Assembly: GCF_029589495.1 (NCBI RefSeq)
Contig: NZ_JAAIVF010000002.1
Coordinates: 1 to 64,000, forward strand
Length of the DNA stretch: 64,000 nucleotides
Source of the DNA: Speluncibacter jeojiensis
GTDB taxonomy: Bacteria > Actinomycetota > Actinomycetes > Mycobacteriales > Mycobacteriaceae
Direction: 5' to 3'
Shown here piece by piece: positions 1 to 64,000 of this stretch. Both the position numbers and the translations under genes were made by a program. The notes below the pieces were generated by a model, which worked only from the letters and a program-made list of their open reading frames with translations, was not told where the DNA came from and did not search any database. Position 1 is the stretch's first letter. Each line of letters opens with the position of its first letter.

Positions 1-57
1 TGTGTTAAGCACGCCGCCAGCGTTCGTCCTGAGCCAGGATCAAACTCTCCGTTGAAG
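1..57 (-). rRNA. rrs: 16S rRNA, 5' end (partial)
   Basis: Read on the minus strand, this stretch gives the universal 16S start, with GAGTTTGATCCTGGCTCAG followed by GACGAACGCTGGCGGCG, and runs off the window edge. Only the first ~57 nt of the small-subunit rRNA are present. The mature 5' end is placed by analogy with other actinobacteria and may be off by a few bases. The gene is read away from the steroid genes, from the leader and promoter described next. Confidence 0.97.
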
Positions 58-398
58 ACTCTCGATTGGCCGGCAAAACCGGCAATCAGTCAAAGACATC
101 GAGTCAAATCACTAGCAAAAAAAACTCAAACTAGCAAAAACACTGACCATCCCACACGGGGGTGTGAAACGATCAGCAACACCCACATCCAAACGATGCG
201 GGATGCACCAAAAAAATTTGGCACTGACTTTCATCGGCACACTGTTGAGTTCTCAAAGAACACGCACACACCATCAACACCGAGAAACAATCTCGATCTC
301 TCCGGGGTGCTGCTAGATTAGCGTATCAGACTTTCTTCGTCCAACCTCGTTCCCCGGGGCCTTGCGGGCTCCGGGTCGGTGTCCGTGTCGCTCTGACC
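58..398 (-). other. rRNA operon leader (precursor 5' region)
   Basis: This 340-nt, relatively AT-rich stretch without a gene lies between the rrn promoter and 16S. On the minus strand, 236-262 carries TTCTTTGAGAACTCAACAG, a sequence common in actinobacterial rRNA leaders, with a short TTGAG/CTCAA dyad at 245-256. A second small stem (CACAC/GTGTG) lies near 153-166. These are probably processing and antitermination signals. Any short reading frame here is not credible as a gene. Confidence 0.8.
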
Positions 399-404
399 TG
401 GATT

Positions 405-433
405 AAGTTACGCGAATCCGAACGCAATACCAA
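405..433 (-). promoter_or_regulatory. rrn promoter
   Basis: On the minus strand there is a -35 TTGGTA (428-433), a 17-nt spacer and a -10 TAACTT (405-410), which fits the housekeeping sigma factor of Mycobacteriales. Transcription would start near 398 and read into 16S. Only one promoter was recognised; others may exist further upstream. Confidence 0.7.
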
Positions 434-545
434 ATCGCCTGGTCAGAGACGGTTTTTCGTTCACTTTGATGTCGCCGGGGACCATCGGTAGGGGCGCGGA
501 GGGGCAGATGTCCGGGTTTGAGCGGTTCGTCGGGCCATCAATGGC

Positions 546-588
546 AAAAAGAAGGGGCCGTCGCATCAAACGATGCGACGGCCCCTTC
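546..588 (-). terminator. Intrinsic terminator of the steroid (igr) operon
   Basis: A perfect 17-bp stem (551-567 with 572-588) has an AAAC loop. On the minus strand it is followed by five Ts. It begins 15 nt after the ltp2 stop codon. It is one of the few terminators in this window with a clear T tract, and it separates the steroid operon from the rrn promoter. Confidence 0.92.
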
Positions 589-602
589 CCTGTCTGTGGT
601 TG

Positions 603-1775
603 TCAGCCGGCCAGGACGAGACCCGACGTCGGAACGCCGGTGCCGGCGGTGACGAGCACGTGCTCGGCGCCTGGTACCTGGTTCACCGAGGTGCCGCGGA
701 TCTGCCGAACGCCCTCGGCGATGCCGTTCATCCCGTGGATGTAGGCCTCGCCCAGCTGTCCACCATGGGTGTTCAGCGGCAGCTTGCCGCCGACCTCGAG
801 GGCGCCGGGCTCACGGACGAAGTCCTTCGCCTCTCCCCGCCCGCAGAACCCGAGATCCTCGAGCTGCATCAGCACATACGGGGTGAAGTGGTCGTAGAGG
901 ACCGCCATGTCCATGTCCTGCGGGCGGAGCCCGGACTGAGCCCAGAGCTGGTTGCCCACGAGACCCATCTCGGGAATGCAGGCGAGGTCGGGACGGTAGT
1001 AGCTCATCATCGTGTACTGGTCTCGCGCGCTGCCCTGCGCCGCACCCAGGATGTTCACCGGCTTCTGCTGCAGGTCCTTCGCGCGCTCGGCCGAGGTGAT
1101 CACGATCGCGATACCGCCATCCGACTCCTGACAGCAGTCGAGCAGGTGCAGCGGGTCGGCGATCATGCGCGAGGCCTGGTGGTCCTCGAGCGTGATCGGC
1201 TTGCCGTAGAAGAACGCGTTCGGGTTGGTCGCGGCATGCTTGCGGTCGGCGACGGCGATGCGGCCGAAGTCCTCGCTGGTGGCACCGAACTGGTGCATGT
1301 ACCGGCGTGCCATCATCGCCACCGACCCGGCCGGCGTGCTCAACCCGTGCGGGTAGGAGAACGCGTAGTCGGTGCCGGATGAGTCCACCCGGGCCGCAAG
1401 GCCCGAGTCGACCTGGCCGAACCGCTTGCCGGAACGCTCGTTGAACGCCCGGTAGGCGACCACCACGTCCGCGACACCGGTCGCCACCGCAATGGCGGCC
1501 TGCTGCACGGTCGCGCAGGCCGCGCCGCCGCCGTAGTGGATTCGGGTGAAGTACTTCAGCTCCGGGATGTCGAGCGCGCGCGCGACGGCGATCTCGATGT
1601 TCGTGTCCATCGTGAACGACACGAGGCCGTCCACATCCGACGGCTGGAGGCCGGCGTCCGCGACGGCTGCCTTCACGGCCTCGGCCGCCAACCTGAGTTC
1701 GCTACGCCCGGAATCCTTGCTGAAGTCGGTGGCACCGATGCCGACGATCGCCGCCTGTCCTGACAGTCCGCTCAT
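603..1775 (-). CDS. ltp2: Steroid side-chain aldolase Ltp2 (thiolase superfamily)
   Basis: The 390-aa product is a thiolase-fold protein of the lipid-transfer/SCP-x type. With the DUF35 part of ChsH2, Ltp2 performs the retro-aldol step that releases propionyl-CoA and leaves the C19 androstane ring at the end of cholesterol side-chain degradation. Tyr294 (in YDHFTP) and Tyr345 (in QLGEAYIHG) fall where two tyrosines are reported to be essential in a Thermomonospora Ltp2 (from memory). The ATG is preceded by AAAGGAGG and overlaps the chsH1 stop (ATGA), so translation is probably coupled. It is the last gene of the operon, equivalent to Rv3540c. A frame extending upstream to 1934 is rejected because it runs through chsH1. 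Confidence 0.93.
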   Translation of the reverse strand: MSGLSGQAAIVGIGATDFSKDSGRSELRLAAEAVKAAVADAGLQPSDVDGLVSFTMDTNIEIAVARALDIPELKYFTRIHYGGGAACATVQQAAIAVATGVADVVVAYRAFNERSGKRFGQVDSGLAARVDSSGTDYAFSYPHGLSTPAGSVAMMARRYMHQFGATSEDFGRIAVADRKHAATNPNAFFYGKPITLEDHQASRMIADPLHLLDCCQESDGGIAIVITSAERAKDLQQKPVNILGAAQGSARDQYTMMSYYRPDLACIPEMGLVGNQLWAQSGLRPQDMDMAVLYDHFTPYVLMQLEDLGFCGRGEAKDFVREPGALEVGGKLPLNTHGGQLGEAYIHGMNGIAEGVRQIRGTSVNQVPGAEHVLVTAGTGVPTSGLVLAG

Positions 1776-2236
1776 GCGTCGGCCTCCTTTGCGATCGTCC
1801 CGTCCATGACCAGGGTGACCGTGGAGGTGATGTGTTTGCCGAGCGAATCGGTGCCCGTGACGGCGAGCGTCACCAATCCGTCGACGATCGACTCGACGCT
1901 GCCTGCCATCGTCAGCGTGTCGTACGCGTACCACGGCACGCCCAGTCGCAGCGAGATCGACCGGATCACGGCCTTCTGCCCAGCCCAGTCGGTCACGTAA
2001 CGCTGGACCAGGCCGGTGTCGGTGAGGATGTTGACGAACATGTCCTTCGACCCGCGCTGCTGGGCACGGTCACGATCGTGGTGCACGTCCTCGAAGTCGC
2101 GCGTGGCAAGCGCCGCGGAGACGATGAACGTGGGCGTGCCCTCGATCGTCAGGGAGGGCAGGGCGTCCCCGACCGCGACGACGGGGGGTTCGGCGGGCGG
2201 CACCACAACTGCGGCGCCGGTCGTGCTGTTGCTCAT
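1772..2236 (-). CDS. chsH1: MaoC-like steroid enoyl-CoA hydratase subunit ChsH1
   Basis: This 154-aa hotdog-fold protein matches Rv3541c by position and sequence type. ChsH1 and ChsH2 form the hydratase that adds water to the C17-C20 double bond of the 3-carbon side-chain CoA thioester. A conserved DVHHDRD stretch follows the first strand, as expected near a MaoC active site. The ATG has GAGGAG upstream and overlaps the chsH2 stop (ATGA). At its own 3' end it overlaps ltp2 by 4 nt. The N-terminal ~35 residues are Pro/Ala-rich and probably disordered. Confidence 0.88.
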   Translation of the reverse strand: MSNSTTGAAVVVPPAEPPVVAVGDALPSLTIEGTPTFIVSAALATRDFEDVHHDRDRAQQRGSKDMFVNILTDTGLVQRYVTDWAGQKAVIRSISLRLGVPWYAYDTLTMAGSVESIVDGLVTLAVTGTDSLGKHITSTVTLVMDGTIAKEADA

Positions 2237-3276
2237 CGCGTCTCCTCGGCATGGTCGGCGGGGCGCCAGGCGTACAGGGTCCACGGGCCCTTGGCCTCGT
2301 TGTCCGGATCGGCCGGGAAATCGAGGAAGTCCACGGTGACCGGCTGCCCGATCTCGACGCTGTCGGGGTCGACGCCGCGCAGCTCACCAAGCATCCGCAC
2401 GCCCTCCTCCAGCTCGACCAGTGCGATGACGAACGGCAGTTGCCGGCCCGGCACCTTCGGGGCGTGGTGGACGATGAAGCTGTACACCGTGCCGCGGCCG
2501 CAGGCGACGACATAGTCCGTCGTCTCGTCCTTGGTCTTCCACAGCGCGGGGACCGGCGGATGCTGCAGCGTGCCGTCCTCGAGTTTCTGGAGGCGCAACT
2601 CGTGCGCGGCCACGCCGTCCCAGAAGAACTGGGTGTCGCGCGAGGCCTGCGGACGCATGAGCTTGCTGCCGTCGAGGTCGTCGACGGGGGCGCCGCTGGC
2701 GGCGCGCGCCTCGGTGAGCTGCGCCGGCTCCGACTTCGTCTCGGCCACAGGCGGGCGGAACTTGAGGATGCGGAATTCCATCTCCGCGACGACCTCGCCG
2801 TCGGCGTCCCGCCAGAAGTTGCGGGTGGTGAAGAACCAGCCTTCGCCCAGACCCGTCTTCTTCGGGCCGACGACGTCCTCGAGCACCGACTCGATGGTCA
2901 CCTCGTCGCCCGGACTCAGGTAGCGGTGGTATGTCTGGTTGCAGTTGGTCGCCACCACCGAGGTGAAGCCCGCCTCGTTGAGCAGGTCGGTCATGCGGCC
3001 CAGCGGATCGTCGGCCTCGCGCACCGCGCCGAGCCCGCGCATCGTCCACACCTGCGCCATCGCCGGCGGGGCGACGACGCCGGCGTGACCCGCCGCCTTC
3101 GCGGCCGCCTCGTCGACATAGATCGGGTTGCGATCACCGATCGCCTCGACCCAGTTGTTGACCATCGGCTGGTTGATCGGATCGCGGCCGCTGCGGCGCG
3201 CACTGCCGCCGTCGTCACGCACACGCTGCGCGGCGTCGAGGATGTCCTGATCGCTCATCTGCTTGTTCCCGGTCAC
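2233..3276 (-). CDS. chsH2: ChsH2: MaoC-like hydratase with C-terminal DUF35 domain
   Basis: The 347-aa, two-domain protein has a MaoC-like hotdog domain at about residues 1-165 and a DUF35 OB-fold domain in the C-terminal half (from about 190). The first pairs with ChsH1 for hydration; the second docks the aldolase Ltp2. The cysteines of the usual DUF35 zinc ribbon are absent (the segment reads LQKLEDGTLQHPPVPALW). The chosen start is GTG at 3276, which overlaps the chsE2 stop (GTGA); an ATG at 3258 is possible. Equivalent to Rv3542c. Confidence 0.9.
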   Translation of the reverse strand: MTGNKQMSDQDILDAAQRVRDDGGSARRSGRDPINQPMVNNWVEAIGDRNPIYVDEAAAKAAGHAGVVAPPAMAQVWTMRGLGAVREADDPLGRMTDLLNEAGFTSVVATNCNQTYHRYLSPGDEVTIESVLEDVVGPKKTGLGEGWFFTTRNFWRDADGEVVAEMEFRILKFRPPVAETKSEPAQLTEARAASGAPVDDLDGSKLMRPQASRDTQFFWDGVAAHELRLQKLEDGTLQHPPVPALWKTKDETTDYVVACGRGTVYSFIVHHAPKVPGRQLPFVIALVELEEGVRMLGELRGVDPDSVEIGQPVTVDFLDFPADPDNEAKGPWTLYAWRPADHAEETR

Positions 3277-4439
3277 CGGCGCGACACCTTCGGCAGTCCC
3301 AGGCCGGCGGTGGAAATGAGGTCACGCATGACCTCGTTGACTCCGCCGCCGAAGGTGATCACGAGGTTGCGCTTGGTCTGCGCGTCCAGCCACCGCAGCA
3401 AGTGCCCGGTCTCGGGATCGGCCGGGTCGCCCCAGCGGCCGACGACTTCCTCCGCCAGCCGACCCATCCGCTGGATCTGCTCGGTGGAGAACACCTTGGT
3501 GGCCGACGCGTCGGCCATGTCGAGCGCACCGGTCTGCGAGGCGACCTGCCAGTTGAGCAACTCGTTGAGCCGGTAGATCGCACGGATCTCACCGAGCGCG
3601 CGCTGCACGTCGGGCTGGGTCAACAGCGGGTTGCCGTCGGGACCGGGGCGCTTGGCCCATTCGCTGACGTGGTCGTAGAGCCCGCCGACCCGGCCGCACG
3701 GGCCGAGCATGACGCGCTCGTGGTTGAGCTGGGTGGTGATCAGGCGCCAGCCCTTGTTCTCCTCGCCGACGAGCATCTCGACCGGCACGCGCACGTTCTC
3801 GTAGTAGGTGGCGTTGACGTGGTGCGCACCGTCGGCGGTGATCACCGGGGTCCACGAGAAGCCCGGGTCCTTGGTGTCCACGATGAGGATCGAGATTCCG
3901 CGGTGGCGGTCCTCGGTGGTGCCGGTGCGCACGGCCAGCCAGATGTAGTCGGCCGCGTGACCACCGGTGGTGAAGTACTTCTGGCCGTTGACGACGTAGT
4001 GATCTCCGTCGCGGACGGCGGTGGTACGCAGCGACGCGAGGTCGGTGCCGGCTTCGGGCTCGGTGTAGCCGATCGCGAAGTGCACCTCGCCGGACAGGAT
4101 CGAGGGCAGGAACTTCTGCTTCTGCTCCTCGGTGCCGTACACCTGCAGGGTCGGGCCGACGGTCTGCAGGGTCACCGACGGCAGCGGCACGTCGGCGCGC
4201 ACGGCCTCGTTGGTGAAGATCTGCTGTTCGATCTCACCGAAGCCCTTGCCGCCGAACTCCTTCGGCCAGCCCACACCGAGCCAGCCGTCGCGGCCCATCC
4301 GCCGGATGACCTCGTGGTACTCGGGGCCGTGCCGGTCGGTGAGCATGGCCTCGGCCTCGTCGGGCGAGATCAGGCCGGCGAAGTAGTCGCGCAGTTCCGC
4401 CTGGAGCTTCTTCTGCTCGGGGGTCAGATCGATGAGCAT
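3273..4439 (-). CDS. fadE29: Steroid acyl-CoA dehydrogenase subunit ChsE2 (FadE29)
   Basis: The 388-aa product is an acyl-CoA dehydrogenase with the FAD/substrate motif YTEPEAGTDLASLRT near residue 150. With ChsE1 it forms an alpha2beta2 dehydrogenase that oxidises the 3-carbon side chain of 3-oxo-4-pregnene-20-carboxyl-CoA. The start MLIDLTPEQ matches the usual FadE N-terminus. It overlaps the 3' end of chsE1 by 16 nt and the start of chsH2 by 4 nt, so the operon is tightly packed. Equivalent to Rv3543c. Confidence 0.93.
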   Translation of the reverse strand: MLIDLTPEQKKLQAELRDYFAGLISPDEAEAMLTDRHGPEYHEVIRRMGRDGWLGVGWPKEFGGKGFGEIEQQIFTNEAVRADVPLPSVTLQTVGPTLQVYGTEEQKQKFLPSILSGEVHFAIGYTEPEAGTDLASLRTTAVRDGDHYVVNGQKYFTTGGHAADYIWLAVRTGTTEDRHRGISILIVDTKDPGFSWTPVITADGAHHVNATYYENVRVPVEMLVGEENKGWRLITTQLNHERVMLGPCGRVGGLYDHVSEWAKRPGPDGNPLLTQPDVQRALGEIRAIYRLNELLNWQVASQTGALDMADASATKVFSTEQIQRMGRLAEEVVGRWGDPADPETGHLLRWLDAQTKRNLVITFGGGVNEVMRDLISTAGLGLPKVSRR

Positions 4440-5533
4440 GCTGCCTCCACACCGAGGTCGCGGGCGCTGAGTGCGCCGAGGATGGACAGACGGGAGGACG
4501 GGCCGCCGACGAGGCGGACGAGATCCTTGGTCTGCTCGTAGTACAGGTGGGCCGGGTAGGTCACATCGGCACCCATGCCGCCGTGCATGTGGCTGCACTG
4601 CTGCATCGACACCGGCAACCGCTCGGCCATCCAGTAGGCGGCCACCGAGGTGTCCTCGGCGGCGTCGAGCCCCTCGGACAGGCGCCAGCAGGCCGACCTG
4701 GCGGCCAGCTCGAGCGTGCGGGCGGTGACGTAGGAGTCGGCGAGCTGCTGCGAGACGGCCTGGAAGACCGCGATCGGCTTGCCGAACTGCTCACGGCCGC
4801 TCACGTACTTCGCGGTGAGGTCGGTCATCCCGGTGCCCAGCCCCGCCGCCTGCGCGGCGACCGCGGCGAGCGCGATCCGGTAGACCTGCGCGACCGGCAC
4901 GGCGGTGAGCAGCGCACCCGCGTCGACGCGGACGTTCTCGAGCACCATCGTGTACTCGGGGGCCAGCGAGGCGGTGAACGTGCGGGTCAGCGTGACACCG
5001 TCGGCGTCGGGCGCCACCACGGCCACACCCGCGGACGTGGGCACCAACACGAACGCCGCCTGCTCGGCGTACCGGACACCGACCTTGCGACCGCTGACGA
5101 CGTAGCCGTCACCGTCCGCAGTGGCGGTCGTCGCGGGGGTGGCGGGCAGCGGCGCGCCGGGCTCGCTCAGCGCCGCCGTGAGGATCGCGCCGCCGGGGAC
5201 GCCGGCGAGGAACCGCTTCGCGTCGCCGCCGAGTGCCAGCAGCGGCAGCACGCCGAAGCCGAGGGTCTCGAGCACCGGAACCTGCGCCGCATGCCGGCCG
5301 ACCTGGCCCAGCAGCACGCCGATCTCGCCGATCCCCAGGTCGTCGCCGCCGAGCGACTCCGGCAGGGGCAGCGAGAGCACGCCCTCGTCGGCCAGCCGCT
5401 TCCACAGCGTGGCGTCCCACACGGGCGCTTTCCTGTCCATGGCCGCGAGCGCCTCGGCGCTCGCCGCCGTCTGCAGCACGGTGGCGGCCACCTCGGCCAC
5501 CGCCTGCTGCTCACTGCCAAAAGTGAAGTCCAC
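4424..5533 (-). CDS. fadE28: Steroid acyl-CoA dehydrogenase subunit ChsE1 (FadE28)
   Basis: The 369-aa acyl-CoA dehydrogenase-family protein is the partner of ChsE2 in the heterotetrameric steroid dehydrogenase, equivalent to Rv3544c. It starts with GTG, with AGGACGG upstream. It is the first gene of the igr-type block. In M. tuberculosis cyp125 precedes it; here the preceding gene is fadE34, 123 bp away. No clear KstR box was found in that gap, only the imperfect direct repeat GATACTGATACTG (minus strand, about 5564-5576). Confidence 0.9.
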   Translation of the reverse strand: MDFTFGSEQQAVAEVAATVLQTAASAEALAAMDRKAPVWDATLWKRLADEGVLSLPLPESLGGDDLGIGEIGVLLGQVGRHAAQVPVLETLGFGVLPLLALGGDAKRFLAGVPGGAILTAALSEPGAPLPATPATTATADGDGYVVSGRKVGVRYAEQAAFVLVPTSAGVAVVAPDADGVTLTRTFTASLAPEYTMVLENVRVDAGALLTAVPVAQVYRIALAAVAAQAAGLGTGMTDLTAKYVSGREQFGKPIAVFQAVSQQLADSYVTARTLELAARSACWRLSEGLDAAEDTSVAAYWMAERLPVSMQQCSHMHGGMGADVTYPAHLYYEQTKDLVRLVGGPSSRLSILGALSARDLGVEAACSSI

Positions 5534-5656
5534 CTGAGAACCGTCCTATCGAGATACGTCGAGCAGTATCAGTATCTGTGCACGTAGTTGGCGTTCATCG
5601 CATTGAAACACCGGCTGCGCCGCGGGGCACATCGCACTCCCGCTGTTCGGTAGCGG

Positions 5657-7816
5657 TCAGCCGCGGGGGAGCCCGAGCAGGTGCTCGGCGGCGACGGTCA
5701 GCAGGATCTGCTCGGTGCCGCCGGCGATGCTCAGGCACCGTGTGTTGAGGAACTCGCGCGACAGCGGCCCCTCTACCGCGCCCTCGGCTCCCGCGCAGCC
5801 GAGCGCGAACTCGGCCACCGCCTGCCGGTGCCGCACCCCGACGAGCTTGCGCACGCTCGAGGCCGGACCCGGATCCTGGCCGTCGAGCTGACGCAGCGTG
5901 GTGCGGTGTTCTAGCAGCGAACCGACCAGCGCCTCCCCGATGAGGAAGCCGATCCGCTCCTCGGTGACCGGATCGGTGCCGCCGCGGCCGGACAACTCGA
6001 GCAGCTCCTCCATCGCCTTGCCCAGCGAGGATCCGCCGCTCATCGCCACCCGCTCGTTGGCGAGCGTGGTGCGGGCCAACTTCCAGCCGCCGTTGACCTG
6101 CCCGACGACGCACTCGTCGGGGACGAACACGCCGTCGAGGAACACCTCGTTGAACAGGGCGTCGCCGGTGATCTCCCGCAGCGGCGAGATGCGGATGCCC
6201 GCGGACTGCATGTCCACGACGAAGTAGGTGATGCCCTTATGCTTCGGCACGTCCTTGTCCGTACGCGCCAGGCAGATCGCCCAGTCCGCCTCACGGGCGA
6301 GCGACGTCCACACCTTCTGACCGTTGAGGATCCAACCGCCGTCGACCTTCTCGGCGGTGGTACGCAGCGAGGCGAGGTCGGAACCGGCGCCCGGCTCGGA
6401 GAACAGCTGGCACCACACCAGTTCGCCGCGCAGCGTCGGCATGGCGAACCGCTCGATCTGCTCGGCGGTGCCGTGCTCGAGGATGGTCGGCACCGCCCAC
6501 CAGCCGATCACCAGGTTCGGCGTCTCGAGCTCGGCGTGAACCAGTTCCTCGCCGATGAGGATCTGCTCGGCGGCCTTCGCGGACTTCCCGTACGGCGCGG
6601 GCCAGTGCGGGGCCAGGTACCCGGACTCGGCGAACGCCACGCGGCGCTCGGCCTCCGGCAGTGCGGAGATCGCCTCGACCTCGGCCCGCACGGTCTCCCG
6701 CTGTGCTTCGAGGTCACCGAGGTCGACGGTGAGGTGCCGGCGCGCTCCGGCGCGGGTCAGCTCGGCGACGCGAGCCCGCCACGCGGCGCCGCCGCCGAGC
6801 AGCTGCCGCAGCGAGAGCACCCGGCGCAGATAGAAGTGGGCCTCGTGCTCCCAGGTGAAGCCGATGCCACCGAGGACCTGGATGCAGTCCTTGGCGGTGT
6901 CGACGGCGGCATCGAGTGCGACGGACGCGGCGACCGCGGCGGCGATCGGCAGCTCGTCGCCGGACTCGGCGGCGACCGCGGCGTCCCACGCGACCGCGCG
7001 GATCTGCTCGGTGCGGCACAGCATCTCGGCGCACAGGTGCTTGATGGCCTGGAAGGAACCGATCGGCTTGCCGAACTGCTCACGGATCTTCGCGTACTCG
7101 ACCGCAGTGGTCAGGCACCACCCGGCCACCCCGGCCGCCTCGGCGGCGGCGAGCGTCGCCAGCAGGTCGGCGACCAGCCCGTCGCGCAGCCCGGTGAGCA
7201 CCCGGTCCGGGCTCACCCGTACGTCGGTGAGCTCGACCCGCGCCAGCGGGACACCGAAGTCGACGGACGTCACCTTCTCGACCTGCACCCCCTCGGCCGC
7301 GGGGTCCAGGACCACCCAGACCGACCCGTCGGTGTCGGCGATCTCGAGCAGCAGCGCCCCGGCGGAGTCCGCGCCGAGCACCAGCCCGGTGCGGCCGTTC
7401 AACGTCCGCGCGCCGTCCGCAGCGGAGTCCGCCTGCACCGGTTCCGGGGCCGACGACACGCCGAAGGTCAGCGCGCCTTCCGCCACCCGCGGACACAACT
7501 CCTCGGCCACGCCCCCGCCGGCCGCGGCGAGCGCCAGCCCGGCGACCGCCGTCGGCAGCACCGGACCGGGCGCAAGTTCGGTCGCGGCTTGCTCGAGCAT
7601 CGCCGCCAGATCGACCACGGTGGCGCCGACGCCGCCGAGATCCTCGGGGAGCGCGACCGCGAACAGTCCGAGTTCGGCCAGCGCGGGCCACAGCGCCCGC
7701 CACGCCTGCGCGTCGGTCTCCGCCGCGCGCACCGTCACACTCGGTTCGGCCGAGCGGGCCCACGCCCGGATCGATTCCTGCACCGCGCGCTGTTCGTCGG
7801 TGGTCGCAATGGTCAC
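5657..7816 (-). CDS. fadE34: Fused double acyl-CoA dehydrogenase FadE34 (ChsE3)
   Basis: The 719-aa protein has two acyl-CoA dehydrogenase units in one chain. The N-terminal half (to about 350) is divergent. The C-terminal half carries FSEPGAGSDLASLRTTA and ends with the typical IAGGTEQI helix. In M. tuberculosis Rv3573c acts on the 5-carbon steroid side-chain CoA ester. The GTG start has GAGGAG 7 nt upstream; the earlier ATG in frame is rejected because the first 12 residues lie near the promoter. The KstR box is 43 bp upstream and the divergent kstR follows, as in M. tuberculosis. Confidence 0.92.
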   Translation of the reverse strand: MTIATTDEQRAVQESIRAWARSAEPSVTVRAAETDAQAWRALWPALAELGLFAVALPEDLGGVGATVVDLAAMLEQAATELAPGPVLPTAVAGLALAAAGGGVAEELCPRVAEGALTFGVSSAPEPVQADSAADGARTLNGRTGLVLGADSAGALLLEIADTDGSVWVVLDPAAEGVQVEKVTSVDFGVPLARVELTDVRVSPDRVLTGLRDGLVADLLATLAAAEAAGVAGWCLTTAVEYAKIREQFGKPIGSFQAIKHLCAEMLCRTEQIRAVAWDAAVAAESGDELPIAAAVAASVALDAAVDTAKDCIQVLGGIGFTWEHEAHFYLRRVLSLRQLLGGGAAWRARVAELTRAGARRHLTVDLGDLEAQRETVRAEVEAISALPEAERRVAFAESGYLAPHWPAPYGKSAKAAEQILIGEELVHAELETPNLVIGWWAVPTILEHGTAEQIERFAMPTLRGELVWCQLFSEPGAGSDLASLRTTAEKVDGGWILNGQKVWTSLAREADWAICLARTDKDVPKHKGITYFVVDMQSAGIRISPLREITGDALFNEVFLDGVFVPDECVVGQVNGGWKLARTTLANERVAMSGGSSLGKAMEELLELSGRGGTDPVTEERIGFLIGEALVGSLLEHRTTLRQLDGQDPGPASSVRKLVGVRHRQAVAEFALGCAGAEGAVEGPLSREFLNTRCLSIAGGTEQILLTVAAEHLLGLPRG

Positions 7817-7858
7817 AAGAACTCCTCGGCGGTACGGACAAAAGGCATTCACAACGCC

Positions 7859-7874
7859 TTAGAACGTGTTCTAA
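7859..7874. promoter_or_regulatory. KstR operator
   Basis: TTAGAACGTGTTCTAA has two perfect 7-bp arms around a 2-nt centre and matches the KstR consensus TnnAACnnGTTnnA. It lies between fadE34 and kstR, so one site can repress both genes. KstR is released by cholesterol-derived CoA thioesters (family knowledge). Confidence 0.92.
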
Positions 7875-7933
7875 TATGGAACCTGGTGCCGCGTCAAGGT
7901 CACGGCATCGACCTGGCGCGGGGCCGGGTGAAT

Positions 7934-7947
7934 TGCAACACGTTCAC
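7934..7947. promoter_or_regulatory. Possible second, weaker KstR site
   Basis: TGCAACACGTTCAC keeps the AAC-N2-GTT core of the KstR consensus but has only partly symmetric flanks. It sits 60 bp from the strong box, on the kstR side, where it could add to autoregulation. This is based on the core match alone. Confidence 0.35.
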
Positions 7948-8019
7948 ACAAAAATCCCACTCCGGGGGCGGTGCCTGCAACTAGGCTTCCCGGCGCACCC
8001 GACAACAAGGACCAACTCG

Positions 8020-8667
8020 ATGACATCGACTCCCCGACCGAAGGCGAGGAACAACGGCGCCACCGCGACGCTCAGCGACGACGAACTGAGTTCGGCCGCG
8101 CAGCGCGACCGTCGCAAGCGCATCCTCGACGCCACCCTCGCGCTGGCATCCAAGGGCGGCTACGACGCCGTCCAGATGCGGGCGGTGGCCGAACGGGCCG
8201 ATGTCGCCGTGGGCACGCTCTACCGGTATTTCCCGTCGAAGGTGCACCTGCTGGTCTCTGCGCTCGCTCGCGAGTTCGAGCGCATCGAGTCCAAGACGGA
8301 TCGTCGTCTGCCGACGGGCCTGACCGTCAACGAGCGACTCGAGCTGATGCTCAACCAGATCACCCAGACGATGCAGCGCGACCCCCTGCTCACCGAGGCG
8401 ATGACCCGCGCCTTCATGTTCGCGGACGCGTCCGCGGCCGCCGAGGTCGCCACCGTCGGCACGCTGATCGACCGTATCTTCGCCAAGGCCATCACACCCG
8501 ACACCGAGCCCACCGAGGACCAGCTCAACGTCGCCCGCGTGATCAGCGACGTGTGGATGTCGAACCTGGTCGCGTGGCTCACCCGCCGGGCCTCGGCCTC
8601 CGACGTCGCCAAGCGGCTCGAGCTCACCATCCAACTGCTGCTGGGCGAGAACGCCGACAAGCCCTGA
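8020..8667 (+). CDS. kstR: TetR-family cholesterol catabolism repressor KstR
   Basis: The 215-aa TetR regulator has an N-terminal helix-turn-helix (MRAVAERADVAVGTLYRYF, about residues 48-66) and an all-helical ligand domain. Sequence, the divergent fadE34 and the adjacent KstR box identify it as the Rv3574 orthologue. The ATG was chosen because AAGGA lies upstream and the protein starts like known KstR proteins. An earlier in-frame ATG at 7876 would put the operator at the edge of the coding region and is rejected. Confidence 0.95.
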   Translation: MTSTPRPKARNNGATATLSDDELSSAAQRDRRKRILDATLALASKGGYDAVQMRAVAERADVAVGTLYRYFPSKVHLLVSALAREFERIESKTDRRLPTGLTVNERLELMLNQITQTMQRDPLLTEAMTRAFMFADASAAAEVATVGTLIDRIFAKAITPDTEPTEDQLNVARVISDVWMSNLVAWLTRRASASDVAKRLELTIQLLLGENADKP

Positions 8668-8837
8668 CCGCTGCCGGCACCACCGGGTCACCCGACACCG
8701 ACGACCTCGGTCCGCATCATGACGGCCGCGCGTTGCCCGTAGACTGCGGGTAATGCACGGGCCGCCACGGAAAGCCCCCGTCGACCCTGCGCAGGACGCA
8801 CACCCGCCGACCAGCGATCCGCAGAGGTTCTGACCAC

Positions 8838-11387
8838 GTGACAGTTCAAGACCTGCCAGTCGAACTCCGAAGGGCCCTGGCGGCCGTCGCCAAGACCCCG
8901 AGATTGCTGGTCGCGTCGGACTACGACGGCACCGTCGCGTCCATCGTGTCCAATCCCAGCGACGCGCACCCGCATCCCGAGTCCGTCCGCGCGCTGCGCT
9001 CCCTGGCCTCGCTGCCCGGCACCACCGCGGCCGTCATCTCCGGTCGCGCCCTGCGCGATCTGGCGACGCTCTCACGGCTGCCCGCAGAGGTCCATCTCGT
9101 CGGCAGTCACGGCTCGGAGTTCGACATCGGCTTCGTGCACGAGATCGACAGCGCCGCCAGGGAACTGCTCGAGCAGATCACCGCCGAACTGGGCGTGATC
9201 GCGGACCAGAGCCCGGGCGTGACCATCGAGACCAAGCCCGCGAGTGTCGCGCTGCACGTGCGCAATTCGGGCCAGGAGACCGCCGACGCCGCACTCGACA
9301 AGGTCCGCGTCGGCGCCGCGACCTGGCCGGGGGTGCAGGTCACCGAGGGCAAGGCCGTCATCGAACTGGCGGTGGTGAGCACCGACAAGGGCCGGGCGCT
9401 CGACATCCTGCGCCACCAGGAGGGCGCCTCGGCCGCCGTCTTCATCGGCGACGACGTGACCGACGAGAAGGCGTTCCGCCGACTGCACGGACCAGACCTG
9501 GGCATCAAGGTCGGCGAGGGTCCCTCCCGTGCCGAGTACCGGGTGGACACCCCCGACGACGTCGCCGCGGCACTGGCCTTCCTCGTCGAGGAGCGGCGCA
9601 CCTGGCTGCTGGGCGCCAGCGCCACACCCATTGAGCGGTTGACGATGCTCGCGAGCCCGAACGCGGTCGCCCTGGTCACCCCGGACGCCACGCTGACCTG
9701 GCTGTGCCATCCCGAACCGGACTCGGCGGCGATCTTCGCGCACCTCCTCGGCGGCAACGACGCCGGCCATTTCAGCATCGAACCGCAGCGCACCGGGCTC
9801 CCGTTGAGCCAGAAGTATGTCGACGGCACGATGACGGTCGAGACCCGCTGGGCCAGCCTGCTGGTCACCGACTATCTCCCGCACGACGTCGAGTCGGGGC
9901 GCACCGACCTCACCCGGGTGGTCAGCGGCAGCGCCAAGGCGATCGCCACGTTCGCCCCGCGTCCGGAGTTCGGTCAGGTGCAGGTGCAACTGCTCCCGGA
10001 CGACGAGGGCCTGCTGGTCTTCGGCACCAACGACCCCATGGTGCTGCGCTCCCCCGGTGTGCAGTGGGAGATCGTCAGCGACGGCGTCCAGCAGACCGCG
10101 CATGCCGTCCTGGATCCGACCGGCGGCCCGATCGTGCTCGAAATGCGGTGCGGCACTGACGACACGGCCCCCTGCGCCCTGCCGGAAGAGGCGCGCCGCG
10201 CGGCCTCGGAGAGCCATTGGCGCGACTGGGTCGACGGCCTGACCCTGCCGCCGCTCAAGCCCTCGCTGATGAAGCGGTCGGCGCTGACCCTGCGTGGGCT
10301 GGTCCACAACGACACCGGTGCGATCCTTGCCGCCGCGACCACCTCACTGCCCGAGGACATCGGCGGGGTGCGCAACTGGGACTACCGCTACTGCTGGCTG
10401 CGCGACGCCGCGCTGACCGCATCCGCGCTGGTGTCCGTCGGTTCGCTCGAGGAGGCCGAGGGCTACCTGACCTGGCTGCACGGGGTGCTCGAGACGCTGC
10501 CCGGACCCGAGCGCCTGCACCCGCTGTACACACTCCAGGGCGGCGGCCTGCCGCCCGAGGCCGTGATCGACTCGCTGCCCGGCTATGCGGGGTCGCGGCC
10601 GGTGCGCGTCGGCAACGCGGCCAACCAGCAGGTCCAGCTGGACGTGTTCGGTCCGGTCGTCGACCTGGTGTGCTCGCTGTCGCACGCGCGCGAGGAGGCC
10701 GGCAGCGCCGACCCGCTGACCGACCAGGACTGGGGCATGGTGCTGGCGATGGCCAGCGCGGTCGAGCAGCGCTGGTCCGAACCGGACAACGGCATCTGGG
10801 AGATCCGCGGGGCGCCGCGTCACCACGTGTACTCCAAGGTGATGTGCTGGCTGACGGTCGACCGCGCGATCACGCTGGCCACGAAGTTCGGCCGCGAGGT
10901 CGAGCCGGGGTGGTCGGCGCTGCGCGACGAGATCGCCGCCGAGGTGCTCGAGCGGGGCTGGAGCGAAGAGGCGCACTCGTTCACCGCCGCGTACGACGGC
11001 GTCGACCTGGACGCGGCGACGCTGCACATCGGGCTGTCCGGACTGATCGACCCCGCCGACGAACGGTTCGCCGCCACGGTCACCGCGACCGAGGCGGTGC
11101 TGCGCAGCGGGTCGACCGTGTACCGCTATCACCACGACGACGGGCTGCCCGGCGGCGAGGGCGGGTTCCACCTGTGCGCCGCGTGGTTGGTCGAGGCCTA
11201 CCTGCTGACCGGCCAACGCTCTCAGGCCGACGCGCTGTTCGACCAGCTCGTGCACGCCGCGGGACCGACCGGGCTACTCGCCGAGGAGTACGACCCGGTG
11301 GCCGAGCGCTCGCTCGGCAACCACCCGCAGGCGTACAGCCACCTGGGCCTGCTGCGCTGCGCACAGCTGCTGTCGGCGGCGGGCTGA
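8838..11387 (+). CDS. Trehalose-6-phosphate phosphatase fused to a GH15 glycoside hydrolase
   Basis: The 849-aa protein has two enzymes in one chain. Residues 1-~260 are a HAD-type trehalose-phosphatase (OtsB): D28-x-D30-G-T, SGRAL, and GDDVTDEKAF. From ~270 onward is a GH15 domain of the trehalase/glucoamylase type, with NWDYRYCWLRDA, IWEIRGAPRHHVYSKVMCW (probable catalytic acid Glu) and PGGEGGFHLCAAW (second Glu). In actinobacteria such GH15 domains are often trehalases, so the protein may both make and split trehalose. It starts with GTG after AGAGG. It is monocistronic, convergent with the LacI gene. Substrate of the second domain is inferred. Confidence 0.88.
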   Translation: MTVQDLPVELRRALAAVAKTPRLLVASDYDGTVASIVSNPSDAHPHPESVRALRSLASLPGTTAAVISGRALRDLATLSRLPAEVHLVGSHGSEFDIGFVHEIDSAARELLEQITAELGVIADQSPGVTIETKPASVALHVRNSGQETADAALDKVRVGAATWPGVQVTEGKAVIELAVVSTDKGRALDILRHQEGASAAVFIGDDVTDEKAFRRLHGPDLGIKVGEGPSRAEYRVDTPDDVAAALAFLVEERRTWLLGASATPIERLTMLASPNAVALVTPDATLTWLCHPEPDSAAIFAHLLGGNDAGHFSIEPQRTGLPLSQKYVDGTMTVETRWASLLVTDYLPHDVESGRTDLTRVVSGSAKAIATFAPRPEFGQVQVQLLPDDEGLLVFGTNDPMVLRSPGVQWEIVSDGVQQTAHAVLDPTGGPIVLEMRCGTDDTAPCALPEEARRAASESHWRDWVDGLTLPPLKPSLMKRSALTLRGLVHNDTGAILAAATTSLPEDIGGVRNWDYRYCWLRDAALTASALVSVGSLEEAEGYLTWLHGVLETLPGPERLHPLYTLQGGGLPPEAVIDSLPGYAGSRPVRVGNAANQQVQLDVFGPVVDLVCSLSHAREEAGSADPLTDQDWGMVLAMASAVEQRWSEPDNGIWEIRGAPRHHVYSKVMCWLTVDRAITLATKFGREVEPGWSALRDEIAAEVLERGWSEEAHSFTAAYDGVDLDAATLHIGLSGLIDPADERFAATVTATEAVLRSGSTVYRYHHDDGLPGGEGGFHLCAAWLVEAYLLTGQRSQADALFDQLVHAAGPTGLLAEEYDPVAERSLGNHPQAYSHLGLLRCAQLLSAAG

Positions 11388-11406
11388 AAGCTCTCGGTCC
11401 GCGCCG

Positions 11407-11423
11407 GTCCGGGCACGGGACCG
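11407..11423. terminator. Weak hairpin between convergent genes
   Basis: CGGTCC (11405-11410) pairs with GGACCG (11418-11423) over a 7-nt loop in the 42-bp gap between the OtsB-GH15 gene and lacI. There is no T tract. It could act as a shared terminator but is short. Confidence 0.3.
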
Positions 11424-11429
11424 ATCTGG

Positions 11430-12518
11430 TCAGGACGGCGCCGGGCCCGTGGTCCGGCCGACCAGCAGTTCGGTGTCGAGAATCTCGGTGACCGGCCCGT
11501 CGTCGCCCGGCGAGAGCAGCAGCGCACCGGCGCGCCGGCCCTTCAGTTCCGCTGATTGCCGCACCGTCGTCAACCCCTCACGCAGCGCGCGTTCGACGCC
11601 GTCGAACCCGGTCACGCTCAGTCGCCCCGGGACGTCCAGTCCGGCGGACTTCGCATGCTCGCAGGCGCCCAGGGCGAGCACGTCGGTCGTGCAGATCAGC
11701 GCGGTGATCCGCGGATCGACCGCGAGCGCCTCCGCGGCGGCGGAGGCCCCGGACTGCACCAGGTGGTCGAAGCGTTCGACGACGGTCAGCGCCGACGGAT
11801 CGAGCCCGGCCGCGGCCATCGCGTCGGACACCCCGGCGATCCGCTCGCTCTGCACGTGGAAGTGCGGCGACCGCAGCCGTTCCGGCGCGACCACACCGTC
11901 GGCGCGGGCGCGGCCGAGTCGCATGCACAGGACCCCGATGTACCGGTGGCCCAGGCCGATGACGTGCTCGGCCACCCGGCGCATCGCCCCGCGGTCGTCG
12001 ATCCCCACCCGCGAGGCGCCGGGCACCTCCAGCGGCTGGTCGCACACCACCATCGGCAGGTTGCGGTCGAACACGGCCCGGAAGTACGGGTCGTCGTCGG
12101 CGACCGAATAGACCACGAACCCGTCCACCCCGGCCTGCTGGACCACCGCGGCGGCCTCGGCCACATCGCGCCCCGGGCCGGCCGGCACCATCAGCAGCCC
12201 CTGCCCGGCGTCGTCGCAGGACTCGGCGAGACCGGCGAGGAAGTCGACCGCGGCGGGGTCCCGGAACGAGTAGTTGAGCGCCTCGGTGAGCAACAGCCCC
12301 ACCGCGCCGGCCTTGCGGGTGCGCAGCGAACGGGCAACCGGATCCGGACCGGGGTACCCCATGCGCTTCGCGGTCGCCAGCACACGCGCGCGCAGTTCCG
12401 GCGAGAGCTGATCCGGACGGTTGTAGGCATTGGAAACGGTCGTGCGCGAGACCTTCAACTCGGCGGCCAGCGACGCGAGCGTCGCATTGCGGCGGCGAGG
12501 ATGGCGTGAGCGCGACAT
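11430..12518 (-). CDS. LacI-family transcriptional regulator
   Basis: The 362-aa LacI/GalR-type repressor has an N-terminal HTH (TLASLAAELKVSRTTVSNAYNRP, residues 13-35) and a periplasmic-binding-protein-like sugar domain ending in the GFDG motif region. It occupies the place of Rv3575c beside kstR. No ribosome-binding site precedes the ATG; instead TACGGT lies 7 nt upstream (12526-12531), so it is probably leaderless. Its ligand is unknown; the adjacent trehalose enzyme makes a trehalose-related sugar possible but unproven. Confidence 0.88.
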   Translation of the reverse strand: MSRSRHPRRRNATLASLAAELKVSRTTVSNAYNRPDQLSPELRARVLATAKRMGYPGPDPVARSLRTRKAGAVGLLLTEALNYSFRDPAAVDFLAGLAESCDDAGQGLLMVPAGPGRDVAEAAAVVQQAGVDGFVVYSVADDDPYFRAVFDRNLPMVVCDQPLEVPGASRVGIDDRGAMRRVAEHVIGLGHRYIGVLCMRLGRARADGVVAPERLRSPHFHVQSERIAGVSDAMAAAGLDPSALTVVERFDHLVQSGASAAAEALAVDPRITALICTTDVLALGACEHAKSAGLDVPGRLSVTGFDGVERALREGLTTVRQSAELKGRRAGALLLSPGDDGPVTEILDTELLVGRTTGPAPS

Positions 12519-12525
12519 AACCCGG

Positions 12526-12531
12526 ACCGTA
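12526..12531 (-). promoter_or_regulatory. -10 box of leaderless lacI-type gene
   Basis: TACGGT (minus strand) fits TAnnnT and ends 7 nt before the ATG, so the transcript would begin at or next to the start codon. Confidence 0.5.
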
Positions 12532-12581
12532 GTCGGTGCCGCGGCGGCAGCCCACAGCGAGGTCGGATGCTACTCTGCTAA

Positions 12582-12596
12582 TGACAATCGTTTCTA
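12582..12596. promoter_or_regulatory. Zur-like operator before the metal ABC operon
   Basis: TGACAATCGTTTCTA agrees with a mycobacterial-type Zur box (remembered as TGAAAATCATTTTCA) at 11 of 15 positions. It sits 26 bp before the start of the metal-binding lipoprotein gene, in an AT-rich stretch that stands out against the high GC. Fur-family binding is inferred. Confidence 0.5.
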
Positions 12597-12622
12597 TTAT
12601 CTGATCGCCGAGGAGCCGCGCC

Positions 12623-13576
12623 GTGCCGACCTTCCCCCGTCGTCGACGGGCGCTCCGACGGCGCCGCGGCGCACTGATCGCCGCCACCCTCACCGCCGGG
12701 GCGTTGACGCTCGCCGCGTGCACTTCGCCGGGAACTTCGTCCGGTCACGACGGCCGACCGCAGGTGGTTGCGTCGACCAACGTGTGGGGCGGCATCGCGA
12801 AGACCATCGGCGGCGACGCGGTGGACGTCACCACGCTGATCGGCGACCCCGGCACGGACCCCCACGACTACCAGACCACCCCGTCGGACGCGGCCAAGGT
12901 CGCCAAGGCCGACCTGGTCATCTACAACGGCGGCGGCTACGACAAGTTCGCCTCGGACATCGTCGAGTCCGTCGGCAGCGGCAAGCGCACGGTCGACGCC
13001 TACGCGCTGCCGGTGACCGGCGCGTTGGGCAGCACCCGCACGCAGTCCGACCCGAACGAGCACGTCTGGTACGACCCGGCCACCGTCGACGCCGTCGCCC
13101 GCACCATCGCCGACGACCTCGCCGCGATCGACCCGGCCGGCGCCGCGACCTTCCACGCCAACGCCGACGCGCTGCGCGGCCGGTTGCAGTCGGTGGCAGA
13201 CCTCGCCGCACGCATCGACGAGCAGCGGCGCGGCACCAAGGTGATCGAGACCGAACCGGTGCTGCACTATCTGCTCGCGCAGTCGGGCCTGGTCGACATC
13301 GCCCCGCAGGAGTTCACCGAGGCGGTCGAGCAGGGCACCGACCCCTCCCCCGCCGCGGTCGCCGAGATCGGCCGCCTGCTCGGGTCGAAGCAGGCGTCTG
13401 CGCTGGTCTACAACACGCAGACCCAGGATCCGACCACGAAGGCGGTCCTGCAGCGGGCGCACGACGCCTCGATCCCGGTCGTCGACGTGACCGAGTCGAT
13501 GCCCGCCGACGTCGACTACACGCAGTGGGTGACCGGCGAACTGACCGCACTCGGCAAGGCCGTCGGCGCGCTGTGA
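12623..13576 (+). CDS. Metal (zinc/manganese) ABC transporter substrate-binding lipoprotein
   Basis: The 317-aa protein has an Arg-rich N-terminus, one hydrophobic segment and a lipobox (LAAC, Cys33), so it should be a lipoprotein on the outer face of the membrane. The rest is a ZnuA/TroA-type cluster A-I binding protein; His81 (DPHDY), His147 (NEHVW) and His215 (VLHYLL) are likely metal ligands. The long His-rich loop of ZnuA proteins is missing. The GTG start follows AGGAG. The stop overlaps the ATPase start (GTGA). Zinc is favoured because of the Zur-like box, but manganese is possible. Confidence 0.88.
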   Translation: MPTFPRRRRALRRRRGALIAATLTAGALTLAACTSPGTSSGHDGRPQVVASTNVWGGIAKTIGGDAVDVTTLIGDPGTDPHDYQTTPSDAAKVAKADLVIYNGGGYDKFASDIVESVGSGKRTVDAYALPVTGALGSTRTQSDPNEHVWYDPATVDAVARTIADDLAAIDPAGAATFHANADALRGRLQSVADLAARIDEQRRGTKVIETEPVLHYLLAQSGLVDIAPQEFTEAVEQGTDPSPAAVAEIGRLLGSKQASALVYNTQTQDPTTKAVLQRAHDASIPVVDVTESMPADVDYTQWVTGELTALGKAVGAL

Positions 13577-14457
13577 CGGACCGTACGCCCGCCGTCCCGG
13601 CCGGCCCCGCGATCGCGCTGGCCGACGCGACCCTGTCGTACGGGCCGCGCACCCTGTGGTCCGGCCTGACGGTGAACGTGCGCCCCGGCGAGTTCCTCGC
13701 GGTGCTCGGCCCCAACGGCGCCGGCAAGACCAGCCTGCTCAAGGTCCTGCTCGGCGTGCAGTCGCTGTCCTCGGGCACCGTGACGGTCGCCGGCTCGCCC
13801 GCGCGCACCGGCAACCCGAGGGTCGGCTACATCCCACAGCAGAAGACCCTCGAGGCCGGGATCACGATGCGCGGTCGCGATCTGGTCGGCCTCGGGGTCG
13901 ACGGGCACCGCTGGGGGCCGGGGCTCGCCGGCCGGCGCCGCCGCCGCGCGGCGGTGGATGCGGCAGTCAAAGCGGTCGGCGCCGAACGCTATGCCGACGC
14001 CCCTGTCGGCCTGCTCTCCGGCGGCGAGCAGCAACGCCTGCGAGTGGCGCAGGCCCTCGCCGGCGACCCCGCGGTGCTGCTCTGTGACGAGCCGCTGCTG
14101 AGCCTGGACATGGCCAATCAGCAGCGGGTCGCCCGGCTGATCGACGAGCGCCGCCGGTCCGCCGACACCGCCGTCCTGTTCGTCACCCACGAGATCAACC
14201 CGATCCTGCCCATGGTCGACCGGGTGCTGTACCTGGTCGACGGTCGGTTCCGGATCGGCACACCCGACGAGGTGATGACCTCCGAGGTGCTTTCCGAGTT
14301 GTACCGGACCGAGGTCGACGTGCTGCGGGTGCGTGGGCGTCTGGTCGTCGTCGGGTCCGGCGACGGCATCGACGAGGCCCGCACCGCCGAGGTCGACGAA
14401 GCCGCCTGCGCCGGTCACGACATCGGCCACACCCACGATCATGAGGTCTCCCGGTGA
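13573..14457 (+). CDS. Metal ABC transporter ATP-binding protein
   Basis: The 294-aa ATPase has Walker A GPNGAGKTS, signature LSGGEQQRL, Walker B VLLCDEPLLSLD and the H-loop in FVTHE, so it is a complete ABC ATPase. It would drive uptake through the permease encoded next. The C-terminus ends in a histidine cluster (His282, His286, His288, His290 within HDIGHTHDHE), which could bind the transported metal and tune activity; this is inference. It is coupled by GTGA overlaps to both neighbours. Confidence 0.92.
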   Translation: MTDRTPAVPAGPAIALADATLSYGPRTLWSGLTVNVRPGEFLAVLGPNGAGKTSLLKVLLGVQSLSSGTVTVAGSPARTGNPRVGYIPQQKTLEAGITMRGRDLVGLGVDGHRWGPGLAGRRRRRAAVDAAVKAVGAERYADAPVGLLSGGEQQRLRVAQALAGDPAVLLCDEPLLSLDMANQQRVARLIDERRRSADTAVLFVTHEINPILPMVDRVLYLVDGRFRIGTPDEVMTSEVLSELYRTEVDVLRVRGRLVVVGSGDGIDEARTAEVDEAACAGHDIGHTHDHEVSR

Positions 14458-15365
14458 ACGACAAACTCGAACAGCTGTGGACCCAGTTGCTGGACTTCCA
14501 CACGACCGGCGAACTGCTACAGCTCGGCTTCGTGCAGAACGCGCTGATCGCCGCCGCCGTGATCGGACTGGTCGCCGGCGCCACCGGCCCGCTGATCGTC
14601 AGCCGGCAGATGTCGTTCGCCGTGCACGGGACCAGCGAGTTGTCGATGGCCGGCGCGTCGTTCGGCCTGCTGTTCGGCATCAGCGTCGGCATCGGCGCGA
14701 TCGGCGGCGCCGTGGTGGCCGCGATCATGTTCGGTCTGCTGGGCACCCGCGCCCGCGAACGCGACTCGGTGATCGGCGCGGTGCTCTCGTTCGGGCTCGG
14801 CCTGTCGGTGCTGTTCATCTGGCTCAACCCCGAGCGCACCACCAACAAGTTCTCGCTGCTGGTCGGCCAGGTGGTCAGCGTGGACTCGGCGGGGCTGTCG
14901 CTGCTGATCTGGACGTCCGTCATCGTGCTGGCGGTGCTGCTGGTGATCTACCGGCCGCTGCTGTTCTCCAGCGTCGACCCCGACGTCGCAGCCGCGCGCG
15001 GCGTGCCCGTGCGGGCACTGTCGATGATCTTCGCGGTCCTCGTCGGCGTCACCGCGGCCATGGGGGTCCAGATCGTCGGGGCGCTGTTGGTGCTGTCGCT
15101 GCTGATCACCCCGGCCGCCGCCGCCGCGCACGTGACCGCCAGTCCGCTGCGCGCCACGGTGCTCTCGGTCGTGTTCGCCGAGGTCGCGGTCGTGGGCGGG
15201 ATCGTGGTGTCGCTGGCGCCCGGCGTGCCGGTGTCGGTGTTCGTCACCACGATCTCGTTCGCGATCTACCTGATCTGCCGGGGCGTGGGACGGATCGTCG
15301 CGCGGCGGGCCGGTCGCCGGGTGCCGGAGACCGCGGCGGAGGACGGGTCGCTCACCACCGTCTGA
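14454..15365 (+). CDS. Metal ABC transporter permease
   Basis: The 303-aa ABC-3 family membrane protein has about eight or nine hydrophobic segments and the conserved cytoplasmic loop around VDPDVAAARGVPVRALSMIF that contacts the ATPase. It starts with GTG overlapping the ATPase stop. It is the last gene of the three-gene metal uptake operon and ends 8 bp from the convergent gtrA-type gene, leaving no room for a long terminator. Confidence 0.92.
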   Translation: MNDKLEQLWTQLLDFHTTGELLQLGFVQNALIAAAVIGLVAGATGPLIVSRQMSFAVHGTSELSMAGASFGLLFGISVGIGAIGGAVVAAIMFGLLGTRARERDSVIGAVLSFGLGLSVLFIWLNPERTTNKFSLLVGQVVSVDSAGLSLLIWTSVIVLAVLLVIYRPLLFSSVDPDVAAARGVPVRALSMIFAVLVGVTAAMGVQIVGALLVLSLLITPAAAAAHVTASPLRATVLSVVFAEVAVVGGIVVSLAPGVPVSVFVTTISFAIYLICRGVGRIVARRAGRRVPETAAEDGSLTTV

Positions 15366-15373
15366 CCGCGCGG

Positions 15374-15949
15374 CTACGGCTTTAGCCGCTCCTGATCGGG
15401 GCCCAGGGTCGTCTCCTCGTGCAGCAGCACCCGCTCGACGTCGACGATCTCGCGGCGCAGCTCCTCCATCTGCTCGGGGAAGACGAAGCGGCGGAACGCC
15501 CACCATCGGAAGACGGTCGCGAGCAGGGTTCCGAGGATCATGCCGCTGATGAAGTCGGCGATGTTCTCGGTGGTGAGGGAGACGTCGGGGGTGCGCAGGT
15601 CGAAGACGTAGCTGGAGATCCACAGCGGGATCTGGTTGATCGCCAGGCCGATGCCGGAGATCAGGAAGAACAGCAGCGCCTCGTGGGTGCTCTCACGTCC
15701 GCCGCGTTCCTGGAAGGCCCACTCACGGTTGAGCACATACGACAGGATCGTCGCGACCAGGACGGCGATGACGTTCGCGGTGACCGGCTTCGTCGACAGG
15801 ATCGTCAGCTTCAGCACGTAGAACAGCACCGTGGTGACGACAAACGTCGTCCCACCGACCATCAGGAACTTGATCAGTTCGGTGTACTTGGTGGCGAAGG
15901 CGCGCACCGGCTGTGGAACGCGTTCCATGAGCCCATCGACGAATGACAT
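15374..15949 (-). CDS. GtrA-family membrane protein
   Basis: The 191-aa protein has four transmembrane segments in the GtrA pattern (FLMVGGTTFVV, IAVLVATILSYVLNREWAF, FLISGIGLAINQ, ILGTLLATVFRWWAFRRFVF). GtrA proteins are thought to flip polyprenyl-linked sugars for cell-envelope glycans. The ATG at 15949 is chosen because AGGATG, or alternatively a TAGGAT -10 box for a leaderless start, lies 7-9 nt upstream; an ATG at 15958 overlaps that signal. A 7-bp dyad lies at 15984-16000. Confidence 0.85.
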   Translation of the reverse strand: MSFVDGLMERVPQPVRAFATKYTELIKFLMVGGTTFVVTTVLFYVLKLTILSTKPVTANVIAVLVATILSYVLNREWAFQERGGRESTHEALLFFLISGIGLAINQIPLWISSYVFDLRTPDVSLTTENIADFISGMILGTLLATVFRWWAFRRFVFPEQMEELRREIVDVERVLLHEETTLGPDQERLKP

Positions 15950-15983
15950 CGCGGACATCCTATCGCCGCACGCAAGCGGAACC

Positions 15984-16000
15984 TGCGACAAGGTGTCGCA
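15984..16000. repeat. Perfect 7-bp dyad before the GtrA gene
   Basis: TGCGACA-AGG-TGTCGCA lies 35-51 bp upstream of the GtrA start, close to the expected -35 region and just after the membrane-protein operon. It could be an operator or a small terminator stem for the preceding gene. Confidence 0.5.
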
Positions 16001-16023
16001 ACACACCCCCGGATCCACCGGGA

Positions 16024-16266
16024 TCAGGTGCGCGCGGCGCCTTCCCGCCGCCGCCGGACGACGTCGACGACAAGCAGTCCCGCCGCCGCGAACAGTACGC
16101 ACGCGGTGGTCAACCACGACCCGTCATAGGTCTTCAGGTGCACGTCGGATAGCCCGGGAACCACCGCCACGACCGAACCGACACCCAACGTCCAGCACCA
16201 CACCGAGAGACCGAGCAGCACCACCGCGGCGACCGCCTCGGCCACCGGTCCGAATCGTCTAGCCAT
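16024..16266 (-). CDS. Small two-pass membrane protein
   Basis: The 80-aa protein has two hydrophobic helices (about 10-36 and 52-68) and a basic tail (VRRRREGAART). Position after hemB resembles Rv0514, a small membrane protein of M. tuberculosis. It starts inside the preceding gene (8-nt overlap), so it is translated from the same mRNA. Function unknown. Confidence 0.78.
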   Translation of the reverse strand: MARRFGPVAEAVAAVVLLGLSVWCWTLGVGSVVAVVPGLSDVHLKTYDGSWLTTACVLFAAAGLLVVDVVRRRREGAART

Positions 16267-16864
16267 GATCGTCGTTCCTCCCTGTTTCGCCGGCGTCGTC
16301 CCGGCCGCCGGCGGCCCCTTGCTGTGGACGTCGCCGGGGGTGTGCGCGGTACCAGGCCACCAGCGCCTCGGTCAGCGACGTGCGCAGAAGCTCGTCGTCC
16401 TTGGCCCAGGCCTGCACCAGCGTGCCGTTGCGCAGCTGCAGACCGATTCCGGTCCGGCGCCGCGGAACCCCGGGCAGTTCGCCGAGCGCTCGGGCGGACT
16501 CCCAGGGCTCTCGCGGGTCGTCGTTCGCGCGGTCGTCGGGCGGCGCGTCGAAGATCCGCACGATCTGGTGCAGCGGTGTCGTCTCGGTGCCCTGACGCAA
16601 TGTCGCCCGCGTCAACTCCACACTCGCGTGCATCCGGGCGGCACGGATCGGCAGCGGGGTGAACACCAGGATGATCAGGGCCGCCGCGAGCCACACGACC
16701 ACGTGGACGCCGCCGCCGATGATCAGGTCGATCAGGAAGCCAGCGAGTCCGAACAGCGGACCGAACCACAGCCCGCGCCGGCGCGCGCCGGGCTCGGAGA
16801 ACAGCACGTCGGCGGCGGCCTCCGATGGCTGCGGCGCAGTGGGTTCGGGGCGGGCGGCGGTCAC
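16259..16864 (-). CDS. Membrane protein with PH-like cytoplasmic domain (unknown function)
   Basis: The 201-aa protein has two closely spaced transmembrane helices near residues 36-72, then a soluble domain. The layout (helical hairpin followed by a beta-rich segment beginning PLPIRAARMHASVELT) resembles bacterial PH-domain membrane proteins, but this is tentative. The GTG start at 16864 overlaps the preceding stop (GTGA); an ATG at 16876 lacks any signal. The C-terminus is charged and low-complexity (RRRPQQGAAGGRDDAGETGR). Confidence 0.72.
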   Translation of the reverse strand: MTAARPEPTAPQPSEAAADVLFSEPGARRRGLWFGPLFGLAGFLIDLIIGGGVHVVVWLAAALIILVFTPLPIRAARMHASVELTRATLRQGTETTPLHQIVRIFDAPPDDRANDDPREPWESARALGELPGVPRRRTGIGLQLRNGTLVQAWAKDDELLRTSLTEALVAWYRAHPRRRPQQGAAGGRDDAGETGRNDDHG

Positions 16865-17322
16865 GGTCGAAACCATATGTTCGCCGACGACCGGTACGCC
16901 AGCACCGCCGCGATCAGCAGCAGCACCGGGACCGGCAGCAGCACCGCGGTCGTCAGCCCGGTCGCGACCTGCACCAGCAGCAGCACCGCCACGACCACCG
17001 ACCAGCCGACGAGCACCGGACGCAGTCGCGCGTGTCCGGCGCGGACCGGCCCGGCCAGCAGCCCGACCACCACCGCGGCGAACAGCCAGACGCCCCCGCT
17101 CACCCGCAACAGTGTCACCAGCGCGTCGACGTGTCCGGCATCGGCGGAGGCGAAGCGCTCGCGCACCGCGTCGGAGGAGGTGGTCAGCGACAGCAACGCC
17201 AGCACGATCAACAGACCCGCGGCAAGCATCCACAGCCAGTACGCCGCCTCGACCACGCGCGGTCGGGCCGCCGGGTCGGGCACCGGACGCTCCGACGGCG
17301 GTTCCCGACGGTCGGTGCTCAC
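16861..17322 (-). CDS. Four-pass membrane protein (unknown function)
   Basis: The 153-aa protein has a short Pro/Arg-rich cytoplasmic N-terminus and four predicted transmembrane helices (about 27-47, 75-92, 104-121, 125-143). GTG start at 17322 overlaps the upstream stop (GTGA). Together with its two neighbours it forms a chain of overlapping membrane-protein genes behind hemB. No family was recognised. Confidence 0.75.
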   Translation of the reverse strand: MSTDRREPPSERPVPDPAARPRVVEAAYWLWMLAAGLLIVLALLSLTTSSDAVRERFASADAGHVDALVTLLRVSGGVWLFAAVVVGLLAGPVRAGHARLRPVLVGWSVVVAVLLLVQVATGLTTAVLLPVPVLLLIAAVLAYRSSANIWFRP

Positions 17323-17933
17323 GCGGGGCCGGGCGGGACGAAGTAGGAATTGGCGTCCTTGCGGTACAGCAGCACGACCGCGCCGGCCGCGGCGACACCC
17401 TGCAGGATGGTGGCGACCTGCAGCACCACGCCGGCCACGCCCGCGTCCGGGCCGCCGCCGAAGATCGACCGGATACCGAACACGATGAGCATCGCCCCGA
17501 CCGCGCACAGCAGCACCCGCGCCCAGTTGCGGCCCGCCCGCATGAGGAAGGCCAACCCGACCAACGCGGCGACCAGCAGTCCGGAGATGACGGCGAACAA
17601 GCCGACCGACAGGTGAAAGTAGAACACCGCGTCGGCGTGGTCGACCGCCGCGCCGGGATCGCGTCGGCGCAGTTCCCGCAGCAGCGTGTCGGCGGAGCGG
17701 TCGGTGTCGGCGAGCAGCACGAAGACCTGGGCGACGATGCTGGCCACGCTCAGCGCGGCCACCACCAGCCACAGCTCGAACGAGGTGCGCACGTCGACCG
17801 GTCGGGGCGGGCGCGGCGGGCGCGCGGGCGGGCCGTACCCGTACGGGTTCGGATACGGGTGGGGACCGGGCTGGTCGTGGAGGCCCGGCCCGGTCGGCGG
17901 CGTCACTGGGGTCTGGTTCCCCGGTTCGGTCAT
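17319..17933 (-). CDS. Proline-rich-tailed membrane protein (Rv0513-like position)
   Basis: The 204-aa protein begins with a ~45-residue Pro/Gly/Tyr-rich segment (PYPNPYGYGPPARPPRPP) followed by four hydrophobic helices. The arrangement resembles actinobacterial proteins whose proline-rich tails face the cytoplasm. It starts 55 bp after hemB, in the place of Rv0513, and is likely co-transcribed with hemB. The ATG has only a weak GGTGG upstream. A role in haem handling is suggested only by position. Confidence 0.78.
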   Translation of the reverse strand: MTEPGNQTPVTPPTGPGLHDQPGPHPYPNPYGYGPPARPPRPPRPVDVRTSFELWLVVAALSVASIVAQVFVLLADTDRSADTLLRELRRRDPGAAVDHADAVFYFHLSVGLFAVISGLLVAALVGLAFLMRAGRNWARVLLCAVGAMLIVFGIRSIFGGGPDAGVAGVVLQVATILQGVAAAGAVVLLYRKDANSYFVPPGPA

Positions 17934-17988
17934 GCCACCACCGTAGAGGTCCGGCCCAGGGCTGCCGAGCGCCGACGGAACGTCCGGC

Positions 17989-18960
17989 TCAGCGCAGCCA
18001 CCCGGCGGCCTCGGTGGCCCAGTAGGTGAGCACGATGTCCGCCCCGGCGCGCCGGATCGCGGTCAGCGATTCGAGCACCGCACGGTCGCGATCGATCCAG
18101 TCGCGCTGGGCGGCGGCGGAGATCATCGCGTATTCGCCGGAGACCTGATAGGCGGCGACCGGCACGTCCGAACGGTCCGCGACCTCCCGCAGCACGTCGA
18201 GGTAGAGCATCGCGGGCTTGACCATCACCATGTCGGCGCCCTCGGCCAGGTCCAGGTCGACCTCGCGCAGCGATTCGCGGCGGTTGGCGGGGTCCTGCTG
18301 ATAGGTCTTGCGATCGCCGACGAGGGTCGATCCGACCGCTTCGCGGAACGGGCCGTACAGCGCGGAGGCGTACTTGGCGGCGTAGGCGAGGATCGCGGTG
18401 TCGGTGCGGCCCGCGGCGTCGAGCCCGGACCGGATCGCGGCGACCTGGCCGTCCATCATCCCGCTGGGGCCGAGTACATGTGCCCCGGCCTCGGCCTGGG
18501 CGAGCGCCATCGACACATAGCGGTCGAGGGTCGCGTCGTTGTCGACCGAACCGTCGGCGGCGAGCACGCCGCAGTGCCCGTGGTCGGTGAACTCGTCGAG
18601 GCAGGTGTCGGCCATCAGCACGGTGTCGTCGCCGAGTTCCTCACGCAGCGTGCGCAGGCCCAGGTTGAGGATCCCATCCGGGTCGTCGGCGCCGGTGCCG
18701 GTGGCGTCACGCCGGCTCGGCACCCCGAACAGCATGAGTCCGCCGACGCCGGCCGCCGCCGCCTCGACCGCCGCCGCGCGGAGCGTGTCCGGGGTGTGCT
18801 GCACGACGCCGGGAAGCGACTCGATCGGCCGCGGCTCGGTGATGCCGTCGGCGACGAACATCGGCAGCACGAGGTGCCGCGGCTCGATGGCGGTCTCGGC
18901 GATGAGGCGGCGCATCGCCGGGGTAGTGCGCAGTCGGCGCGGTCGGTGGGCCGGGTACAC
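17989..18960 (-). CDS. hemB: Delta-aminolevulinic acid dehydratase (porphobilinogen synthase)
   Basis: The 323-aa HemB joins two 5-aminolevulinate molecules to porphobilinogen. The Schiff-base lysines are seen in [11 protein letters not shown] and [10 protein letters not shown]. The metal-site stretch reads [14 protein letters not shown]: one of the three zinc cysteines of the E. coli type is Asp here. The GTG start has AAGGAGGG 8 nt upstream; the longer frame to 19023 would read through the hairpin and is rejected. It follows hemD with a 71-bp gap that contains a large hairpin. Confidence 0.95.
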
Positions 18961-18983
18961 GGCGTGCCCTCCTTCGTCGGGCC

Positions 18984-19023
18984 GTGCGTGAGTTGCGGGG
19001 CCGGGCCCCTGCAACTCACGCAC
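18984..19023. repeat. Large hairpin between hemD and hemB
   Basis: A 13-bp outer stem (GTGCGTGAGTTGC at 18984-18996 with its complement at 19011-19023) and a 5-bp inner GC stem are separated by a 1-nt bulge. It begins 9 nt after the hemD stop. No T tract follows in either direction, so it may slow or process the mRNA rather than end it. The 12-mer TGCGTGAGTTGC recurs at 34778-34789. Confidence 0.8.
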
Positions 19024-19031
19024 AGGGCGGG

Positions 19032-20594
19032 TCAGCGCCTACGGGACTTCTTGCGCGGCGGCGGCAGCAGCCCCTCCGCACGCAGGTGCGCGGCGTGCTC
19101 GGCGAGCGCGTCGACCAGCGGGCCGATCTGCGCCGTCTCCGGCTGCACGTCGACGCGCAGACCGAACTCGACGGCGGTCTCGGCGGTCTTCGGCCCGATG
19201 CAGGCGACGATGGTGCGCGCGTGCGGCTTGCCCGCGATGCCGACCAGGTTCCGGACCGTGGACGACGAGGTGAAGCACACCGCGTCGAAACCGCCGGTCT
19301 TGATCATCTCGCGGGTCTCGGCCGGCGGCGGCGCCGCCCGGACCGTGCGGTACGCGGTGACGTCGTCGATCTCCCAGCCCCGCTCACGCAGGCCCTCGGC
19401 CAGCGTCTCGGTGGCGATGTCGGCGCGCGGCAGCAGCACCCGATTGACCGGATCGAAGACGTCGTCGAACGGCGCGAATTCGGCCAGCAGGCCCTCGCTG
19501 GACTGCTCGCCGCGGGGCACCAGTTCCGGGTTGATGCCGAACGAGCGCACCTTGTCCGCGGTGGCCTCGCCGACACAGGCGATCTTCACGCCCGAGAAGG
19601 CGCGCGCGTCCAGGCCGAACTCCTCGAACTTCTCCCACACCGCGCGGACCGAGTTGGTGGAGGTGAACACCACCCACTGGTAGCGACCATCGACCAGGCC
19701 CTTGACCGCGCGCTCCATCTGCGCGGGACTGCGCGGCGGCTCGACCGCGATGGTCGGCACCTCCATCGGGATGGCCCCGTGCGTGACCAGCCGCTCGCTC
19801 ATGTCGCCGGCCTGGTCCTTCGTGCGCGGCACCAGCACGGTCCAGCCGTACAGGGCGCGCGACTCCCACCAGGACATCTTGTGACGCTGGGTGACGACCT
19901 TGCCGACGGTGACGATGAGCGGGCCGACCAGTTCGGAACCGGCGTCGTTGAGCGTCGCGAGCGTGGCCTCGACGGTGCGCTGCTGACGGGTGGTCCCGCG
20001 CACGGTGATCGCGGCGGGGGTCTGCGGTGCCAGGCCGTGCTCGACCAACGCGCTCGCCGTCTCCGCGAGGTGCGCCGCGCCGGCGTGCAGGACCAGCGGC
20101 CCGGGCGCGGCGGCCAGCGCCGCCCAGTCCACCTCGCCGCGCACGTCCGCCTCGGTGTGCTCCGAGCCGAGCGGCATCCCCGCGTAGGCCGGGACCGCAG
20201 TGCCGGACGGCAGCCCGGGCACCGTCTCGAAGTGCACCTGGGTGCGGGCCACCGCGCTCACCTCGGCGATCACCGAGTCTGTGGTCAGCGGGTCACCGGA
20301 CACCAGCCGCACGACATCGTGGCCGTGCTTCGCCTCCGCCACAAGGGTTTTCGCAACCTCTGCGGGCTCACCGAGGGCCGGACGGACCTCGGCCGGGTTG
20401 GCCCCGGTCTCCGGATCGTGCTCGAGTGCGGTGCCGATCAGCGCCAGCACCCCGTGGTCGACATCCGGATCGGTGAAGGCGAGGGTGGCGCCGGCCAGCA
20501 CGTCGCGTGCGCGCATGGTGAGCAGGGCCGGGTCCCCGGGACCGGATCCGACGAACAGGATCCGCCCGGGACTGGTCTTGCGTGCTCGGCTCAT
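19032..20594 (-). CDS. hemD: Fused uroporphyrinogen-III methyltransferase / uroporphyrinogen-III synthase
   Basis: The 520-aa product equals Rv0511. Residues ~8-245 form a SUMT/CobA-like tetrapyrrole methylase domain ([22 protein letters not shown]). Residues ~255-505 form the HemD synthase that closes hydroxymethylbilane to uroporphyrinogen III. Thus it feeds haem and, if the first domain is active, sirohaem and cobalamin. The ATG has GGAGAT upstream. A 177-bp gap separates it from hemC, with the 10-mer ATTCACCGAT present twice just before the start (minus strand). The C-terminus is very basic ([10 protein letters not shown]). Confidence 0.93.
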
Positions 20595-20771
20595 CGGTGA
20601 ATCTCCAGTGAAGTGGCTGTTATCGGTGAATTTTCGTTCTGCAGCAAGGGATTTCCCGCCTGAGACACAACGTGTCCGCTCCGCAGGAAAGAACTCGGGG
20701 CGCGCGGTGGACGCCGGCGCCCGGGAGGTGTTCGACGGTCCGCGGTCGCCGCGGCGATCGGCGCGATCGTG

Positions 20772-21722
20772 TCAGGCATTGCCGACCCTCCCGTCCGCCA
20801 TCAGTTCCCGTGCACCGAGTTCGAGCAGTTCCGTCGCGACCGCACGGCCGAGATCCGCTGCAGCGGACAGTGGTCCGACCGCCGACGCCCTGATCACATC
20901 GGAACCGTCGACCGCGGCGGCGCCGCCGCGCAGCGACAACTCCTCGATCACCCGTCCCGCGTCGTCGAGCGACTCGACCACGTCCGCGACCGCACCGACC
21001 GGGGCGGTGCACCCGGCCTCCAGTTCGGCGAGCAGCGCACGCTCGGCGGTGATCGCCGCACGACTTCCCGCATCGTCCAGTTCCGCGAGGATTCGCGCAA
21101 GTTCGACGTCCTCGGACCGGCATTCGATCGCGAGCGCCCCCTGTGCGGGCGCCGACAGCATCTGCACCGGTTCGAGCGCCTCGGTGACCCGGTCGAGCCG
21201 GCCGATGCGCGCCAGCCCGGCCCTCGCGACGACCACCGCGTCCAGTTCACCGCTCGCCACCTTGCCCAGGCGGGTGTCGAGGTTTCCGCGCAGCGGCACC
21301 ACGTCCAGCCCGAGCCCGAGCGCACGCAGTTGCGCGATCCGGCGGGGTGCCGACGTGCCCACCCGTGAGCCGGGCGGCAGCTCGCCGAGCACCATCGAGT
21401 CCCGGGCGACGAGTGCGTCACGCGGGTCCTCACGCGGCGGGACCGCGGCGATCACCATCCGCGGGTCCGGCGCCGTCGGCAGGTCCTTGTAGGAGTGCAC
21501 GGCGGCGTCGACCTGGCCGGCCATCAGCGCCTCGCGGAGTTCCGCGGTGAAGACCCCGACCCCGATGCGGTCGACCGGTGCCTGGGACCGGTCGCCCTTG
21601 GTCGAGATGATCACCAGCTCGGCGGGGTGACCGGCGGCGATCAGCGCGTCGCGCACGGTGCCGGCCTGCGTGGTCGCCAGCAGGCTGCCGCGGGTCCCGA
21701 TCCGAATCGTCTTGGTGCTCAT
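20772..21722 (-). CDS. hemC: Porphobilinogen deaminase (hydroxymethylbilane synthase)
   Basis: The 316-aa HemC polymerises four porphobilinogens into hydroxymethylbilane. The cofactor-binding cysteine is in [11 protein letters not shown], and the N-terminal [14 protein letters not shown] is typical. The ATG overlaps the hemA stop (ATGA). It is longer at the C-terminus than needed for the core fold but otherwise ordinary. Confidence 0.96.
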
Positions 21723-23143
21723 CGGCTCTCTCCCTCTCCGCCGTCGGCGGTGAGCCCGCTCACGTGCGTCGGTCCGTCCACGGTGAAGTCCTCCGGGTCC
21801 TCGGCGGCCGCACCGCTCTCCATCGGCGCGGCGACCGCGGTCGTCACACCCGGGGTGAGTTCGAACAGCTCCCGCAGCGCCTCCGCATAGCTGTCACCGC
21901 CGGGTGTGGTGGCCAACTGCTTGACGCGGACGGTGGGCGCGTGCAGCAGCTTGTCGACGACTCGGCGTACCGTGCGCGCGACCTCGTCACGCTCGGCATC
22001 TCCGAGTTCCGGCAACCGCGAGTCCAGGCGCAGGAGCTCGCCCTGGACCACCTCCGCGGCGCGCCGCCGCAGTGCCGTCACGGTCGGGGTCACCTCGGCC
22101 ATCCGCTGCCCGGTCAGGTAGCCGGCCAGTTCGTCGGCGACGATCGCGCGCGCCGCCGCCGCGTCGGTCGCGGCGGCGCCGGCACCCGGGTCGCGCTGCA
22201 GCGACTCCATGTCGAGGATGTGCACGCCCGGCAGGCCCGCGACCGCGTGGTCCACGTCGCGCGGCAGTCCGAGGTCGCAGATCACCAGCGGTCGGCCGCT
22301 GTCGCGTCCGGTGAGTCCGACGTGCACCTCGCCGACCCCGACGACGGTCCCGACCGCGCCGGTGCAGGTGACCAGGACATCGGCATCACGCAGTGCCTGC
22401 GGCAACCGCTCGAGCTCGACGACGTCGGCACCGACACCCGCCTCGGCGGCCGTCTCGGCCAGGCGCCGGGCCCGCTCGGTGGTGCGGTTGACGACGACGA
22501 CCTTGCCGATCGAGGCGCGGATCAGGTGCGCGACCGCGAGTCCGCCCATCGCGCCGGCGCCGAGCACGACCGCCGTCCGCCCGGCGAGCGAGGAGACCGC
22601 GGGGTCCTCGCCGAGCAGCCCGGCCGCGCGGTCGAGCGCCACCGACACCACCGAGGCGCCGGCCGAGTCGATCCCGGTCTCCGAGTGGACCCGCTTGCCG
22701 ACCCGCAGCGCCTGCTGGGCCAACTCGTGGATCGCGCGGCCCGCCGCCTCATGGGTGTCCGAGGCCGCGTACGCCGACCGGATCTGGCCGAGGATCTGCT
22801 GCTCGCCGACCACCATCGAATCGAGTCCGCTGGCGACCGCGAACAGGTGCTCGACCGCGGCCTCGCTGTAGCGCACGTAGAGGTGCCGGGTCAGCTCCGT
22901 GGCACCGAGCCCGGAGTGCTCACCGAGCAATTCGCTGATGTCTCCGAGCGCGCCGTGGAATGCGTCGACGACCGCATAGATCTCGACCCGATTGCAGGTC
23001 GAGACCAGCATCGCCTCGGAGACATGGGAGGAGTGCAGGAGCCGGTCGAGCAACTTGGGGCGATCGGTCTCCCCGACCGCCACCCGCTCGAGCACGGACA
23101 CCGGGGCGCTCCGGTGCGAAATCCCGACGAGCAGAACACTCAC
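21719..23143 (-). CDS. hemA: Glutamyl-tRNA reductase
   Basis: The 474-aa HemA reduces glutamyl-tRNA to glutamate-1-semialdehyde, the first committed step of haem synthesis. Catalytic Cys is in [17 protein letters not shown] (about residue 50), the NADPH site is [15 protein letters not shown], and the C-terminal dimerisation helix is present. The GTG start overlaps the rex stop (GTGA), so synthesis is tied to that of the Rex repressor. Confidence 0.96.
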
Positions 23144-24003
23144 TGCGCAACCACCGATCCGCTTCTTGGTGAGGTGTTACCCGCGGAGCCGGCCCCGGGT
23201 ACTGACTGTGATGATCTGCCGTCCTGCCGGGCCGCGGAAAGCACTCCCGGACGAGCGCCGCGCCGCGGCTCACGGCCCGCGGACTCGCCCGCGGCCTGGC
23301 GCGCATTGCGGGCGATGTGGAACGAGAGCACCTGCATCTCGACGGCGAGGTCGACCCGCCGCATCTCGATGTGCTCGGGCACCTGCAACACCACCGGCGC
23401 GAAGTTCAAGATGCTGTGCACCCCGGCGTCGACGAGCCGGTCACACGCGGCCTGCGCGGCCTCGGGCGGGGTGGCGATCACCCCGATGGTGCTGCCGACC
23501 TCGGCGCACACCCGGTCCAGGTCGTCCATGTGGCGCACCGGCAGCCCGCGGACGGTGGTGCCGACCAACGCCGGATCGACGTCGAACAGCGCCACCATCG
23601 AGAACCCCCGGCGGCCGAACCCGCCGTATCCGGCCAGCGCGTGCCCCAGATTGCCCACGCCGACGAGCACCACCCGGTGGCCGCGGTCGAGGCCGAGCGC
23701 GGTCTCGATGCGGGCGATCAGATTGTCGACGTCGTATCCGACTCCGCGCACGCCGTTCGAGCCGAGGAACGACAGGTCCTTGCGCAGCTTCGCCGACCCG
23801 ACGCCGGCCGCCTCGGCAAGTTGTTCGCTGGAGACCAGGTCGGTGCCGGACTCGGCCATGGCGCTGAGCACCCGCAGGTACAGCGCGAGCCGGCCGACGG
23901 TGGCGTTGGGGATGTCGCGGGTGATCTCACGAGGGGCACCGGCGGGCACGTCGACCCCGACACGCCGGGTATCACGCCCGTGCGCCTGGTGCTCTTCCGC
24001 CAC
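23140..24003 (-). CDS. rex: Redox-sensing transcriptional repressor Rex
   Basis: The 287-aa Rex has a winged-helix DNA-binding domain (about 20-95; [20 protein letters not shown]) and a Rossmann NADH-binding domain ([18 protein letters not shown]). Rex leaves DNA when NADH rises. It heads the operon rex-hemA-hemC-hemD-hemB, an order known from Streptomyces; I do not recall it in M. tuberculosis. The GTG at 24003 is chosen because GAGGAG lies 9 nt upstream; the frame open to 24102 covers the operator and is rejected. The C-terminal ~50 residues are low-complexity. Confidence 0.95.
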
Positions 24004-24073
24004 GTTGCTGACTCCTCGTAACGACCGGGATTCCGGCCGCGTGCTCACGGCGATCCGGGTGCATGTCCACCTC

Positions 24074-24102
24074 ACGGTAACCGCTTGTGAACTCCTGCAC
24101 AA
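24074..24102 (-). promoter_or_regulatory. rex-hem promoter with overlapping Rex operator
   Basis: TTGTGAACTCCTGCACAA (24085-24102) has the outer TTGTG/CACAA arms of the Rex operator. On the minus strand its end forms a -35 TTGTGC (24097-24102), followed after 17 nt by a -10 TACCGT (24074-24079). Bound Rex would block RNA polymerase, giving autoregulation and redox control of haem genes. Confidence 0.82.
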
Positions 24103-24129
24103 AGTCGCTCGTAGCGCATCTGTCCAGCT

Positions 24130-24429
24130 CTAGCGCCTTTCGGAGCCGCCGTGATTCTGCTCACCCGGGACACTGCGGGCCAGGTCCGCGCGCAACCGGG
24201 GCTCGTCGACCTCCCAATAGCTGTGCTCGCGCCCGTCGAGCAGCACCACCGGCAACCGGTCACCGAACTCCGCGCGCAGTTCCGGACGGTCGCCCGCAGC
24301 GAGGTCGACGTCCACGGACTCGAGCGGTAGGTCAAATTCCCTGCACAGCACCGCAAGTTGTTCCGCTGCACGCGCGCAGGAGTGACAGCCCACGCGGGTC
24401 AGCAGGGTGATCGTCGGCCGCTGGCTCAC
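24130..24429 (-). CDS. Glutaredoxin-like (DUF836) thiol-disulfide protein
   Basis: The 99-aa thioredoxin-fold protein has a CHSC redox motif near residue 14 (TRVGCHSCARA) and the cis-Pro region RLPVVLLDG. It corresponds to Rv0508. The GTG start has AGAGGAT 7 nt upstream; a longer frame to 24576 is rejected. It lies just upstream of the rex promoter in the same direction and may be read through into rex. Partner substrates are unknown. Confidence 0.88.
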   Translation of the reverse strand: MSQRPTITLLTRVGCHSCARAAEQLAVLCREFDLPLESVDVDLAAGDRPELRAEFGDRLPVVLLDGREHSYWEVDEPRLRADLARSVPGEQNHGGSERR

Positions 24430-24780
24430 CGTGATCCTCTCGTTCGGGTTCGTCCATCGATTCGTTGGGCGGGGGCCGGTCCGGACGCTCGGGAGCCGGA
24501 GACACCCCGCACCACCTGAATGCAAGTCTGGCACGGTCGGCTCGGGCGCCGCCGGACGCGGGCACCGGCCCGCCACACGGCCGCCGCGCGACCCCGGAGA
24601 CCAATATCACAGGCCCCATCCGGCGCTGGTGGGGCCTGCGCCGCGGCGCTGCGTGACCGAAAGCGGCGGATCGGCGGCTAGGGTTGGACCACTGTCGGGG
24701 CACCGGTCCCCGCCAGGTGGGCGTACACGGATCGGCGCCCCGATGCGTGTCCGGCGGACGGCTCGAAACAGGAGGTACAC
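24430..24780. other. Divergent intergenic region (351 bp)
   Basis: No gene is supported here. It must hold promoters for the glutaredoxin-like gene (left) and the HAD hydrolase (right), but no clear -35/-10 pair was found. A hairpin CAGGCCCCA (24610-24618) with TGGGGCCTG (24630-24638) has an 11-nt loop and no T tract. It is followed by ~140 bp of GC-rich sequence before the GGAGG of the HAD gene. Confidence 0.5.
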
Positions 24781-25812
24781 GTGTCCAAGCGGTCGAGACG
24801 GTCCGGTGCCGGCTACTTCTCCCAGTCGAGGATCGTCGAATCCGGCCGGCGTCGGGTGGGCCGGGCAGTGGCCCGGAACCCGCTGGGCCCCAGCCTGGCC
24901 GAGTTGCGCGCCAACCTCGCCGGCGAGGCCAGCGCCGACGCGGCGTTCGCGCTGCACGAGGCGGAGGCCGCGGCCACCGCGGAGATCGCGTCCGCGGAAC
25001 CGCCCGAATCAGAGCCCCCGGCCCCGGCGATCGCCCCCGACCTGACCGCCGCGGCGTTCTTCGACGTCGACAACACGATGGTGCAGGGCGCCTCGATAAT
25101 CCATTTCGCGCGCGGGCTGGCGTCGCGCAGGTACATTTCGCTCGGCGACATGGCCACGTTCGGCTGGCAGCAACTCAAGTTCCGGGTCACCGGCAAGGAG
25201 AACAGCGACGACGTCGCGAGCGGCAAGGAGAAGGCGTTGGCCTTCATCGCCGGACGCGAGACGGCGGAGTTCTCGCGGCTCGGCGAGGAGATCTACGACG
25301 AGTTGATCGCCGACAAGATCTGGCCGGGCACCCGTGCGCTCGCCCAGATGCATCTCGATGCCGGTCAGCAGGTCTGGCTGGTCACCGCCACCCCCGTCGA
25401 ACTCGCCCAGGTGATCGCCAAGCGGCTCGGCCTGACCGGCGCGCTCGGCACCGTGGTCGAGAGCGAGGACGGCAAGTTCACCGGCCGGCTCGTCGGCGAC
25501 ATCCTGCACGGCCGCGGCAAGGCGCACGCGGTGCGCGCGCTGGCCGTCCGCGAGGGACTCAACCTCAAGCGGTGCAGCGCGTATTCGGACAGTCACAACG
25601 ACGTCCCGATGCTCACCACGGTCGGCACGGCGGTCGCGATCAACCCCGACCAGGATCTGCGGGAACTGGCCAAGGCCCGCGGCTGGGAGGTGCGCGACTT
25701 CCGCACCGGACGCAAGGCCGCGCGGATCGGCGTGCCGACCGCGCTGGGGCTGGGCGCGCTGGGCGGGGCCGCCGTCGCGGTCCTCAGCCGGCGCGCGCAG
25801 ACCCGCGCCTGA
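24781..25812 (+). CDS. HAD-IB family hydrolase (SerB1-like, Rv0505c type)
   Basis: The 343-aa protein has the HAD motifs [11 protein letters not shown] (motif I), VTATP (motif II), a lysine region near GRGKAHAV, and [12 protein letters not shown] (motif III), placing it in the IB subfamily of phosphatases. It is annotated as a phosphoserine phosphatase in M. tuberculosis, but the true substrate is uncertain. The N-terminal ~85 residues are basic then Ala/Pro-rich; the C-terminus has a short hydrophobic stretch ([15 protein letters not shown]) that may attach it to the membrane. GTG start with GGAGG upstream. Confidence 0.88.
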
Positions 25813-25845
25813 GCGCCGCGCCGGAACGTCCTCCCCGGGGAACGT

Positions 25846-26841
25846 CTAGCCGAGGAACACGTTGCGGCGGCGCGCCAGCAACGTGTACAGCGTCTGCTGG
25901 ATCGTCTCGCGCACCTGGTCGGTCAGGTCGAAGGTGACCATCGGGTCCTCGGCGGCGGCCGCGCCGTACGACGCGGTCTCGATCGGCTCACCGAACTTGA
26001 TGTGCCACTTCGAGGGCAGCGGGACCATGCCCAGCGGTCCGAGCATCGGGAACAACGGCGTGATCGGGAAATACGGGAACCCGAGGATCCTGGCGAGCGG
26101 CTTGAAGTCGGCGATCATCGGGTAGATCTCCTCCGACCCGACGATCGAGCAGGGCACGATCGGCGCGCCCGTGCGCAGCGCGGAGGTGACGAATCCGCCG
26201 CGGCCGAAGCGCTGCAGCTTGTAGCGGTCCGAGAAGGGCTTGCCGATGCCCTTGAACCCCTCCGGGAAGACCGCGGTCACCTCACCGGAGCGCAGCAGCC
26301 GTTCGGCGTCGGGATGGCAGGCCAGCGTGTGACCGGCCTTGCGCGCCAGCGTGCTGACCACCGGCGTCTGGAACGCCAGGTCCGCGGCGAGCATGCGCAG
26401 GTCCCGCTGCGCCGGGTGGTGGTCGTGCACGGCCACCGAGGTCATCAGCCCGTCGAGCGGGACCACCCCGGCGTGGTTGCACACCACCAGCGCGGCGCCG
26501 TCCGAGGGGATGTTCTCCACCCCGCTGACCTCGACCCGGAACCACTTGTCGAACAGTGGCCGCAGGATCGGCAGCAGCACCCCGGTGTTCAGGTGGGGAT
26601 CGAACCCGAACTCGTCGATCTGGTAGTCGCCGGTGACACGGCGACGGAGGAACGCGGCTCCGTCGGCGATCTGCCCGGCCAGCTTCGGTGTCAGCCAGCC
26701 GGCGCCGCCGGGCGCCGGCAGCTCGGTGACGGTCGCACTCCCCCGGCCGTCGTCGGCGGGCGCGTAGCCGGACCCCCAGTCCGGGGTCTCACCCCGCTGC
26801 GGCTCGTCCGCGTGCAGGGGGATCACCTTCGCAACCGACAT
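25846..26841 (-). CDS. PlsC-type lysophospholipid acyltransferase (Rv0502-like)
   Basis: The 331-aa acyltransferase carries the block I motif CNHAGVVPLDG (about residue 122), block III FPEGFKGIG, and the proline-containing block IV. It should transfer acyl groups to a lysolipid at the membrane. A disordered N-terminus (to ~45) precedes the domain. ATG start with GGGAGGG upstream. It follows the epimerase gene by 14 bp and is probably co-transcribed, in line with Rv0501-Rv0502. Confidence 0.88.
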   Translation of the reverse strand: MSVAKVIPLHADEPQRGETPDWGSGYAPADDGRGSATVTELPAPGGAGWLTPKLAGQIADGAAFLRRRVTGDYQIDEFGFDPHLNTGVLLPILRPLFDKWFRVEVSGVENIPSDGAALVVCNHAGVVPLDGLMTSVAVHDHHPAQRDLRMLAADLAFQTPVVSTLARKAGHTLACHPDAERLLRSGEVTAVFPEGFKGIGKPFSDRYKLQRFGRGGFVTSALRTGAPIVPCSIVGSEEIYPMIADFKPLARILGFPYFPITPLFPMLGPLGMVPLPSKWHIKFGEPIETASYGAAAAEDPMVTFDLTDQVRETIQQTLYTLLARRRNVFLG

Positions 26842-26855
26842 ATCTCACACCCTCC

Positions 26856-27917
26856 CTACGCCAGACGCCGTGCGGCGCCGACGACCTTGCGTTCCATGGA
26901 TCGCACCGACAGCGGGTCGACCACCGGGCTCAGGGCCCGGCCCCGCACGAAATCGTCGAATGCCTGGACCGTCGTCCACCGGGGAAGGAAACCGAGTTCG
27001 GTCCGCATCCGGGTGGTGTCCAGGCCGAGCCCGTAGTTGAGATACGCCAGCTCCTCGGCGGTGTAGTCCGCCATCCGCACGCCGCGCAGGAGTCCGCCCA
27101 ACCGGCGGAACAACACGCTCGGCAGCGGCAGCTCGACACGGCCCGCGCGGCGGATCGCCTGCGACGACGAGACGGTGCCGTCGGCGCCGATGTTGAAGGT
27201 TCCACGCACATCGGTCATCGTCGCCCGCTCGAGCGCGCCGAGCGCGTCCTCCTCGTGCAGCAGTTGCAGGCGCGGGTCGCGGCCGACCATGCTCGGCACC
27301 ACCGGGGGCGCGAAGTACCGCGACAGCTGCGTGTCCATCCGGCTGCCGATGACCGGCGCGAACCGCAGGATCGCGACGTCGAGGTCGTCGCGCCGACGGC
27401 CCGCGCCGCGCGCATAGCCCTCGATCTCGACACAGTCCTTCGGGAATCCACCGCGCGGCGGGTTCTTGGAGGTCATCTCCTCGGTGAACCGGGCCGGATC
27501 GGTGGCGCTGTTGCCGTACACCGCCGAGGAGGACCGCACCACCAGGCGCCGCACGTGCGGCGACTTCTGGCACGCGGCGAACAGATGCATCGCGCCGATG
27601 ACGTTGATCTCTTTCATCACCGCCCGGCCACCGGTCTCGGCGGGCCTGGTGTGCAGGCCGGTGTGGACGACGGTGTCGACCGCCTCCGAGCGGATGACCT
27701 TGCCGATGAGCGGGTTGCGCAGGTCCGCGCGGACGAACTCGGCGCGCCCCATCCGACGGCGCATGTCCTTGCTGGGCGGAACACTGTCGACGGCAAGTAC
27801 ACGGTCGACCTGTGGATCGTGCGCCAACCGGGTGGCCAGGTAGCCACCGAGGAACTTGCTCGCGCCGGTCACCAGGACCACCTTCGGCACCCGGGTGCCC
27901 GCCTCCGTCTCGCTCAT
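26856..27917 (-). CDS. NAD-dependent epimerase/dehydratase (GalE2-like, Rv0501 type)
   Basis: The 353-aa extended-SDR protein has a Rossmann start VVLVTGASKFLGGYLA. The expected Tyr-x3-Lys pair is not seen: the candidate tyrosine lies in EGYARGAG with no Lys at +4. A UDP-galactose epimerase role is therefore doubtful despite the M. tuberculosis name galE2. The ATG at 27917 lacks a ribosome site but has TACTCT 7 nt upstream, suggesting a leaderless mRNA; a GTG at 27935 is an alternative. Confidence 0.82.
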   Translation of the reverse strand: MSETEAGTRVPKVVLVTGASKFLGGYLATRLAHDPQVDRVLAVDSVPPSKDMRRRMGRAEFVRADLRNPLIGKVIRSEAVDTVVHTGLHTRPAETGGRAVMKEINVIGAMHLFAACQKSPHVRRLVVRSSSAVYGNSATDPARFTEEMTSKNPPRGGFPKDCVEIEGYARGAGRRRDDLDVAILRFAPVIGSRMDTQLSRYFAPPVVPSMVGRDPRLQLLHEEDALGALERATMTDVRGTFNIGADGTVSSSQAIRRAGRVELPLPSVLFRRLGGLLRGVRMADYTAEELAYLNYGLGLDTTRMRTELGFLPRWTTVQAFDDFVRGRALSPVVDPLSVRSMERKVVGAARRLA

Positions 27918-27924
27918 CGCCTCA

Positions 27925-27930
27925 AGAGTA
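27925..27930 (-). promoter_or_regulatory. -10 box of leaderless epimerase gene
   Basis: TACTCT (minus strand) fits TAnnnT and ends 7 nt before the ATG at 27917. The preceding transcription unit ends at the hairpin 28001-28038, so this gene needs its own promoter. Confidence 0.5.
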
Positions 27931-28000
27931 GTCACGGGTCTGTGTGAAAGACCACAACGCGCCTATGACGTAACAGCTTTCTTACACCCGGAGACGGAAC

Positions 28001-28038
28001 GTGGCCGTGCCCACCCCTCGCGGGGCGGGCACGGCCAC
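28001..28038 (-). terminator. Strong hairpin terminator after bS22
   Basis: GTGGCCGTGCCC pairs with GGGCACGGCCAC (12 bp, then further GC pairs) around a short loop. It is 25 nt after the bS22 stop codon. It lacks a T tract, which is usual for this group. Confidence 0.8.
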
Positions 28039-28063
28039 GAAATCTCCGATTGCCGGAGGCGGC

Positions 28064-28165
28064 TTACTTACCGAGTTTGCGACGCTGGACGCGGGTGCGG
28101 CGGAGCAGCTTGCGATGCTTCTTCTTCGACATGCGCTTGCGGCGCTTCTTGATCACTGAACCCAT
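28064..28165 (-). CDS. Small ribosomal subunit protein bS22
   Basis: A 33-aa, extremely basic protein beginning [16 protein letters not shown] and ending RRKLGK, identical in type to Rv0500B/bS22 found in the mycobacterial 30S subunit near the decoding centre. GAGGAT lies 9 nt before the ATG. It is too short for ordinary gene finders and is often missed. A shorter start at the internal ATG would give 22 residues. It follows the HTH gene and proC on the same strand and ends in a strong hairpin. Confidence 0.95.
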
Positions 28166-28343
28166 GTCGGGCAATCCTCACTGTCTGTTTGTCGGACCAT
28201 CCCACTGGATCGTCCTGGTGCACGGTGCTCGTGCAGGTCACACGTTCGACTCACCGGCAGGCCGGCACGACGGACAGTGATGTTACCGCCGCGGGTGCCG
28301 GCCCGACCAATCAGGTACCGCTTCCGCTCGGGCCCGGAGCCCG

Positions 28344-28604
28344 TCAGCCCGCGTCGAAATACGAGGTCTGCAGATAGTCGTGGACCGCCTTCGCGTGCAC
28401 GCGGAACGAGCGCCCGACCCGGACAGCCGGGAGGTCGCCGTTGTGCACGAGCCTGTACACGGTCATCTTCGACACGCGCATCAACGCCGCCACCTCGGCG
28501 ACGGTGAGGAACTGGGTACCGGCCAGCGCCGGTTGTTCACCACCGTCCGCCGGGGCAGAGTTCGTCGATCGTGGGCCGCCGGGCGGCTTTTCCGAAGTCG
28601 CCAT
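28344..28604 (-). CDS. BldC/excisionase-like small HTH DNA-binding protein (Rv0500A type)
   Basis: The 86-aa protein has a disordered first third and a MerR-like winged helix: FLTVAEVAALMRVSKMTVYRLVHNG, then LPAVRVGRSFRVH. Such proteins are usually annotated as excisionase family but are small actinobacterial regulators related to BldC. The ATG at 28604 has GGAGGATT 10 nt upstream; a longer frame to 28667 is not needed. It lies between proC and bS22, as in M. tuberculosis. Confidence 0.9.
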   Translation of the reverse strand: MATSEKPPGGPRSTNSAPADGGEQPALAGTQFLTVAEVAALMRVSKMTVYRLVHNGDLPAVRVGRSFRVHAKAVHDYLQTSYFDAG

Positions 28605-28740
28605 CGATATCAAATCCTCCGGCACGCCCGCGCCATCGGCTTCCCCTCCGACGGAACAGACACGCACGTGCTATATGGAGTTTAGCGGGACCAGTGGTGT
28701 TCCTGCGACGGGTGTGGGAAACCCGACCCTGTTGCGGGCT

Positions 28741-29556
28741 CTATTGCGAGCCCGCGCCGAGCTGGACCGAGCGGTCGCGGGCGGCAGTGAGCGCGTCGAG
28801 CAGCGCCGCCCTGACCCCGCCTCGCTCGAGCTGACCGACGGCGGCCGCGGTGGTGCCCCCGGGCGAGGTGACCGCCGCACGGAGCTCGGTCGCCGATTCG
28901 TCGGATTCGGCGAGCATGGCCGCCGAGCCGACGATCGTCTGCACGGTCAGCTCGGTCGCGACCGTCCGCGGCAGCCCCAGCGCCACACCGGCGTCGACCA
29001 TCGCCTCGACCACGAGGAAGAAGTACGCAGGGCCCGAGCCCGACACCGCGGTGACCGCGTCCAGCTGGGCCTCGCCGACCTTGACGACCAGACCGACCGG
29101 GGACAGCATCGCCTCCACGGCGGCGAGGTGCTCGGCGGTCGCGTGCCGGCCGGCGGTCACCGCGCTCGCCCCCTGCCCGACCAGCATCGGCGTGTTCGGC
29201 ATCACCCGCACGATCGGGGTGCCGGCCGGCAGCCGGGCCTCGAACAGCGTGGTGGGCACGCCGGCGGCCATCGACACCAGCAGCTGGTCGAGGTCGCTCT
29301 CCTCCACGACCGGGGCCAGATCGTCGAGGATGGCGGGCAGGTCGCCCGGCTTGACGGCGACGACGATGATGTCCGCACCCTCCGCCGCATCGGCGGTCGA
29401 GGTCACGCGGATGCCGAAACGCTCGGTGAGCTCACGCGCGCGCTCCTCGAACTTCTCCGCCACCACCAGGTCCTTGGCCGGTCGGCCGGCCCCCAGCAGC
29501 CCCGAGATCAACGCCTCACCGATCCGGCCGCCGCCGATCACCGCAATTCTCGTCAT
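28741..29556 (-). CDS. proC: Pyrroline-5-carboxylate reductase
   Basis: The 271-aa ProC has a Rossmann N-terminus (RIAVIGGGRIGEALISGLL) and the C-terminal dimer domain with AVSGSGPAYFF and SPGGTTAAAV. It makes proline from pyrroline-5-carboxylate using NAD(P)H. It starts 5 bp after the thioesterase gene and is the next gene of a long run from ppx to bS22. Confidence 0.95.
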   Translation of the reverse strand: MTRIAVIGGGRIGEALISGLLGAGRPAKDLVVAEKFEERARELTERFGIRVTSTADAAEGADIIVVAVKPGDLPAILDDLAPVVEESDLDQLLVSMAAGVPTTLFEARLPAGTPIVRVMPNTPMLVGQGASAVTAGRHATAEHLAAVEAMLSPVGLVVKVGEAQLDAVTAVSGSGPAYFFLVVEAMVDAGVALGLPRTVATELTVQTIVGSAAMLAESDESATELRAAVTSPGGTTAAAVGQLERGGVRAALLDALTAARDRSVQLGAGSQ

Positions 29557-29561
29557 GGCAC

Positions 29562-30449
29562 TCAGCCTGCCACGTCGGGTTCGGACCGCCGCTCCCCGGG
29601 ATCGGCCGGCACGAGTGCGAGCTGGCGGGACTGCACGACCACGGCCCCGGTCTCGTCGAGCACCAGGTGGTCCTCCTCGAACCAGACACCGCCGACGAGC
29701 GTGCTGGTCGCCGACACCCGGAGCCAGCCGTCCACCGGCAACCCGCGCAGGTAGGCGGTCAGCTGCACGGTCGGCGCCCAGCCGAAGCGGCCGAGGTTCA
29801 GCGTGACCGGCGCGGAGATGTCGCCGGCCATCAGTGCGAACAGCGCCGATGTGGCCTCCTGCTTCGGCCGCACCCACAATCGAACCTCCGGCGCGCCCGG
29901 ACCGCCGTCGAGGAAGGCGGTCGAGGCGGGGTCGAAGCGGACGTCGCAGACCTGCGCCAGGTGCATGATCCGGGCCATCGGATGGCCCGCGACCTCGACC
30001 GCGCTCGCGGGAGGCCGGGCCGGCAGCCGGTGCAGCTCGGCTCCCCCGTCGGCGTGCAGCGGCGGCCCGACGTCCGGTGCGCCGAGCGTGACGGCGGCGC
30101 GCACCGCCGTGCGGCCGCCCTGCTCGAGTTCCACGTCGACCAGCGAGATCCGCCGGCCCCGCTTGCGCACGGTGGCGATCAGCTCGACAGGTCCGGGGTC
30201 GGGCGCGGAGAGGAACCCCGCACTGACGGCGACCGGTTGGCCGGTCGGCCCCGCAGGGTTCGGCCCTGCAGGGTCCGATGTTGCCGGGGCGCCGTCGAGT
30301 TCAGCCTGGGCCGCCGCGGCGCACAACGCCAGCATGGTGCCGCCGTGCACCTTCGGTCCGATGGTCCAGTCGGGGTCCAGCGTCGCCTGGTAGCGGCCCG
30401 ACCCGAGCTGCGACAGTGCCATGGCCCGATCGAACGGACCGGGACTCAT
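29562..30449 (-). CDS. Acyl-CoA thioesterase-like double-hotdog protein (Rv0499 type)
   Basis: The 295-aa protein resembles TesB-type thioesterases of the 4HBT_3 class, with an N-terminal hotdog (VHGGTMLALCAAAAQ) and a C-terminal hotdog (MAGDISAPVTLNLGRFGW). Substrate is unknown. The ATG shares a base with the previous stop (TGATG), so translation is coupled. A much longer open frame reaching 31115 is spurious because it runs through the isomerase gene. Confidence 0.85.
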   Translation of the reverse strand: MSPGPFDRAMALSQLGSGRYQATLDPDWTIGPKVHGGTMLALCAAAAQAELDGAPATSDPAGPNPAGPTGQPVAVSAGFLSAPDPGPVELIATVRKRGRRISLVDVELEQGGRTAVRAAVTLGAPDVGPPLHADGGAELHRLPARPPASAVEVAGHPMARIMHLAQVCDVRFDPASTAFLDGGPGAPEVRLWVRPKQEATSALFALMAGDISAPVTLNLGRFGWAPTVQLTAYLRGLPVDGWLRVSATSTLVGGVWFEEDHLVLDETGAVVVQSRQLALVPADPGERRSEPDVAG

Positions 30450-31318
30450 CACGGCGTCCGCAGTGCGGTGCTCGGCTTGGCCAGATGGGTGCGGGCGAAG
30501 GCCAGCGACTCCGCCAGCATCGCCGCCCGCTCGCTGCGGGTGCGCGCATCCTGGGTGTTGACCTCGAGCACGACCTGGCCGGTGAAGCCGCTCGACGCGA
30601 GGTTCCGGCAGACCTCCGCGCAGGGTTGCCCGCCGTGCCCCGGGATCAGGTGCTCGTCCACGGAGGCCCCGCGCCCGTCGGCCAGGTGCAGGTGGGCGAG
30701 CCGGCTCCCCATCTTCGCGGCCAGGGCCAGCGCGTCGGCGCCGGCGGTCGCCGCGTGGGACAGGTCCAGCGTGTAATGCCGGTGTCCCTGGTCGGTGGGG
30801 TCGTAGCCGGGCGCGAATGCCGAGACGCCGATGCCCGGGCCGCCGCGGCGGCGCAGCCGCTCGATGGAGCGGTCCTTGCGGCCGAAGAACCGGTCGGCGC
30901 GCATCGGGAACATGTTCTCGACCGCGACGACGATCCCGGTCCGGTCCTCGAGCCGGGCGACCTGGGCGGCGAACCCCTCGGCGTACTTGCGCTGCCACCG
31001 GAACGGCGGATGCACGACGACGGTGGTGGCGCCGACCTCCCGCGCCGCGTCGACCGTGCGGTCGAGTTTCTCGATCGGATCCGCTCCCCAGACCCGCTGC
31101 GAGATGAGCAGGCACGGCGCATGCACGGCCTGCACCGGCACCTGGTACCGGTCGATCAGCGAGCGAACCGCGTCGACGTCCTGGCTGACGGACTCCGCCC
31201 AGACCATCAGCTCGATGCCGTCGTAGCCCAGCTCCTGGGCGAACTCGAACGCACTCTCGGTCGTCTGCGGGTACACCGAGGCCGTCGACAGCCCGACCGG
31301 GATGCGGTGGGCCGTCAT
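30449..31318 (-). CDS. Sugar-phosphate isomerase/epimerase-like TIM-barrel protein (Rv0498 type)
   Basis: The 289-aa protein belongs to the xylose isomerase/AP-endonuclease 2 barrel family. Likely metal ligands lie in VVHPPF, VAVENMF, TLDLSHAA, HLHLADGRG and VLEVNTQD. The reaction is unknown. ATG overlaps the stop of the membrane-protein gene (ATGA) and its own stop overlaps the thioesterase start (TGATG). Confidence 0.85.
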   Translation of the reverse strand: MTAHRIPVGLSTASVYPQTTESAFEFAQELGYDGIELMVWAESVSQDVDAVRSLIDRYQVPVQAVHAPCLLISQRVWGADPIEKLDRTVDAAREVGATTVVVHPPFRWQRKYAEGFAAQVARLEDRTGIVVAVENMFPMRADRFFGRKDRSIERLRRRGGPGIGVSAFAPGYDPTDQGHRHYTLDLSHAATAGADALALAAKMGSRLAHLHLADGRGASVDEHLIPGHGGQPCAEVCRNLASSGFTGQVVLEVNTQDARTRSERAAMLAESLAFARTHLAKPSTALRTP

Positions 31319-32268
31319 CGCGTACTGAGCAGGAAGGCCAGTGGTCCGAGCGTGACGATCAGCCCGGCTATGACCGCGATCAGGACGCTCATGATGTCGT
31401 CGGTCTTGCGCAGGATCCGCACCAGCGCGACCAGGCCGAGGACGACCAGCACCGCCAGCACCAGCGCGACCCACGGCAGCACGTCCCAGAGCTTCTCGAA
31501 GCCCTTGAACAGCAGCGCGCCCGCGACGATCGCGACCACGCACTGCAGCGTGATCACCGCCCACTGCTTGAGCGCGCCCCGGGAGGACGGTTGCGACGTG
31601 CCGTCGGTGGGATCCTCGGTCGCCTCGAGGTCGCCGGCGGACGCGTCGACCCCGACGCGCGCCGCGTGGTCGTCGTGCCCGTGGCCGGCCTCGTGGTCGA
31701 GGTCGTCGTACCGCGCGTCGTCGTACTCGGGGTCCGCGTAGTCCCCGCCCTCGTACCGGGCGCGCATCAGTTCCGCTGCGGCGCTGTCCGTGGTGAGCAG
31801 CCCGACGGCCGGTTGCGCGGCCGCCGCCTGACGGCGTGCGGCCCACGGTGGGGTGAACGCCTTGGTACCCGGGTCGACGGGGTCGGGCGCGCCGACGTCG
31901 ACGGGGTCGGCGTCCGCGGGGTCGGCGTCCGTGACAACGTCCGCGGCCGCGGCGTCGTCTTCCGCTTCCGTCGTGGTCGCGGCGTGGTCGCCGGCGGTGC
32001 CGTCGTCGCGGGCCGTGTCTTCGTCGGCGGTGCCGTGGTCCTCGGGCTGCGCGGGCTCCGGGTCCGCGCCCTGACCGTGCTCCGCGTATTCGTCGCCGGG
32101 CTCGTCGCGGATCACCGGGATCTCTCCGGTGAGCTCGGCCACCGAGATCCCGCCCTTGCGGGTGCGGCGCCGGTGTGCCCGCGAGCCGGGCTGTGACCCG
32201 TTCCGCGCCAGCAGCTCCGCGACCGTCACCGGCCGGGCGTCCTGCCCGTCGTCAGCCTGACTGCTCAT
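31315..32268 (-). CDS. Acidic membrane protein, Rv0497 type (unknown function)
   Basis: The 317-aa protein has ~220 residues of cytoplasmic, mostly disordered, Asp/Ala/Pro-rich sequence (for example [19 protein letters not shown]). An N-terminal conserved patch [10 protein letters not shown] and [15 protein letters not shown] is probably a binding motif. Three transmembrane helices follow near the C-terminus (about 240-317). It overlaps ppx and the isomerase by ATGA junctions. Conserved next to ppx1 in mycobacteria; function not known. Confidence 0.85.
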
Positions 32269-33218
32269 CGAGCTCCCACCACCAGTTCGCCACCCATCTC
32301 AGTATCCAGTCTGCGCAGGATGAGTCCCTCCCGCAGCGCCCAAGGGCAGATCTGCACCTGGTCGATCGACAAGGCACGCATGCTCGCCTCCGCCACCAGC
32401 GCCCCCGCGACCAGCTGCGGAGACCTGTCGGCGCTGACGCCTTCCAGTTCTGCGCGATCTGCTGCAGTCATCCTAGAAATAAATGCGATGAGTTGGCGTA
32501 AACCGCTCACTGTGAGTGTCCGCTGCACCCGAGGACCCGCGCTCGACGGCGCCGCACCGGTCAATCGGGCGAGCGTTCGGAAGGTTTTCGACGTCGCCAC
32601 GGTCAGTTCGGGCCGGCCCGCGGCCTTGAGTTCCTTCGCCGGGCCGGACAGCTCGGCCTCGAGCCAGTCACGCAGGACCTCGACCTTCCGCTTGCTCGGC
32701 GGATCGGCGCGCAGCCAATCGCGGGTCAACCTGCCGGCGCCCAGCTGCAGCGAGAACGCGGCCTCCGGGTCCTCGTCGATCCCACTGCACAGCTCGAGCG
32801 ATCCGCCGCCGATGTCGAGGTTGACGATCCGCCCTGCGCTCCAGCCGTACCAGCGGCGCACCGCGAGGAAGGTCAGCCGCGCCTCGTCGACCCCCGAGAG
32901 CACCTCGAGTTCCACCCCGGTGTCGCGGCGGACCTTCTCCAGGACCTCGTCGGAGTTGGTCGAATCGCGGACCGCCGAGGTCGCGAAGGCCATCAGCTCA
33001 CCGCAACCGGAGGTCCGCGCGATCTCGGCGAACTCCGCGACGATCGCCACCAAGCGCTCCGCGCAACGGTCGCTGAGCCGGCCGTCGTCCGACAGCTGCT
33101 CCGACAGGCGCAGCGCCACCTTGGTCGAGCTCATCGGCGTGGGATGCGCACCCCGGTGGGCATCTACGACGAGCAAATGGACCGTGTTGCTACCGACATC
33201 GAGCACACCTAGACGCAC
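32265..33218 (-). CDS. ppx1: Exopolyphosphatase / (p)ppGpp-related phosphatase Ppx1
   Basis: The 317-aa Ppx/GppA-family protein has the phosphate loops [17 protein letters not shown] and [11 protein letters not shown], and lines up closely with Rv0496. Ppx enzymes release phosphate from polyphosphate. The GTG at 33218 is preceded by TAAGTT and 7 nt, so the message is probably leaderless; upstream frame to 33401 overlaps the divergent gene and is rejected. The stop overlaps the next gene. Confidence 0.92.
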
Positions 33219-33225
33219 AGCTATC

Positions 33226-33244
33226 AACTTAGACGGTCTACCGT
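33226..33244. promoter_or_regulatory. Compact divergent leaderless promoters of ppx1 and neighbour
   Basis: Only 34 bp separate the two GTG starts. On the minus strand TAAGTT (33226-33231) ends 7 nt before ppx1; on the plus strand TACCGT (33239-33244) ends 8 nt before the other gene. A 14-bp dyad GACGGTCTACCGTC (33232-33245) lies between and partly under the boxes. Confidence 0.6.
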
Positions 33245-33252
33245 CGACAACT

Positions 33253-34059
33253 GTGACGCGTGGCGTGAAGAAACCGACCGGCGAGGTCGATCCGGATTTT
33301 CCTCGGGAGTGGATCGAGTTCGTCGACCCCGCCGACCCCGAGCGGCTGATCCAGGCGGACCTGACCTGGCTGCTGTCGCGGTGGACCTGCGTCTTCGGCA
33401 CCCCGGCGTGTCAGGGCACCGTCGCCGGCCGCCCCGACGACGGTTGCTGCTCCCACGGCGCCTTCCTCAGCGACGAGGACGACCGTGACCGCCTGGATGC
33501 CGCGGTCGCCGATCTGACCGACGAGGACTGGCAGTTTCGCACCAAGGGACTGGGCAAGAAAGGTTACGTCGAGGAGGACGAACTCGAGGACGAGCCTGCC
33601 CTGCGCACCCGGCGCCACCAGGGCGCCTGCATCTTCCTGAACCGACCCGGATTCCCGGGCGGCCCCGGCTGCGCGCTGCATCGCATGGCGCTGCGCACCG
33701 ACCGGCATCCGCTCGAGGTCAAGCCCGACGTCTGCTGGCAGCTGCCGGTGCGCCGCACCGAGGAGTGGGAGGAGCGCCCCGACGGCACTCAGATCCTGCG
33801 TACGGTCATCGGCGAGTACGACCGGCGCGGCTGGGGACCCGGCGGCGCCGACCTGCACTGGTACTGCACCGGCGACCCGGCCGCGCATGTCGGGTCGGAG
33901 GCGGTGTGGCAGTCCTACGGTCCCGAGCTGACCGCACTGATCGGCGACGAGGCGTACGCCGAGCTTGCGGTGCTGTGCAAGCGGCGCGCGGGGCTGGGGC
34001 TGATCGCGGTGCATCCCGCGACTGCCGAGGCGCAGCGCCGCGCCGGCGACGGGGAGTGA
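33253..34059 (+). CDS. Cysteine-rich conserved protein, Rv0495c type
   Basis: The 268-aa protein is conserved beside ppx1 in mycobacteria but has no assigned function. It has C46-x6-C53-x11-C65-C66, then Cys126, Cys140, Cys161 and Cys205, a pattern that could hold a metal, loosely like YkgJ-type CxxCxxCC proteins. GTG at 33253 sits 8 nt after a -10 box and has no ribosome site. It stands alone, divergent from ppx1. Confidence 0.83.
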
Positions 34060-34141
34060 CCCGGCGGCCGGTGACCGCGCGCAGGTGACGATCGGCGAAC
34101 GATCCCGGCCACCCCACCTGCGTCTGCCCGCGCCGGTCGAC

Positions 34142-34147
34142 GACAAT
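34142..34147 (+). promoter_or_regulatory. Possible -10 box of leaderless methyltransferase gene
   Basis: GACAAT ends 6 nt before the ATG at 34154. It keeps the essential A and final T of a -10 element but lacks the leading T. Confidence 0.35.
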
Positions 34148-34153
34148 GCGGTC

Positions 34154-34759
34154 ATGGTCGAGAAGAGTCTGTGGACCCAGCAGGTCGAGTCGAACCCCGA
34201 GCACTCCGTCTGGTACATCGAGCGGTTCCGCGCCATGGCCGAGGCCGGCGAGGACCTCGACGGCGAGGCCCGACTGATCGATGCGATGGTCCGGCGCGGC
34301 TCGCGCATCCTCGACGCCGGCTGCGGCCCCGGCCGGGTGGGCGGCGAGTTGGCCCGCCGCGGGCACACGGTGGTCGGCGTCGACGTCGATCCGGTGCTGG
34401 TCGCTGCCGCCGCCGAGGAACATCCCGGGCCCACCTGGCTGATCCAGGACCTGGCCGAACTCGACCTCGCGCGGGTCGGCGTCGACGCCGGCTTCGACGC
34501 CATCGTGTGTGCCGGGAACGTGATGACCTTCCTGGCGCCGAGCACCCGGCGGCAGGTGCTGGCCAACCTGTGCCCGCTGCTCGCCGACGACGGACGCGCC
34601 GTGTTCGGCTTCGGGATCGGCCGCGGCTACGAGTTCGACGAGTTCCGCGCCGACGCCGAGGCGACCGGCTTCGTCCCCGATCTGATGCTGTCCACCTGGG
34701 ACCTGCGGCCGTTCACCCCGGTGTCGGACTTCATGGTCGCGGTGCTCCGGCGCGCCTGA
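34154..34759 (+). CDS. Class I SAM-dependent methyltransferase
   Basis: The 201-aa protein has motif I ILDAGCGPGRVGGELARRG, the acidic VVGVDVDP and the post-motif DAIVCAGNVMTFL, a complete small Rossmann methyltransferase. Its substrate is unknown. The ATG at 34154 is preferred since MVEKSLWTQQ resembles family starts; an upstream frame from 34085 is open but carries no signal. It is convergent with regX3. Confidence 0.85.
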   Translation: MVEKSLWTQQVESNPEHSVWYIERFRAMAEAGEDLDGEARLIDAMVRRGSRILDAGCGPGRVGGELARRGHTVVGVDVDPVLVAAAAEEHPGPTWLIQDLAELDLARVGVDAGFDAIVCAGNVMTFLAPSTRRQVLANLCPLLADDGRAVFGFGIGRGYEFDEFRADAEATGFVPDLMLSTWDLRPFTPVSDFMVAVLRRA

Positions 34760-34830
34760 GGCGGCGACGCCACCCGTTGCGTGAGTTGCCCGTGGGGGGA
34801 TAGAGCCCGACCGCATCGTTCACGGGGCGG

Positions 34831-35520
34831 TCAGCCCTCGAGCTTGTAGCCCAGCCCCCGCACTGTCACCAGATGGGTCGGCTTGGCGGGGTCGCGTTCG
34901 ATCTTGGCGCGCAGCCGCTTGACGTGCACGTCGAGCGTCTTGGTGTCGCCGACGTAGTCCGATCCCCAGACCCGGTCGATGAGCTGCCCGCGGGTGAGCA
35001 CCCGCCCGGAATTGCGCATCAAATACTCGAGCAGGTCGAACTCCTTGAGCGGCAGCGTCACCGGCGCGCCGTCGACCATGACGGTGTGCCGCTCGACGTC
35101 CATCCGCACCGGGCCGGACTCGAGCACACCACCGTCGAGCGCGACGTCCTCGCCGTTGTCGGCACCGCGGCGCAGGACCGCCCGGATCCGGGCGATCAGC
35201 TCGCGCGCCGAGTACGGCTTGGTGACGTAGTCGTCCGCGCCGAGTTCGAGCCCGACGACCTTGTCGATCTCGCTGTCCCGGGCGGTGACCATGATGACCG
35301 GCACCGACGACCGGACCCGCAACTGCTTGCACACGTCGGTTCCGCTCATGCCCGGCAGCATCAGGTCCAGCAGCACGATGTCCGCGCCGACCCGGTCGAA
35401 CTCGACGAGCGCGGACGGGCCGTCCGCGGCGACCGCCACCTCGAAGCCCTCCCTGCCCAGCAGGAAGGCCAGGGGCTCGGCCAGCGCGGGCTCGTCCTCC
35501 ACGATCAGCACTCGGGTCAC
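34831..35520 (-). CDS. regX3: OmpR-type response regulator RegX3
   Basis: The 229-aa regulator has a receiver domain with phospho-acceptor Asp in VLLDLMLPG and Lys in TKPYS, and a C-terminal winged helix ([18 protein letters not shown]). In mycobacteria SenX3-RegX3 controls phosphate-starvation genes. The GTG overlaps the senX3 stop (GTGA); there is no repeat spacer such as the MIRU between these genes in M. tuberculosis. Confidence 0.95.
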
Positions 35521-36749
35521 CGACGAATGTCCTCTCTGCTCTCTTGCCTCTGCTCGGCACCGGACTCGGTGCCGGTCGCCGTCCGGGCGCCCGGGCCGAC
35601 GTACGCCGGCAATTCCAACGTGAACGTCGACCCCATGCCCAACTTGCTCCACAATTTGATCGTGCCGTTGTGATTCGCGGCGACGTGTTTGACGATCGCC
35701 AGGCCCAGCCCCGTCCCCCCGGTCGCCCGCGAGCGCGCCTTGTCGACGCGGAAGAACCGTTCGAAGACCCGCTCCTGGTGTTCGGGTGCGATCCCGATGC
35801 CGTGGTCGGCGACGCTGATCTGCACGACGTCGCCGCGCAGCGCACGGCTGACCGACACCTTCGTCCCCGGCGATGAGTAGTTGATCGCATTGGAGACGAG
35901 GTTGGTCAGCGCGGTCACCAGCAGCGTGCGGTCACCGAGCACCTGCAGCCCGCCCGGACGGTCGGTGGTCACCCGGATCTCCGCCGCCTCCGCGGCCAGC
36001 CGCGCCCGGTTGAGCGACTCCGCGACCACGTCGTCGATGTCGACCACCTCGAGGTCGGGCAGCTTCTCCGCACCCTGCAACCGGGACAGCGCGATCAGTT
36101 CGGTCACCATCTCTCCGAGCCTGTTCGACTCCTCGAGCACCCGCTTGCCGAAGTGCCGCACGATGTCGGGGTCGTCAACCGATTCGAGCAGGGCCTCGGC
36201 CAGCAGCGCCATCGCGCCGACCGGTGTCTTGAGCTCGTGGCTGACGTTGGCGACGAAGTCGCGCCGGGCGGCCTCCATGCGGACCTGCTCGGAATCGTCG
36301 TCGGCGAACACGACGGCGAAGCGCCGGTCCTGCTCGCTGAGCAGCCGCGCCTGGCCGCGCACCGACAGGGTGCCGCGTCCGGGCTGCCGGCCCGGACCAC
36401 TCAGGTCGAAGTCGACGCCCCTGCCGAGGTCGGCGTCGGGGCGGCCGCGTTCGGCGAGCACCCGCTCCGCGGCGACCCATGCGCGCTCGTCGAGTTGCCG
36501 CTCACGCACCAGTTCGAGTTCCTCGGCGCGCGGATTGAACAGCACCACGTCCCGGAACTGGTCGACCACCGCGATCCCGCTCCTCGACGACAGCACGATC
36601 AGGTCGAGCACCTCCGAGACGGTCAGGCCGTTGCGCTCTTCCTGACGCCGCTCGTGGCGGGCGTTGAGTCGAGGTATGACGACCGCGCCGATCAGATACC
36701 CCGCGAACGCGGCCACGACGGCCAGCAGCAGCGCCTCCACCACGGTCAC
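35517..36749 (-). CDS. senX3: Sensor histidine kinase SenX3
   Basis: The 410-aa kinase has one or two N-terminal transmembrane helices (residues 4-26), a PAS-like segment (~50-150), the phosphorylated His in [12 protein letters not shown], and ATPase boxes [21 protein letters not shown] and [10 protein letters not shown]. It phosphorylates RegX3. GTG start; TACGAT lies 6 nt upstream, so the message is probably leaderless. Three 11-bp-spaced Pho-box-like repeats lie ~80-110 bp upstream. Confidence 0.94.
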
Positions 36750-36755
36750 CCACGA

Positions 36756-36761
36756 ATCGTA
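36756..36761 (-). promoter_or_regulatory. -10 box of leaderless senX3
   Basis: TACGAT (minus strand) fits TAnnnT and ends 6 nt before the GTG. Confidence 0.55.
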
Positions 36762-36830
36762 CGTGCGAAAACATGATCACCCGAGCAGGGTGCGTCGTTC
36801 GCGCAGCATGTCACAAGCCGATTCGACGAT

Positions 36831-36859
36831 GTTCGGCCGCCGTTCACCCGCTGTTGGCC
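36831..36859. promoter_or_regulatory. Candidate RegX3/Pho box before senX3-regX3
   Basis: GTTCGGC, GTTCACC and GTTGGCC follow each other with exact 11-bp spacing (36831, 36842, 36853), each separated by 4 nt. The centre unit is a perfect GTTCACC half-site of actinobacterial PhoP/RegX3 boxes. They are ~70-100 bp upstream of the senX3 -10 box and would allow autoregulation. Confidence 0.5.
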
Positions 36860-36969
36860 GACGGTGTGGTCGGCGCCACTGCGAGCCTGCCCCGGGCCCC
36901 GGCCGACGGACCCGAACCCACGCCCCCCGCCCGGACGAAGACGGCCGGGCCGGGCGCCGGAAACGACAC

Positions 36970-37006
36970 GGCCGGCCGCGCGGGCGAACTGCCCGCGCGG
37001 CCGGCC
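36970..37006 (-). terminator. Hairpin terminator after gpmA
   Basis: A perfect 16-bp GC stem (36970-36985 with 36991-37006, loop GAACT) lies 24 nt after the gpmA stop. No T tract. Confidence 0.75.
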
Positions 37007-37029
37007 ATGGTCGGCGCACGTCGCCGGTG

Positions 37030-37788
37030 CTACTTGGCTCCCTGGTTCGCGACCGCGGCGGCGCCGGCGGCGGCGGCCTCCGGGTCGAGGTAGGTGCCGC
37101 CCTTGTTGAGAGGGCGCAGCGACCCGTCCTCGGTGACCTCGAGGTCGTACCGCAGCGGGATGCCGGTCGGGATGTTCAGCCCGGCGATGTCGTCGTCGGA
37201 GATGCCGTCGAGGTGCTTGACCAGCGCCCGCAGCGAGTTGCCGTGGGCGGTGACCAGCACGTTCTTGCCGGCCTTGAGCTCCTGGGAGATCGTCGACTCC
37301 CAGTACGGGATCAGCCGCTTGACGACGTCGAGCAGGCACTCGGTCAGCGGGACCTCCGGCAGGTCGGCGTAGCGCGCGTCGGTGTCCTGGCTGTACTCGC
37401 TGCCGGCCTCGATCGGCGGCGGCGGGGTGTCATAGCTGCGACGCCACAGCATGAACTGGTCCTCGCCGAACTCGGCCTTGGTCTGCGCCTTGTTCTTGCC
37501 CTGCAGGGCGCCGTAGTGGCGCTCGTTGAGCCGCCAGTCGCGCACGACCGGGATCCAGTGCCGGTCCGCCTCGTCGAGCGCCAGGTTGGCGGTGCTGATC
37601 GCGCGGCGCAGCAGCGAGGTGTACAGCACATCGGGGAGCAGGTCATGCTCCTTGAGCAGCTCACCGGCCCGCTTGCCCTCCGCCATGCCCTTCTCGGTCA
37701 GGCGCACGTCCACCCAGCCGGTGAACAGATTCAGGGCGTTCCACTCGCTCTCGCCGTGGCGGAGCAGCACAAGGGTTCCGATACTCAT
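37030..37788 (-). CDS. gpmA: 2,3-bisphosphoglycerate-dependent phosphoglycerate mutase
   Basis: The 252-aa enzyme interconverts 3- and 2-phosphoglycerate. It shows the phospho-His motif [12 protein letters not shown] and the second His in [10 protein letters not shown]. It equals Rv0489 (gpm1). AGGATG precedes the ATG; the frame extending to 38238 is spurious. The last ~15 residues are Ala-rich. Confidence 0.96.
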
Positions 37789-37868
37789 GCGTTCATCCTG
37801 GCATCCGCCCCCGACCTTCTCGACCGGTGGCTGCCGGTTCTCCGCCCGGTCGAGCGCGCGCCGAGGGG

Positions 37869-38396
37869 CTACCGGTCCGACCGCCGGGGCATGACGTTCG
37901 CCCGGCTCCACACCAATCCGACCCACAGCACGGCCATCACCAGCATCGCGACGACCAGCACGCTCAGCCCCCACACCGGCTCGGTGACCGCACCCGTGCC
38001 GGTCCCGCGCGGCGGCCTGCCGCCGGTCGGCGTCTGACGGGACCACAGTGCGAGAAAGCCGATCACGGTGCCCAGCGCGGTGCCGTACATCGCGATCCAG
38101 GCGAACGCCCAGCGGCGGGTCAGCAGCGCCAGCCCGGAGGCCAGGATGCCGAAGACGAGCACGAAGTGCGCGAACACGGCGGGGAAGACCACGCCCGGGC
38201 CGAACCGCGGATGCAGATCCTGCCCGAACACCGCCCAACCGGAGCCCGCATGCGGATACGGCAGCAACATCGCCACGACGACCGCGCCGATCAGGCCCGC
38301 GATGACCAGTCCCCGACGGCCCGGCACGATCTCGGCGGCGACCCGCCGCTCGATCGCCTTCAGCTCGTCGCGGTATTCGCGGAGGACGTCATCCAT
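37869..38396 (-). CDS. Four-pass membrane protein (unknown function)
   Basis: The 175-aa protein starts with a charged cytoplasmic helix ([18 protein letters not shown]) followed by four hydrophobic segments. ATG with GGGAGG upstream. It lies 80 bp before gpmA in the same direction. No family recognised beyond being an actinobacterial membrane protein. Confidence 0.78.
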
Positions 38397-38430
38397 TCCG
38401 GCCTCCCATTCCGCGGGGTCGCTGATTGCC

Positions 38431-38454
38431 GTGAGATCTCGCGTGAGATCTCAC
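38431..38454. repeat. Tandem GAGATCTC palindromes forming a hairpin
   Basis: GTGAGATCTC-GCGT-GAGATCTCAC is a perfect 10-bp stem with a 4-nt loop, and each arm itself contains the 8-bp palindrome GAGATCTC. It lies 35-58 bp before the membrane-protein gene and 82 bp after the ligase gene. It could be an operator with two half-sites or a terminator. Confidence 0.6.
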
Positions 38455-38536
38455 GCCCGGCCGGATGCCGCACCGGACACCGCCGATCCTAGTCGCCGAC
38501 GGTGCCCGGCCGACACGGTCCGGCCGTGCCCGTGAC

Positions 38537-40132
38537 TCAGTTGGCGGCCCGCAGGTCCTTACGCAGGATCTTCCCCGCCGACGACTTCGGAATCGCCTCG
38601 ATGAACGCGACCTGCCGGACCTTCTTGTGCGGAGCCACCTTCGCCGCGACGAAGTCGATGACGTCCTGCTCGGTCAGCCCCGACTGAGGCTGCCGCACCA
38701 CGTACGCCTTCGGCACCTCCTCGCCGGCGGCCGGGTCGATCACGCCGATGACCGCGGCGTCGGCGATCTGCGGATGGGTCAGCAGTACGGCCTCGAGTTC
38801 GGCAGGCGGCACCTGATAGCCCTTGTACTTGATCAGCTCCTTGAGCCGGTCGACGATCGTGACCACACCGTCGGCGGAGACGGTGGCGATGTCGCCGGTG
38901 TGCAGGAAACCGTCGGCGTCGAGCGTGGCCTCCGTGGCCTCGGCGTTGTTCAGGTACCCGACCATCACGTTCGGCCCCTTGCACCACAGCTCGCCCGGCT
39001 CGCTCACACCGGCGGCGGGCACCGCGACCTCGTCACCGGTGTCCGGGTCGACGAGCTTGCACTCCATGTTGGGGACGGTCACCCCGACCGAGTCGAGCGC
39101 CATCGCGTCGCCGTCGTGCGGGATCACGTGGCTGACCGGGCTCATCTCGCTCATGCCGTAGCCCTGCCGAACCTTGCAGCCGATGCGCGCGGCCACGGCC
39201 TTGCCGAGCTGTTCGTCGAGCGGCGCCGCGCCGGAGAGGATCGTGTGCACGCTGGACAGGTCGTACTGGTCGACGATCGGGTGCTTGGCCAGCGCGACCG
39301 CGACCGGCGGGGCGATGTAGACGAACGTGCAGCGGTGTTGCTGGATCAATGTCAGGAACTGCACGAGGTCGAACCTCGGCATGGTGACCAGCTTCGCGCG
39401 CGAGCGCAGCGCCGAGTTCAGCAGCACGGTCATGCCGTAGATGTGGAAGAACGGCAGCACCGCGAGGACGGTGTCGTCCCGGGTGGTGTTGGTCAGCTCG
39501 GCCGTCTGCGCGACGTTGGCGACGAGATTGCGGTGGGTGAGCATCACGCCCTTGGCCCGGCCCGTGGTGCCCGACGAATACGGCAGCGCTGCCAGATGCG
39601 TGGCCGCGTCGAACGACACCTCCGGCACCGGCGCGTGCTGCGCCAGCAGGTCCGCCAGGCTGGGATGTTCCCCGGCCGCCCGGCCCGGGCCGTCGAGAAC
39701 GATCAGGTGCTCGTCGTCGAGGCCTGCCTGCGCGGCCGCCTCCTTCGCGTGGTCGAGCAGCGGGGAGACGGTGATCAGGAACCGCGCATCCGCGTCGGCG
39801 AGTTGCTTGGCGATCTCCGGCCCCGTGTACAGCGCGTTGATCGTCGTCGCCGTGCCGCCTGCGCGCAGGATGCCGTGGAACACCGCGGCGAAGGCGGGGC
39901 TGTTCGGCGACAGCAGACCCACGACGTCTCCGACGGCGAGACCCCGCGCGGCCAGTGCACCCGCGACCGCGTCGATCTGCTCGATCAGCTCGCCGTAGGA
40001 CGTCTCGGCGCCGGTCGGACCGTCGATCAGCGCCGTGCGGACGAGGTCGGCCTCGGCGATGCCACCGAACAGGTAGTCGTAGAGCGACTGCTCGGGGATG
40101 TCGACGTCGGGGTAGGGACTGCGGAAGCTCAT
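38537..40132 (-). CDS. AMP-dependent acyl/4-coumarate-CoA ligase-like enzyme
   Basis: The 531-aa ANL-superfamily ligase has YSSGTTGRAKGVMLTHRN (P-loop), GYGMSEMSPVSH, GELWCKGPNVMVGY and the C-terminal catalytic Lys in SSAGKILRKDLR, so it is complete. It should activate a carboxylic acid as an AMP ester and load it on CoA; the closest recognisable group is 4-coumarate-CoA ligase-like. ATG with AAGGAG upstream. The frame open to 40663 runs into ybjN and is rejected. Confidence 0.88.
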   Translation of the reverse strand: MSFRSPYPDVDIPEQSLYDYLFGGIAEADLVRTALIDGPTGAETSYGELIEQIDAVAGALAARGLAVGDVVGLLSPNSPAFAAVFHGILRAGGTATTINALYTGPEIAKQLADADARFLITVSPLLDHAKEAAAQAGLDDEHLIVLDGPGRAAGEHPSLADLLAQHAPVPEVSFDAATHLAALPYSSGTTGRAKGVMLTHRNLVANVAQTAELTNTTRDDTVLAVLPFFHIYGMTVLLNSALRSRAKLVTMPRFDLVQFLTLIQQHRCTFVYIAPPVAVALAKHPIVDQYDLSSVHTILSGAAPLDEQLGKAVAARIGCKVRQGYGMSEMSPVSHVIPHDGDAMALDSVGVTVPNMECKLVDPDTGDEVAVPAAGVSEPGELWCKGPNVMVGYLNNAEATEATLDADGFLHTGDIATVSADGVVTIVDRLKELIKYKGYQVPPAELEAVLLTHPQIADAAVIGVIDPAAGEEVPKAYVVRQPQSGLTEQDVIDFVAAKVAPHKKVRQVAFIEAIPKSSAGKILRKDLRAAN

Positions 40133-40205
40133 CGCTCTCCTTCGAGGTACCGGTGCATCGACGGTTACAGTAATCGACCATCCCGAGCCGGTCGACCGAC
40201 AGGAA

Positions 40206-40781
40206 CTACTCCGGCAGTCCGGTCTGCGCCTCACGCTCGGCCAGTTGCACCTCACCGCGCGCCGCGGCCGCGCGGTCCACGTCCGTGACGAGGTGCTCGA
40301 AGGCCTCGAGATTGCGCAGCGACTCGCCCCGCACCGTCCGCCACCGCCATTCGCGACGGATCGAGGTGAGGAAGCCGATCGCGAGGATCGTGTTGAAGTC
40401 CCCGTCGGCGGCCTCGAGCACCTGCCCCAGCACGCGGTCGATCTCCTCGGCGCCGACGACGTCGCCCGCCAGGCGGCCGACCAGGTAGATGTCGCCGATC
40501 TTGTCGATCGTGTAGGCCACGCCGTAGAGATTGCGGTTGCGGCGCAACAGGAACCGGTAGACCTCGGCGAAATTCTCGTCGGGATGCCGGCAGACGAACG
40601 CTTCCACGCGCACCCCGTGCCGGCCGACGGTGAGCAGGCAGGTCGTCTTGAGTTTGTGCTCACCGGGCAGGGTGACCACGAAGTGCGGCCCCTCCGGCCG
40701 GGTGAACTCCAGGTCCCGCTCGCGCAGCGTGGCCTCGATCAGCTCGCAGTTCCGCTCGACCACATCCTCGCCGCCGGTCAT
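40206..40781 (-). CDS. YbjN-domain protein (Rv0487 type)
   Basis: The 191-aa protein has the YbjN/CesT-like fold sequence pattern ([42 protein letters not shown]). Such proteins are thought to act as chaperone-like partners, but the role here is unknown. ATG overlaps the mshA stop (ATGA), as in mycobacteria where it follows mshA. Confidence 0.87.
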
Positions 40782-42118
40782 GTCCGCACCCCTCCGGTTC
40801 GTCGCAGCTTCCACATTCCCCGGGTCCGCAGCGGCCCGCGCGGGGCCGCGATCCCGGACGGCACCGTCACCAGGTGCCGATCCTCGAGCGCCGCGGTGTA
40901 GCTGGCCAGCAGCCCGTCCGCGGTGTGCCGCCAGGAGAACCCGGCCGCATGCTCGGGCGCCGCCTGCGCCAGCCGCGCCCGACGGCCCGGATCCGCGACC
41001 AGCGACGTCAATGCCGCCGCCCAGTCGTCGGTGCGGTGCCCGGCCACCAGCAGCCCGGTCTCGCCGTCGCGCACCGCGACCCCGAGCCCGCCGACGTCGG
41101 CCGCGACGACCGGCGTCCCGCAGGCCTGGGCCTCGATGGCCACCAGCCCGAACGACTCCGAATAACTCGGTACGGCCACGAGGTCCGACGCTCGGTACAC
41201 CTGCGCGAGCCGCGCGGGCGGCTGCGGCGGCAGGAACGTGACCCGGTCGGAGATGCCGAGCTGCGCGGCCAGTTCGATCAGCGCCTGCGGCCGGTCCAGC
41301 CCGGTGCCGGACGGACCGCCGACCACCAGCACCCGGACCGCACGGTCCGGCATCGCCGCCGCCGCGCGCAGCAGCACGTCCGGCGCCTTGAGCGGCTGGA
41401 TCCGCCCGACGAAGGTCACGATGGTCTCGTCCGGGTCGAGGCCCAGCTCCGCACGGGCCGCCGCGCGGTTGCCGGGGTGGTAGCGGGTCAGATCCGCACC
41501 GGGGGCGACCACGTCGACCTGCTCTGGGTCGGCACCGTGGATCGAGACCAGCTGGTCGCGTTCCTCGACGGTGTTGGCGATCAACCGGTCGGCCTCGTCC
41601 ACGACCTGCTGCTCACCGATCTGCCGCGCCGCCGGCTCGGGGGTGTCCCCCTCCGCCAGCGACGCGTTCTTCACCGCGGCCAGGGTATGTGCGGTGTGCA
41701 CCAGCGGCACCCCCCACCGGTCGCGGGCCAGCCAGCCGACCTGCCCGGACAGCCAGTAGTGCGAATGGACCAGGTCGTAGTAGCCGCGCTCGCGGCGGGC
41801 CTCCTCGCGCAGCACCCCGGCGGCGAACGCGCACAGCTGCGTGGGCAGGTCGCGCTTGTCCAGCCCCTCGAACGGCCCGGCGACCACGTTGCGGACCAGC
41901 ACTCCGGGGGCCGCCTCCTGCACCGGCTCGGTCGCCGAGCTGGTGGCGCGGGTGAAGATCTCCACCTCCACACCCCGCTGCGCGAGCTCGCGGGCGGTCT
42001 GCAGCACATAGACGTTCATGCCGCCGGCATCCCCGGTGCCGGGCTGCGCGAGCGGCGAGGTGTGCACGGACAGCACGGCGACGCGGCGCAGCGCCGGCGC
42101 CCGACCGGGTGATGCCAT
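40778..42118 (-). CDS. mshA: D-inositol-3-phosphate glycosyltransferase MshA
   Basis: The 446-aa GT4 glycosyltransferase performs the first step of mycothiol synthesis, moving GlcNAc from UDP-GlcNAc to inositol-3-phosphate. It shows [13 protein letters not shown] at the acceptor site and [17 protein letters not shown] (E-x7-E) at the nucleotide-sugar site. ATG shares a base with the hydrolase stop (TGATG); a GTG at 42121 is possible. Its presence supports a mycothiol-making actinobacterium. Confidence 0.95.
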
Positions 42119-43020
42119 CACCGTGCGATCTCCTCGCCGCGCGGCTGACTGTGGACCCACCGCTCCCCCACCGGCCGCGCCGGTAGAGAGGCCACGAACT
42201 CGCCGATCTCCCCGATGAACCGCCCCTCGTTCTCCAGGAACGGGACGTGGCCGCCGCCCTCCCAGAACGACGCCCGGGCGTGCGGGACCGTCTCGACCGC
42301 GTATCGCGCCGACTGCAGATCGACCACACGATCGGCGGTGCCGTGCATGACCAGGACCGGGATCGTCAGCCGGGCGAGCAGATCGTCGTGGTTGACGGTC
42401 CGGCCGAACAGTGCGGCCCGCACCCGCGGCGGGGTCGCCAGTCCGGCGCCCAGCAGCGCCTGCTCCCGGTCGCCCTTGCCGATCGCGGTGCCGCGCAAGG
42501 CGGCGGTGAACTCGGTCAGCGCCGGCACTGCGACATCGGGATCGGCGGACAGCGCGTCCGGCATCGCGCCGGTCATCGCCTTGCCGATCCGCCCGCCGTG
42601 CTGGCCCATGCCGATGCCGGTGATCGCGCCGACCAGCACCAGGCCGGCCACCGCCTCACTGCCGCGGCGGTCGAGGTAGTCACAGCACACCAGCCCACCG
42701 TAGGACCATCCGACGAGTACCGCACCCGAGGTGATCTGCTCGGCCGCGAGCACCGCGGCCAGGTCTGCGGCCCAGTTCTCCGGATCGGCGTAGCCGTCGT
42801 CGGGCGCGCCGGAGTACCCGTGCCCGCGCAGGTCCAGCGCGACGACCCGGAACTGCCGGGTCAGGGCGGCCAGCACGTTCGGCCCCCAGCACGCCGACGA
42901 CTGGGCCCAGCCGTGCACCAGGACCAGCGGACGCGCGTCGGCCGGCCCGTCCACGCGGTAGACGATGCGGGTGCCGTCGGCACTGAGTGCCTCGCGGACC
43001 GCCGCGCTGTGTTCTGCCAT
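42118..43020 (-). CDS. Alpha/beta hydrolase
   Basis: The 300-aa alpha/beta hydrolase has the nucleophile elbow GWSYGG, acid in HGTADRVVD and His in GGGHVPF. Substrate unknown; similar to peroxidase/esterase-type hydrolases. It begins the transcript that continues into mshA and ybjN. No ribosome site; TACCCT lies 6 nt before the ATG, suggesting a leaderless message. Confidence 0.85.
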
Positions 43021-43026
43021 GTGTTC

Positions 43027-43032
43027 AGGGTA
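43027..43032 (-). promoter_or_regulatory. -10 box of leaderless hydrolase-mshA operon
   Basis: TACCCT (minus strand) fits TAnnnT and ends 6 nt before the ATG at 43020. Confidence 0.5.
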
Positions 43033-43099
43033 TGCCCCGGCCCGGCGCGACGACGATCACGCGGCCACCGGCGGCACCGGGGCGCGCGACCCCGCGAAC

Positions 43100-43105
43100 T
43101 AGGAT
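43100..43105 (+). promoter_or_regulatory. -10 box of leaderless SDR gene
   Basis: TAGGAT ends 6 nt before the ATG at 43112; no ribosome-binding site is visible. Confidence 0.5.
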
Positions 43106-43111
43106 CGCGGC

Positions 43112-43858
43112 ATGACCCAACCAGCCGAATCCCGTATCGCAGTCGTCACCGGCGCCAGCTCCGGAATCGGTGCCGCCACTGCCAGAACCCTTGCCGCACA
43201 AGGATTTCATGTCGTACTCGGCGCCCGTCGTGTCGAGCGCCTCGAGGAGCTGGCCGAGGAGATCGGCGGCACCGCGCTGGCCCTGGACGTCACCGACGAG
43301 GACTCGGTCGACGCGTTCACCGCGGTGATCCCGCGAGTCGACGTGCTGGTCAACAACGCCGGCGGCGCGAAGGGACTGGCCCCGGTCCTGGAGGCCGACC
43401 TGGACGACTGGCGCTGGATGTGGGAGACGAACGTGCTCGGCACCCTGCGCATGACCAAGGCGCTGCTGCCCAAGCTGATCGACTCCGGCGACGGGTTGAT
43501 CGTCACGGTCACGTCGGTCGCGGCGCTGGGGACCTACGACAACGGGTCCGGATACACGTCGGCGAAGCACGCACAGGGCGTGCTGCACCGCACGCTGCGC
43601 GGCGAACTGCTGGGCAAGCCCGTGCGGCTCACCGAGATCTGCCCCGGGATGGTCGAGACCGAGTTCTCGCTGGTGCGCTTCGGCGGCGACGCCGAACGCG
43701 CCGCCGACGTCTACGCCGGGCTGACCCCGCTGATCGCAGAGGACATCGCCGAGATCGTCGGCTTCGTCGCGAGCCGCCCCTCGCACGTCAACATCGATCA
43801 GATCGTGGTCAAGCCGCGCGATCAGGCGTCGGCGACCCGCAGCCACCGGACCCACTGA
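43112..43858 (+). CDS. Short-chain dehydrogenase/reductase (Rv0484c type)
   Basis: The 248-aa classical SDR has VVTGASSGIGAATA (cofactor), NNAGG, catalytic Ser in TVTSVAALG and Tyr-x3-Lys in YTSAKHA. It is complete and resembles the NADP-dependent serine/3-hydroxy acid dehydrogenase group, but the substrate is not known. Divergent from the hydrolase-mshA operon, convergent with the L,D-transpeptidase gene. Confidence 0.9.
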   Translation: MTQPAESRIAVVTGASSGIGAATARTLAAQGFHVVLGARRVERLEELAEEIGGTALALDVTDEDSVDAFTAVIPRVDVLVNNAGGAKGLAPVLEADLDDWRWMWETNVLGTLRMTKALLPKLIDSGDGLIVTVTSVAALGTYDNGSGYTSAKHAQGVLHRTLRGELLGKPVRLTEICPGMVETEFSLVRFGGDAERAADVYAGLTPLIAEDIAEIVGFVASRPSHVNIDQIVVKPRDQASATRSHRTH

Positions 43859-43895
43859 CCGCTCGACGGGCCTGGCCGGGCCCCGACGGGACCGG

Positions 43896-45065
43896 TCAGG
43901 CGGGCGGGGCCGGCAGCGCCGACATCGACTGCCAGGTGGGCCAGTCGATCGCCCAGTCGTACAGGTCGCCGTCCGCCGCGGACAGGTCGATGCGGGTACC
44001 GCTGACCTCGACCGGATCGCCGTAGACGGCCGTGCCGAAGTACTGCTGCGCGTCCGAGGTGGACAGGTTGATGCAGCCGTTGGTGACGTTCGTCGAGCCC
44101 TGGTTGCCGACCGTGAGCGGGTTCGCGTGGATGAACTCGCCGTTGTTGGAGATCCGCACCGCCCAGCGCTCGTGCGCGTCGGTGTAGTACGGCGGATTGG
44201 ACATGTGGATGTCCTCGTACTTCTCGGTCACCACGTGGATGCCGCTACGGGTGACGTTGCGCAGCTCGTTGCCCTGCCCGTAACTGACCGGGATGTCCAT
44301 CACGGTCTGGCCGTCGCGCACCACCTGCATGCGGTGGCTGGTCGCGTCGGCCTTGACGATCTGGCTGCGCCCGATGGCGAAGTTCAACGTCAGGTCCTGC
44401 GCGCCCCACGCGCCCTGGCCGTAGTCGACACCGTAGAGCGGGGCCTTGACCTGCACGGTCGTCCCGGGCGTCCAGTAGTGCTGCGGGCGCCAGTGCACGC
44501 GCGACCCGCCGTCGTCCGGGAGCCACGCCCAGCCGCCGGTCGTCGGCGGGTTCGTCGTGACCGACAGCGCCTTCTCGACCGCGGCCTTGTTCTCGACGTG
44601 CTTGTCGAACTTGAGGATGATCGGCGCGGCGATGCCGACCGACTGGTCGTCGGCGATGTTCAGCCTGGCCTCGGTCGTGGACGACGGAGCGACGGTGGTG
44701 AAACTGCCGCTGACCGGCACCGGCTTCGCATCGGTGCCGACCGCGCGGCCCGACCAGCGGTAGGTCGTCCCGTAACCCAGCGGTTCGGCGACCGTGAACA
44801 CGGTGCGGGCCGGGTTCAACGTGCCGGCGATCTGCTTGCCGGACGGGTTGGTCAGCGCCACGTCTTGAAAAGTGCCCCGCGCGACCTGCACCGACACCGG
44901 GGCCTTCGGGTTGATCCCGGCGGCGTGGTCGCCCGGCTGGAAACTGACGAGCGCGACCGGCCCGGCGGCCGGCTTGGCCGTACCGGAAGTACCGGAGCAC
45001 CCCGCCAGCAGACCGGCCCCGATCATCAGGGCGCCGAGCACGGCCCCCACACCCCTCATACGCAT
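43896..45065 (-). CDS. Lipoprotein L,D-transpeptidase (LprQ/LdtMt5-like)
   Basis: The 389-aa protein has a lipoprotein signal (LLAGC, Cys23), Ig-like domains (about 40-250) and a YkuD catalytic domain at the C-terminus. It should make 3-3 peptidoglycan cross-links outside the membrane. The catalytic cysteine is Cys331, but the usual HGC motif reads NGC (NVTNGCINLS), as I recall for LdtMt5/Rv0483. No ribosome site; TAACGT lies 6 nt before the first ATG. It follows murB. Confidence 0.9.
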   Translation of the reverse strand: MRMRGVGAVLGALMIGAGLLAGCSGTSGTAKPAAGPVALVSFQPGDHAAGINPKAPVSVQVARGTFQDVALTNPSGKQIAGTLNPARTVFTVAEPLGYGTTYRWSGRAVGTDAKPVPVSGSFTTVAPSSTTEARLNIADDQSVGIAAPIILKFDKHVENKAAVEKALSVTTNPPTTGGWAWLPDDGGSRVHWRPQHYWTPGTTVQVKAPLYGVDYGQGAWGAQDLTLNFAIGRSQIVKADATSHRMQVVRDGQTVMDIPVSYGQGNELRNVTRSGIHVVTEKYEDIHMSNPPYYTDAHERWAVRISNNGEFIHANPLTVGNQGSTNVTNGCINLSTSDAQQYFGTAVYGDPVEVSGTRIDLSAADGDLYDWAIDWPTWQSMSALPAPPA

Positions 45066-45071
45066 GGGGCA

Positions 45072-45077
45072 ACGTTA
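45072..45077 (-). promoter_or_regulatory. -10 box of leaderless L,D-transpeptidase gene
   Basis: TAACGT (minus strand) fits TAnnnT and ends 6 nt before the ATG at 45065. Confidence 0.5.
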
Positions 45078-45176
45078 CCGAAGTCGGACGACAGATTTGC
45101 CGGACGGCTCCCCGAACAGGACCGCCCGGTCCGGTCCATCCTCGACCCGGTCGGGCGCGGCGCACGGGGCGGCGCG

Positions 45177-46301
45177 TCAGAACGCGCAGCCGACCAGCAC
45201 GGGTTCCGGTTCCAGCGTCACCCCGAACGCCTCCCGTACCCCGGCCCGCACGTCCCGGGCCAGGTCGAGCAGATCCGTGGTGGCCGCCGCACCCCGGTTG
45301 GTCAGCGCGAGGGTGTGCTTGGTCGACAGCCGCGCGGGAGCGGACGTGCCCGGATGGCCGCGGTGGAAGCCGGCCCGCTCGATCAGCCACCCCGCGGACA
45401 ACTTGACCGCGTCACTGCCGGCGACCGGGTACCGCGGGACCGCGACATCGGCGCCCACCCGCGTCTCGATCGCGGACAGCACGGCGGGCAGCCGGTCCGC
45501 CGGCACGATCGGGTTGGTGAAGAACGACCCCGCGCTCCAGGTGTCGTGGTCGGCGGGATCGAGCACCATCCCCTTGCCCGCGCGCAGCTTGAGCACGCAC
45601 TCGCGCACGTGCGCGACCGGCGCGCGCTCGCCCTCGGCGGCACCCAGCGCGGACGCCAGCTCGCGATAGCGCAGCGGCGCACTCAGACCGTCGGCGGTCA
45701 CGTCCAGCTCGACCTCGAGTACCAGCGCGTCGTCCGAATGCTTGAGGACGCTGGTGCGGTACCCGAGGGACAGTTCGCCCGGCTGAGCCCAGTGGACGTT
45801 CCCGGTGCGCCGGTCCAGCAGCCGCACGCGCCGCAGCACCGAACCGACCTCGACGCCGTAGGCACCGACGTTCTGCACCGGGGTCGCCCCCGCGGATCCG
45901 GGGATGCCGGACAGACACTCCAGCCCGCCGAGCCCGGCGGACACGGTCGCCGCGACCACCTCGTCCCACACCGCCCCGGCCTCGGCCCGCACAACAGTCC
46001 CGTCAGTGGTCCCGTCGGCGGGACCGCCGATCTGCACCGCCGGGTTCGCCACCCGCACCACGACGCCGTCAAATCCCGTGTCGGCGATCACCAGGTTGGA
46101 GCCGCCCGCCAGGACCAGCAGCGGGACGCCGGCAGCGTCCAGTTCCCGCACGACCGACACCAACGAGTCGGTGTAGGTGCAGGTCACCATTGCCGTGGCG
46201 GGACCGCCCAGACGCAAGGTGGTGTACGGCGCGAGGGGGACGTCGCGTTCGAACCGGGCACCGGCTCGCGTCGCGATCTGCGCTGGGTCGATGGTGGACA
46301 C
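45177..46301 (-). CDS. murB: UDP-N-acetylenolpyruvoylglucosamine reductase
   Basis: The 374-aa flavoenzyme makes UDP-MurNAc. It has the FAD stretch [45 protein letters not shown] and the proton-donor Ser in [13 protein letters not shown] start with no ribosome site and TACCGT 8 nt upstream; the promoter is shared with the divergent DUF2505 gene. Equivalent to Rv0482. Confidence 0.95.
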
Positions 46302-46309
46302 AACCTGTC

Positions 46310-46319
46310 ACGGTAACCT
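46310..46319. promoter_or_regulatory. Bidirectional leaderless promoter (murB / DUF2505 gene)
   Basis: The two start codons are 25 bp apart. On the plus strand TAACCT (46314-46319) ends 7 nt before the ATG at 46327; on the minus strand TACCGT (46310-46315) ends 8 nt before the murB GTG at 46301. The two -10 boxes overlap in the small palindrome GGTAACC. Confidence 0.65.
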
Positions 46320-46326
46320 GCCTGTC

Positions 46327-46836
46327 ATGGCCCGCCGCATCGACTACTCCGCCCGACTGCCCTTCTCGGCAGATCGGGTGTACGCCGCGCTGTCCGACCG
46401 CGACTACTGGGACGGCCTGATGGCCGAGATGCGTGAGCTGACCCCCACTTCGCACGTCGAGTCCCTCACCGTCGAGGACAGCGGCATCGCCGTGCACCTG
46501 ACCCAGGTGATCCCGCGCGAGACCCTGCCCACCATCGCCCAGACCGTGATGAAGAAGGACCTGGTCATCACCCGTAAGGCCAGCTACGGCCCGTTCGACG
46601 GTGACACCGCGAAGGGCGAGTTCTCCGCCTCCATCCCGGCCGGTCCGGGCGCGCTCGACGGCACGATCGAGCTGTTCAACACCCCGACCGGGTCGACGCT
46701 GCGGACCTCGCCCGAGGCCAAGGTGTTCATCCCGTTCGTCGGCAGCAAGCTCGAGCAGCTCATGCTGGTCAACCTCGTCGACCTGTTCCGTGCCGAGGCC
46801 GAGTTCACCGAGAAGTGGCTCAGCGACCGGGCGTGA
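46327..46836 (+). CDS. DUF2505 family protein (Rv0481c type)
   Basis: The 169-aa protein looks like a START/SRPBCC-fold lipid- or hydrophobe-binding protein (starts RRIDYSARLPFSADRVYAALSDRDYWDGL). The exact ligand is unknown. It begins directly after a -10 box and has no ribosome site. Its stop overlaps the methyltransferase start (GTGA). Confidence 0.87.
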   Translation: MARRIDYSARLPFSADRVYAALSDRDYWDGLMAEMRELTPTSHVESLTVEDSGIAVHLTQVIPRETLPTIAQTVMKKDLVITRKASYGPFDGDTAKGEFSASIPAGPGALDGTIELFNTPTGSTLRTSPEAKVFIPFVGSKLEQLMLVNLVDLFRAEAEFTEKWLSDRA

Positions 46837-47621
46837 GCCGGTCACACACGACCCCGCGCCCCGTCGGCGTCATCACCCGCGGCACCACCGGCATCAACCG
46901 TTTGCGCCGCAGCGACCGCTGGCTCGTGCACGACCCCTCGGTTCACCGTGCACTCACCCGCGCGGCCGAGCCGCTGGTGGTCGACCTCGGCTACGGCGCC
47001 AGCCCGGTCACGACGATCGAGCTGGCCCGACGGCTGCGCACGGTCCGCCCGGATCTGCGGATGGTCGGGCTGGAGATCGATCCCGCCCGCGTGGTCCCCG
47101 GCCGCGAGGGCGTGGTGTTCGCGCGCGGCGGGTTCGAGATGGCCGGGCTGCGCCCGGTACTGGTGCGGGCGTTCAACGTGCTGCGGCAATACCCGGAGGA
47201 GGCGGTGCCCGAGGCCTGGGCGTCGCTGCGGCGGAGGCTCGCGCCGGGCGGGTTGATCATCGAGGGAACCTGCGACGAGTTGGGTCGCCGCTGCGTCTGG
47301 GTGCTGCTCGACGCCGACGGCCCCAGGTCGCTGACGCTGGCGTGGGATCCGCACACCGTCGAGCGCCCCTCCGATCTGGCCGAACGGCTCCCCAAGGCGC
47401 TGATCCACCGCAACGTGCCCGGCGAGCGGATCCACCACCTGCTCGAACTCGCGGACCGGTGCTGGGCCACGGCCGCGCCGCACGCCCCGTTCGGTCCGCG
47501 GGCCCGGTGGCGGGTGGCGTGCCAACTGCTCCGCGACGCGGGGATCGAGGTCGCACGCCCGCGCCGACGGCTCCGGGACTGCGTGCTGACGGTGCCGTGG
47601 AGCTGCGTCCAGCCGTCCTGA
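46833..47621 (+). CDS. Class I SAM-dependent methyltransferase-like protein
   Basis: The 262-aa protein has a Rossmann-like glycine loop (VVDLGYGASPVTTIELARRL), the acidic VGLEIDPARV and LAPGGLIIEGTCDELGRR. It is likely a methyltransferase, though the loop is not canonical. GTG at 46833 overlaps the DUF2505 stop; ATG at 46815 is an alternative. Substrate unknown; translational coupling suggests joint work with the DUF2505 protein. Confidence 0.8.
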   Translation: MSRSHTTPRPVGVITRGTTGINRLRRSDRWLVHDPSVHRALTRAAEPLVVDLGYGASPVTTIELARRLRTVRPDLRMVGLEIDPARVVPGREGVVFARGGFEMAGLRPVLVRAFNVLRQYPEEAVPEAWASLRRRLAPGGLIIEGTCDELGRRCVWVLLDADGPRSLTLAWDPHTVERPSDLAERLPKALIHRNVPGERIHHLLELADRCWATAAPHAPFGPRARWRVACQLLRDAGIEVARPRRRLRDCVLTVPWSCVQPS

Positions 47622-47664
47622 CCGCGACCGCTGCCGGCCCCGGCCCAGGAACCGGACCAGATGC

Positions 47665-48297
47665 TCAGCCCAGGCCGGCCTCGAGTGCGCGCAGCAGCCG
47701 TTCCGACCCGTGATCGGTCAGCTCGTGGGTCCGCTCCTCGAGATCCTCGACGGTGACGTCTTCGCGCCGCACCGCATCGCCGACCACGAGGTCGAGTTCG
47801 TGTTGGGAGATGCCCACGTCCGCGAGGTCGCACACCGTCCGCACCGCGGTGGTGATCGGAAAGCATTGCACCCGTTCGACATCCGTGGGCGCGAGCGATT
47901 CATGGTGCACGACGACCTGCGGCGCGGTCGGGTTGACCCCGTCCGGCGCGACCAGGTGGACGAAATAGGGGCGCAGCGTCCCGAGCCCGTGCAGGCCCGC
48001 CGCCGACTGGTGCGAGATCACGCCCCGCTCCCCTGCCCACAGGCACCACCGGGCGAACTCCTCGGTGTCCGAGTGCGGCCAGTCCGGCAGCCGGAACAGT
48101 TCGCGGTCCACCCGCTGCCAGGCGTCACGGGCCAGGTTGTCGCCGATCTCGCGTGCGCAGTAGCCGATGTCGAGCACCTGCCCGACCGTGAAGTAGCCCG
48201 CCTGCTCGAAGGCGAGCCTACGCAGCCGGCGCTCCGGCGTGCCCCGATACGCGGGGTCGGGCGAGCCGCCGGAACGGGAACCGATGCGACCGTTCAT
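47665..48297 (-). CDS. AbiEi-like (type IV antitoxin domain) protein, no visible partner
   Basis: The 210-aa protein has an N-terminal winged helix typical of AbiEi antitoxins (RRLAFEQAGYFTVGQVLDIGY) and a second domain with VHHESLAPTDVERVQCFPITTAVRTVCDLA. An AbiEii nucleotidyltransferase toxin would be expected next to it, but none is present in the window. Such solitary AbiEi-like proteins are frequent in actinobacteria. Leaderless start likely (TAGCAT 6 nt upstream). Confidence 0.8.
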   Translation of the reverse strand: MNGRIGSRSGGSPDPAYRGTPERRLRRLAFEQAGYFTVGQVLDIGYCAREIGDNLARDAWQRVDRELFRLPDWPHSDTEEFARWCLWAGERGVISHQSAAGLHGLGTLRPYFVHLVAPDGVNPTAPQVVVHHESLAPTDVERVQCFPITTAVRTVCDLADVGISQHELDLVVGDAVRREDVTVEDLEERTHELTDHGSERLLRALEAGLG

Positions 48298-48303
48298 GAC
48301 CGA

Positions 48304-48309
48304 ATGCTA
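48304..48309 (-). promoter_or_regulatory. -10 box of leaderless AbiEi-like gene
   Basis: TAGCAT (minus strand) fits TAnnnT and ends 6 nt before the ATG at 48297. Confidence 0.5.
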
Positions 48310-48315
48310 TCCGTA

Positions 48316-48331
48316 TGTGATCTGCGCCACA
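48316..48331. promoter_or_regulatory. CRP/GlxR-like site
   Basis: TGTGATCTGCGCCACA matches TGTGA-N6-TCACA at 9 of 10 positions. It lies between the divergent AbiEi-like and DUF2993 genes, 19-34 bp upstream of the first. Only a consensus match. Confidence 0.35.
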
Positions 48332-48408
48332 GGACAACGGGAACCCTCACAGAACCTTCAGACATTTCCCGCGTCCGAGCCCCCGATCATCGGGAAGAAT
48401 GGCCGACG

Positions 48409-49203
48409 ATGACCACTTACACGCACTCGATCACCGGCAGCCCGCAGAAGCCGAAGCGCTCCAAGGCGAGCATCGCGCTGCTGGTCGTCGTCGCCGTCCT
48501 CGTCGCGCTTGTCGCAGCCGGGGTCGGCGGCGAGTTCTACCTGCGCCACAAGGTCACGTCGTGCCTGAGCGACTCACTGTCCGAGCAGATGGGCGGACCC
48601 GTCGACGTCGGCCTGAGCCCGAAGCCGATGCTGCTGACGATGCTCGACAAGAAGATCCCGTACATCACAGTCGACAGCAAGGACGCCACCTTCGGTCAGC
48701 CCGGCGGCCCGCAGCTCAAGAACATGCAGGTCCAGTCCCGGTTCGACGACGTGCGACTTCCCCAGGGCAGCGGCCAGGACGGCTCCATCGCCAGCTCCAC
48801 CGCCACGGTCACCTGGCCCACCTCCGCGATCCAGCAGAGCTTGCAGACCCTGCCGTTCGGCGGGCTGATCACCGGGATCGACACCACGGGCGCCGATGGC
48901 TCGATGCAGTTGCAGTTCGTCGGCGGCCTCGGCTCGATCACGCTGCAGCCGCAGATCCAGAACGACCGCGTCGTCGTCAACACGCTCGGTGCCCAGGCAT
49001 TCGGGATCGGGCTGCCCACCGACGCCGTCGCCCAGGTCGTCGACCTGATGACCGGGAGCATGGCCGGCTATCCGATGGGCCTGACCCCGACCGCGGTGAA
49101 GGTCTCCGACGCCGGCATCCAGATCGGTCTCACCGGCGGCCACACCACGTTGCAACCCGCGTCGGGTACGCAGTCCGGTCAGAGCGGCTGCTCGCTGGCC
49201 TGA
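48409..49203 (+). CDS. DUF2993 (LmeA-like) membrane-anchored protein, Rv0479c type
   Basis: The 264-aa protein has one N-terminal transmembrane helix (about 22-42) and a periplasmic DUF2993 domain, with DVGLSPKPMLLTML typical of the family. The family member LmeA acts in lipomannan elongation; this paralogue's task is unknown. The ATG follows GGGAAG by 11 nt. Upstream open frame to 47710 belongs to the opposite-strand gene and is rejected. Confidence 0.87.
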   Translation: MTTYTHSITGSPQKPKRSKASIALLVVVAVLVALVAAGVGGEFYLRHKVTSCLSDSLSEQMGGPVDVGLSPKPMLLTMLDKKIPYITVDSKDATFGQPGGPQLKNMQVQSRFDDVRLPQGSGQDGSIASSTATVTWPTSAIQQSLQTLPFGGLITGIDTTGADGSMQLQFVGGLGSITLQPQIQNDRVVVNTLGAQAFGIGLPTDAVAQVVDLMTGSMAGYPMGLTPTAVKVSDAGIQIGLTGGHTTLQPASGTQSGQSGCSLA

Positions 49204-49225
49204 CCAGAGCCGGACCGACCGTCTG

Positions 49226-49906
49226 TCAGGCGGGCAGGCCGTCGAGCACCGTCCGCGTACCCGAAAGCCCCAGCCGGGTGGCACCCGCGGCCACCAGTTC
49301 GAGCGCGAACTCGGCGGTCCGGATCCCTCCGGACGCCTTGACCCCCAGCCGGCCGTCGACGGTACGGGCCATCAGCGACACCGCGGCGACGCCGGCCCCG
49401 CCGGCCGGGTGGAACCCCGTCGAGGTCTTGACGAAGTCCGCGCCCGCCCGTTCGGCCGCCGCGCAACACTCGACGACGGCCTCCTCGCCTCGATCCGAGG
49501 CCAGCAGCGCGGCGGACTCGATGATGACCTTGAGTACGGTCGGCGCCGGTACCGCCTCGCGAACCGTGAGAATGTCCGCCAGCACGGCGCCGTAGTCGCC
49601 GGACACCGCCGCGCCGAGGTCGATCACCATGTCCACCTCCTGCGCGCCGCTGTCCACCGCCAGCCGGGCTTCGGCCGCCTTAACCAGCGAGTGGTGGGCA
49701 CCCGACGGGAACCCGACCACCGTCGCGGTGACCAGCCCCGGCGCCCGCAGCGGCAGCATCGACGGAGAGACGCACACCGCCAGCACGCCGAGTCCGGCTG
49801 CCTCGTCGACCAGCGCACGCACCTGCGCCACGGTCGCCTCCGGCTTGAGCAGGGTGTGGTCGATCATCTTGGCGAGCTGGCTGCGGTTCGGCTGCGGGGA
49901 TGACAT
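49226..49906 (-). CDS. deoC: Deoxyribose-phosphate aldolase
   Basis: The 226-aa DeoC cleaves 2-deoxyribose-5-phosphate to glyceraldehyde-3-phosphate and acetaldehyde. The Schiff-base Lys is in [11 protein letters not shown] and the helper Lys in [10 protein letters not shown]. Equivalent to Rv0478. The chosen ATG gives the usual length; the frame open to 50851 is the shadow of purU. Confidence 0.95.
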
Positions 49907-49972
49907 GCCCGACAGCTTGACACAAGGCGACCTCGCGCCCCTGTCCGCTGTGCCGCCTGAGACACTGGCCAC

Positions 49973-50878
49973 ATGAATCCCGCCGTCGGCGACGATCGCC
50001 GTTTCGTCCTCACCCTCGGATGCCCCGACCGCACCGGCATCGTGGCGCGGATCTCCGCCTTCCTGGCCGAGTTGGGGGGATGGATCGTCGAGGCGGCCTA
50101 CCACGCGGACGAGGACACCGGCTGGTTCTTCACCCGGCAGGCCATCCGGGCGAGCTCGGTCGAGCTGAGCGCGTACGAGATCCGTGAGCGGTTCGCGAAG
50201 GTCGCCGCCGAACTCGGCCCCGAGACCGAGTGGTCGCTCCACGACAGCGGCGAGCCGAAACGGGTGGTGCTGCTGGTCAGCAAGGAGGGCCACTGCCTGC
50301 ACGACCTGCTCGGTCGCGCGGCCGGCGGCGAACTGCCCGCGACCATCACCGCGGTCATCGGCAACCACCGCGACCTCGAACCGGTCGCCCGCGCGCACGG
50401 CGTCGCCTTCCACCACGTGCCGTTCCCCGCTGCCGGAACCGACGACGACGCCCGTGTCGAGGCCCGCACCGCGGCCTTCGCGCGGATTCGGGAGATCGTC
50501 GACGCCCACGACCCGCACGCGGTGGTGCTGGCCCGCTTCATGCAGGTGCTGCCGCCGGAACTGTGCGAACACTGGACGGGCCGGGCGATCAACATCCACC
50601 ACAGCTTCCTGCCGTCCTTCGTCGGCGCCCGCCCCTATCACCAGGCGTTCGCCCGCGGCGTGAAACTGATCGGCGCGACCTGCCACTACGTGACCGGCGA
50701 ACTCGACGCGGGACCGATCATCGAGCAGGACGTCACCCGCATCGACCACTCCGACACGGTCCCCGACATGGTGCGCCAGGGCCGTGACATCGAGAAGCTC
50801 GTCCTGGCGCGGGGCCTGCGCTGGCACCTCGAGGACCGGGTGCTGGTGCACGGCCGCAAGACCGTCGTCTTCAGCTGA
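49973..50878 (+). CDS. purU: Formyltetrahydrofolate deformylase
   Basis: The 301-aa PurU releases formate from 10-formyl-THF. An ACT domain (residues 10-90, [18 protein letters not shown]) precedes the formyltransferase fold with the catalytic Asn/His in [11 protein letters not shown] and Asp in GPIIEQD. It starts 66 bp from the divergent deoC, without an evident ribosome site. Confidence 0.95.
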
Positions 50879-50914
50879 GCGTCGACCCTTCGGGCGCCGG
50901 CCGCTACGGCGCGG

Positions 50915-52021
50915 TCAGGCGTGCCGACGCCCCGCGGCCGTCGTGGAACGTGCCGACAGCACCGCCAGCCGGCGCAGTTCGGCGGTGAACGCGCGCGGCG
51001 ACTCGACCTGGCTCATGTGACCGACGCGGGGCAGTTCGAGCAACCGCTCGAGATGCCCGGTCTCGGCCAGCACCTGCGCGATCCGGCGCGCGTGGACCGG
51101 AGGGGTGAGACGGTCGGCCTGTCCGACGAGCACCGACGTCGGCACGGTCAGCCCGTGCAGTGCGGCCCGGATGTCCAGGCCGGCGATCGCCGCGCCCCAC
51201 AGGGCGCGGTTGCGGGCCGAGCACGAGTTGACCACCTTCCTGCAGAACTCCGCCTGCGCGGGCGTCGCGTCGGGTCCGACCGCGACATAACGGAAACCCC
51301 ACTGCGGCAGCAGCGCCGCGGACACACGCGCGGTCAGTGCGGCGTGACCGATCCGCTCGGTCGCCCAGGGCAGCCCCTCGGGGACCGGCACCACACCGAC
51401 GTCCGCGATCAGCCGGTCGGTCGCCGTGCTGGCCAACAGCACCGCACCCGCATAGCGCCGGACCTGACCGGAATGCCTTCCGGCCCAGGCGATCACGGTC
51501 ATCCCGCCCATGCTGTGCCCGGCGATCACCGCACGCCTGCCGCGCGGCACGGTCGCCTGCAGCACCGCGGCCAGGTCGTCGGCGAGCGTGTTCGCGTCCA
51601 GCGGCATCGCACCGGTCGGCGTCCGGCCGTGACCGCGCTGGTCGTAGGTGATCACGCGGTGGTCGCGGGCGAGATCGTTGACCTGCGCGTGCCACACCTC
51701 GGTCGAGCAGGTCCAGCCGTGGCTGAGCACGACCAGCGGGCCGTCGGCCGGCCCCCTGGCCTCGACGTTGATCGGGCACCCGTCCGCGCCGGACACCGGG
51801 ATGCGCTCCGGGTCGTCCGCCGGGCTGCGCAGCAACCGGTCGAGGAGGCGGCGTTCGGATCGTGCCCGGGCCTCGGCCAGCGACCTGGACCGCGACATCG
51901 GCGCAGCGATGCCGGTCGTCAGCTTCTGCACGAGACCGGCCTGTCCGATCCCGGTCGGCACGAACCCGATCGGTACGAGTCCCAGCGGCAACCGGTCGAT
52001 CGAAGGCTTCATGGCCACCAT
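50915..52021 (-). CDS. Alpha/beta hydrolase (membrane- or lipid-associated type)
   Basis: The 368-aa protein has a hydrophobic N-terminal region (LGLVPIGFVPTGIGQAGLV), then an alpha/beta hydrolase domain with nucleophile GHSMGG, acid VGQADRLTPP and VGHMSQ for His. Substrate unknown. AAAGGA precedes the ATG at 52021. The 152-bp gap to merR contains an 18-bp CTCTCAG dyad, so the MerR protein may control it. Confidence 0.85.
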   Translation of the reverse strand: MVAMKPSIDRLPLGLVPIGFVPTGIGQAGLVQKLTTGIAAPMSRSRSLAEARARSERRLLDRLLRSPADDPERIPVSGADGCPINVEARGPADGPLVVLSHGWTCSTEVWHAQVNDLARDHRVITYDQRGHGRTPTGAMPLDANTLADDLAAVLQATVPRGRRAVIAGHSMGGMTVIAWAGRHSGQVRRYAGAVLLASTATDRLIADVGVVPVPEGLPWATERIGHAALTARVSAALLPQWGFRYVAVGPDATPAQAEFCRKVVNSCSARNRALWGAAIAGLDIRAALHGLTVPTSVLVGQADRLTPPVHARRIAQVLAETGHLERLLELPRVGHMSQVESPRAFTAELRRLAVLSARSTTAAGRRHA

Positions 52022-52065
52022 CGCGCGTCCTTTCCTCGAGGCGACGAGGAGGAAGTGTGATCAAC

Positions 52066-52083
52066 CTCTCAGTCAACTGAGAG
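52066..52083. promoter_or_regulatory. CTCTCAG dyad before the hydrolase gene (possible MerR operator)
   Basis: CTCTCAG-TCAA-CTGAGAG has perfect 7-bp arms. The flanks extend the symmetry (GTT/AAC and TGTG/CACA). CTCTCAGT also occurs at 52926-52933, just before merR. The shared motif suggests that the MerR protein binds both places. Confidence 0.5.
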
Positions 52084-52113
52084 TTACACATACGCGAGGC
52101 TTGCGTTACACGG

Positions 52114-52132
52114 AGGTCCGTTTTTTGGACCT
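52114..52132. repeat. AGGTCC/GGACCT hairpin after merR
   Basis: A 6-bp stem (52114-52119 with 52127-52132) encloses a run of six T (plus strand). It lies 42 bp after the merR stop on the minus strand. It may be a weak terminator. Confidence 0.4.
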
Positions 52133-52173
52133 AATCGTTAACATTCGTTCACCGCACGATGGCGGATCACAGG

Positions 52174-52911
52174 CTATTCGTCGGTCTGCAGCTGGTCGGC
52201 CGCCCGCCCGATGGCCTTGGCGATCTCCTGCTCCATGCTCTCGGCGAGCAGCACCTGGACCACTCGGTTGGCATCGGGACGGACCTTGTTGATCAACGTC
52301 GCGATCTCCCGGACCTTGTCCGGGTCCAGGTCCCGCTCGCTGCCCACGGTGCCGAGGTAGTGGTCGGCGACCAGCCCGACGAACCGCTGCGCCACGTCCT
52401 GCAGATCGGCCCGCACGTGCTCGGCCAGCGACAGCAGATCCTCCAGCGGCACACCGACCTCCACCAGCGCCGACGCGGCCTGCACCAGCTGCGGCCTGCG
52501 CACCGAGTACCCGTCCTCCCCGTCCGCGGCGAGCGCACCGAGCTCGGTGGTGCGTTCGATGTCCGCCGCGGTGGTCCGCTCGCCGAACAGCTTGCGCAGC
52601 TCGGCCATGGTCAATCGCGCCTTCTGCCGGATACTCCCCCAGCGCCCGCCGATGTCGCCGGTCTCGAACAGGTCCTCGACCCGGAGCCCGTACTGGGCGG
52701 CGGTGAGCAACTCGCGGATGGTGGCGAAGGTGTAGCCGCGGTCGAGCATCCGCGAGATCAGCCGCAGCCGCGCCAGATGGTTCTCCGAGTACCAGCCCGA
52801 GCGGCCCTGCCTGCGCGGCGGCAGCAGCAGCCCCCGATCCTGATAGACACGGACGTTGCGGACACTGACCCCGGCCTCGCGGGCCAGGTCGTCGATCCGG
52901 TACTCCTTCAT
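52174..52911 (-). CDS. MerR-family transcriptional regulator
   Basis: The 245-aa regulator has an N-terminal MerR winged helix (MKEYRIDDLAREAGVSVRNVRVYQDRG), a recognition wing with RSGWYSENH and a helical dimer region. The C-terminal part has no cysteine cluster, so it is not a metal sensor; it probably binds an organic ligand. GAGGCAGG precedes the ATG. It lies between a diiron oxygenase gene and a hydrolase gene, all on the minus strand. Confidence 0.9.
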   Translation of the reverse strand: MKEYRIDDLAREAGVSVRNVRVYQDRGLLLPPRRQGRSGWYSENHLARLRLISRMLDRGYTFATIRELLTAAQYGLRVEDLFETGDIGGRWGSIRQKARLTMAELRKLFGERTTAADIERTTELGALAADGEDGYSVRRPQLVQAASALVEVGVPLEDLLSLAEHVRADLQDVAQRFVGLVADHYLGTVGSERDLDPDKVREIATLINKVRPDANRVVQVLLAESMEQEIAKAIGRAADQLQTDE

Positions 52912-53012
52912 CGCCTGCCTCGGCCCTCTCAGTACGCGCGTCCTGCTGAATTCTAGCGGCTGCGCGACCGCGGCCCGCGCTCGTTGAGCGGGGCCGGTCA
53001 GGGACCGGTGTC

Positions 53013-53082
53013 ACCTCACATATCCAGGGCGCACTTCACACGAACCCGGGTGCATGTGAAGTGCGCGCACAGTGTGTGAGGT
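53013..53082. repeat. 70-bp nested inverted repeat
   Basis: An outer 8-bp arm pair (ACCTCACA 53013-53020, TGTGAGGT 53075-53082) and an inner 12-bp pair (GCGCACTTCACA 53029-53040, TGTGAAGTGCGC 53055-53066) are separated by matched 8-nt internal loops. The 14-nt centre holds ACCCGGGT. It lies between the AurF stop (53102) and merR, so it may terminate the AurF transcript or be a repeated extragenic element. Confidence 0.8.
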
Positions 53083-53101
53083 CGGCGTGAGGAGTGGCGA
53101 G

Positions 53102-54028
53102 TCAGACGATGTTGGCCCGCTTGAGCAGGAACTTCGACGGACCGCCTACCAAGCCGACCGAGTCGAGGAACTGCACGGTGCCGGCGCAGCCGTTGCGGAT
53201 CATCGACTGGTGATGCGGGTTGTTCGCGGCGACCTTGCGCGCCTCCTTCGGATCCAGCCCCGCCGCCTTGTAGGCGTCCTTGTGTACCAGCGTCTTGACG
53301 ACGAAATACGCGGTTCCGCCCATCAGCAACCGCGCATAGGCGCGCTGGACCCGGCCCAGCTCCGCGGCCTTTCGGATGGTCTCCTCGCGGGCGAAGCGGA
53401 TGTGCCGCGCCTCCTCGGTGACGTGGATCTTGCTCACCGAGCGGGTGATCGGCTGGACGCGGTCGTCCTTCATGAAGTCGCGCTGCATCATGTCGAGAAT
53501 CTCCTCGGCGAACAGCGTGCCGCCGTAGGCGAGCGACCCCGTCGAGGTCGACTTGAAGAACGCGCCCAGCCACATGATCGCCTTGTTGGGCTTGTAGTTG
53601 GGGATACCGAACTTCTGGAAGGCGCGCGCGAACATCGTCGAGTGCCGGCACTCGTCGGCGATCTCGGCCAGGCCGAACATCACATGGTTGCTGTCGTAGC
53701 GCTGCCAGTAGACGTCGCGCAGGATCATCTGCATCAGACACATCTCGAACCAGATGCCGGTGGAGCTGATGCTCGCGGCCTCGTGCTTGCTGAGCGTGAC
53801 GCGCTGCTCCTGGGTCATCGACTCCCACATCTCGGTGCCGTACAGGCTGCACCACTCGGGGGTCATGCCGTAGAGCGAGTCGTCGATCGGCGCCTCCCAG
53901 TCGACCTCGACCGTCGGGTCGTACGACTTACGGGCCGACGAGGCGAGCAAGCGGGCCGCGGTCTCCTGACGTCCCCCGTGCTTGGACCGGCGCCCCTGCG
54001 CCACGGTCCGATCCTCGGTGATCGACAT
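53102..54028 (-). CDS. AurF-like diiron oxygenase
   Basis: The 308-aa protein belongs to the AurF/DUF non-haem diiron family. The ligand set of AurF is present: Glu95, Glu126-x2-His129 (ADECRH), Glu175 or Glu176 (FAEE), and His202-x3-Glu206-x2-His209 (HVTEEARH). AurF is a p-aminobenzoate N-oxygenase; here the substrate is unknown and the enzyme may act on lipids or amines. The ATG at 54028 has GGGAG 5 nt upstream. A 14-bp dyad (54069-54082) lies upstream. Confidence 0.88.
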   Translation of the reverse strand: MSITEDRTVAQGRRSKHGGRQETAARLLASSARKSYDPTVEVDWEAPIDDSLYGMTPEWCSLYGTEMWESMTQEQRVTLSKHEAASISSTGIWFEMCLMQMILRDVYWQRYDSNHVMFGLAEIADECRHSTMFARAFQKFGIPNYKPNKAIMWLGAFFKSTSTGSLAYGGTLFAEEILDMMQRDFMKDDRVQPITRSVSKIHVTEEARHIRFAREETIRKAAELGRVQRAYARLLMGGTAYFVVKTLVHKDAYKAAGLDPKEARKVAANNPHHQSMIRNGCAGTVQFLDSVGLVGGPSKFLLKRANIV

Positions 54029-54068
54029 CATCGCTCCCAATCCGATCCAGAAACCCGGTACTTCCGGT

Positions 54069-54082
54069 TACTGATACCAGTA
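54069..54082. promoter_or_regulatory. TACTG/CAGTA dyad before the AurF-like gene
   Basis: TACTGATACCAGTA has symmetric arms with two mismatched central positions. It lies 41-54 bp upstream of the ATG, in the promoter area, and looks like a TetR-type operator. A related TACTGATAC occurs before chsE1 (about 5567-5575, minus strand). Confidence 0.45.
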
Positions 54083-54217
54083 TGGATTGAGACAACGAGC
54101 ATTGGCAAGGTTTACGGACAGGTTTTCCGTACCCGCACGTCACAGCAAGAATCGGTCGCGGCATGGGCCGTCACCGGATGAGGAAACGCCCCGCCGGAGT
54201 TCGGCAGGGCGGGCGGG

Positions 54218-54502
54218 TCACCAGCGCGGACCGCGCTGCACCGCGTCGACCTTGGGGCGCACGTCCGCCATGTAGACGCCCACGGCCACGATGCCGAGCA
54301 CGCCGAGCATGCTGATCGGCCCGGTCAGGAACAACACCAGGATCGCGACGGCGAGGATACCCAGCCAGATGGGCTTGGTCAGCTTGTCGACGGCGGTGAA
54401 CGCGTCGGGGCGCTGGCGAACCGCGTGCACGACGGCAAACGCACCGAACGCGATGGCAGCCCAGTAGAGGACGGTCATGATCAACGATGCGAGTCCGAAC
54501 AC
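54218..54502 (-). CDS. DUF2516 small membrane protein (Rv0476 type)
   Basis: The 94-aa protein has three hydrophobic segments and the family pattern DAFTAVDKLTKPIWLGIL followed by MADVRPKV. It is located after hbhA, as in mycobacteria. The GTG at 54502 has TAGACT 7 nt upstream and no ribosome site, so it is probably leaderless. A longer frame to 54748 runs into hbhA and is rejected. Function unknown. Confidence 0.85.
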   Translation of the reverse strand: MFGLASLIMTVLYWAAIAFGAFAVVHAVRQRPDAFTAVDKLTKPIWLGILAVAILVLFLTGPISMLGVLGIVAVGVYMADVRPKVDAVQRGPRW

Positions 54503-54509
54503 GACGTCC

Positions 54510-54515
54510 AGTCTA
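54510..54515 (-). promoter_or_regulatory. -10 box of leaderless DUF2516 gene
   Basis: TAGACT (minus strand) fits TAnnnT and ends 7 nt before the GTG. The hairpin at 54554-54597 ends the hbhA transcript upstream, so a separate promoter is needed. Confidence 0.55.
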
Positions 54516-54553
54516 GAGGAGCCGCACGGGGTTCCGGTCCGACGACCGGAACG

Positions 54554-54597
54554 CCACGACACCCCAGCTCCAGAAGTCCGGAACCGGGGTGTCGTGG
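54554..54597 (-). terminator. Hairpin terminator after hbhA
   Basis: CCACGACACCCC pairs with GGGGTGTCGTGG (12 bp) over a 20-nt loop, 26 nt after the hbhA stop. No T tract. Confidence 0.7.
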
Positions 54598-54623
54598 GAG
54601 GCCCGAAATCAGGCCTTCGACGA

Positions 54624-55370
54624 TCAGGCCTTCGGTGCAGCCTTCTTGGCGGGCGCCTTCTTCGCAGGGGCCTTCTTCGCGGGGGCCGGCTTCGCGGCGG
54701 CCTGCACCCGCTTGGAGGCGGCGGTGGCGCGGGCCTGCGCCTTCTCACCCAGGTCGGTCACCTTGTCGGCGACGTCGGCGCCGGCGTCGACGACCCGGTC
54801 GGCAGCCTCGCCCGCGGCCTCTTCGAGGTCCTCGGCGGCGTCGAGCGCGGCGTCGGAGATACGGCCGGAGGCGCGACCGGCGAGCTTCGCGGCGCGCTCG
54901 CCGACCTCACGGGTCTTGGCCGCGACGGTGCCGAGGGCCTCCTCGGTCAGCTCGCGGGCGTCCGCGACGGCTGACTCGGCACGCTCACGCGCATCGGCGA
55001 CGGCAGCCTCGGCGCGCTCGATGTTCTCCTCGACCAGCGGCTGCTTGCGGATCCGGTCGACGGCCTCCCCGCCGCGCTCGGCGAGCGAGTTGTACAGGTC
55101 GGTGGCGACCTGGATGTAGGCCTCGGCGACCTTGCGCAGTTCCTCGGAGGTGAACTTCTCGCGCAGTTCGGCGATCTGCTCGGGGAACTCGTCGGGGAAG
55201 GACTGCAGGCGCTCGCGGGTCTCGTCGGCGCGGACCTGCCAGTCGGTGGAGGCCGACTCGGCGCGCTCACGCAGCTTGGTGGCGATGTCGGCGACGGCCT
55301 GAACGGCGATGTCACCGGCACCGACGGCCGCGAGCAGCGGCGTCCTGACGTTCTCGATGGGGTTGGACAT
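54624..55370 (-). CDS. hbhA: Heparin-binding haemagglutinin HbhA-like protein
   Basis: The 248-aa protein is a long amphipathic coiled coil (about 10-215) followed by a Lys/Ala/Pro-rich tail with repeated PAKKA units, the heparin-binding part in M. tuberculosis. It is surface-associated and also linked to lipid bodies in related species. It is longer than the 199-aa Rv0475 and its tail is shorter on Lys repeats. ATG at 55370 with GGGAGAT upstream. Preceded by the XRE regulator, as in Rv0474-Rv0475. Confidence 0.92.
   Translation of the reverse strand: MSNPIENVRTPLLAAVGAGDIAVQAVADIATKLRERAESASTDWQVRADETRERLQSFPDEFPEQIAELREKFTSEELRKVAEAYIQVATDLYNSLAERGGEAVDRIRKQPLVEENIERAEAAVADARERAESAVADARELTEEALGTVAAKTREVGERAAKLAGRASGRISDAALDAAEDLEEAAGEAADRVVDAGADVADKVTDLGEKAQARATAASKRVQAAAKPAPAKKAPAKKAPAKKAAPKA
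54640..54699. repeat. 15-bp tandem repeats in the hbhA tail
   Basis: Three to four units of GCCTTCTTCGCGGGG (54640, 54655, 54670, degenerate at 54685) encode the PAKKA tail. Such in-frame repeats can expand or shrink, changing heparin-binding strength. Confidence 0.75.
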
Positions 55371-55437
55371 TGCGGATCTCCCGGTCATGTGGGTTGGTGT
55401 GTTTGCTGATCGCCCGGCGCAGTGCGGACGTTCGAGA

Positions 55438-55968
55438 TCACTCCGGCGCGGGATCGCCGGACTCGGGTCCCGTTGGCGCCGCGGCGTTCTCGCGACAGAA
55501 CGACCCGTAGATCTCGAGGATCACCTGCTTCTGCCGCTCGGTGATCGCGGTGTCGGCGAGCACGGCGTCACGCACCGGGCTCGGCTCCCGCTGTTCGAGG
55601 ATTCCCGCGCGAACATAAAGCGCCTCGGCGGAAACCCTCAGGCCCTTGGCGATCTGACCGAGGACCTCGGCGGACGGTTTGCGCAGCCCACGCTCGATCT
55701 GACTCAGATACGGGTTGCTCACGCCGGCCCGCTCGGCGAGTTGCCGAAGCGAGACCTGCGCGGCCTCCCGCTGAGACCTGATGAAGCTGCCGATGTCCTG
55801 CGCTGCCGAGCTGACCACCCGTGCGGCGTACTCGCCCGCCCCGTCGCCTGATTGGTCAGCACCCCGCGTCGGTCCGCCGTCGATCGCATCGACAGCGGAG
55901 TTCTCAGCTGAATCGGCCGTTTCCCCGGTGGAGTTCTCCGCGGGGAAAGAAGGATCCGAATCGGACAT
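55438..55968 (-). CDS. XRE-family transcriptional regulator (Rv0474 type)
   Basis: The 176-aa regulator has an acidic disordered N-terminus (to ~55), then a Cro/C1 HTH (VSLRQLAERAGVSNPYLSQIERGLRKPS) and a C-terminal helical part. It corresponds to Rv0474, next to hbhA. The ATG at 55968 has GGAGG 8 nt upstream; ATG at 55974 is too close to it. The promoter with an overlapping dyad upstream suggests self-control. Confidence 0.9.
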   Translation of the reverse strand: MSDSDPSFPAENSTGETADSAENSAVDAIDGGPTRGADQSGDGAGEYAARVVSSAAQDIGSFIRSQREAAQVSLRQLAERAGVSNPYLSQIERGLRKPSAEVLGQIAKGLRVSAEALYVRAGILEQREPSPVRDAVLADTAITERQKQVILEIYGSFCRENAAAPTGPESGDPAPE

Positions 55969-55997
55969 CGCCATCACCTCCGTTGGCTGCACCGGCG

Positions 55998-56039
55998 ATG
56001 CTACCGACGGGTGCTAGCTATTGCAAGCACAATGCTTGC
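55998..56039 (-). promoter_or_regulatory. XRE gene promoter with overlapping operator
   Basis: On the minus strand -35 TTGCAA (56021-56026), 17-nt spacer, -10 TAGCAT (55998-56003). The dyad GCAAGCA-CAA-TGCTTGC (56023-56039, perfect 7-bp arms) covers the -35, a natural autorepressor site. Confidence 0.65.
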
Positions 56040-56102
56040 GCAGGTGGGGCCGGGTTTAATTGGTCGATCGTTCAGTTGCGGGCGGCGGGTCGACGACCTC
56101 GG

Positions 56103-57374
56103 TCAGCCCACGAACAACTGAGAGATGCCGAAGATCACCAAGCCCGCGAGGGCGCCCACCACGGTCCCGTTGATCCGGATGAACTGGAGGTCGCGACCGG
56201 CCTGCAACTCGATCTTCCGGCTGGCCTCCTCCGCATCCCAGCGCGCCACCGTGTCGGTGATCAACCCGGTGATCTCGTGCGCATAGTTCTCGACGACATA
56301 GCGCACCCCGTCGGACAACCACCGGTCGAACTTCGCGCGCATCGCGTCGTCGTCACGCAGGCGCTCACCGAATCGGGTGACGTACTCGACGAGCTTGCGG
56401 CGCAGCGTGCTCGACGGGTCCTCGACGGAGTCCGTGATCAGCTTCTTCGCGACCCGCCACGCGGCCTCCGCGGCACCGGTGATCTCCTTGCGCCCCATCA
56501 CCTCCGCCTTGATCTTCTCGGCCTTGGCCATCGTCTCCGGGTCGTGCTGCAGATCGTTCGCGAACTCGACGAGGAACCGGTTGGCGGCCTGCCGCACCTC
56601 GTGGTCGGGGTCCGACCGCACCTTCCAGGTGAACTCGACCAACTCGCGGTGGATCTTCTCGCTGAGCAGCAGGTCGACGAACCGCGGAGACCAGGTCGGC
56701 GCGTCCCGGGTCACGATCCGGTCGATCGTCTCCTGCGAGCCCAGCGCCCACTGGTACGCCCGTTCGGCGAGCAGCTCGATCAGCGGCAACTGCCGGTTCT
56801 CCTTGATCAGCTCTTCGAGAACCTTGCCGATCGGCGGTCCCCACGCGGGCTCGGCCAGCCGGCGCACGATCGTGGCGTCGATGATCTGCTGCACGTCCTC
56901 GTCGCGGAGCACCGTGACCATGCCCAGCGCCAGCGTCGAGAGTTCCGACGCGACCCGCTGGGCGTGGTCCGGCTCCGCCATCCACGTGCCGACCCGCAGC
57001 GGGATCCGGGCGCTGTCGAGCTTGGCGGTCACCACGTCCGGGGCCAGGAAGTTCTCCCCGACGAACGAGCCCAGGCCGGTCCCGAGCTGGTCCTTCTTGC
57101 GCTTGATGATCGCCGTGTGCGGGATCGGCAGCCCGAGGGGGTGGCGGAACAACGCGGTCACCGCGAACCAGTCGGCCAGCGCGCCCACCATGCCGGCCTC
57201 CGCCGCGGCCTTCACATAGCCCACCCAGACCCCGGCGCCGGCGTGCTCACGCCACAGCGCCACCACGTAGACGACCGTCGCCAGCACCAGGAATCCGGTC
57301 GCGACGGTCTTCATCCGCCGCAGATCTCGCACCTTGGCCGTGTCGTCGAAGCTCATCAGCTGCACGTCCGCCAT
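56103..57374 (-). CDS. DUF445 family membrane protein (Rv0473 type)
   Basis: The 423-aa protein has an N-terminal membrane helix (about 24-42), a long helical cytoplasmic or periplasmic body and a C-terminal membrane helix (VVGALAGLVIFGISQLFV). The motif GALADWFAVTALFRHPLGLPIPHTAII is the family hallmark. No function is established. It begins opposite the TetR gene. Confidence 0.9.
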   Translation of the reverse strand: MADVQLMSFDDTAKVRDLRRMKTVATGFLVLATVVYVVALWREHAGAGVWVGYVKAAAEAGMVGALADWFAVTALFRHPLGLPIPHTAIIKRKKDQLGTGLGSFVGENFLAPDVVTAKLDSARIPLRVGTWMAEPDHAQRVASELSTLALGMVTVLRDEDVQQIIDATIVRRLAEPAWGPPIGKVLEELIKENRQLPLIELLAERAYQWALGSQETIDRIVTRDAPTWSPRFVDLLLSEKIHRELVEFTWKVRSDPDHEVRQAANRFLVEFANDLQHDPETMAKAEKIKAEVMGRKEITGAAEAAWRVAKKLITDSVEDPSSTLRRKLVEYVTRFGERLRDDDAMRAKFDRWLSDGVRYVVENYAHEITGLITDTVARWDAEEASRKIELQAGRDLQFIRINGTVVGALAGLVIFGISQLFVG

Positions 57375-57483
57375 TGTTCACCCACCGCTGGTCGGGACCA
57401 TCCGGACCTCTCGACACACCGGAACACATAGGGTGGAGCCGTCAGGCACGCGCTACCGCGTCCGACGACCACCCTGCGAAACG

Positions 57484-58254
57484 ATGGACATGGCAAAGGC
57501 ACAGACAGATTCGGCCGATCTCGACCCGGCATCGAAGCGGGATCACAAGAGGGGCTCCGACAAGACGGGAGCGGCGAGGATGGACGGGCGCAAGCGCCGC
57601 TGGCAGGAACACAAGCTGGCCCGGCGCGAGGAGCTGGTCGACGGCACCCTCGCCGCGATCAGGCTGCGCGGCAGCGACATCGGCATGGACGAGATCGCCG
57701 CGGAGATCGGCGTGTCGAAGACCGTGCTCTACCGCTACTTCACCGACAAGTCGGACCTGACCGGCGCCGCCACCACCAGGTTCATGGAGACCCGGCTGGC
57801 GCCCGCACTGGCCGAGGCCCTCTCCCAGGACCTCGACGAGTACGGCCTGTGCAAGGCCGCGATCGGCGTCTACGTGCGCACGGTCGCGGACGAGCCGGAG
57901 ATCTACCCGTTCGTGATGGGGATGACCTCGTCGTCGGGGACCGGTGTCCAGGACGCGGTCGCGAAGAGCGAGCGGGTGATCGCGGAGATGCTCTCCACTG
58001 TGCTCGGCGAGCACCTGCGGGCGCGCGGGATGGACTCCGGGGGTGCCGAGCCGTGGGCCTACGCCGTGGTCGGCGGCGTGCAGCTGGCCACCCACCGGTG
58101 GATGACCCACAAGACCATGTCGGTCGACGCGCTGATCGACTACCTCGTGATGTTCGGTTGGAGCGCCATCGCCGGGATCGCCGCCTCAGGCGCCTCGCCG
58201 AGCCGGTTCAACGCGATGGACCATCCGCTGGTCCGGCCGGAAGACGAGGACTGA
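57484..58254 (+). CDS. TetR-family regulator (Rv0472c type)
   Basis: The 256-aa TetR protein has a basic disordered start (~40 residues), then an HTH (MDEIAAEIGVSKTVLYRYF) and a C-terminal ligand domain. It is divergent from the DUF445 gene (109-bp gap), as with Rv0472c/Rv0473. Start at 57484 or 57490; no clear ribosome site at either. The operator could not be located. Confidence 0.88.
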   Translation: MDMAKAQTDSADLDPASKRDHKRGSDKTGAARMDGRKRRWQEHKLARREELVDGTLAAIRLRGSDIGMDEIAAEIGVSKTVLYRYFTDKSDLTGAATTRFMETRLAPALAEALSQDLDEYGLCKAAIGVYVRTVADEPEIYPFVMGMTSSSGTGVQDAVAKSERVIAEMLSTVLGEHLRARGMDSGGAEPWAYAVVGGVQLATHRWMTHKTMSVDALIDYLVMFGWSAIAGIAASGASPSRFNAMDHPLVRPEDED

Positions 58255-58283
58255 GCGGCACCGCAGCCGTCCCCACTCCGTAG

Positions 58284-58327
58284 ACGACGACGGTCCCCGA
58301 CCCGCAAGGGCCGGGGACCGTCGTCGT
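58284..58327. terminator. Bidirectional terminator between tetR and the MetE-like gene
   Basis: A perfect 16-bp stem (58284-58299 with 58312-58327) has a 12-nt loop containing a GCAA tetraloop. TTTC follows on the plus strand. It serves the two convergent genes. Confidence 0.85.
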
Positions 58328-58354
58328 TTCCGGCTTCTCGACCGGCGTGGCCCG

Positions 58355-60652
58355 CTAGCCCGCCTGCTCGGCGGCCGCCCGCCGGCGCAGCCGCCGGGCC
58401 GCCGCCACCAGATTGCGCAGCGACGGTTCGAGCTGCCAGTAGTGCCGCGTCTTGAGCCCGCCGTCCGGATTCGCCCACAGCCGGTCGATATCGATCGCGT
58501 CGGCGGCCCGCGTGAGCAGGTCGTCGAGCTCGTCGATGTCCGGGATACGCGCCGACCGGCTCTCGTACACACCCGGCCCCACCTCACGGGACAGCCCGGC
58601 ATCCTGGAGTGAGTCGAGCACCCAGTTGATGGTGCGGGTCGAGATGATGTACGTGACGTCCGCGTCGAGGTTCTCGATCGCCTCGACGACGGCGTGCACC
58701 TGCGAGAGCCCGATGTGGGTGTGGATCTGGGTCGACGGTTGCGCCCCGCCGGTGGCCAGCTTGAATGCGCCGACCGCCCAGTCCAGGTACTCGTCGCGGC
58801 CGGACTGCCGGCGCGGCAGCAGGGTCCGGATGGCCGGCTCGTCGACCTGGATGATCGTGATGCCGGCCGCCTCGAGGTCGGCGATCTCGTCGCGGACGGC
58901 GAGCGCCAGCTGATCCGCGGTGTCCTTGGCCGGCTGGTCCTCCCGCACGAACGACAGCGCCAGCATCGTCACCGGACCGGTGAGCATGCCCTTGACCGGC
59001 TTGTCGGTCAGCGACTGCGCATAACCGACCCAGTCCACCGACATCGGCTTCGGCCGGGAGACGTCGCCGTAGATCACCGGCGGCCGAACCGCCCGCGAGC
59101 CGTAGACCTGCACCCAGCCGTTGCGGGTGACCGCGGCGCCGTCGAGCTGCTCCGCGAAGAACTGGATCATGTCGTTGCGTTCGACCTCGCCGTGCACGAG
59201 CACGTCCAGCCCTATGTCCTCCTGGAGCCGGATGACCCGCTCGATCTCCTGGTGCACCCGCTTCTGGTAGTCCTCCCAGCTCAGCCGGCCCTGACCCAGG
59301 TCGTACCGGGCCTTGCGGATCTCGGTGGTCTGCGGGAACGAACCCAGCGTGGTGGCCGGCACGACCGGCAGGCGGTGCGCCTCCTGCTGGGCCAGGCGAC
59401 GCTGCGCGTAGGGCACCCGCGCGCGGTCGGCGTCGGTCACCGCGGCGACCCGGGACCGGACCGCCTCGTCGGGCAGCACCGCGGACGCGGACCCGGCGGC
59501 GCGCCACTTCTCCGGCGCACCGTCCTTGAGCGCGCGGGCCAGCGCGACCGATTCGCCGACCTTCTGCTTGGCGAACGCCAGCCGCCCCGCGACCGCATCG
59601 TCGAGGTCGTACTCGGAGAGCACGTCGTAGGGGACGTGCATCAACGAGCACGAGGTCGACACGACGAGGTCGGGGATCACCGCGTACAGCTGCTGCAGGT
59701 ACTCGAGCGTGGCGAGCCGGTCGACCCGCCAGACGTTCTTGCCGTCGATGACGCCGGCGTACAGACGCTTGCGCCGCATGCCGGGGATCGCGGCGAGTTC
59801 CTCGGCGCTGCGCCGCACCGTGACCAGATCCAGGCCGATCGCCTCGACGTTGGTCGACGCGAGGATCTCCAGCGCGGGCCCGAGGTCGCCGTACGGTCCG
59901 GTCACCAGCAGGCGCGGGCGGAGCGGCGCATTGGTCAGCGAGTCGTAGGCGTTGCGGAACTTCTCCAGCTCCTCTTCGCTGCGGTCCAGCGTGAACCACG
60001 GCTCGTCGAGCTGGATGCAGGTCGCGCCGGCCCGGGCGAGCTGCTCGAACAGCGCCTCGTACTGCGGCAGCAGCGCGTCGAGCAGGTCGAGCGTGCGGAA
60101 TCCCTCGGCCGCCTCGGGGCCGGGCTTGGACAGCATCAGCAGCGACATCGGCCCGAGCAGCACCGGCCGCAGTTCGACGTCGTGCTCCTTGGCCCGGTGG
60201 AACTCGTCGAGCAGGGCCTCGGAGCGCAGCGAGAACGTGGTCTGCTCGTCCAGCTCCGGCTGCCGGTAGTAGTAGTTGCTGCTGATGAACTTGACCAGTT
60301 CCAGCGGCGGGAAGTCCTCGCGCCCGCGGGCGAGCGTGAAGTAGAAGTCCAGCGGGTCGAGGTCGGCCTCCAGCGAGGCGAACCGCCGCGGGACCGCGCC
60401 GAACAGCAGCGCGTTGTCGAGGACGTGGTCGTAGAAGGAGAAGGTGTTGCCGGGCACCTGGGTCAGGCCCGTCGCCGCGAGCTCGAGCCAGGTCTGCTCC
60501 TGGATCTCCCTGCCCACTGCGAGCAGCTCGTCCTTGCCGGACTCGCCGTGCCAATACGACTCCAGTGCACGCTTGAGCTCACGGCGCGGACCGATCCTCG
60601 GGTAGCCGAGAACGCTCGAGCCGATACCTGCCGGAACTGCGGAGCTGGTCAT
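58355..60652 (-). CDS. MetE-family protein with degenerate zinc/catalytic site
   Basis: The 765-aa protein has the full two-barrel layout of cobalamin-independent methionine synthase, with conserved TTTLGSFPQTTEIR, DVLVHGEVERNDM and KGMLTGPVTML. Aligned to E. coli MetE (+5 numbering), His646 (His641) remains, but Cys643 is Gly648, Glu665 is Ile670, Cys726 is Gly731 and catalytic His694 is Arg699. The zinc that activates homocysteine therefore cannot be bound in the usual way. The reading frame is intact and not obviously decaying. It may do other chemistry or be regulatory. It is inserted between the Rv0472c- and Rv0468-like genes. No B12 riboswitch seen upstream. Confidence 0.85.
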   Translation of the reverse strand: MTSSAVPAGIGSSVLGYPRIGPRRELKRALESYWHGESGKDELLAVGREIQEQTWLELAATGLTQVPGNTFSFYDHVLDNALLFGAVPRRFASLEADLDPLDFYFTLARGREDFPPLELVKFISSNYYYRQPELDEQTTFSLRSEALLDEFHRAKEHDVELRPVLLGPMSLLMLSKPGPEAAEGFRTLDLLDALLPQYEALFEQLARAGATCIQLDEPWFTLDRSEEELEKFRNAYDSLTNAPLRPRLLVTGPYGDLGPALEILASTNVEAIGLDLVTVRRSAEELAAIPGMRRKRLYAGVIDGKNVWRVDRLATLEYLQQLYAVIPDLVVSTSCSLMHVPYDVLSEYDLDDAVAGRLAFAKQKVGESVALARALKDGAPEKWRAAGSASAVLPDEAVRSRVAAVTDADRARVPYAQRRLAQQEAHRLPVVPATTLGSFPQTTEIRKARYDLGQGRLSWEDYQKRVHQEIERVIRLQEDIGLDVLVHGEVERNDMIQFFAEQLDGAAVTRNGWVQVYGSRAVRPPVIYGDVSRPKPMSVDWVGYAQSLTDKPVKGMLTGPVTMLALSFVREDQPAKDTADQLALAVRDEIADLEAAGITIIQVDEPAIRTLLPRRQSGRDEYLDWAVGAFKLATGGAQPSTQIHTHIGLSQVHAVVEAIENLDADVTYIISTRTINWVLDSLQDAGLSREVGPGVYESRSARIPDIDELDDLLTRAADAIDIDRLWANPDGGLKTRHYWQLEPSLRNLVAAARRLRRRAAAEQAG

Positions 60653-60884
60653 ACCGATGTCGACCTTTCCCTCGTGCCCTGCCAGGAGCCCCGGGGCGGG
60701 GGCCCTGGCCGGGTGCGCTGCGCGAGTGTGCCTGTAGAAACTTCGGACTGTGCCGGCGCCGGACCGCCGGGCCCATGTGGAACGTTACTTCCCGGAGTGC
60801 CCCGGAATGCCTCGATGCGCACAGGGACGCAGCCGCTGACGGCCACGTCCCTGGCGAACTCCACATCCTGGTGGCCGAGAGGGC

Positions 60885-61775
60885 TCACTTGCCGGAGGAC
60901 TGACCGTTCTCGGGGTACTTGTAGAACCCGTGACCGGACTTCTTGCCCAGCCGGCCGGCCTCCACCATGCGCAGCAGCAGCGGTGGCGGCGAGTACAGCG
61001 GCTCCTTGAACTCCTCGTACATCGAGTCGGCGATCGCCTTGACCGTGTCCAGGCCGATCAGGTCCGCCAGCTTGAGCGGACCCATCGGGTGGGCCAGGCC
61101 GAGCGAGATCGTCTTGTCGATGTCCTCGACGCTGGCGAAGCCCGACTCGACCATCCGGATGGCCGAGAGCAGGTACGGCACCAGCAGCGCGTTGGCGATG
61201 AAACCGGAGCGGTCGGCCGAGCGGACGACCTCCTTGCCGAGCACGTCACGGGCGAACGACTCTGCCCGCTCGGCGACCTCGGGGCTGGTCATCAGCGTGG
61301 TGACCAGCTCGACCAGCGGCAGCACCGGCACCGGGTTGAAGAAGTGCATGCCCACGACCCTGTTGGACTGCTGGGTCGACATGCCGAGCTTCATGATCGG
61401 GATGGACGAGGTGTTCGAGGCGAGCACTGCGTTGGGGTCGGTGACGACCTTGTCGAGCTCGGCGAAGATCTCGGTCTTGACCTTCTCGTCCTCGATGACG
61501 GCCTCTACCACGAGCTGGCGGTCGGCGAAGTCACCGAGGTCGGAGGTGAAGCGCAGCCGCCAGGCGGCCTGCTCACGCTCGCGCTCCGTGATCTTGCCGC
61601 TGCTCACGCCGCGGTCGAGCGAACGCAGGATGCGGGCGCGGCCCGCGGCCGCGAGCTCGCGGGTGGCCTCGTACACCAGCACGTCGACGTGCGCACGGGC
61701 GCACACCTCCGCGATACCGGCACCCATCTGTCCGGCGCCGATGACTCCGACTCGCTGGATCTTCTCGCTGGTCAC
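60885..61775 (-). CDS. fadB2: 3-hydroxybutyryl-CoA dehydrogenase FadB2
   Basis: The 296-aa enzyme has the NAD loop VGVIGAGQMGAGIAEV and substrate/catalytic segment VVGMHFFNPVPVLPLVE, with the His-Glu dyad of the family. It oxidises 3-hydroxyacyl-CoA (beta-oxidation) or runs in reverse. GTG start with GAGGAG upstream. It follows aceA by 109 bp as Rv0468 follows Rv0467, fitting use of fatty acids. A 232-bp gap to the MetE-like gene holds no recognisable signal. Confidence 0.95.
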   Translation of the reverse strand: MTSEKIQRVGVIGAGQMGAGIAEVCARAHVDVLVYEATRELAAAGRARILRSLDRGVSSGKITEREREQAAWRLRFTSDLGDFADRQLVVEAVIEDEKVKTEIFAELDKVVTDPNAVLASNTSSIPIMKLGMSTQQSNRVVGMHFFNPVPVLPLVELVTTLMTSPEVAERAESFARDVLGKEVVRSADRSGFIANALLVPYLLSAIRMVESGFASVEDIDKTISLGLAHPMGPLKLADLIGLDTVKAIADSMYEEFKEPLYSPPPLLLRMVEAGRLGKKSGHGFYKYPENGQSSGK

Positions 61776-61884
61776 ATCAGCTCCTCAATCTCGTGGTGGA
61801 AGCAGTCTCGTGGTGGATGCCGTCTACGGAGGTCCGAAGTCGATCATGCCCCGAAGAGAACCTCCGGGGCATGATCCCTCCGCT

Positions 61885-63174
61885 TTAGTGGAACTGCCCC
61901 TCTTCGGTGGAGCCCTTCAGCGCCGCCGTCGAGGTGTTCGGGTCGACCGTGGTGGCGATGGCGTCGAAGTAGCCGGCGCCGACCTCACGCTGGTGCTTGA
62001 CCGCGGTGAAGCCGCGCTCGGCAGCAGCCTTGAACTCGCGCTCCTGCAGGTCGACGAAGGCGGTCATGCCCTCGCGGGCGTAGCCGTGCGCCAGGTCGAA
62101 CATGCCGTAGTTGAGCGAGTGGAAGCCGGCGAGGGTGATGAACTGGAACTTGAAGCCCATCGCGCCGAGCTCGCGCTGGAACTTCGCGATGGTCGCGTCG
62201 TCCAGATGCGCCTTCCAGTTGAAGGACGGCGAGCAGTTGTAGGCCAGCAGCTGGTCCGGGAACTCGCTGCGAACCGACTCGGCGAAGTGCTTGGCGACCT
62301 CGAGATCCGGGACACCGGTCTCCATCCAGATGAGGTCGGCGTACGGGGCGTAGGCCTTGGCACGCGCGATGCAGGACTCGACGCCGTTCTTGATGCCGTA
62401 GAAGCCCTCGGCGGTGCGGGTGCCGTCCAGGAACGGGCGGTCGCGCTCGTCGACGTCGGAGGTCAGCAGGGTGGCGGCCTCGGCGTCGGTGCGGGCGATG
62501 ACCACGGTCGGGACACCGGCGACGTCGGCCGCGAGACGGGCCGAGGTCAGGGTGCGGATGTGCTGCTGGGTCGGGATGAGCACCTTGCCGCCGAGGTGGC
62601 CGCACTTCTTCTCAGACGCGAGCTGGTCCTCCCAGTGCGAACCGGCGACACCGGCCGCGATCATGGCCTTCTGCAGCTCGTAGACGTTGAGGGCGCCACC
62701 GAAGCCGGCCTCACCGTCGGCGACGATCGGGGCGAGCCAGTTCTCGACCGAGGTGTCACCCTCGACCTTGGCGATCTCGTCGGCGCGCAGCAGCGCGTTG
62801 TTGATGCGGCGGACGACCTGCGGCACCGAGTTGGCCGGGTACAGGCTCTGGTCCGGGTAGGTGTGGCCGGAGAGGTTCGCGTCGCCGGCGACCTGCCAAC
62901 CGGACAGGTAGATGGCCTTCAGGCCCGCGCGGACCTGCTGCACGGCCTGGTTGCCGGTGAGGGCGCCGAGGGAGTTGATGTAGTCCTCGTTGTTCAAGAG
63001 GTCCCAGAGGATCTCCGAGCCGCGGCGCGCGAGGGTGGCCTCTTCGACGACGCTGCCCTGCAGCTTGACGACCTGCTCTGCGGTGTAGTTACGAGTAATG
63101 CCCTTCCAGCGCGGGTTGGTGTCCCAATCCTGCTGGATCTCAGCGGCGGTCTTCGGCTTGCCGACGTTCGACAT
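61885..63174 (-). CDS. aceA: Isocitrate lyase
   Basis: The 429-aa glyoxylate-cycle enzyme splits isocitrate into glyoxylate and succinate, needed for growth on fatty acids, cholesterol or acetate. Active-site KKCGHLGGK (catalytic Cys) is present. Length and sequence match Rv0467 (icl1). ATG with GGGAG upstream. The long upstream region has RamB-like motifs. Confidence 0.97.
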
Positions 63175-63712
63175 CGAGGCTCCCGTTTCTCATGATCATG
63201 CCTTGGCCCTCAAGGCAGGTACGACTGCGACGGAGGGGGCGGTTTCAAGCCCCGACACCGAAATCCGGAAGCCGGATCAGTGCTCGCGATTTCGCAACCC
63301 CGTACCAGCGCTTGGCCTGTACTACACAGACGATGGCACACGGTAAACACGCAGGTCCACCCCTTGCAAATGCCAATCTTCGCCATGTTTTCATCGCATT
63401 TGGCTAATTTTGCAAAGCAAGCTTGGCGATATCGGTAGATCAAGTTACCGGCCAGTAGGCGAAAAGTGGGGTCGGCCTGCGGTTTTGATGTCAACCGAGG
63501 TGACGGACACCGCGGCCCGACGGCCCGGCCGGCGCCCCTGCGCACCCGCCCGACGACACCGCCCGAAGCGACCGATGTGGCCGTTCTCACCTCGCCCGTC
63601 CGGCTACTGTCGACAGCGAGCGGGCGCGGTGCGGCCTCACGGTCCGCCGACCGACCGCGATCCAGACCTGTGACGAGGGTCCGTACGGGACCCGGGGAAG
63701 CGAGAGACGCCG
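63175..63712. promoter_or_regulatory. aceA / WS-DGAT divergent control region (538 bp)
   Basis: No gene is supported here (the open frame 63210-63731 is not codon-like). On the minus strand -35 TTTACC (63342-63347), 17-nt spacer and -10 TAGTAC (63319-63324) may be the aceA promoter, giving a ~140-nt leader with a small ATCCGG/CCGGAT hairpin (63263-63277). Two TTTGCAA motifs, 63363-63372 and 63408-63417, resemble RamB sites. The stretch 63290-63440 is notably AT-richer than its surroundings. Confidence 0.5.
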
Positions 63713-64000
63713 GTGCCCGTGCCCGATCCACAGACCCGGCTGCGGCCCCGGGATGCCACGTTCGTGTACGAGGAGTCCGATCGGCACCCGTCCCATTTCC
63801 TGGCCGTGTACGCCTTCGCCGCCCCCGCCGACGGGGCGCGGGGGGGCGGCTTCTCCCGCGCGGAGGCCGTCGACTGGATGCGCCGGCGACTGGGAATGTC
63901 GCCGATCTTCCGCCGTCGCCTGCGGCGGATTCCGCTCGACCTGGACCTGCCCCGATGGGTCGCCGACCCGTCCTTCGACGTGAACCGACACGTCGTCGTC
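63713..64000 (+). CDS. Wax ester synthase/diacylglycerol acyltransferase (partial, N-terminus)
   Basis: The first 96 codons of a WS/DGAT-type protein, cut by the window end. The segment FVYEESDRHPSHFLAVYAF followed by RRRLRRIPLDLDLPRWV and DPSFDVNRHV is the family N-terminus; the HHxxxDG catalytic motif lies beyond the window. It would make triacylglycerol or wax esters for storage. GTG at 63713 is chosen; a second GTG at 63719 is possible. Confidence 0.85.
   Translation, partial: MPVPDPQTRLRPRDATFVYEESDRHPSHFLAVYAFAAPADGARGGGFSRAEAVDWMRRRLGMSPIFRRRLRRIPLDLDLPRWVADPSFDVNRHVVV

Follow-up and report, generated by a model that had tools for sequence, protein, structure and literature searches.

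Genes flanking a 25-bp divergent gap

Can a gap of 25 bp between two divergent genes hold working promoters for both? The question is raised by a locus of Speluncibacter jeojiensis, within the 64,000-nucleotide stretch of DNA analysed here (the window), where murB and a DUF2505 gene are read away from one another and both are predicted to be leaderless. The minus-strand gene encodes UDP-N-acetylmuramate dehydrogenase (Pfam FAD_binding_4 and MurB_C; NF010478, 533 bits). An in-frame TGA stands two codons upstream of its GTG and the next in-frame start, a TTG at codon 29, lies within the conserved domain, leaving the GTG as the sole usable start. The plus-strand gene (PF10698, 164.5 bits) starts with ATG and overlaps a further called ORF by 4 bp, with which it is probably co-transcribed; this ORF, which a first-pass annotation had labelled a methyltransferase, has no match in Pfam, NCBIfam or PDB sequences. 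The features are:

45177–46301, minus strand: murB, GTG start, predicted leaderless
46310–46315, minus strand: murB −10 box TACCGT (read from 46315 to 46310), spacer of 8 nt to GTG
46311–46313, plus strand: CGG, SRN-type extended −10 of the plus promoter
46314–46315, both strands: TA core shared by the two boxes
46314–46319, plus strand: DUF2505 −10 box TAACCT, spacer of 7 nt to ATG
46316–46318, minus strand: GGT (minus-strand reading), SRN-type extended −10 of the minus promoter
46327–46836, plus strand: DUF2505 gene, ATG start, predicted leaderless
46833–47621, plus strand: downstream ORF

The DUF2505 protein of the window is 61–64% identical to the second DUF2505 copies of relatives and 30–41% identical to their first copies, which suggests that the gene is an orthologue of the second copy, that the first is apparently missing here and that murB has come to adjoin the second. 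In most relatives of family code f1, apart from those of one large genus code (g2), one or two extra DUF2505 genes separate murB from the orthologue of the window gene. A literature search returned no paper naming Rv0482 and Rv0481c together, and the main texts of the mycobacterial transcriptome papers that were searched do not mention murB; a CRP-binding paper lists murB for one intragenic site only.

Two −10 boxes nested on one TA

The intergenic sequence (46302–46326) reads AACCTGTCACGGTAACCTGCCTGTC, flanked by CAC (46299–46301) and the ATG that begins at 46327. Its sequence, coordinates, length, spacers of 7 and 8 nt and overlap at TA are all as the first-pass annotation described them. 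At 46314–46315 the −12T and −11A of the plus promoter pair with the −11A and −12T of the minus promoter, and the CGG ahead of the plus box doubles as the complement of the inner bases of the minus box. A common −12/−11 at standard spacing would, by geometric calculation, set the start sites 23 bp apart; the predicted separation here is 26 bp (23–27 bp across relatives) because the leading T lies 13 and 14 bases ahead of the start codons rather than 12, adding 1 + 2. Standard −35/−10 and terminator scans of the site gave no match, and no Rfam family matched. Two near-identical 10-mers (CCTGTCACGG at 46304–46313 and CCTGTCATGG at 46321–46330, 17 bp apart) stand on both sides of the core; no such pair was seen in the upstream regions inspected from relatives, and it is thus probably either chance or a remnant of local rearrangement.

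How often such an arrangement arises by chance was gauged over 2.0 Mb of the S. jeojiensis genome (1,665 genes called by a codon-usage script, 236 divergent pairs), with four scrambled hexamers serving as mock boxes. TANNNT stands 6–8 nt ahead of a candidate start in 263 genes, against 34–83 for the scrambled hexamers; boxes of the leaderless type occur on both sides in 17/236 divergent pairs, against 0–2 for the mocks; and the TA is shared in 2/236, against none for any mock. The two-box arrangement at murB/DUF2505 exceeds chance. The other shared-TA pair (ankyrin-repeat/septum-formation-like, C12:628523/628550) serves as a negative control: its minus box is kept in 27 of 30 loci, with the paired plus box and start codon found only in S. 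jeojiensis, and sharing therefore does not persist just because one of the halves does. The window holds another back-to-back pair of leaderless type at 33218–33253, with starts 35 bp apart and boxes that are adjacent and separate: the minus GTG belongs to a Ppx/GppA-like phosphatase (named by eye) and the plus GTG to an uncharacterised protein.

Both halves are conserved among relatives

Relatives were drawn from two families of one order (codes f1 and f14), those with a genus label being mostly Rhodococcus, Nocardia, Gordonia and Williamsia, with one Actinophytocola (L096). Two contigs labelled Kitasatospora and Acidobacteriaceae (L042 and L075) carry Williamsia- and Gordonia-like loci, the DUF2505 of L042 being identical to that of a Williamsia, and are probably mislabelled or contaminant. 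In a first set of 90 loci with both genes, whose DUF2505 starts were extrapolated with no re-picking, the plus box (TANNNT, 6–8 nt from the start) was present in 90/90. An enlarged set of 99 loci with improved start detection has the plus box in 99/99 and a minus box on the common TA in 77; of these 77, 74 (74/99 overall) have an in-frame murB start at a distance of 5–9 nt. Such comparative evidence, the strongest there is for the site, gives strong support to the first-pass proposal of a two-way leaderless promoter whose −10 boxes overlap.

The conserved core of the 74 shared loci is ACGGTA-NNN-T together with both spacings: ACGGTA is found in 70/74 and the TA is invariant. SRN extensions stand on both sides in 74/74 (CGG itself, ahead of the plus box, in 70), the inner bases of either box being the complement of the other's extension. 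Motifs resembling a Shine–Dalgarno sequence occur in 1/74 on each side. Alignment of the loci displayed no conserved −35 or operator columns, and outside the core nothing is prominent but the start codons and the spacer bases near them. Each side thus has the form of a leaderless SigA-type promoter, with TANNNT 6–8 nt upstream of a start codon (8 nt on the minus side of the window) and no Shine–Dalgarno motif, and the pair has that of a bidirectional promoter, with overlapping −10 elements whose key positions are reciprocally base-paired on a conserved TA. Across a sample of 20 genomes, most of them from other families of the order, a candidate leaderless-type box precedes murB in 18; the exceptions are L224, which has no such box, and L231, whose sole match is to a remote TTG.

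The palindrome GGTAACC, in which the first-pass annotation had placed the overlap, is indeed there in the window, where GGT-A-ACC forms a 7-bp near-perfect dyad that might be taken for a regulator's operator rather than a promoter core. Among relatives it recurs in only 8/74, is replaced by GGTAGCC, GGTAGCG or GGTACTG, and so is not a conserved feature; what stays fixed as the core varies is the TANNNT constraint and the short spacing to both start codons. A dyad conserved independently of start-codon spacing was not found, and we reject the operator reading as scarcely credible.

Paralogous promoters mostly lack the second half

Second and third DUF2505 copies, which lie downstream of a same-strand gene with no divergent neighbour, provide a control. 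Their promoters keep the plus box in 79/80, yet only 4/79 have the A needed to complete a minus box; most have C instead, giving CCGGTA. After dereplication the minus-completing base is present in 38/48 bidirectional loci versus 3/46 controls (Fisher p about 1e-13). These counts bear on whether just one half of the murB/DUF2505 site works, with the other box arising by chance from an AT step within a GC-rich extended −10. It is true that CGGTANNNT plus promoters readily yield TACCG on the opposite strand, and the CCGGTA of the paralogue promoters is of this kind. Against this, the A at 46310 that decides the matter persists where murB starts 5–9 nt away, whereas almost all paralogue promoters and 21 decoupled loci have lost it. 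Elsewhere in the order murB is preceded by a candidate leaderless-type box of its own, and the single-sided site at C12:628523/628550 has no conserved second half. We judge a single working half to be very improbable.

The retention of both halves across many relatives makes a real two-way promoter very likely, and we hold with high confidence that the site is a minimal bidirectional leaderless promoter for the housekeeping (SigA-type) RNA polymerase. Sequence and comparison together support its geometry and the conservation of both halves and both spacings. Two leaderless promoters would face outwards on common −12/−11 TA base pairs, the inner bases of either −10 box acting as the extended −10 (SRN) of the other. 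RNA polymerase would bind in one of two orientations and melt the same TA, starting either at the A of ATG (46327), to give a leaderless mRNA of DUF2505 (and the downstream ORF), or at the G of GTG (46301), to give a leaderless murB mRNA. Both directions presumably fire in S. jeojiensis, with start sites exactly at the start codons.

The two halves can part

Loci without the shared minus box reveal what happens when the genes separate: 21/22 have a distinct leaderless-type murB box elsewhere, and the half left unused is lost once a gene has taken up a separate box. In these decoupled loci the starts of the two boxes lie mostly 31–33 bp apart in the Rhodococcoides clade, 13 bp apart in Gordonia and 80 bp apart in L007. 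In two Nocardia (L045 and L047) ACGGTA remains at DUF2505 and a second promoter of this form stands 64–65 bp away for murB; the ACGGTAGCGT promoter occurs twice in both, and decoupling appears to have come about by duplication. The reverse may be seen in R. kyotonense, which has one AGGGTACCCT where sister species have two sites, both with GGTACC (loci L005, L067 and L074 against L064, L068 and L071). This has the look of two separate divergent promoters merged at their common GGTACC, and the tree nests R. kyotonense inside the split clade with moderate support; it suggests that deletion between palindromic cores can give rise to bidirectional promoters. As the relatives are phylogenetically linked, the tree holds only 3–4 independent changes of coupling, too few for a significant sign test.

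The halves have come apart in at least three lineages, each gene keeping a box of its own, and the first-pass suggestion that transcription of the two units is mutually dependent gains no support and is rejected here. Its alternative, that they are mutually exclusive, is plausible for each binding event, since one TA pair serves both boxes; two polymerase complexes would be expected to exclude each other sterically, one occupying the site at a time. At all five bidirectional promoters tested in E. coli, however, basal firing fell short of the level at which the two directions compete, and competition arose only once one direction was strongly activated, which can repress the other (PMC12825309). 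At ordinary activity, both outputs of the murB/DUF2505 site are probably set largely independently, by the bases that are not shared.

The same E. coli work bears on whether polymerase competition at the shared TA forms a regulatory link, tying murB and DUF2505 to each other, inversely or at a fixed ratio, as a switch or noise buffer. Repression by a strongly activated opposite direction, and the finding that constrained transcription is less noisy (PMC12825309), lend this some appeal, as does the retention of sharing in two families when decoupling is mechanically easy. The lack of basal competition at those five promoters, the decoupled state of Gordonia, Rhodococcoides and some Nocardia, and the want of operator-like conserved columns beside the core all tell against it, and we regard such a link as possible and rather doubtful. 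That the shared TA was selected for coupling seems to us unlikely. Equally tentative is the more specific proposal that it is kept because it balances the making of peptidoglycan precursors (murB) against the DUF2505 unit, antagonistically or so as to limit noise, through the orientation that a single polymerase takes and without need of a dedicated regulator.

What the bidirectional promoter offers is a compact, deeply kept site that packs the core promoter bases of two genes into 25 bp. Its variants in nature, some coupled, others decoupled through the loss of a single base, duplicated or apparently re-fused, make selection for coupling, as against mere compaction, directly testable in a harmless Rhodococcus or in M. 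smegmatis, and the arrangement also offers annotators of GC-rich actinobacterial genomes a simple rule for divergent leaderless starts.

Comparison with known systems

The site belongs to a known kind, the bidirectional promoters with the '23-bp' geometry of E. coli, and both of its transcripts are predicted to be leaderless. The bidirectional promoters described by Warman, Grainger and colleagues in E. coli and Salmonella (PMC12825309, PMC10268837) likewise fire divergent starts from shared or overlapping −10 elements, with TSS separations in E. coli of 18, 10 and 23 bp; sharing of −12/−11 at murB/DUF2505 fits the last of these classes (PMC12825309). The Salmonella definition takes divergent start sites 7–25 bp apart (PMC10268837), a limit set on mapped TSSs at or just past which our 26 bp (23–27 bp in relatives), predicted from start codons, falls. 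Unlike those enterobacterial promoters, the murB/DUF2505 site has an SRN extended −10 on each side, is conserved across two families and is predicted to make two leaderless RNAs, so that the start codons fix the start sites at their separation of 23–27 bp. Each half resembles the mycobacterial SigA promoters for leaderless genes in the cited part of Cortes et al. 2013 (PMC3898074), which have TANNNT, an SRN/CGN extended −10, no −35 and a start codon at the start site; the murB/DUF2505 site differs from the promoters treated there in nesting two of them on one TA. A further parallel in that part of the paper is given by closely juxtaposed, back-to-back pairs of leaderless genes in M. tuberculosis, such as prpD/Rv1129c, for which, unlike murB/DUF2505, no shared −10 core is described there.

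Follow-up and report, generated by a model that had tools for sequence, protein, structure and literature searches.

A MetE-like paralogue without the zinc site beside isocitrate lyase in one family of mycolic-acid bacteria, and its possible place in C2 metabolism

Next to the isocitrate lyase gene of Speluncibacter jeojiensis lies a full-length homologue of the methionine synthase MetE in which most of the zinc ligands of that enzyme are replaced, which raises the question what such a protein does. The gene is situated in the window, i.e. the whole stretch of 64,000 nucleotides that was analysed. A preliminary description had reported an intact frame under selection with the substitutions Cys643 to Gly648, Glu665 to Ile670, Cys726 to Gly731 and His694 to Arg699, His641 being kept as His646. 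The frame was indeed intact and is read on the minus strand (60652..58355, 765 aa), and all five residue assignments agreed with the codons, which were read directly in the window DNA.

A MetE paralogue of one bacterial family

The zinc-less MetE-like paralogue is called MetEL in this analysis. It carries both MetE Pfam domains (PF08267 and PF01717), and the absence of the N-terminal barrel, which is the trait of the core methionine synthases (MesA/MesB/MesC/MesD), was not found. Zinc is bound in E. coli MetE by His641, Cys643, Glu665 and Cys726, and the amino acid is anchored by Ser433, Glu484 and Asp599 (PMC7857596); the roles of the folate, pterin and acid residues come from structures of T. 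maritima MetE (PMC539065). In Table 1 the zinc ligands, His694 and the anchors are given in E. coli MetE numbering.

Table 1. Positions of MetEL, its diagnostic residues and the surrounding genes. Positions are those of the window unless stated otherwise; counts out of 78 refer to MetEL orthologues and counts out of 23 to canonical MetE.
Feature	Position	Strand	Details
MetEL, MetE-like paralogue without zinc site	58355..60652	minus	765 aa, ATG start, full length, both (beta/alpha)8 barrels
His646, sole zinc ligand kept (E. coli His641)	58715..58717	minus	His in 78/78
Gly648 at zinc ligand Cys643	58709..58711	minus	Cys 0/78 (Gly 35, Thr 34, others); canonical Cys 23/23
Ile670 at zinc ligand Glu665	58643..58645	minus	Val 72, Ile 6 of 78; canonical Glu 23/23
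Gly731 at zinc ligand Cys726	58460..58462	minus	Gly 77, Phe 1 of 78; canonical Cys 23/23
Arg699 at His694 (T. maritima His672, candidate proton donor)	58556..58558	minus	Arg 74, His 3, Lys 1 of 78; role from PMC539065
Leu566 at pterin-stacking Trp (T. maritima Trp539)	58955..58957	minus	Trp 0/78; Arg 68, Leu 5, Phe 4, Gly 1
Thr610 at pterin-binding Glu (T. maritima Glu583)	58823..58825	minus	co-varies with position 566
Ser438, kept, anchors substrate carboxylate (E. coli Ser433)	59339..59341	minus	78/78
Glu489, kept, anchors substrate amino group (E. coli Glu484)	59186..59188	minus	78/78
Asp604, kept, anchors substrate amino group (E. coli Asp599)	58841..58843	minus	78/78
fadB2, 3-hydroxybutyryl-CoA dehydrogenase	60885..61775	minus	directly upstream, same strand; NF005875 above cut-off
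aceA, isocitrate lyase, first gene of the conserved block	61885..63174	minus	NF011645 and TIGR01346 above cut-off
CTTTGCAAA, RamB-site-like motif upstream of aceA	63409..63417	minus	short match, suggestive only
ramB, divergent	67906-69312 of the contig, outside the window		
mshA	40886-42085	minus	TIGR03449 above cut-off; about 16 kb from MetEL; synteny anchor to rhodococci
canonical metE copies of the same genome	C12:527458-529680 and C1:1544209-1546470		beside MetH

A set of 78 distinct orthologous sequences, drawn from upwards of 20 genera in a single GTDB family, was compared with 23 canonical MetE sequences. The canonical residue was present at all four changed positions in each of the 23, and among the 78 orthologues Cys648, Glu670 and Cys731 were never found and Arg699 was found in 74. 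Because the ligand losses are shared by 78 orthologues and canonical MetE keeps the residues throughout, the substitutions are not sequencing errors.

A sample of 61 relatives comprised 37 genomes of the same GTDB family, of which 24 (21 genera) had an orthologue at 60-77% identity, and 24 genomes from other families of the order, none of which had one; canonical MetE was 46-52% identical to MetEL. Well over 100 of 401 genomes drawn from the same family also contained it, and no high-scoring MetEL was obtained outside that family among 396 genomes across the phylum. By name the carriers include Tomitella, Rhodococcus and Nocardia, besides the window species. The orthologues formed a single clade in the tree (support 100/100) on a stem branch of 0.82 changes per site. 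Their frames were open in essentially all cases across the 21 genera of the first sample, and dN/dS values of 0.05-0.34 within the clade indicated purifying selection, as had been presumed. MetEL is an old MetE paralogue of single origin that is fixed in one family of mycolic-acid bacteria as the gene behind aceA-fadB2. The preliminary description had missed this family-wide paralogue and its conserved neighbourhood, and the losses that it had rightly noticed proved to be wider.

It had also asked whether the genome holds a canonical metE or metH. The window genome encodes two MetE copies with intact zinc ligands and one MetH. MetH and/or a canonical, zinc-ligand MetE was present in 24/24 carrier genomes of the 61-genome sample; MetEL is therefore never the only candidate, and its being the sole methionine synthase is ruled out. 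Two carriers (G007 and G036) have no MetH and do have canonical MetE. In genome G003 (C1:1747257-1750774) the MetH match is divided over two adjacent, slightly overlapping frames (model positions 2-674 and 675-1182), through either a frameshift or a two-subunit MetH. A cobalamin riboswitch precedes only the C1 copy of metE in the window genome (gathering threshold). No Rfam match, hence no B12 riboswitch for MetEL, was obtained within the window, and control of MetEL by such an element was ruled out.

Against TIGR01371 MetEL scored 873.6 bits, below the cut-off of 929.95, and against NF003556 it scored 941, above the cut-off of 541. As the latter model is passed, the label 'methionine synthase' is to be expected from annotation pipelines; the gene is likely to be called so across Rhodococcus, Nocardia and relatives, with metabolic models and proteome papers inheriting the name. 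To judge from its residues, MetEL is almost certainly not a methionine synthase. Its fold belongs to a known family, but it should not be filed under that enzyme, since defining catalytic features are absent.

The aceA-fadB2 neighbourhood

Neighbouring genes were identified with NCBIfam models. In the loci with enough flank, fadB2 (47/47) and aceA (46/46) were situated directly upstream of MetEL on the same strand, and a divergent ramB was found upstream in 21/40. A zinc-type alcohol dehydrogenase was nearby in 29 of 49 MetEL loci. This invariant aceA-fadB2 neighbourhood is the strongest functional clue; in the openly accessible literature no paper was found that treats the gene beside aceA. 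The corresponding locus of M. tuberculosis, which we take to be icl1-fadB2 with ramB (Rv0465c, Rv0467 and Rv0468, then umaA), shares the aceA-fadB2 order and a nearby ramB. The position after fadB2 is there presumably occupied by umaA, and the only MetE of that species is, we assume, canonical.

A motif resembling what we take to be the RamB-site consensus was present in 22 of 46 aceA upstream regions and in none of 46 fadB2-MetEL gaps. These gaps vary from an overlap to about 400 nt, and shortly behind fadB2 some Nocardia gaps (loci L062 and L066) have a strong hairpin, GGCCACCGTCATC...GATGACGGTGGCC, which could be a terminator. Co-transcription is therefore not general, and MetEL may have its own promoter in many loci. 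A scan of the window for terminators and promoters gave nothing informative. In a Rhodococcus-group genome (L146, 12200-12330, minus strand) the gap of 108 nt contains an inverted repeat, CTGTGCGCG...CGCGCACAG, with about 26 nt between its arms, which is a possible regulator site.

Downstream of MetEL in the window (53102-54040, 54624-55388, 56103-57374 and 57334-58254) the genes include those for a DUF445 protein, a TetR-type regulator with a weak FasR match and an apolipoprotein-like helical protein, as well as a frame resembling a diiron oxygenase. The position of the apolipoprotein-like protein recalls what we take to be that of mycobacterial HbhA.

An induced 'MetE' in Rhodococcus qingshengii IGTS8

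In a study of the desulfurizing strain R. qingshengii IGTS8, a 'MetE' (IGTS8_peg5907; 2 Cys and 7 Met) is reported as 190-273-fold up on dibenzothiophene versus sulfate and among the top ten of the sulfur proteome, and its induction is presented as a response to sulfur starvation (PMC8557817). In eleven genomes whose membership of the Rhodococcus group was inferred from named relatives, canonical MetE had 4-5 Cys, two of which are the zinc ligands. MetEL of the same group had 1-2 Cys, with exactly 2 Cys and 7 Met in three of those examined. IGTS8_peg5907 and MshA (peg5948) are 41 gene numbers apart, a spacing that fits the roughly 38 kb between mshA and MetEL in rhodococcal genomes; in G106, a complete genome, canonical metE is some 650 kb away. 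By its Cys and Met content and its distance to mshA, the induced 'MetE' of IGTS8 is probably MetEL. If MetEL is no methionine synthase, conclusions on methionine supply that were drawn from it, such as the 190-273-fold 'switch to MetE' in IGTS8, are wrong.

According to that study, dibenzothiophene was dosed at 0.5 mM from a 100 mM stock in ethanol, and ethanol is not mentioned there for the sulfate cultures, although both cultures may have had it (PMC8557817). The ethanol carried in was calculated to be 0.5%, or about 86 mM. IGTS8 is able to use ethanol as sole carbon source for growth (PMC9426449), and in a close relative aceA is required for oligotrophic growth and two oligotrophy genes are strongly induced by ethanol (PMC9502362). 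Because dibenzothiophene came in ethanol, what is seen as induction of the IGTS8 'MetE' may be the aceA neighbourhood responding to C2 carbon.

The altered pocket and its candidate functions

MetEL matched solved MetE structures over the full length. Its AlphaFold model (mean pLDDT 84.8) aligned with MetE structures at Z 47-50, and with 4ztx at Z 50.2 over 749 residues (rmsd 2.0), so that the double-barrel fold is present in the model. This suggests that the fold is intact and that the chemistry is what has changed. Of the positions invariant in the canonical set (169 in 23 sequences), just 16 were lost in the orthologues, and 5 of these belong to the 14 residues of known function (hypergeometric P about 0.005). 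The homocysteine anchors Ser433, Glu484 and Asp599 were kept in 78/78 and the DM pair of the DMV element was invariant. Around the old active site Leu436, Glu697, Ser/Thr698, Ala701 and Leu741 are newly conserved; Glu697 and Leu436, together with Tyr254, are lineage-specific invariant pocket residues, and Arg699 was found in 74/78.

The folate-side motifs had been described as otherwise preserved. This is correct for the amino-acid anchors and for the groove of the polyglutamate tail (R24 in 78, K27 in 77, R520 in 78 and R523 in 78 of 78, equivalent to T. maritima Arg15, Lys18, Arg493 and Arg496). It does not hold for the pterin: the stacking Trp is absent in 78/78, the pterin-site Lys (T. maritima Lys104) is mostly Arg, and the pterin-binding Glu at position 610, kept in 67/78, is lost in 11 including the window gene, in whose clade it is Thr. 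Positions 566 and 610 changed as a pair in 78/78, with Arg and Glu or Asp in 68, Leu or Phe and Thr in 9 (the window gene among them) and Gly and Gln in 1, a covariation for which the tree requires no more than about two independent changes. The pattern suggests that Arg566, and no longer a pterin, is the partner of the acid at 610. Because of the general loss of the Trp and this covariation, canonical pterin binding looks gone.

Methionine synthesis by MetEL is very unlikely, as the zinc, the pterin stack and the candidate acid all appear to be gone. The retained amino-acid anchors and the new Arg point to a metal-free enzyme whose substrate would be an amino acid, combined with an anionic partner or a carboxylate. 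We therefore give somewhat better than even chances to the explanation that MetEL has lost the chemistry of methionine synthase and is a metal-free enzyme of the MetE fold serving C2 (acetate, ethanol, fatty-acid) or glyoxylate metabolism. At the mouth of the C-terminal barrel an alpha-amino acid would be held by S438, E489 and D604, and the zinc/thiolate site would be replaced by a metal-free Arg pocket (R699, and in most members also R566) that could accommodate an anionic partner or a carboxylate substrate. MetEL would then act on an amino acid tied to glyoxylate or C2 flux and not as a folate-homocysteine methyltransferase. More tentatively, and with chances a little short of even, it could be an undescribed glyoxylate/C2 enzyme, metal-free and pterin-independent, which converts an amino-acid substrate, is co-expressed with isocitrate lyase and has passed for methionine synthase in many genomes as well as in one published proteome. 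Growth on acetate, alkanes and fatty acids depends on the glyoxylate shunt, and MetEL would, if this is true, mark an unknown step linked to it and provide an experimentally tractable case of a MetE barrel repurposed without zinc. Against this best explanation counts the kept folate-tail groove, by which folate may still be bound.

The main rival, which we hold to be rather unlikely, is a non-catalytic pseudoenzyme that binds an amino acid (homocysteine, methionine or another) or folate polyglutamate, serving as a sensor, a sink or a partner of isocitrate lyase or FadB2. A metal site lost while the ligand anchors and the DM pair stay invariant, and a fixed place beside aceA-fadB2, would fit such a role. 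However, a reported place in the top ten of the IGTS8 sulfur proteome is high for a regulator if the identification holds; this abundance argues for an enzyme, short of proof. Moreover, the invariant E697, L436 and Y254 and the R699 of 74/78 resemble a new active site and not drift.

Less probable still is a zinc-free folate-dependent transferase that passes a one-carbon unit from polyglutamylated tetrahydrofolate to an amino acid. It is favoured by the tail groove, by the Glu610 of 67/78 sequences and by the level of 5-methyl-H4PteGlu3, which the IGTS8 study reports as lower in the later growth phases of a culture rich in 'MetE' (PMC8557817). However, the stacking Trp is lost everywhere, Lys104 is mostly replaced, the pterin Glu has gone in the window's clade, and where Glu610 is kept it is always paired with Arg566, as if recruited to a salt bridge; the candidate proton donor His694 is gone in most members as well. 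The preliminary description was thus borne out in expecting a function other than methionine synthesis, whereas its proposal that the protein binds folate and performs a different methyl transfer is not supported, as of the folate site the tail groove alone remains.

That MetEL is a zinc-free but working methionine synthase, as annotated, is very improbable. The NF003556 score (941 versus 541) and the complete MetE fold of the model are in its favour, but zinc activates homocysteine in the MetE enzymes studied (PMC7857596; PMC539065), the TIGR01371 score stays below its cut-off (873.6 versus 929.95), every carrier has another methionine synthase, and MetEL lacks the cobalamin riboswitch that precedes one of the canonical metE genes. 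A decaying duplicate, which could also show the loss of catalytic residues, has a negligible chance and is refuted by conservation, i.e. by open frames across 21 genera, purifying selection, new invariant residues and a fixed location.

Among the closest known systems, MetE itself (TIGR01371, NF003556; PDB 1U1H, 1XDJ, 4L6H, 4ZTX) shares with MetEL the double barrel, the amino-acid anchors and the folate-tail groove, with about 50% identity between MetEL and canonical actinobacterial MetE. MetEL differs from it by the absence of three of the four zinc ligands, of the candidate acid His694 and of the pterin-stacking Trp, by a score below the TIGR01371 cut-off and by another gene neighbourhood. 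The closest precedent is given by the MesB-like proteins of Chloroflexales, likewise members of the MetE superfamily that have lost the zinc residues, for which Price et al. (2021; PMC7857596) put forward a different function. They are, however, single-domain core-MetE relatives of phototrophs, whereas MetEL has both barrels, occurs in other organisms and has a glyoxylate locus. With the C-terminal barrel of the model, uroporphyrinogen decarboxylase and related metal-free barrels align at Z about 22-24, but with 10-14% identity, a single domain and no common motifs; they serve only as an analogy, showing that a related barrel can function without metal. Uroporphyrinogen decarboxylase (UROD) may descend from a zinc/homocysteine barrel (PMC539065).
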